Below, in pieces: positions 1 to 20,362 of a DNA stretch of 20,362 nt. Positions within the stretch are counted from its first letter, which is position 1. The number at the start of each line of letters is the position of its first letter. The notes beneath the pieces are model-generated. The model searched no databases, was not told where the DNA came from, and was given only the letters and a program-made list of their open reading frames with translations. The translations under genes and the position numbers were made by a program. The stretch is from a virus. The DNA is taken from IMG/VR virus record IMGVR_UViG_3300008516_000257, positions 1 to 20,362 of that record. One strand, written 5' to 3'.

Positions 1-591
1 GCAGAGCGACTTGTCTACAAAGCAGATGGCACTATTGGTTTAGGTGTAGATGTGGCTAGATTCGGAAGTTCTAAGACGGTGTTTATAGTTATAAAAGGGC
101 CAAAGGTTATTGAGATATTTTCATATCAGGGCAGAGATACAATGGAAACAGCAGGACGTATCAAGCGTTTAATGGATAAATATTCAATTCCTGAAACTGC
201 TGTGTGCATAGATGATACTGGTTTAGGTGGTGGTGTGACTGATAGACTTCATGAGGATGGTTGGAACGTAAGGGGAATAAATAACCAGTCGAAAGCGGAT
301 GACACGGAACACTTCTTTAATCTATCTGCTGAGATGCATTGGGCGATGAGGCGTCTCTTCGAGACTGAGGCAATTGACATTCCATCAGATCCAAGCTTGT
401 TGGCGCAATTGTCTGGTAGAAAATTTAGGGTAACATCGAAGGGCAGGGGGCAGATTCAGATTGAGTCTAAGGAAGATATGAAGAAGCGAGGACTTAAAAG
501 CCCAGACCATGCAGATGCTCTGGCCTTAGCAATCAAGGCACAATCAGAGGCTTCTAATGAGAGCGATGGCCCGATGTTAACGGTAATATAA
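1..591 (+). CDS. terL: Large terminase subunit, C-terminal nuclease domain (5' truncated by window edge)
   Basis: The reading frame is open from base 1 and ends at TAA 589-591, giving the last 196 residues of a gene that begins upstream. It shows the RNase H-like nuclease domain of the large terminase, which cuts concatemeric phage DNA during head packaging. The first metal-binding Asp lies in GLGVDVARFG (residue 17 of the visible part), the second acidic region is VCIDDTGLGGG, and the third is DHADALALAI near the C-terminus. The spacing of these three acidic motifs is what the family requires. The N-terminal ATPase half is outside the window. An internal GTG at 52 could be mistaken for a start but lies inside the first catalytic motif. 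The gene sits directly upstream of zinc-binding small genes and the portal, the usual packaging-module order. Family assignment is firm; the subfamily is not determined. Confidence 0.93.
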   Translation, partial: AERLVYKADGTIGLGVDVARFGSSKTVFIVIKGPKVIEIFSYQGRDTMETAGRIKRLMDKYSIPETAVCIDDTGLGGGVTDRLHEDGWNVRGINNQSKADDTEHFFNLSAEMHWAMRRLFETEAIDIPSDPSLLAQLSGRKFRVTSKGRGQIQIESKEDMKKRGLKSPDHADALALAIKAQSEASNESDGPMLTVI

Positions 592-599
592 GGGGGTTG

Positions 600-791
600 A
601 TGAATACAATGTTAGAATGTAATTGCCATGAGGTAACACTTGACGATTTATGTAATCTTTTTGGATCAGCACAATTTTGTATTGGTTGTGGACAGGGATT
701 AGAGATAAAAATACAATGTAAAAAATGTGGGTATAAAATAACAAAAACAATTAATAATCTTGTAAACATTAATGTGAATGAAGCAGAATAA
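600..791 (+). CDS. Small zinc-ribbon protein
   Basis: The product has 63 residues. It has an N-terminal CNC segment, then CIGC, then a CKKCGY pair, spaced like a small zinc ribbon with two CxxC knuckles. Nothing indicates an enzyme. Small zinc fingers of this size in phages can bind nucleic acid or regulate translation (Mu Com is a known example), but no such link can be shown here. The start is uncertain: an AGGGGG Shine-Dalgarno at 591-596 lies 3 bases before ATG 600 and 12 before ATG 609, and TTG 597 is also in frame. The gene begins 8 bases after the terminase stop. Bases 715-744 match the DNA of the prohead protease zinc ribbon at 28 of 30 positions. Confidence 0.65.
   Translation: MNTMLECNCHEVTLDDLCNLFGSAQFCIGCGQGLEIKIQCKKCGYKITKTINNLVNINVNEAE
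715..744 (+). repeat. Zinc-ribbon DNA repeat, copy 1
   Basis: These 30 bases encode the CKKCGYKIT knuckle. They match 4147-4176 inside the prohead protease gene at 28 of 30 positions, with the last 22 identical. The reading phase is conserved in both places. Confidence 0.8.
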
Positions 792-803
792 TGAGGATAG
801 TAT

Positions 804-1040
804 ATGAGAATTCGTAAATGTAATTTTTGTGATAGAATACTTGATGATAAAAAGGATAAGTATTACTCTATTGGAGAGATAGAATGTCATGCTCCTGATA
901 ATAAAACTATTAGAGTAATCACAGACAATACCGAAGAAGTTAAACACCAATCAATACAAACAGAATCGTGGCTTAACTATTGTGACTTAGATTTTTGTGA
1001 GGATTGTTGGGAGCAAGTAGATATACAAAGATTTTTATAA
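804..1040 (+). CDS. Small cysteine-rich, probably zinc-binding protein
   Basis: The product has 78 residues. An N-terminal CNFC knuckle (residues 6-9) and a C-terminal CDLDFCEDCW cluster (about 60-69) could together bind one or two zinc ions, with an acidic, strand-like middle between them. The pattern resembles small treble-clef or rubredoxin-like proteins found in many phage genomes with no assigned role. The start is supported by a GAGGA Shine-Dalgarno at 793-797. The gene is 12 bases downstream of the other zinc-ribbon gene, so the two are probably co-translated. It ends at the edge of the putative structured RNA. I do not recognise a named family; the coding call rests on the cysteine pattern, ribosome site and tight spacing. 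Confidence 0.65.
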   Translation: MRIRKCNFCDRILDDKKDKYYSIGEIECHAPDNKTIRVITDNTEEVKHQSIQTESWLNYCDLDFCEDCWEQVDIQRFL

Positions 1041-1050
1041 TGTTCTTTGA

Positions 1051-1248
1051 CCCAGTGTGGCTGAATAACTCTAACTTCGGAGAAAGGCACTAAAACGTCG
1101 GGACATGGACTAATGTCTGATGACGATGAAAAGAGGAGGCCAAAACAAATAAGGCCTCTGTTTAGGTGGAACGTCTTAACATCATAAATTAATGGTGAAG
1201 AGTAGGCGAGCTTGAAGGTATGCAATAGTCCTTCCACTGTGGCTTTTT
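1051..1248 (+). ncRNA. Putative structured RNA between terminase and portal genes, with a hairpin-loop pseudoknot
   Basis: No convincing gene fits 1041-1251. G+C is about 43 percent, clearly above the neighbouring genes. The + strand can form these pairings. (1) A hairpin 1096-1125 has outer stem 1096-1099/1122-1125 and inner stem 1102-1106/1113-1117 with the six-base loop GGACTA. (2) That loop pairs in full with TAGTCC at 1226-1231. (3) A long-range stem 1165-1171/1232-1238 has 7 pairs including one G-U and abuts the pseudoknot strand, so the two could stack. (4) A hairpin 1136-1141/1153-1158 has six pairs and an A-rich loop. (5) A hairpin 1180-1185/1192-1197 is extended by 1174-1177/1198-1201. 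The segment ends in a T run at 1244-1248. Competing pairings exist (1214-1218/1230-1234 and 1053-1057/1235-1239), so a switch is conceivable. I match it to no known class. It may be a free RNA or a leader of the portal gene. TATAAT at 1036-1041 has no clear -35 box. Confidence 0.55.
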
Positions 1249-1263
1249 AAAATGGAGACAATG

Positions 1264-3519
1264 ATGGGTTTAATGACAAAAGTCTTAAATGTTTTTGGAC
1301 TTGAAAGAGTTGAAAAGACAAGGGCTTATGTAACTCCTCAAGTTGATTTTTCAGATGTAGGTGGTGTTGGCAGATCGACTCCTCAAAATTATAAGTCTTA
1401 TCTAAAACAATATACTGATGCGGCATGGGTATTTACATGTATTCAACGAATTGCCTCTCAAGGAGCGGGGGTTCCTTTGAAGTTATATAAAAAGACAATC
1501 AAAGGTGATAAGATAGAGGCTACAGAGATAATGACACATCCTATTATCAATCTTTTAAATAAGGTAAATCCTTTTGTGACTGGGGTAGATTTAAAAGAAA
1601 TTACATTATCATATGAAGAATTAACAGGTAACGCATATTGGTTATTAGATATGTTTGAGGGTGGAAAACCTACTGAGATTTATCCGTTAAGACCTGATAG
1701 AGTCAAGATAGTTCCAGATAAGAAAAATTATATTAAGGAATATAAATACGAAATTGCTAATAATAAATATATAGCACTTAGTCCAGAACAAATTTTACAT
1801 TTTAGATATTTCAATTCTTATGATGATTATTATGGGCTATCACCATTATCAGCAGGACGTACAGCGGTCAATATTCAACGATTAGGCGATGAATACAATC
1901 AGAATTTTTATGCTAACTCAGCACAACCTAGAGGGGCATTAGTATCAGAAGGCGCGATAAAGAAAGAGAACAAACAACGGATAGCTGCTGCTTGGAAACA
2001 GATGCATCAAGGAACTAGAAATGCACACAAGATAGCAATTCTTGAAGGAGGTCTTAGTTGGCAGGCATTAGGAATATCGCAGAAGGATATGGAATTTATA
2101 AGTCAGAAAAAGATGACTCGTGAAGATATCATGGGGGTATTTGGTGTTCCTCCTGCAATGGTAGGAGTATTTGAATTTGCTAATTATGCTAATTCTAAAG
2201 AGCAACGAGAGATATTTTGGCGTAATACTATGGTGCCTAAGTTGAATAAATATGCTGCGATAGTAAATGAATTTTTAGTAAAGCCCTGGGATGAATCATT
2301 GGAAGTAGAATATGATTATTCTGTGATAGATGCTCTACAAGCAGACATTAACACAAGAGCATCAACTGATGAGGTTCTTACTCGTTCAGGCATTAAAACT
2401 ATTAATGAAGCAAGGGCGGAGAGAGGTTTGGGGCCAGTGCCATGGGGTGATGAGTGGAGGGCCCCTATGAACTTAGCACCAGTTGGATCTTCTCCTGTAG
2501 GTGGAGAATCTGCTAAGGAGATAGAGGATGTTCAAGAAAAAGAATACAAGGAGCAATATTTAAAAGCAGCGGAGGAAAAAGCACAAAGATATATTGTAGA
2601 ACAGACATTAAGAGATGCTGAGAAGGTAGATTTAACCAAGGAACGAGTACAGGAGATCATCGATCATGGAGAGTCTATTAGACCAGATCAACTTGATGAC
2701 ATTATGGATGATATCAAGGATGAGGTTGCCATAGAAGAAGACAAAAAGAAAAAAGAGATCAGAGATAAAAAATGGTATTTATATAAAGATCTCACGGATG
2801 TTTGGGAAAAGAAGTTTATCCCAGTTTTACAAAAAGAATTTAAGATACAATCAAACGAGACATTATTTAATTTAGAGAAGCACGGCTTGAAGAGGGGACC
2901 AAATGATGTAATTCAAAAAGATGCAGATGATGAATTGATAAATAGGATTTTATTTAATAAGAAAAATGCTGATAAGTCGTTACGAAAAAATGGCAAACCA
3001 TTGATTGAAGGAACATTAAAAGCTAATGCTGAGAAAGAAATTAACGCATTAGGTTTAGGAATATCATTCGATCTTCAGAATCCAGCCGTACAGGAATGGA
3101 TCGCAGATAAAACTTTTAAGTTTGCACATAAAGTGAATAAGACGACTCAAGATAAACTAAGAAGGGCTCTTAAAGAAGCTATAAAGGCAGGAGAGGGAAT
3201 TCCTGAGACAAAAGAACGGATCAACAAGGTTTTCACAAGCATATCCAAAGAATGGTCTAGCGTAATAGCAAGAACTGAGGTTATATCAGCCTCTAATGCG
3301 GGGGCAATGGAGGCCTATAAACAATCAAAAGTTGTTACAGAAAAAGAATGGATATCGTCAAGAGATGCAGATGTCAGACCAGAACACCAAATTGATGGTG
3401 AGACTGTTGCATTAGACAAAACATTTTCAAACGGATTAATGTTTCCTGGAGATCCTATGGGAGATCCTGGAAATATTATCAATTGTCGCTGTACGCAATC
3501 TGGAGTAGTGAAAATATAA
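1264..3519 (+). CDS. Portal protein fused to a Mu F-like (SPP1 gp7-type) head morphogenesis domain
   Basis: The product has about 751 residues. Residues 1 to about 400 form an HK97-type portal, the dodecameric ring through which DNA enters and leaves the capsid; the middle contains the typical stretch leading to GVPPAMVG. A charged, helical linker covers about 400-500. From about 503 to the end is a Mu F-like minor head domain, with ARTEV near 669, then KEWISSRD, a PGDP segment and NCRC at 740-743. That domain normally belongs to a separate protein of the capsid interior or portal vertex. Fusions of the two occur in other phages, and the frame is continuous here. GGAG at 1254-1257 best fits ATG 1264 (6 bases) over ATG 1261 or 1252. 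The start is 16 bases after the putative structured RNA, which may influence its translation. Confidence 0.92.
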   Translation: MGLMTKVLNVFGLERVEKTRAYVTPQVDFSDVGGVGRSTPQNYKSYLKQYTDAAWVFTCIQRIASQGAGVPLKLYKKTIKGDKIEATEIMTHPIINLLNKVNPFVTGVDLKEITLSYEELTGNAYWLLDMFEGGKPTEIYPLRPDRVKIVPDKKNYIKEYKYEIANNKYIALSPEQILHFRYFNSYDDYYGLSPLSAGRTAVNIQRLGDEYNQNFYANSAQPRGALVSEGAIKKENKQRIAAAWKQMHQGTRNAHKIAILEGGLSWQALGISQKDMEFISQKKMTREDIMGVFGVPPAMVGVFEFANYANSKEQREIFWRNTMVPKLNKYAAIVNEFLVKPWDESLEVEYDYSVIDALQADINTRASTDEVLTRSGIKTINEARAERGLGPVPWGDEWRAPMNLAPVGSSPVGGESAKEIEDVQEKEYKEQYLKAAEEKAQRYIVEQTLRDAEKVDLTKERVQEIIDHGESIRPDQLDDIMDDIKDEVAIEEDKKKKEIRDKKWYLYKDLTDVWEKKFIPVLQKEFKIQSNETLFNLEKHGLKRGPNDVIQKDADDELINRILFNKKNADKSLRKNGKPLIEGTLKANAEKEINALGLGISFDLQNPAVQEWIADKTFKFAHKVNKTTQDKLRRALKEAIKAGEGIPETKERINKVFTSISKEWSSVIARTEVISASNAGAMEAYKQSKVVTEKEWISSRDADVRPEHQIDGETVALDKTFSNGLMFPGDPMGDPGNIINCRCTQSGVVKI

Positions 3520-3530
3520 GGAGGAACATG

Positions 3531-4748
3531 ATGGATAAGGATATTAAGTCAATTACAGAGCAATTAAAATTAAAAGATATCAATCCTAAGTTGGCTCAAG
3601 AGATGGCTAAGGAACTTGGGATTAAGGAGGATGATGTAGAATTAATCCGTAAGGGAATAGTTCCGGCTGATATTAAGATTGAAAAAGATGAACGTGCTGT
3701 TATCAGTTATATTACTACTGGAGCAGTAGACCGGGACAAAGAGATTATTGATCCTAAAGGAGCAGTTTTAAAAGATTATAAAAAACATCCTGTTGTATTA
3801 TTTGGGCATGATTATCGAGCGCTTCCAATTGGTAAGAATGAATGGATCAAAACAGATGATAAAGGTCTTATAGCGAAGACAATATATGCAAACACACCGG
3901 AGGCAGAGAAGGTGTTTCAATATAGAAAGGACGGTTTTCCTTTAGCGGAGTCTATTGGATTTATACCATTGAAATTTGAAGATTTAGATACTGAAGAAAA
4001 ACAAAAGGCGCATAATGGGGCAAAACGAATATATAATAAATGGATACTACTTGAATATTCAGATGTTGCTATACCATCGAACCAAGAGGCATTACAAATA
4101 GCAATAGCTAAGGGATTAGTTTTAGAAAAACAAAAATTTAATTGTGAATGTATTAAATGTGGGTATAAAATAACAAGTGATAAACATTGTAAAGATTTAA
4201 AATGTGAAAAATGCGGTGGGCAAATGCGTCGTGCGGAGCGTCCCGGGCCAGGACAAGAAGGTAAAAATGAGGAAAAGATTTGGGAGGATATGCCTAATGA
4301 GATAAGATTTAGGATTAGAAATCCTGATCTATTTCAAGATGATAGTTTTAAAAGAATACCAATTAAACGAGATAAGCCAAAAGTTTTTGGAATAGCAGGA
4401 AGACTTAAAGATGAAACCTCATTGACATTACAATCATTGCGTTTTCCTAAAGATGATGATTGGACATTATCCAAAGCAAAAGCATGGGTGAAAGCGCATC
4501 CTGATATTACTAAAGATAAGCTTGAGGATGTACTTTTAAAAATGTTGCAAGAGGAAAAAGAAGAATCACAGGTTGAAAAAGAAGGTCGTGTCTTGTCTCA
4601 GAAAAATAGAACATTGATAAAAGAGTGTATTGTTGCTTTAGGTAAGTTATATGATGCGACTGAGCCAGAACCTAAAAAAGAAGAGGAATATAATAAACAA
4701 TTAAATGATTTAATGAATCAAGTTACTGACGTGTTAAAAAAGATATAA
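3531..4748 (+). CDS. HK97-type prohead protease (peptidase family S78) with inserted zinc ribbon and extra C-terminal domain
   Basis: The product has about 405 residues, roughly twice the usual length. The protease cleaves the scaffold or capsid delta domain during head maturation. Residues about 50-190 are the protease fold, with the probable catalytic His93 in FGHDY and Ser141 in AESIGF. Residues 205-228 form a zinc ribbon (C207-x2-C210 and C225-x2-C228, with extra Cys205 and Cys220). Residues about 250-330 resemble a domain I associate with Gram-positive prophage head proteins, with an aromatic WTLSKAKAWVKAHP motif. The C-terminal tail is charged and helical and may act as scaffold. AAGGAGG at 3518-3524 fits ATG 3531 (6 bases) better than ATG 3528. 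The capsid gene follows directly, as expected for this family. The zinc ribbon is unusual and shares DNA with the small gene at 600-791. Confidence 0.88.
   Translation: MDKDIKSITEQLKLKDINPKLAQEMAKELGIKEDDVELIRKGIVPADIKIEKDERAVISYITTGAVDRDKEIIDPKGAVLKDYKKHPVVLFGHDYRALPIGKNEWIKTDDKGLIAKTIYANTPEAEKVFQYRKDGFPLAESIGFIPLKFEDLDTEEKQKAHNGAKRIYNKWILLEYSDVAIPSNQEALQIAIAKGLVLEKQKFNCECIKCGYKITSDKHCKDLKCEKCGGQMRRAERPGPGQEGKNEEKIWEDMPNEIRFRIRNPDLFQDDSFKRIPIKRDKPKVFGIAGRLKDETSLTLQSLRFPKDDDWTLSKAKAWVKAHPDITKDKLEDVLLKMLQEEKEESQVEKEGRVLSQKNRTLIKECIVALGKLYDATEPEPKKEEEYNKQLNDLMNQVTDVLKKI
4147..4176 (+). repeat. Zinc-ribbon DNA repeat, copy 2 (inside the protease gene)
   Basis: This encodes the CIKCGYKIT knuckle of the zinc ribbon in the prohead protease. 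It differs from 715-744 at only 2 of 30 bases, although the proteins around it are unrelated. Confidence 0.8.
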
Positions 4749-4768
4749 AAAAAATGAAGGAGGATATT

Positions 4769-5935
4769 ATGGAAGACATTGAAAAAAAACTAAAAGAGTT
4801 ACAGGAAACTGTAGCCAATCTTCGCGAGACATTAGATGCTCGTGATTCTTCTAAACGAGAAGAAGAAGCAGACAAGCTCGTTAATAAGGTTATTGATAAA
4901 ATGACCCCGAAGAAAAGACAGATGCAGTGGGCAATACCCGATGAAAAAGGCCAGATTCCTGAGAATGGAATTTATCTTGGTCAATTTTTAAAGGCAATTA
5001 CCCCAGGAATGGGTGCTCGTACTTCTAATGAGGTAATGGAACATGTTAAAACTACCTTGAATGAGGCAACAGGTTCAGAAGGTGGTTACTTAGTTCCAAC
5101 AGAATATTCTAATCAGATTATAATGCTTGAAAGTCAAGAAGCAATAATTAGAAGGATAGGTAGATTATTCCCAATGAGCACATTAGTACGATACCTTCCT
5201 AAGCAATTAACAGATGTGTCAGTCTATTGGATTGAGGAAGGAGCTGAGAAGACAGAGACTAATCCGACATTCACTCGAATCACACAGACTGCGAAAAAAA
5301 TGGCAGCAATCGTCAAGTTGACCGATGAGTTGCTTGAAGATGAATCAGTAGGTGTAGATAAAATGATTCAACAATTGATTGCTGACGCAATGGCCGATGA
5401 GGAAGATAGGCTTGCGTTCGTCGGTGATGTGTCTGGTCTTTCAGATCCATTCAATGGTGTGGCTTATGCTGCGGGTGTTAATTCAGTAACGACTGCTGGT
5501 GCTAATGTAGTAGGTGATGATATCATCGATCTTATTATGTCCTTAAATGCTAAGTATCGAAAAGGGGCTACTTTGGTTACGTCAACAGATGGTCTAAAAC
5601 TTATTATGAAATTAAAAGATAAGAATGACCAGTATCTCTGGGCGCCTCCGACAGCAAATGCACCAAAAGCAATTTGGGGTTATCCATACGAGATCTCTGA
5701 TGAGATAGCAAGTACCTATGGTACAGGTACTCAAACGTATATTCTGTTTGGTAATTGGAAAAAGCATTTCTTTGTTTCTGACAAAGGTGGGCTAGAAGTT
5801 AAATCTTCAATTAGTGCTACTGATGTTGGATCTGCAAGTGCATTTATGGAAGATGAAACGTGGTTTAGATTCAAGAAAAGAATCTCTCTCGACGTAGCGC
5901 TTTCTGTTGCATTTTCAAAAATGCTTATAGAATAA
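4769..5935 (+). CDS. Major capsid protein, HK97 fold
   Basis: The product has 388 residues. It forms the icosahedral shell. Residues 1 to about 50 are charged and predicted to be coiled coil, matching the delta domain that HK97-type capsid proteins lose to the prohead protease. The mature domain appears to begin near residue 99 with GSEGGYLVPTEY, a hallmark of the family. It continues through an E-loop-like segment (WIEEGAEKTETNP) and the spine helix region rich in acidic residues (TDELLEDE, ADEEDR). The P-domain and A-domain follow, with GYPYEISDEIA near the end. AAGGAGG at 4757-4763, 5 bases before ATG 4769, decides the start over an in-frame ATG at 4754, which lies upstream of that site. 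A strong hairpin follows 8 bases after the stop, consistent with separate control of this abundant product. Confidence 0.95.
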   Translation: MEDIEKKLKELQETVANLRETLDARDSSKREEEADKLVNKVIDKMTPKKRQMQWAIPDEKGQIPENGIYLGQFLKAITPGMGARTSNEVMEHVKTTLNEATGSEGGYLVPTEYSNQIIMLESQEAIIRRIGRLFPMSTLVRYLPKQLTDVSVYWIEEGAEKTETNPTFTRITQTAKKMAAIVKLTDELLEDESVGVDKMIQQLIADAMADEEDRLAFVGDVSGLSDPFNGVAYAAGVNSVTTAGANVVGDDIIDLIMSLNAKYRKGATLVTSTDGLKLIMKLKDKNDQYLWAPPTANAPKAIWGYPYEISDEIASTYGTGTQTYILFGNWKKHFFVSDKGGLEVKSSISATDVGSASAFMEDETWFRFKKRISLDVALSVAFSKMLIE

Positions 5936-5943
5936 ATAAATTC

Positions 5944-5984
5944 AATTGTGGGATGGTGTTATAATAACATCATCCCATAATTTT
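5944..5984 (+). terminator. Strong hairpin terminator after the capsid gene
   Basis: Arms 5944-5961 and 5965-5982 pair over 18 positions, with two G-T wobbles, around the three-base loop TAA, followed by TTTT (5981-5984). The U run is short, so the hairpin may terminate only partly or may protect the capsid mRNA 3' end. Expression of the genes downstream would then depend on read-through or another promoter, which I could not locate. Confidence 0.7.
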
Positions 5985-6000
5985 AAAAAGGGAGGGCAAG

Positions 6001-6177
6001 ATGGTAGTAGTAACAGCAAAAATTGAATTTATAATCGGTCGGGTAAGATATAAACCCGGTGATAAATTAACTGTTACAAAAGAAAAAGCGCAGGAGCTGG
6101 CAAATCAAGGATTTATTAAGAGTTTAATAAAACCAATCATCGATAAGATGATTCGGGAATCTAAAGGGAGGAAATAA
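6001..6177 (+). CDS. Small protein with YxPGD motif, downstream of capsid gene
   Basis: The product has 58 residues and is easily missed because of its length. A GGGAGG Shine-Dalgarno at 5990-5995 lies 5 bases before ATG 6001, and the stop TAA 6175-6177 is immediately followed by the next start at 6179. The core (RYKPGDKLTVTKEKAQEL, then NQGFI) matches a pattern common in short phage proteins near the capsid gene: a beta strand, a PGD turn, a second strand, and a helix of the form ExAxxLxxxG. Such proteins are usually annotated hypothetical; a role in head assembly or decoration is only guessed. The C-terminus is basic (KGRK). Confidence 0.75.
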   Translation: MVVVTAKIEFIIGRVRYKPGDKLTVTKEKAQELANQGFIKSLIKPIIDKMIRESKGRK

Positions 6178-6178
6178 G

Positions 6179-6547
6179 ATGAAGAAAATAATATTAAGTT
6201 TATGTTTTCTATTTGTCATTGGTGTAGGTATTGCAATGGCTGATAGTTATACAGTTGATGTAGATACATATGTTCCTACTGCTGTAGATCTTTCGGCAAC
6301 CTGGCCTAATATTGATGGGCCTGCCAAGATAGGTGAGGTGCTCATTACCAATAGTGGTGCAACTGTTCAGACAGTCACGTTTTATGAATTGTCTGAGTCG
6401 TCTACTACAGCAGCAGAGATTGCGACCGCAGTTATTACAACAACAGGAACCTTAAAGATTAATCTTCAAGATGAGCCATATACAGATCTTGGAATTGTCA
6501 AATCAGCTACTGCCACAACTGTGACTGTAACTGTATTCTACGAATAA
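6179..6547 (+). CDS. Small secreted protein with N-terminal signal peptide, beta-rich
   Basis: The product has 122 residues. The N-terminus is a classical Sec signal peptide: MKK, then a hydrophobic core of about 15 residues, then AMA before DSYTVDV as the likely signal peptidase I site (about residues 21/22). The mature part, about 100 residues, is rich in Thr, Val and Ala and alternates polar and non-polar residues as a beta sandwich would; it has no cysteines. GGGAGG at 6166-6171 sets the start. It is the first of three consecutive genes with signal peptides between the capsid gene and the head-tail connectors. I do not recognise the family. Composition and position suggest a surface or virion-decoration protein, but export by Sec would be odd for a virion part. 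Confidence 0.8.
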   Translation: MKKIILSLCFLFVIGVGIAMADSYTVDVDTYVPTAVDLSATWPNIDGPAKIGEVLITNSGATVQTVTFYELSESSTTAAEIATAVITTTGTLKINLQDEPYTDLGIVKSATATTVTVTVFYE

Positions 6548-6555
6548 AAAAATTC

Positions 6556-6594
6556 TATGTGGGGTCTATCCTTATAAAGGATAGATCTCACATA
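6556..6594. other. Long perfect-arm hairpin between two secreted-protein genes
   Basis: Arms 6556-6573 and 6577-6594 pair over all 18 positions, with two G-T wobbles, around the loop ATA. There is no T run on the + side; an A run at 6546-6552 precedes it, so it resembles a terminator only for - strand transcription. On the + strand it is more likely an mRNA-processing or stability element. It has the same 18-3-18 geometry as the hairpin at 5944-5982. Confidence 0.75.
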
Positions 6595-6612
6595 AAATAT
6601 AGGAGAGATAAG

Positions 6613-6960
6613 ATGAAAAAAATATTAATACTATTATCGGTATGTATCATGTTTGCAGGCATAATATTAGCTGGTAATCCATTAAGTAAAACTTTTGTAG
6701 TTGATATATCTACGACAGGAGAAACAGCAAGGGATGAATATCTTGGTCGCAAGTCTCTTTTGTTTATTAACGGTGATGATACTAATGCAGTTTATCTTTC
6801 ATCTACTCCCATTAATTCAACGAATTATAACTCTATTGGTAGTATTATTTTAACGGCAAATGGTGGTTATTATGAAGATAACTATTATGTGTATAAATCC
6901 ACATGGTATGCCTGCACTTCAACAGAAACTGCTAAACTTTATTTATTGGAGAAAGAATAA
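6613..6960 (+). CDS. Small secreted protein with signal peptide; mature part resembles phage surface/decoration proteins
   Basis: The product has 115 residues. It starts MKKILILL with a long hydrophobic core ending in ILAG before NPLSKTF, a signal peptide with no lipobox cysteine. The mature part contains RKSLLFINGDDTNAVYLSS, a glycine-rich turn with YYEDNYYVYK, then YACTSTETAKLYLLEKE. This layout resembles short beta-rich proteins often found among phage virion genes, which normally lack signal peptides; the likeness is by eye. GGAG at 6602-6605 selects ATG 6613. The longer frame from 6559 would start inside the hairpin and is rejected. The stop overlaps the next start as TAATG, implying translational coupling to the fibre-like gene. 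Its function is inferred only from its neighbours. Confidence 0.8.
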   Translation: MKKILILLSVCIMFAGIILAGNPLSKTFVVDISTTGETARDEYLGRKSLLFINGDDTNAVYLSSTPINSTNYNSIGSIILTANGGYYEDNYYVYKSTWYACTSTETAKLYLLEKE

Positions 6961-9137
6961 TGAAAAGATTAATATTACTATTAAGTTTAATATTTTTTAC
7001 TGTGCCTATCTATGCAGGCTATGGGAGCGGAGATAGAATAGGGGCTGATAATCCTGCAACTGAAGATCTCGATATGAATGGGTATAATATTAATGACATT
7101 GGAGATATTGATGTGACTGGAAATATGGAAATAGATGGGCATAGTATATTTGAAAGCTCTGTAACAATTTCAAGTCATGTAGTTGTGCAAGGCGATGTAA
7201 CCATAACAGGAACGGTATTATCTACTGCCACATATGCACAAAATGCTGATAAGTTAGATGGAAATGATTCAACTTACTTTGCTATCAAAACAGATGTAGC
7301 AACTGCCACAGGGACCTTAACTACTAGTATAACAAATCTTGAAACTTCTACGTCTACTTTAGAGGGATATATAACTGCCTTATGGACTTCAACCTCTACA
7401 TTAGAGGGGAATTTAAACACTGAAATAAGTAATAGAATCAGTGAGGATAATTTGATTTCTGATGCTACTGTACAACTAAGATCTGATGTAACCAGTTCTA
7501 CTAATACCTTAAGAACTGACGTAACCAACCTTGAAACATCAACCTCTACCTTAGAAGGATATATCTCAGCTTTGTGGACTTCCACAGCTACATTAGAGAC
7601 CGCAACTGCATTAAATACAACTCATAGGAGTTCTGATGGATCAGATCATAGTTTTATAGATCAAGATGTTACTATTTCAGCTACTCCTACTTTCTCTTCT
7701 ATGACTGTTATTTATGGAATGAATGGTGGAAGCCTTACTATAAATGGAATTGTTTGGGATGATGGCAATGGAAAAATAGATGGAGAACAAATAGCTGCTA
7801 ATACTATAGACGAAGATTCCATCGATTTTGGTACTGGGGCTGGACAAATATCATTAAGTAGTTTTACTAATGACCTTGTATTAACTTCTTCCTATGTGTT
7901 TGTAGGAAGTGCAGCGGGGATTGCGACAGGCGTTGCTATATCAGGAGATATTACCATAACTGACGATGGTGTAGTTACTGTAATAGATGATTCTCATGCT
8001 CATATTATCACAGACATTGATTCTTTTTCAGAGGCTGAATTAGAAACTCAAACGTCTGATGTAACTAATTTGATTCAAGAAGGAGAGATAGATACTGTTG
8101 CCGAATTAGATGCAATTGCGTCAGATTATAATATTTTAACTTCAACTGAAATAGATACTTTTGCTGAGCTCGATGCAATAGTATCAGATAAGTCATTAGT
8201 AAATAAGGAAGATGCTAATATATTTACGGCTAATATGACTTTGGATAATACTGGTTCAAGTGTAAATTCACCTATATTATATTTAAAAGGTGATGATGGT
8301 GGAATAGAAGAAGAAATTGCTTTTCAATTAATGCAAGGAGCAGATCCTTATTTTAGGATTTCTGTTTCCTCCAATAATACGTCTTCTTCTTTAAAGGCAG
8401 TCATTGATATACATGACACAGTTATAGCTTTTGCTTATGATGGTGTTTGTGATATAGGTGCTGATGGAGCAAATAGACCAAAAGATATACATATGTCTGG
8501 AAGTTTAGAAATTGCTAATGTGGTATGGGACAATGGATCAGGAAAAATTGATGGTGAGCAAATAGCGAATGATACAATCGATTATGATTCGATTGATTGG
8601 GGTGATGGTGCTGGACAAGTTCAAGATATATCGTCATCTGGAACACCAACGTTTTCAAGTAGTACAATTACAACTGACTTATCAGTTAATGGCACATTCT
8701 ATTATAATGCATCTTATGCACATGGTTATGCCACAGATGTAGTAGTTGCAGTAACAGGTAGCACAGAAACATTTATTATATTAGATGCTACATGGAATAG
8801 CACAGTTGCTTCAAATGGGTTTACTATATCTGGGGCTTCTTGTACATATAACGGAAATGGTGGAACACCTAAAATATTTAAAGTTTCAGGTGCATTTTCA
8901 GCCATATCAGGTGCGGCAAATACAGTTGTATATTGGGCCCTTTTTAAAAATGGTGTGCTGTATGAATCGGCTATAATAAATAGAAAAATAGCTGTTGCTG
9001 CTGATGTAGGTGCGATGTCTTTATCTACATTAATAGAACTTTCTACTGGAGATATATTAGATATACGGCTTTCTGGTGATAATAATACTAATATAACAAA
9101 TAAATTTGTACAATTTGATATCATTCAAATTAATTAA
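6960..9137 (+). CDS. Large fibre-like protein with signal peptide, internal repeats and C-terminal jelly-roll-like domain
   Basis: The product has 725 residues. A signal peptide (MKRLILLL onward, likely cleaved after IYA at about residue 19) precedes a segment of short beta repeats with DLDMNGYNINDIGDIDV and ADKLDGNDSTYF, both typical of phage tail fibres. Residues about 105-220 are heptad-like and contain two copies of an NLETSTSTLEGYI unit, suggesting a trimeric coiled-coil shaft. A 33-residue unit with KIDGEQIA occurs at 265-297 and 522-554. The last 130 residues look like a C1q/TNF-type jelly roll, with FKVSGAFSAISG, YWALFKNG and LSTGDILDIRLSG, as in receptor-binding tips. It is probably an adhesin or receptor-binding fibre. 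The signal peptide is unexpected for a virion protein assembled in the cytoplasm, so it may instead act at the cell surface. Confidence 0.82.
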   Translation: MKRLILLLSLIFFTVPIYAGYGSGDRIGADNPATEDLDMNGYNINDIGDIDVTGNMEIDGHSIFESSVTISSHVVVQGDVTITGTVLSTATYAQNADKLDGNDSTYFAIKTDVATATGTLTTSITNLETSTSTLEGYITALWTSTSTLEGNLNTEISNRISEDNLISDATVQLRSDVTSSTNTLRTDVTNLETSTSTLEGYISALWTSTATLETATALNTTHRSSDGSDHSFIDQDVTISATPTFSSMTVIYGMNGGSLTINGIVWDDGNGKIDGEQIAANTIDEDSIDFGTGAGQISLSSFTNDLVLTSSYVFVGSAAGIATGVAISGDITITDDGVVTVIDDSHAHIITDIDSFSEAELETQTSDVTNLIQEGEIDTVAELDAIASDYNILTSTEIDTFAELDAIVSDKSLVNKEDANIFTANMTLDNTGSSVNSPILYLKGDDGGIEEEIAFQLMQGADPYFRISVSSNNTSSSLKAVIDIHDTVIAFAYDGVCDIGADGANRPKDIHMSGSLEIANVVWDNGSGKIDGEQIANDTIDYDSIDWGDGAGQVQDISSSGTPTFSSSTITTDLSVNGTFYYNASYAHGYATDVVVAVTGSTETFIILDATWNSTVASNGFTISGASCTYNGNGGTPKIFKVSGAFSAISGAANTVVYWALFKNGVLYESAIINRKIAVAADVGAMSLSTLIELSTGDILDIRLSGDNNTNITNKFVQFDIIQIN
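7335..7598 (+). repeat. Two copies of a 24-residue coiled-coil unit in the fibre-like gene
   Basis: The copies are 7335-7406 and 7527-7598, 192 bases apart. They encode NLETSTSTLEGYI, then ALWTST, then TLE, and are identical at 22 of 24 residues, while the DNA has drifted mostly at third positions. Confidence 0.85.
7752..8621 (+). repeat. Two dispersed copies of a 33-residue KIDGEQIA unit
   Basis: The copies are 7752-7850 and 8523-8621, with 25 of 33 residues identical; both end GAGQ followed by Ile or Val. They bracket a central segment, so the protein looks built from two homologous modules. Confidence 0.8.
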
Positions 9138-9146
9138 GGAGATAAT

Positions 9147-9755
9147 ATGGCAGTAACAGCAAATGCAAATTCATTAATTACAGCAGAGGAACTTGAACGT
9201 ATTGCTCAAATCACTATCTCTGATACTGATTATAAAACTACCTTAATCAATATTGCCTCTGATTTCATAGAACGATATTGTGATAGAAAATTTATTAAAC
9301 AAACATATACTAGAGAGATCTATAGCGGACATAATTTAACAGATCTCTATCTTAATAATTTTCCTATAATTACAGGGACTGTTACAATTGAATCATGGGA
9401 TGTATACAATGATATTGTCTCTTATGAGTTTACTGAACACGAGGATTATCTTATTTATTTAGAAGAGGGGCGTATCTATAAATATACTGGATGGGCTAAG
9501 GGACATCAAAATTATAGAATAACCTATGATGCAGGGTATTTAATTACTGCAGTTCCTTATGATTTAAAATTAGCTTGTGCTAAAACAGCGGCATTTCTTT
9601 ATTCTTTTGCTAACAAGGATGGGGTGTCTGCGGAGAAAATGGGTCAGTATTCCATAACCTATGACAAAGCACCGGCAGTAAATGGGATTCCGTTATCTGC
9701 TGAGGTTGTAAATTTACTTGAATTATATAGAGATAGGATGCCTTATGAGTTTTAA
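9147..9755 (+). CDS. Head-tail connector protein (HK97 gp6 / SPP1 gp15 type)
   Basis: The product has 202 residues. It begins with LITAEELERIAQI, then a helical region containing IASDFIERYCDRKF, a beta-strand section with the characteristic YSGHNLTDLYLNNFPI turn, and a helical DLKLACAKTAAFLY segment. This is the pattern of the adaptor ring bound beneath the portal. The Shine-Dalgarno AAGGAG lies just upstream of ATG 9147. The gene would normally follow the capsid gene, but here about 3 kb of secreted-protein genes come between. It overlaps the head closure gene by 11 bases. The family call is good. Confidence 0.85.
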   Translation: MAVTANANSLITAEELERIAQITISDTDYKTTLINIASDFIERYCDRKFIKQTYTREIYSGHNLTDLYLNNFPIITGTVTIESWDVYNDIVSYEFTEHEDYLIYLEEGRIYKYTGWAKGHQNYRITYDAGYLITAVPYDLKLACAKTAAFLYSFANKDGVSAEKMGQYSITYDKAPAVNGIPLSAEVVNLLELYRDRMPYEF

Positions 9756-10080
9756 TAGTTTATTAAATACTACCTGCACCATTGAGGCCAAAACAATAAC
9801 CCAAGACGCTGCTGGACAGAAAACCGAATCTTGGGCCACTGCTGAAGCAAGCGTTAAATGTAGGCTAGATGCTGCCACCGGGGGCCTTCAGGTAGAACCT
9901 GATGCGGTATATGAGGCAGCAACTCATGTCATATTTATGCGAGAACCTGTCACAACTGTCACAACTAAAGATCATAGGATTGATGTTGCAGGAATTAAAT
10001 ACACCATTCTTTTAGTAAGAAATTTATACGGGCAACTTAATTTAAATCATCTTGAACTTTTATTGGAGCGTAATGAATGA
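9745..10080 (+). CDS. Head closure / head-tail joining protein (SPP1 gp16-like)
   Basis: The product has 111 residues. The N-terminal TCTIEAKTITQDAAGQKTESW pattern, then CRLD and a C-terminal DVAGIKYTILLVRN barrel strand, fits the small beta-barrel stopper family that seals the capsid after packaging and receives the tail. The start is ATG 9745, overlapping the connector gene by 11 bases, with AGGA at 9735-9738 as ribosome site. A longer frame starting at 9718 has no ribosome site and is rejected. The stop TGA 10078-10080 overlaps the next start as ATGA. The order connector, closure, gp10-like, terminator is the standard neck module. Confidence 0.82.
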   Translation: MSFNSLLNTTCTIEAKTITQDAAGQKTESWATAEASVKCRLDAATGGLQVEPDAVYEAATHVIFMREPVTTVTTKDHRIDVAGIKYTILLVRNLYGQLNLNHLELLLERNE

Positions 10081-10445
10081 AGATAAATACTAAGATAGAA
10101 GGTGACAAGGAAATACAGGCGAAGATAAAACTTCTTGGGAAAAAATCAAGCGATGGTTTGAAGAAGGCAATTACACAATCTGTAATTTATGTTGAGGGCC
10201 GGGCAAAACATACAACAGCATGGGAGAATGTAACAGGGCGATTAAGAAGTTCTATCACGCATGAGGTTAAGACTGTCGATGATAAACATCAAGGCAAGGT
10301 TGGAACGGCGGTTTTTTATGCGCCTCGGTTGGAATTTGGAACTTCCAGAATGCCTGCTCGTCCCTGGCTTCTTCCAGCATTAAAGGAAAGCCGTGATCAA
10401 ATCTTGAAATTTTTAAGTAATGCTATTAAGGCGGTTAAACCATAA
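10077..10445 (+). CDS. HK97 gp10-like neck / tail completion protein
   Basis: The product has 122 residues. It has an N-terminal helix with KEIQAKIKLLGKKSS, a central VTGRLRSSITHEV, and the signature YAPRLEFGTSRMPARPWLLPAL, which marks the HK97 gp10 family. It is thought to act at the head-tail joint or in completing the tail. It overlaps its neighbours by 4 bases upstream (ATGA) and 1 base downstream (TAATG), so translational coupling across the neck module is likely. The assignment is firm. Confidence 0.87.
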   Translation: MKINTKIEGDKEIQAKIKLLGKKSSDGLKKAITQSVIYVEGRAKHTTAWENVTGRLRSSITHEVKTVDDKHQGKVGTAVFYAPRLEFGTSRMPARPWLLPALKESRDQILKFLSNAIKAVKP

Positions 10446-11209
10446 TGATAGAGTTAGATGTCGTAGCTTATTTAAAAGCAGATACTACCTTAGACACACT
10501 GCTTAGCGCAACAGGTACAGATTCTAAGATATATCCAATTCAAGCACCACAAGAACGTACTATACCTTATATTATTTATACAATTTCTTCAGAAGGAACG
10601 CTTGAGGAAAATTTAAATGAGGAAACGATAAGCTTTAATTGCATAAGTGATAATTATATCGAAGCAAAAAATATTGTGGACAGGCTTGATGCGTTATTGG
10701 ATCATCAAAGCGATATTAGAACATTGGTTTCCAGTGAATCTTATTATATTTATTGGTGTAAGAAAGTGGGAGGATCTACTTTTATAGATCCTGAGAGCAA
10801 GCAAAAGGATTTCTATCACAGAGTATCAGTTTATGATTTTAAGTATAATCCATTTAGTATATCTTTGCCATCTGCAACCGTAGAACCAACAGGACTTGAA
10901 AAAATAATTTCATTTCCATATTATGGCACAGTTAAAGTAGATACTATTTTTGATAACATGCAATTGGGGCAAAAAACGATTTTTAAGGTAGGTTTACATT
11001 TACAAAATGCAGGTACGATTGATGTTATTACAGATTTGACAGTAAATAGCGTAGCACAATCAAGGCTAGCTACTTTAACAGCAGGATCAAGACAGCAGAC
11101 TCAACCATCTGATATTACAAATCTTATATTGGGGGGCAATGATTTATTAGGAGCTAAGATAAATCAAGGAAATGGTGAGGGGCTTGTAGTTGATATTTAT
11201 TATAGGTAA
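10445..11209 (+). CDS. Tail terminator-like protein with extra C-terminal beta-rich domain
   Basis: The product has 254 residues. Residues 1 to about 135 fit the tail terminator family that caps the tail tube (HK97 gp11 / DUF3168 type): an opening LDVVAYLKADTTLDTLLS helix, IYPIQAPQERTIPYIIY strands, then FNCISDNYIEAKNIVDRLDALL. Typical members end there. Residues about 142-254 add a domain rich in Gly, Thr, Asn and hydrophobic strands (FKVGLHLQNAGTIDV, LILGGNDLLGAKI, GLVVDIYY) that resembles a jelly-roll or C1q-like fold. No frameshift separates the two parts. The added domain may project from the neck as a decoration; this is inference. The next gene starts only 3 bases after the stop. Confidence 0.72.
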   Translation: MIELDVVAYLKADTTLDTLLSATGTDSKIYPIQAPQERTIPYIIYTISSEGTLEENLNEETISFNCISDNYIEAKNIVDRLDALLDHQSDIRTLVSSESYYIYWCKKVGGSTFIDPESKQKDFYHRVSVYDFKYNPFSISLPSATVEPTGLEKIISFPYYGTVKVDTIFDNMQLGQKTIFKVGLHLQNAGTIDVITDLTVNSVAQSRLATLTAGSRQQTQPSDITNLILGGNDLLGAKINQGNGEGLVVDIYYR

Positions 11210-11212
11210 TAT

Positions 11213-13042
11213 ATGAAAAAATATTTATTTTTATTATCATTTATGTTATTGTATAGTAATATTTTCGCTATACAATATGATTTAAATGAGGATGATTCTA
11301 TTGTAGGAGTATCATCTCCAACATTTAGATATACAATAGGTATATCTTCAATTACAGAACCTTCTACTCCTATGGCAGGCAATGGTTATATATACATGAA
11401 AGGGGGGGGGGACAAAAAGGTGTATTTTAAAAATGAGGATGGTATAGTTATGGATTTAACAACTTTGCCTGGAGCATCCACATTAGAAATTAAGGAAGAT
11501 GGCGTTCAAAAATCAAGCCCCACTTTGTCGATAGATTTTATTGATTATTTTAATCTTACAGAAGATCCGTCTGGAGAGACTAACATTGTTTTAGATACAA
11601 CTACTTTAGGCGGTATTTTTCAAGGAGTTACTGATCATACATTATTAACATCCACTGGAACTAATACTCATGCTCAGATTGATACTCATTTAGGATTAGT
11701 AAATGAACATCTTGACTGGACAGCAAGCGTGGGTACTGTTCATCCTGATAATTATACTGATACAAATATAGAAAATGTTTATGCCATTATAATTGGTACT
11801 TATTCAGGTACTGGGATTGATTATAATGCTAATGCAGTATCAACATTTACTGCACAAGTCGCATTTCAATCTGCTATTAATGCGGCTACTGTTGGTGATA
11901 CAATTTATGTAATGGGTGGTGTCTATATTTTTAGTTCATCATTTACTATTAATGGTATTACAGATATTACATGGAAAACGGATAGTGCAATTTTAAAAAT
12001 AGACGATAATGCTTCTGAGATAAATGATAATATAACAACAACTGTATTTGCTGTAGGATCTGGAGCAGCTAGAGTAACATTTAATGGTTTTCAGTTTGAT
12101 TTAAACAATAAACCGTGGACAGCATTTCAAATATATGCAGATTATTGGCAGGTTAAGAATGTTATCATAAAAAACGGGTCTGTAGGAGGGGCAAATAATA
12201 AAGGATTTTATATACGAAATGCTGCCGATTATGGTGTTGCATCTAATTTTGCATTATATGATTGCGCCCACATAGGTAGCGCTATTGATTGCGCAGGAGA
12301 TCAGTGTCGCTGGGTAAATGTACGCATGGAAAATTGTTCTGATTTAGCTTTATCTGGTACTGAAAATGTATTTTCTAATCTTATTGTTAGTGGTAATACA
12401 AGAGTAGAAATGGGAGGGGATAGAAATACTATTAATGGATTTGCTATAATGAATAATACACTTAATGGACAAATGCTAATTACATTTGCTGGATGTGAAA
12501 ATCATAGTATTGGTAATGGAATATTTTATAATTCTACTGTTACTGATGCATTATATTTGAATGGAAATAATACTATTGTTTCTAATGTTACATTTTGGGA
12601 TATTGGCACGTCTGATGGTGATATTGATAATGCAATAGTTATAGACTCTGATAATAATTGTATTATTAATTGTACTTTCAGAGGTATTATTGATGATTAT
12701 TGTATTGATATTTTTTCTGGAGAAATTAATAATACTGTTGCTAATTGTACTGCGTTTAATCTTACAAATAATATAGGATTTTTAATTGATAATTCAGGTA
12801 ATACCACAAATCAATATTATGGTAATTTAACTGATGATGCAAATTATTTTAATATTACATTAGAAAATGAAAAGTTTAATGGATATGTGCAATTTAAATC
12901 ATCTACAACTGTGGGATTACAAGGTACAATACCTGATAGCAGAGGACATGTATATATGCACGCCACAAGCCCAGGAATTTGCATATCAACAGGGACATTA
13001 ATAGGGCAATTTGGATATATTCCTGTACAATCATTGCCTTAG
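11213..13042 (+). CDS. Signal-peptide-bearing beta-helix protein (tailspike or secreted adhesin-like)
   Basis: The product has 609 residues. It begins MKKYLFLLSFMLLY with likely cleavage after IFA (residue 19). The next segment has IYMKGGGDKKVYFKNEDG, a motif type seen in fibre proteins, and HLGLVNEHLDW. From about residue 184 it looks like a right-handed parallel beta helix of the pectate-lyase-like class used by tailspikes: YSGTGIDYNANAV, then FQSAINAA, GDTIYVMGGVY, and many Asn-rich short strands to about 575. No catalytic residues can be assigned. GGG GGG GGG GAC at codons 64-67 forms a ten-G tract. It lies between the tail terminator and tail tube genes, where no such protein is usual. 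Its TAG stop overlaps the Shine-Dalgarno of the next gene. Confidence 0.8.
   Translation: MKKYLFLLSFMLLYSNIFAIQYDLNEDDSIVGVSSPTFRYTIGISSITEPSTPMAGNGYIYMKGGGDKKVYFKNEDGIVMDLTTLPGASTLEIKEDGVQKSSPTLSIDFIDYFNLTEDPSGETNIVLDTTTLGGIFQGVTDHTLLTSTGTNTHAQIDTHLGLVNEHLDWTASVGTVHPDNYTDTNIENVYAIIIGTYSGTGIDYNANAVSTFTAQVAFQSAINAATVGDTIYVMGGVYIFSSSFTINGITDITWKTDSAILKIDDNASEINDNITTTVFAVGSGAARVTFNGFQFDLNNKPWTAFQIYADYWQVKNVIIKNGSVGGANNKGFYIRNAADYGVASNFALYDCAHIGSAIDCAGDQCRWVNVRMENCSDLALSGTENVFSNLIVSGNTRVEMGGDRNTINGFAIMNNTLNGQMLITFAGCENHSIGNGIFYNSTVTDALYLNGNNTIVSNVTFWDIGTSDGDIDNAIVIDSDNNCIINCTFRGIIDDYCIDIFSGEINNTVANCTAFNLTNNIGFLIDNSGNTTNQYYGNLTDDANYFNITLENEKFNGYVQFKSSTTVGLQGTIPDSRGHVYMHATSPGICISTGTLIGQFGYIPVQSLP
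11402..11411 (+). repeat. Ten-G homopolymer within the beta-helix gene, candidate phase-variation site
   Basis: Ten consecutive G bases occur in an AT-rich gene, 189 bases after its start. Loss of one G would give a stop at TAG 11445-11447; gain of one G would give a stop at TAA 11428-11430. The G10 state seen here leaves the gene intact. Confidence 0.75.
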
Positions 13043-13050
13043 GAGGTTTA

Positions 13051-13257
13051 ATGAATATTGATAATATTTCTAAAATAAATGGAAAGTTTGTAGAGAACAA
13101 AGAAATTAATATTGTACAATTAAAAAATGAACTTAAAATGCTTCAAGACCGTAAATCTATGCTTACAAACGTACTTCAAAAACATATTATTGAAGTTAAT
13201 ACAGAAATAGATCAATTAGATATAAAAATAGAAAAAATTAATACTTTATTAAAATAG
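13051..13257 (+). CDS. Small coiled-coil protein
   Basis: The product has 68 residues. From about residue 18 to the end it is a highly charged helix with a leucine/isoleucine heptad pattern (VQLKNELKMLQDRKSML, then EIDQLDIKIEKINTLL), so a coiled coil is very likely. It has no cysteine and no membrane segment. AGGAGG at 13041-13046 sets ATG 13051; a longer frame from 12979 runs through the end of the upstream gene and is rejected. Its stop TAG overlaps the ribosome site of the next, membrane-protein gene, so the two are probably made together and may interact. No named family is recognised. Confidence 0.75.
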   Translation: MNIDNISKINGKFVENKEINIVQLKNELKMLQDRKSMLTNVLQKHIIEVNTEIDQLDIKIEKINTLLK

Positions 13258-13265
13258 GAGATATA

Positions 13266-13565
13266 ATGTTACGCGCAATATTAGAAATAATACAAATAGG
13301 TATTAAACAATATGGAGCTATGTTTGCTCTTGTGGGTTTTGTCTGTTTCATACTTTGGTATGTATTAAAGCATGTTATAAAAGAATCTGTTATACGTGAA
13401 AAAGAACAAAGAATTATTATTAATAATCAAATAAAAGAACTTAAGGCTTATCGAAGGCAGACACGCAAATTTCATCAACAAGAAACAGAAGATCATAAAA
13501 AAATGTCTAAAGGTTTGAACGAGATTGTTACAGCCTTGGGCCGAATTAATGGATATAAATCTTAA
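13266..13565 (+). CDS. Single-span membrane protein with cytoplasmic-type coiled-coil tail
   Basis: The product has 99 residues. Residues about 16-35 are a hydrophobic span (YGAMFALVGFVCFILWYVL) with the positive charges concentrated after it. Residues 37-85 are a charged helix (KEQRIIINNQIKELKAYRRQ). A short helix with one span and a long polar tail occurs in several phage lysis accessory or holin-like proteins, but the position ahead of the tail tube gene is not a usual lysis site. AGGAG at 13256-13260 supports the start. Together with the coiled-coil gene upstream it forms a two-gene insertion between the beta-helix gene and the tail module. Function is unknown; holin-like is possible but weak. 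Confidence 0.75.
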   Translation: MLRAILEIIQIGIKQYGAMFALVGFVCFILWYVLKHVIKESVIREKEQRIIINNQIKELKAYRRQTRKFHQQETEDHKKMSKGLNEIVTALGRINGYKS

Positions 13566-13577
13566 AGGGAGGATATT

Positions 13578-14438
13578 ATGGGAACTAAAGCAAATGTCGT
13601 CGTGGGATTAGGCGATGGGCAATTAAAGATTGGAAACTATGGCGAGGCTATAGGAGATTGTGACGATCTCGGCTATACTGAAGGCGGGGTCGAATTGGCA
13701 TGTACAAGAGAATATTTTGAAAAAATGGTTGACCAGGAGATTGGTGTTCTAGAAGTATTTAAAACTGCTGAAAGAGCCACTCTAAAGGCAACTCTCGCAG
13801 AGGCCACGTTAGCTAATCTGGCTAAAGCTCTTGACTACCCAGAAGGAGCTGTCTCAGGTTCAACATTAAGCTATGGTGGAAATGCAACGGTCACTGAGCG
13901 GGCTGTATTTTTAACTGTCTTAGGGCCGGCAGGCGCAACGAGAGTTTATACATTTCATAAATGTGTAATAACCTCAACGGCCACTCATTCATATAAGAAA
14001 AATGATAAGACAATGATTGAGTTAGAAATTCTTGTATTACAAGACACATCAAAAACTGAAAATCAACAAATAGGGACTATTGTTGATACAAGCGGAGATA
14101 CTACAGCACCAACAGTAGCGCTTACAACGCCTGAGGATGATGGGACTGTTGCTAAGACAACATCAGATCCTGTTATCTGGACAATTACTGAGGCAAATAC
14201 CATAAATGAGAATACGATTGTTTATGGCAAGACGTTCTTGATTATAAATACTACCAGCGATGATTTAGAAGCTGGAACAATTGTTTATAATTCAGTAACA
14301 AAAACAATAACATTCACTCCGGCAAGTGCATGGACGGCAGAAGAAACGTTTCAGGCAATCGTCACAACAGGGCTGGAAGATGTTGCTGGCAATGCTTTGG
14401 CAGCACTTAAAGTTGAGCAATTTAGTGTAACAGCATAA
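13578..14438 (+). CDS. Major tail tube protein with C-terminal Ig-like (SbsA/Big_5-type) domain
   Basis: The product has 286 residues. Residues 1 to about 165 fit the tube protein fold: GDGQLKIGNYGEAIGDCDDLGYTEGGV at the start, a central LATLANLAKALDYPEGAV-like helix region, and a final YKKNDKTMIELEILVLQD strand. Residues about 173-286 are an Ig-like domain starting DTTAPTVALTTPEDDG and ending EDVAGNALA, the typical ending of SbsA-type Ig domains that often decorate tail tubes (lambda gpV also carries an Ig-like domain). AGGGAGGA just upstream supports the start. A GC-rich hairpin follows the stop, as expected for a highly expressed tail component. The position directly before the frameshifted chaperone genes confirms the assignment. 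Confidence 0.88.
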   Translation: MGTKANVVVGLGDGQLKIGNYGEAIGDCDDLGYTEGGVELACTREYFEKMVDQEIGVLEVFKTAERATLKATLAEATLANLAKALDYPEGAVSGSTLSYGGNATVTERAVFLTVLGPAGATRVYTFHKCVITSTATHSYKKNDKTMIELEILVLQDTSKTENQQIGTIVDTSGDTTAPTVALTTPEDDGTVAKTTSDPVIWTITEANTINENTIVYGKTFLIINTTSDDLEAGTIVYNSVTKTITFTPASAWTAEETFQAIVTTGLEDVAGNALAALKVEQFSVTA

Positions 14439-14451
14439 TAATCATAATGGA

Positions 14452-14475
14452 GGCGGGTGGTGCCCTCCGCCCGCC
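14452..14475. other. GC-rich hairpin after the tail tube gene
   Basis: Arms 14452-14460 and 14467-14475 pair over 9 positions, with 8 G-C pairs and one T-G, around the loop TGCCCT. It contrasts sharply with the AT-rich surroundings. No T run follows, so it is more likely to protect or process mRNA, or act as an attenuator, than to be a simple terminator. Confidence 0.7.
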
Positions 14476-14497
14476 CCCACCCTTAAAGGAGGGAATC

Positions 14498-14896
14498 ATG
14501 GATAAAGAAAACGTATTAATACCAATAACTAAAGATGTAATAGTAAATGGTAAAACATATCAAATAAGTAAATTGACTTTAGGGCAGATACTTAAATTGA
14601 GCTCGTTCATGTTTCGTATTGTTGTTGCGGATAAAGCTAAATTGAAAGTATTATCAGAAACTACAAAAGATAATAAATCTAATGTTGAGGATTTATTAGC
14701 CCTCTTAGATTTATTGAATGAGAAAGATGTTGCTGAGCTGACTTCAATACTGCTAAAAGAAAAGATTAAATCAATTGCCTTTGATGATTCTCTTGAACTT
14801 ATAGCCGTGGTATGTGAATTAAATGATTTCAACAAGGTAAAAAAAAATTTTCAACGCATCATAAATGCACTGAAAATAGAGAAAAAGACGAGTTAA
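14498..14896 (+). CDS. Tail assembly chaperone, short form (lambda gpG-like)
   Basis: The product has 132 residues. It is the zero-frame product of the chaperone gene. Its mostly helical sequence (IPITKDVIVNGKTYQISKLTLGQILKLSS at the start) fits tail chaperones that coat the tape measure during tail assembly. AGGAGG is present at 14487-14492 and ATG 14498 follows; the longer frame from 14447 runs through the GC-rich hairpin and is rejected. The frame ends at TAA 14894-14896, after a run of nine A then four T at 14839-14851 where a fraction of ribosomes is expected to slip. The tube gene lies upstream and the tape measure downstream, the classical arrangement. Confidence 0.83.
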   Translation: MDKENVLIPITKDVIVNGKTYQISKLTLGQILKLSSFMFRIVVADKAKLKVLSETTKDNKSNVEDLLALLDLLNEKDVAELTSILLKEKIKSIAFDDSLELIAVVCELNDFNKVKKNFQRIINALKIEKKTS

Positions 14897-15198
14897 TTAC
14901 TGCCTGCGTAACTATAGCGCAGGCTTTAAATTATACAATAGATGAGGTACTTGATAAAAATTTAGACTGGATTAAAGCCATGTTAGAAGAGATTGCTTAT
15001 AGAGATTTAAATGAAAAATTATTCCAACTGTCCTTGCATGGTGTGGCTAAAAAAGACATTGACAAGATTCGTCGAGACTTTGAGAATCAAAATGAACCAA
15101 AAGATATTAAGATTCCAATATCAGATTTTCAACACATGGGGCTTAGTCTTGGGCGCCCAAACACAACAAAGGTAATTAGAGATAGGGAGAAAAAATAG
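14498..15198 (+). CDS. Tail assembly chaperone, long form made by -1 frameshift (lambda gpGT-like)
   Basis: The fusion would have about 233 residues: about 116 from the zero frame, then the -1 frame to TAG 15196-15198. The -1 frame is open without a stop from before the A run (14839) to 15198. It reads through a protein-like segment (DELITACVTIAQALNYTIDE, DWIKAMLEEIAYRDLNEKLF). The first ATG in that frame, 14980, has no ribosome site and lies deep inside this segment, so it is not an independent gene. In lambda and many siphophages the long form binds the tape measure and tube protein. Slip sites at 14839-14845 (A AAA AAA), 14842-14848 (A AAA AAT) and 14845-14851 (A AAT TTT) are all in the right phase. 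Confidence 0.85.
14839..14851 (+). promoter_or_regulatory. Programmed -1 frameshift slippery site
   Basis: A9T4 is read in the zero frame as gtA AAA AAA AAT TTT. It contains three overlapping X XXY YYZ heptamers, and a -1 slip joins the short chaperone frame to the downstream open frame. I saw no obvious stimulating hairpin directly downstream. Confidence 0.82.
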
Positions 15199-17219
15199 TG
15201 GCAGAAGTAGGTAATTTTTTTGTAACTATAGGCAGTAAACTTGACAGTAAGGGCTTTAAAGATGCTACTGCACAAATTAAAAAAGTAGCTTTGGCCGCTA
15301 CCGCTATGGGCGCGGTTGTTGCAGTAGTAGGTTTAAAAGTTGCTAAAATGGCGGGTATTCAAGAACGAGCAGAGCTTACATTAGCACAAGCGATGAAACA
15401 AGCTGGAACTTATACAAAAGAAGCTTTTGAACATAATAAAAAATATGCATCTTCTCTTCAGTTAATGACTGAATATGGAGATGAGGCGATCCTTGGTGTT
15501 CAAAAGTTTTTAACGAATTTTGGGGTTGCTGGGCCATTACTTGATAAATTAACATTATCTGTGCTTGATTTAGCATCTGCTAAAGGGATGGATTTAAAAG
15601 CCGCAGCAGATCTTGTCTCAAAGTCAGTAGGTAGTTCAACAAATGCTCTAAGTAGATATGGCATAACTGTGACTGGCGCAGTTGGCTCAACTGAGCGGAT
15701 GCAGATGGCAGTAGACAATATCAGTAAATTATTTGGTGGTGCGGCTAAAGCAAACGCAGATACATATATTGGGCGTGTTAAATCATTAAGTAATATTTGG
15801 GGGGATTTTCAAGAAAAGATCGGTTTTGAAGTAATTCCAATCATTGAAGATTTAATTATTAGAGCAAGAGATTTTATATTAGAAGCAAGTAAATGGATTG
15901 ATGAAAATAAAGTATTGGTTTCAACTGTAGTAGCACTAGCTGCTGAATTTTCTGGCCTATCAATTGTTGTTGGTACTTTAACATTTGGTATCACCACATT
16001 AATTCCTGTTGTTGGAAAATTAATGACTGCTATGGCAGCCCATCCAGTTATTGCAGTTGCCTCTGCTTTTTCAATAGCCACTGTAGCATTATTAAAATAT
16101 TTAGAAAAATCACAAAATGCAAAAGATTCTACTTTAGAACTAGGTAAATCTACTAAAAGCTTAATAGCTGTTCAAGAGGGAGAATTAAAAACCCTTAATG
16201 CACTTATCTGGGGAATGGACCAAGAAGATGCTAAACGACAGGAATTAGTTGCTCGTGCTAATTTACTTGAGAAAGCCCTGGCTAAAAACAGAAAAAAATT
16301 AGCTGCTGAAGAAATAGCTAATGTTAAAAAAGTAGCTACAAAAACAACAAGTTGGATAGAAAAGCATAAGAAATTAGAATCAGCCTTCATAGAATGGAAG
16401 GCAGGAAAAGATACGGAGACAAGAGAGCAATGGATTGCATGGCTGGAAGAACAAAATACACTTACAATTGAACAGCAAGAATTTCTTACGGAATTAAAGG
16501 AATTAGAGCATCAAGATTATAAAGATAAAATTGTAGAAAAAATGGAATTAATGCAAGAATTTACCGATGCTCTTATCGGTCTTGCTGATACATATTATGA
16601 TATAAAGGCGCAACATATTGATAATGATTTAACGAAAAGCTTAGATGCAGAAGATCAAAAATATGAGGATAGAAAAGCATGGATAAACGCTAATATCACA
16701 GATGAGACAAAGAGAAATGAAATGCTTGATGCGCTTGAAGAAGGGCATTCTGCCACTACTAAAAATCTTCAAGATGAGGCAGCGCGCAAAGAAAAGGAAT
16801 TAAAGAAAAAGAAAAAAAGATGGGATATTGCAGAAGCTGTTATAAATACTGCTGTTGGTGTAACAAAAGCTTTTGCGGATGGTGGCGCAATATTAGGCCC
16901 AATAATGGCAGCATTAGTTACTGTGAAAGGAGCAATGCAGATTGCCTTAATTAAAGCTCAAAAATTTGCAGCCGGTGCTTTGGCAATGGGGCCAACACCT
17001 GCAATATTTGGAGAAGCAGGCCCAGAACTTGCTCTGCCACTAAATCATCCGAACACAACAAAATTATTATCAGAGGCATTAGCTTCTGTAGGCGGTGGTG
17101 GAATGGGGAATATTTATGTAACTGTTCCTCCTATAACTTCAAGAAGAGTGGCTGATGAATATGGAGAAATTATTGGTGATGCAATTTTTAAAAAGGTAAG
17201 AAGGAGTAGAAAGATATAA
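15198..17219 (+). CDS. Tail tape measure protein
   Basis: The product has 673 residues. It spans the tail and sets its length. The N-terminal part has LDSKGFKDATAQIKKVALAATAMGAVVAVVG, then a RYGITVTGAVG segment and SLSNIWGDFQEKIG, typical of siphophage tape measures. A hydrophobic region spans about 236-302, a charged helical and coiled-coil middle covers about 305-545, and another hydrophobic segment lies at about 547-590. The end has FGEAGPELALPLNHPNT, the common C-terminal motif of these proteins. The start is GTG 15198, overlapping the chaperone TAG by one base (TAGTG), with AGGGA at 15184-15188. The length suggests a tail of moderate length, near 100 nm by the usual residue-to-length relation. 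No peptidase domain is evident. Confidence 0.92.
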   Translation: MAEVGNFFVTIGSKLDSKGFKDATAQIKKVALAATAMGAVVAVVGLKVAKMAGIQERAELTLAQAMKQAGTYTKEAFEHNKKYASSLQLMTEYGDEAILGVQKFLTNFGVAGPLLDKLTLSVLDLASAKGMDLKAAADLVSKSVGSSTNALSRYGITVTGAVGSTERMQMAVDNISKLFGGAAKANADTYIGRVKSLSNIWGDFQEKIGFEVIPIIEDLIIRARDFILEASKWIDENKVLVSTVVALAAEFSGLSIVVGTLTFGITTLIPVVGKLMTAMAAHPVIAVASAFSIATVALLKYLEKSQNAKDSTLELGKSTKSLIAVQEGELKTLNALIWGMDQEDAKRQELVARANLLEKALAKNRKKLAAEEIANVKKVATKTTSWIEKHKKLESAFIEWKAGKDTETREQWIAWLEEQNTLTIEQQEFLTELKELEHQDYKDKIVEKMELMQEFTDALIGLADTYYDIKAQHIDNDLTKSLDAEDQKYEDRKAWINANITDETKRNEMLDALEEGHSATTKNLQDEAARKEKELKKKKKRWDIAEAVINTAVGVTKAFADGGAILGPIMAALVTVKGAMQIALIKAQKFAAGALAMGPTPAIFGEAGPELALPLNHPNTTKLLSEALASVGGGGMGNIYVTVPPITSRRVADEYGEIIGDAIFKKVRRSRKI

Positions 17220-17527
17220 TGTCTATTCATTATAGATTAATTACCGTCAATGCAACGCCTCCTACAGGGCCACAACGAGGGACTATTTGGATTAAACCAA
17301 TAGGAACTCCTGATACATACCAAGCATATATATGGCTTAATACTTGGAAACCTTTTGTATCTGGTGGGGTTTATATTGAAGAGACGGGGGATGATCATTA
17401 TATTAATGTGATTATACAAGACGAGATCCCAACTAATATTATTAAACCGGGCTGGCTCTGGATTAAGAAAACATTAGATCAAGTTTATCTTTATATTTTT
17501 GATTTTATGCCTTTGGTGGGGGCTTAA
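17219..17527 (+). CDS. Small protein with two WIKP-type beta-hairpin repeats
   Basis: The product has 102 residues. It contains two related units: PPTGPQRGTIWIKP with YIWLNTWKPF (about residues 15-49), and IPTNIIKPGWLWIKK with VYLYIFDFMPL (about 72-100). A third unit occurs at the start of the next protein (EPTNIYSGKIWIKP with STWIVLG). This resembles a short motif I know from phage fibre and tail-tip proteins, a PxxP-x-x-G-x-x-W strand followed by an aromatic strand ending in Trp. It starts in a TAATG overlap with the tape measure stop and ends in another TAATG with the hub gene. A tail-tip partner of the hub protein is inferred. I recognise no named family. Confidence 0.75.
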   Translation: MSIHYRLITVNATPPTGPQRGTIWIKPIGTPDTYQAYIWLNTWKPFVSGGVYIEETGDDHYINVIIQDEIPTNIIKPGWLWIKKTLDQVYLYIFDFMPLVGA

Positions 17528-19152
17528 TGGATGCAAGAATTTTCAGTGAGATAGAACCAACAAATATTTACTCTGGTAAAATTTGGATTAAGCCAAGTAT
17601 TGCAACAGCTTACATGCGGATGGGCTCAACTTGGATTGTCTTAGGAAGTGCAGGAGATCCGGGTACTTATGGGCGGGTTACTATTTGGATTGATGGTATC
17701 AATAAAACATCTTTGATAGCTAAAGATTCTTTAATAATTGAGGATATCCTAACAAGAGAAGTAGATACTTGCTCATTTACTATCATTGATTCAACAGGAA
17801 CTAACAAACCATACGTAGGGCAAGAGGTATTAATATTTTATAGAACGACTGTTGGGGCAACTCCTATTTTACGTTTTGCTGGCTTGTTAGATGAAATCCC
17901 CCAGGCACAATTTAGTAAAGGAAGATACAGCTATGAGGTTGTTTGTGTTGATTTTACTCAATCGTTAAATAAAAAACAAGTTGTAGAAGTTTATGAAGAT
18001 GAAACTGCGGGAGATATTATAAAAGATATTATTAAAACTTATGCATTAGATCTTGGTACTTATGATGTACAAGATGGCCCAACCATAGATTATATATCAT
18101 TTAATTATAAGTTTCCAATGGAATGTTTAGAGGAGATTGCTGATTTAACAGGGTATGATTGGTATGTGGACTATACAAAAAATATTCATTTCTTCTCGGA
18201 GACAACTAATGCAGCCCCTTATAGCCTAACAGAGTCGGCTGGATCAGGGGACTATAAAGATTTAGTTATATCAGTAATAAAGACAGAGTTAAAAAATGCG
18301 ATAACTGTTAGAGGTGGTTATGAATTCTCTGTTTTATACACTCAAGAAGAGATAGCAGATGGAATTCAAGAATCATTTCCAGTACGATACACACCTTATA
18401 CTCCAATTAGTGTGTATGTTGACGCTAATGGCGGATATGTTGAGAAGACTCTCGGCATAGATAATATTGATTCAGTAGGATTCGATTTTGTGGTAAATGT
18501 CTCTGAAAAGCTTATTAAGAATTTAGACTTAGGGGTCTTAGGTGCTGGAGATAAGATTAAAATAACCTACAAATATAAAAAACTAATTCTTGCATATGTT
18601 GATGATGAGACAAGCATTGCATTAATGAAACAATATGAAGGCGGGGATGGTATCTATGAGTCTCCTTTAATTGTAGATGATACTATTGAGTCTAAAGAAC
18701 AGGCTATAAAAAGAGGGCAGGCTGAATTAAGGCAATACTCAAATCCTTTGGTTGAGGGATCATTTACAACGACTCAATATGGATATCGTTCTGGGCAAAT
18801 TTTAACAATAGATATTCCTTCAAGAGGTGTTGCTAATAAACAATACTTAATACAAAACGTATCTGCGACCTCATTAGGAATGGGTAATTTTGAATATGAG
18901 ATTACATTTGCGACTAAGTTAAAAGGATTAACTGATTATTTAATTCAGCTTCATAAAGACAGTAGACCTATATTTATACGAGAAGATGAAATATTAGCCC
19001 GTTTAAAAGTCGTAACAGCAGAAGAGTTTCAATTAGCTGACTCTGGTTTAGCAGAGTCAAGACGCAATACAACGACTAATCCTTACAAATGGTGTAATGA
19101 TGCGGGTACGACACCAGGCAAGGGACAATATGGCAAGGCGAGTTGGGGATAA
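17527..19152 (+). CDS. Tail hub protein (gp27 / late control D-like), with N-terminal WIKP repeat
   Basis: The product has 541 residues. Residues about 8-40 carry the WIKP-type repeat shared with the gene just upstream. The main part resembles the tail hub family that forms a trimer at the tail tip: RVTIWIDGINKTSLI, LRFAGLLDEIPQ, SYEVVCVDFTQSLNKKQVVEVYEDETAGDIIKDII and LTGYDWYVDYTKNIHFFSE, then a segment ending QYLIQNVSAT. Such hubs carry the tape measure end and the fibres. No lysozyme or peptidase motif is visible. The start is set by the TAATG overlap with the previous stop. The C-terminus is Thr/Gly-rich and looks disordered. Assignment by pattern and position; the exact subfamily is open. 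Confidence 0.82.
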   Translation: MDARIFSEIEPTNIYSGKIWIKPSIATAYMRMGSTWIVLGSAGDPGTYGRVTIWIDGINKTSLIAKDSLIIEDILTREVDTCSFTIIDSTGTNKPYVGQEVLIFYRTTVGATPILRFAGLLDEIPQAQFSKGRYSYEVVCVDFTQSLNKKQVVEVYEDETAGDIIKDIIKTYALDLGTYDVQDGPTIDYISFNYKFPMECLEEIADLTGYDWYVDYTKNIHFFSETTNAAPYSLTESAGSGDYKDLVISVIKTELKNAITVRGGYEFSVLYTQEEIADGIQESFPVRYTPYTPISVYVDANGGYVEKTLGIDNIDSVGFDFVVNVSEKLIKNLDLGVLGAGDKIKITYKYKKLILAYVDDETSIALMKQYEGGDGIYESPLIVDDTIESKEQAIKRGQAELRQYSNPLVEGSFTTTQYGYRSGQILTIDIPSRGVANKQYLIQNVSATSLGMGNFEYEITFATKLKGLTDYLIQLHKDSRPIFIREDEILARLKVVTAEEFQLADSGLAESRRNTTTNPYKWCNDAGTTPGKGQYGKASWG

Positions 19153-19153
19153 T

Positions 19154-19648
19154 ATGAAAAATAAAATTAAAAAGTATAGTCTTAATATTGAAGGAAAAAT
19201 AAGACCTGTTTTACGAAATGCTAAGACAGGAAAAATAAAATGGATTGGTGAATGGAATCATAATATAATCCCTAATGTAGGTTTGGCTGCTGTTGCTCGT
19301 AGATATGGTAATGTTGGAACAAAGTCAAATGAAGGAGCAGTTACTTACGGTGCTGTTGGTAAGGGAAGTATTGTTCCGGCAGCAACAGATACTATAATGG
19401 AAGATGAGATAGAACGGAAATTAATAGCTACTAAAACAATTACAAATCAGACAACCCACTTAGAAGCATTTTTTGCAGAAGACGAAGCTAATGATGATAT
19501 TACTAAGTTTGCCTTATTTGGAGAAGAGGCAACAGGTGCAGCAGATTCAGGTACTATGATGGAATATGCAGATTTTGAAGTACCGTTTACAAAAACAGCA
19601 ATCGAAACATTGACAGTCGAAATTGATATAACAGTATCAGATACTTAA
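19154..19648 (+). CDS. Tail-tip associated protein, structural
   Basis: The product has 164 residues. The N-terminus is basic (MKNKIKKYSLNIEGKIRP). From about residue 45 it contains VGLAAVARRYGNVG, TYGAVGKGS, EDEIERKLIATKTI, and LFGEEATGAADSGTMMEYADF. I recognise this as a pattern common in uncharacterised phage tail proteins beside the hub and fibre genes, with a beta-rich body. The start is ATG 19154, two bases after the hub stop; the longer frame from 19097 lies within the hub gene and is rejected. A bridge between hub and fibre is a reasonable guess from context, not shown by sequence. Confidence 0.75.
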   Translation: MKNKIKKYSLNIEGKIRPVLRNAKTGKIKWIGEWNHNIIPNVGLAAVARRYGNVGTKSNEGAVTYGAVGKGSIVPAATDTIMEDEIERKLIATKTITNQTTHLEAFFAEDEANDDITKFALFGEEATGAADSGTMMEYADFEVPFTKTAIETLTVEIDITVSDT

Positions 19649-19658
19649 AGAGGATAAA

Positions 19659-19829
19659 ATGAAAATAATTTATAGTAAACAAGCAATGATAATTATAAAT
19701 GCTCTTAAAAACTTTGATAAAAAAGATTTTGAGAAATGGAAATTGGATCATATAGAAATAGGTAACAGTACAATAATGGCCTATTTAATTGAAAGGGATG
19801 CGAAAAAAGGGAAAAACAAAGGAGGATAG
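19659..19829 (+). CDS. Small hypothetical protein before the tail fibre gene
   Basis: The product has 56 residues and is too short for most gene callers. AGAGGA at 19649-19654 lies 4 bases before ATG 19659. The sequence is helical and charged (KNFDKKDFEKWKLD, then YLIERDAKKGKNKGG), with no cysteine or signal peptide. Its final codons contain the AAGGAGG ribosome site of the tail fibre gene, and its stop TAG is 4 bases before that GTG start. Such tight packing favours a real coupled gene, but I recognise no family. Confidence 0.65.
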   Translation: MKIIYSKQAMIIINALKNFDKKDFEKWKLDHIEIGNSTIMAYLIERDAKKGKNKGG

Positions 19830-19833
19830 AACC

Positions 19834-20362
19834 GTGGCGATTCTTAGTAACGCAGTTAATGCAGGCGACGACATTCTCGCCTCACAATACAACAATTTAA
19901 GAACAGATTTATTGACTGGTGATATAGCGATTGCAGGAATTAAAAGTTTTAGTGATGATTTATATATTGCTGCTACAAAAAAATTATATTTAGACGGTGG
20001 TAGTAATACATATATTACAGAATCAGGTGCTGATGTAATGGATATTTATGTAGGTGGGGCTAACGCAATAAAAATGGCTACTACTTCTGCAACCTTTGCT
20101 CAAGATGTTGTTCTGCCGGCAACTGGTAAATTATATTTAGACGGTGGTGGTGATACATATATTCAAGAACTAACAGGAGATAATCTAAGAATATATGTGG
20201 GAGGGCAAATATCATTAGAATGTAATCCAGATTCGATAATGATTCCTGCTACACAAAAATTATATTTAGACGGTGGTGGTGATACATATATTCAAGAACT
20301 AACAGGAGATAATCTAAGAATATATGTGGGAGGGCAAATATCATTAGAATGTAATCCAGATT
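19834..20362 (+). CDS. Tail fibre protein with LYLDGG repeats (3' truncated by window edge)
   Basis: The visible part covers 176 codons and is open at the window edge. The start is GTG 19834, with AAGGAGG at the end of the previous gene and a spacing of about 8 bases. The first 45 residues (AILSNAVNAGDDILASQYNN, then LRTDLLTG) match the N-terminal region of phage tail fibres that attaches to the tail. Then come repeats of the form KLYLDGGGDTYI, ELTGDNLRIYVGG, ISLE, a beta-rich unit I associate with fibre shafts of environmental phages. Repeats start at 19981, 20128 and 20257; the last two are identical in DNA as far as visible. The tip domain that recognises the host is beyond the window. Confidence 0.83.
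   Translation, partial: MAILSNAVNAGDDILASQYNNLRTDLLTGDIAIAGIKSFSDDLYIAATKKLYLDGGSNTYITESGADVMDIYVGGANAIKMATTSATFAQDVVLPATGKLYLDGGGDTYIQELTGDNLRIYVGGQISLECNPDSIMIPATQKLYLDGGGDTYIQELTGDNLRIYVGGQISLECNPD
20128..20362 (+). repeat. 129-base tandem repeat in the tail fibre gene, identical copies
   Basis: Bases 20128-20233 and 20257-20362 are identical over all 106 visible bases, at an offset of 129 bases (43 codons, frame kept). A diverged copy begins at 19981, 147 bases before the first. The window ends inside the repeat, so the copy number is unknown. Confidence 0.92.

Follow-up and report, generated by a model that had tools for sequence, protein, structure and literature searches.

The manA RNA (RF01745; Weinberg et al. 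2010, PMC2864571; Rfam 14 update, PMC7779021) is a known class of structured RNA that was described for the most part in 5' untranslated regions (PMC2864571); the open-access papers searched report it from cyanophages, from marine metagenomes, from two gamma-proteobacteria and from a plasmid. It has been an orphan class labelled cis-regulatory since 2010, and the 'Cis-reg' label that it carries in Rfam is itself a hypothesis in the original description (PMC2864571). The motif was also picked up in a transcriptome analysis of plasmid pMP7017 (PMC10832533), and the occurrence of manA RNAs beside tRNAs has been noted in prior literature. For a head-operon setting we found no mention in the open-access literature. 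Here we describe a remodelled manA variant in this new context, a phage head operon.

The window analysed here is a 20,362-nucleotide stretch of viral DNA (IMG/VR record IMGVR_UViG_3300008516_000257), in which a gap precedes the portal gene of the head operon (Table 1). A sequence-only reading of the window had pointed out that no gene fits this gap, and the ORF reading bears out its borders, with the stop codon of the upstream ORF at 1040 and the portal start at 1261/1264. In comparison with the nearest relative found (L002, an IMG/VR contig with a portal protein 85% and a terminase large subunit, TerL, 92% identical), no reading frame for a protein spans the gap in clearly conserved form; the sole ORF there, on the minus strand at 977-1237, has a match in L002 of 28% identity (E 0.002) that lies partly over the neighbouring gene. 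Earlier portal starts are possible at 1252 and 1261, and the ATG at 1264 is most likely the one used, judging from the GGAG upstream and the aligned start in L002. The G+C content of the gap is raised, as had been stated, to 42.2% compared with 35.2% for the whole window and 29.8% just upstream, yet about 10% of same-size windows are as rich. The two small ORFs between terL and the gap have no PHROG match; they encode paired cysteines in a zinc-ribbon-like arrangement, and the second is conserved in L002 at 70%. The last ORF of the window (about 20040-20361) contains a repeated block with LYLDGGGDTYIQELTGDNLRIYVGGQISLECNPD, as repetitive tail-fibre-like proteins do.

Table 1. Genes, predicted RNA and helices around the terL/portal gap; positions are those of the window.
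Feature	Position	Strand	Basis or comparison
Terminase large subunit, C-terminal part	1-591	+	phrog_2, E 4.9e-13
Two small ORFs between terL and RNA	597-791, 804-1040		ORF reading
manA-class RNA, full RF01745 extent (structured part 1042-1239)	1035-1244	+	Rfam match
P1, weak local hairpin of 3 pairs (1042-1044/1049-1051)	1042-1051	+	Sequence identical in L002
P2 closing helix, 5' strand CAGUG (partner 1235-1239)	1053-1057	+	L002 has UAGUG/CACUA
P2 closing helix, 3' strand CACUG	1235-1239	+	Pairs with 1053-1057
P3 (1060-1061/1087-1088 and 1069-1071/1080-1082), core UGAAUAA at 1062-1068	1060-1088	+	2 compensatory changes versus L002
P4 domain, closing stem 1090-1094/1161-1165	1090-1165	+	8 compensatory changes versus L002 (closing stem and P4b)
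P4a arm, inner stem 1102-1106/1113-1117 with loop GGACUA	1096-1099/1122-1125	+	Inner pairs checked in window only
P4b arm	1136-1141/1153-1158	+	Compensatory changes counted jointly with P4 closing stem
P5 arm (1172-1176/1204-1208)	1172-1208	+	1 compensatory, 3 one-sided, 0 broken versus L002
P5 inner hairpin	1180-1185/1192-1197	+	From window sequence
P6 hairpin GAAGG-UAUGCAAUAGU-CCUUC, conserved loop (pairs 1214-1218/1230-1234)	1214-1234	+	1 compensatory change versus L002
GGAG, probable portal ribosome-binding site	1254-1257	+	Sequence; aligned start in L002
Portal protein with MuF-like C-terminal domain	1264-3519	+	phrog_2662 portal, E 3.5e-140

At curated thresholds, Rfam gives no match in the window. 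When all 4227 families were searched in E-value mode, however, RF01745 matched the gap end to end with 30.5 bits (E 3.9e-6), and as a single family searched in the record it gave the window match an E-value of 3.7e-8. L002 matches the family at the equivalent place with 24.7 bits; none of 25 other relatives has an RF01745 match. Both scores lie below the RF01745 gathering threshold of 55.2 bits, a limit that curators set conservatively and that does not describe a biological feature. A covariance model made here from canonical manA members only (R1) yielded zero matches in 350 kb of control loci and scored just 13.5 bits (E 0.011) on the window, so the window RNA is far diverged from canonical manA. 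Pattern scans of viral contigs together with family searches revealed a continuum of scores, from canonical marine manA RNAs (150-200 bits) through intermediates (38-135 bits) to the window. The IMG/VR collection was scanned by patterns only: a pattern for close relatives returned 27 loci, of which 26 were false and L002 the single true one, and a second such pattern, with a gap range that would have missed L002, returned zero loci. At L300 190-225, a fragment of the R1 model is matched with an E-value of 0.0052. The gap thus almost certainly holds an RNA of the manA class, diverged and about 200 nt long. The sequence-only reading had taken the RNA to be undescribed, while allowing that a match to a known class would make it described; the full-length match to RF01745 does so.

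The fold agrees with this assignment. The manA core UGRCUGAAUAA, of which UGAAUAA is conserved across the class, lies just inside the closing helix as UGGCUGAAUAA at 1058-1068 in the window and as UGACUGAAUAA in L002; the outer closing helix encloses all inner helices and carries a compensatory change in L002; and the terminal P6 hairpin, with its conserved UA... loop, stands directly 5' of the closing strand. The P4 domain of the class, with three inner hairpins that include GUGGUG and ACCA loops, was not found in the window, which has two arms and neither loop; P4 is remodelled in other diverged manA members too. Because its P4 domain is remodelled and its score falls below the curated cut-off, the gap RNA is a remodelled variant rather than a typical member of the class.

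Comparison with L002 over the 38 pairs of the manA fold, whose helices were placed manually, guided by the Rfam alignment and by conserved anchors and hence with some selection, showed 21 pairs unchanged, 4 changed on one side, 13 with double compensatory changes and none broken. The earlier claim that the gap holds an evolved structured RNA is upheld. In a 29-row manA alignment that includes the window, bases pair as the structure requires in 90.9% of cells, compared with 69.3% in shuffles, a contrast inflated by related sequences, and 37-48% when slid. The closing helix pairs in 99% of cells of this alignment though it is absent from the model used to align, and across the class it occurs in 8 distinct fully complementary types, with variants such as GGGAG/CUCCC, GGGUG/CACCC, CUCCG/CGGAG, GGAUG/CAUCC, CAGUG/CACUG (window) and UAGUG/CACUA (L002). 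It extends to 9 pairs in L301 and 13 pairs in L313, two further copies.

Related phages carry the RNA at several places among their head genes. In the window and in L002 it occupies the terL/portal gap. In L313 it lies in the portal/protease gap (38.3 bits, E 6.5e-11), flanked by a portal-MuF C-terminus and a protease that are 38% and 46% identical to those of the window, and in L301, a contig that was binned into a WOR-3 MAG, it lies between minor head and scaffolding genes (31.5 bits, E 2.9e-6). The P6 loop is nearly identical in the window (UAUGCAAUAGU), L313 (UAUGCAAUAAU) and L301 (UAUGCAAAUAAU). A further relative, L020 (portal 48% identical), gave a tentative terL/portal match of 16.5 bits (E 0.038) that the default-filter search missed. 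The segment between terL and portal of this contig (L020:2496-2705) folds strongly (z -2.95), is closed by a stem of 9 plus 6 pairs and may be a manA RNA that has diverged very far; the small ORF that follows has its start codon within the 3' strand of this stem. A tRNA-Met(CAU) gene (L002:2472-2546) sits directly 5' of the RNA in L002 and is absent from the window; the two sequences differ by a near-exact tRNA cassette at window position 1041/1042, exactly at the RNA 5' end. In L313, the head genes are followed by an unusual neighbour, an ORF (L313:6588-7190) whose sequence alone suggests a peptidase of the caspase-like kind, with the motifs ACHGNATG and TCHSGG and a signal resembling that of lipoproteins.

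Elsewhere, same-strand tRNAs abut 12 of 130 non-redundant manA copies, on both sides in 7, with spacers that mostly measure 0-4 nt but are 17 and 11 nt long in two instances; no opposite-strand tRNA neighbours occur among these 130, and roughly 90% of the surveyed copies lack a tRNA neighbour altogether. The order is tRNA-Leu/manA/tRNA-Asn in S-CREM1 and tRNA-Arg/manA/tRNA-Asn in ACG-2014f, and RB11-B provides a further tRNA-abutting example. The Arg and Asn tRNA genes around manA are unannotated in the ACG-2014f record (L083:2406-2479 and 2693-2764; KJ019037.1). Judged by eye and by simple motif counts, most canonical copies have a TTGACA/TATAAT-like (sigma-70-type) promoter upstream, with the predicted start near the RNA 5' end. 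Downstream of manA copies, either an ORF lies within 20-60 nt, a hairpin resembling a terminator follows, or neither is present; such hairpins occur within 120 nt in 45 of 109 copies versus 16% in shuffles. Just downstream of manA in several marine contigs (L101, L112, L116 and L130), GACCTAAGATGCAACTC...GGGCAGATGGTCT recurs, followed by a T-run; this element is a hairpin resembling a terminator, its loop is unusually conserved, and it may be a small RNA in its own right. Homology, fold and this range of contexts come directly from the computation.

What the RNA does is less certain, and we consider it reasonably likely that manA is a discrete unit, a free structured RNA that acts in trans. 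In the window, the RNA would probably be made within the head-operon transcript and then cut out; among relatives, tRNA processing would free the copies that lie between tRNAs, and others would be made from their own promoter. That the RNA is released from the transcript and acts in trans is what we infer from the contexts, and release in the window is an assumption, because no promoter, terminator or tRNA was seen beside the RNA there. A discrete trans-acting RNA is likelier than a leader of one gene because copies are found between tRNAs, behind their own promoter and in different head-operon gaps.

The main rival is a cis-acting leader, proposed already in the sequence-only reading, in which the RNA is the portal 5' untranslated region and tunes translation or the stability of the operon transcript, perhaps as a riboswitch, as the Rfam label implies. 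We rate this as possible but somewhat unlikely. The closing helix ends 14 nt upstream of the portal ribosome-binding site, the RNA precedes a head gene in all four clear head-operon cases (45-80 nt away in L313 and L301), and the class is known mainly from 5' untranslated regions (PMC2864571). Against this, the downstream gene varies among related phages (portal, protease or scaffold), the next gene in tRNA arrays is a tRNA, no terminator was found between RNA and portal in the window, and the conserved fold does not include the GGAG.

The same reading had raised a role in packaging. An RNA that serves, like the phi29 pRNA, as a structural part of motor or capsid would suit the head-operon location in four phages; beyond this location nothing was found to support it, no pRNA family was matched in the Rfam scans, and the class also occurs in tRNA arrays, on a plasmid and beside metabolic genes. 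We rate such a role as very improbable.

Still less probable is the fold originally proposed, an undescribed RNA in which a GGACTA/TAGTCC pseudoknot stacks on a seven-pair stem (1165-1171/1232-1238). The strings and both pairings are present in the window as described, and just 0.4% of shuffles produce a hairpin whose six-base loop has a perfect complement, although many features could have been picked. Two of the six pseudoknot pairs and two of the seven stem pairs are lost in L002, however, and both helices compete with covarying manA helices of the RF01745 match: TAGTCC shares bases with the 3' strand of P6 (1230-1234), as the stem strand 1232-1238 does with both P6 and the closing helix (1235-1239). 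The stacked arrangement is therefore given up. The hairpin at 1096-1125 that carries GGACTA is compatible with the manA fold as P4a, while the pairing of its loop with TAGTCC is not supported. The closing helix P2 is nested, and we found no evidence for a pseudoknot in the window RNA; four bases of the P4a loop (ACUA, 1109-1112) could pair with UAGU (1226-1229) in the P6 loop, a contact that fits the fold and loses one of its four pairs in L002. That the gap is a non-coding spacer with chance pairing and no functional RNA is scarcely credible, since its ordinary folding energy (z -0.69) is set against 13 compensatory changes with no broken pairs relative to L002 and a significant family match.

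Returning to the discrete trans-acting RNA, we note that a manA RNA diverged in sequence yet structurally kept in head operons, and often placed exactly between tRNAs, argues for a discrete RNA and not for a metabolic-gene leader. More speculatively, manA RNAs may be mainly trans-acting in phages and mobile elements, carried as cassettes within tRNA arrays, after promoters of their own and inside head operons, and one tailed-phage lineage may keep a remodelled copy among its head genes that serves virion production, not host metabolism. The head-operon copies add far-diverged sequences for covariation, and S-CREM1, with its cultured Synechococcus host and tRNA-flanked copy, makes the mode of action directly testable.

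Several other resemblances were pursued and rejected. GGACTA...TAGTCC recalls the P7 pairing of group I introns, and no intron model matched up to an E-value of 10; CUGAUGA...GAAA near 1118 recalls a hammerhead, lacks stem II and has no Rfam match; and a mini-ORF in the core (GUG-ACN-GAA-stop) was discarded, since pMP7017 and L020 carry CAA in place of its stop codon. Among known systems, the phi29 pRNA is a phage RNA tied to packaging, and its likeness to the window RNA is the location by packaging genes; the Rfam scans gave the window RNA no pRNA-family match. The species 1 and 2 RNAs of T4 (rnaC and rnaD) are stable phage RNAs directly against tRNA, like the manA copies of tRNA arrays, but they are shorter and unmatched by the manA model; as manA homologues they were rejected, the best match in the T4 region (E 0.27) lying over tRNA genes. 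Closer is the manA motif of the Bifidobacterium megaplasmid pMP7017 (PMC10832533), likewise diverged and sub-threshold (41.5 bits), which differs in lying in a plasmid tRNA array, 17 nt after tRNA-Phe. With manA itself the window RNA shares the full-length match, the UGAAUAA core, the nested closing helix and the order of P3, P5 and P6; it differs in its score below the cut-off, in a P4 of two arms rather than three with the GUGGUG and ACCA loops unseen, and in its place in a head operon, in contrast to the metabolic-gene or tRNA-array settings of the class.
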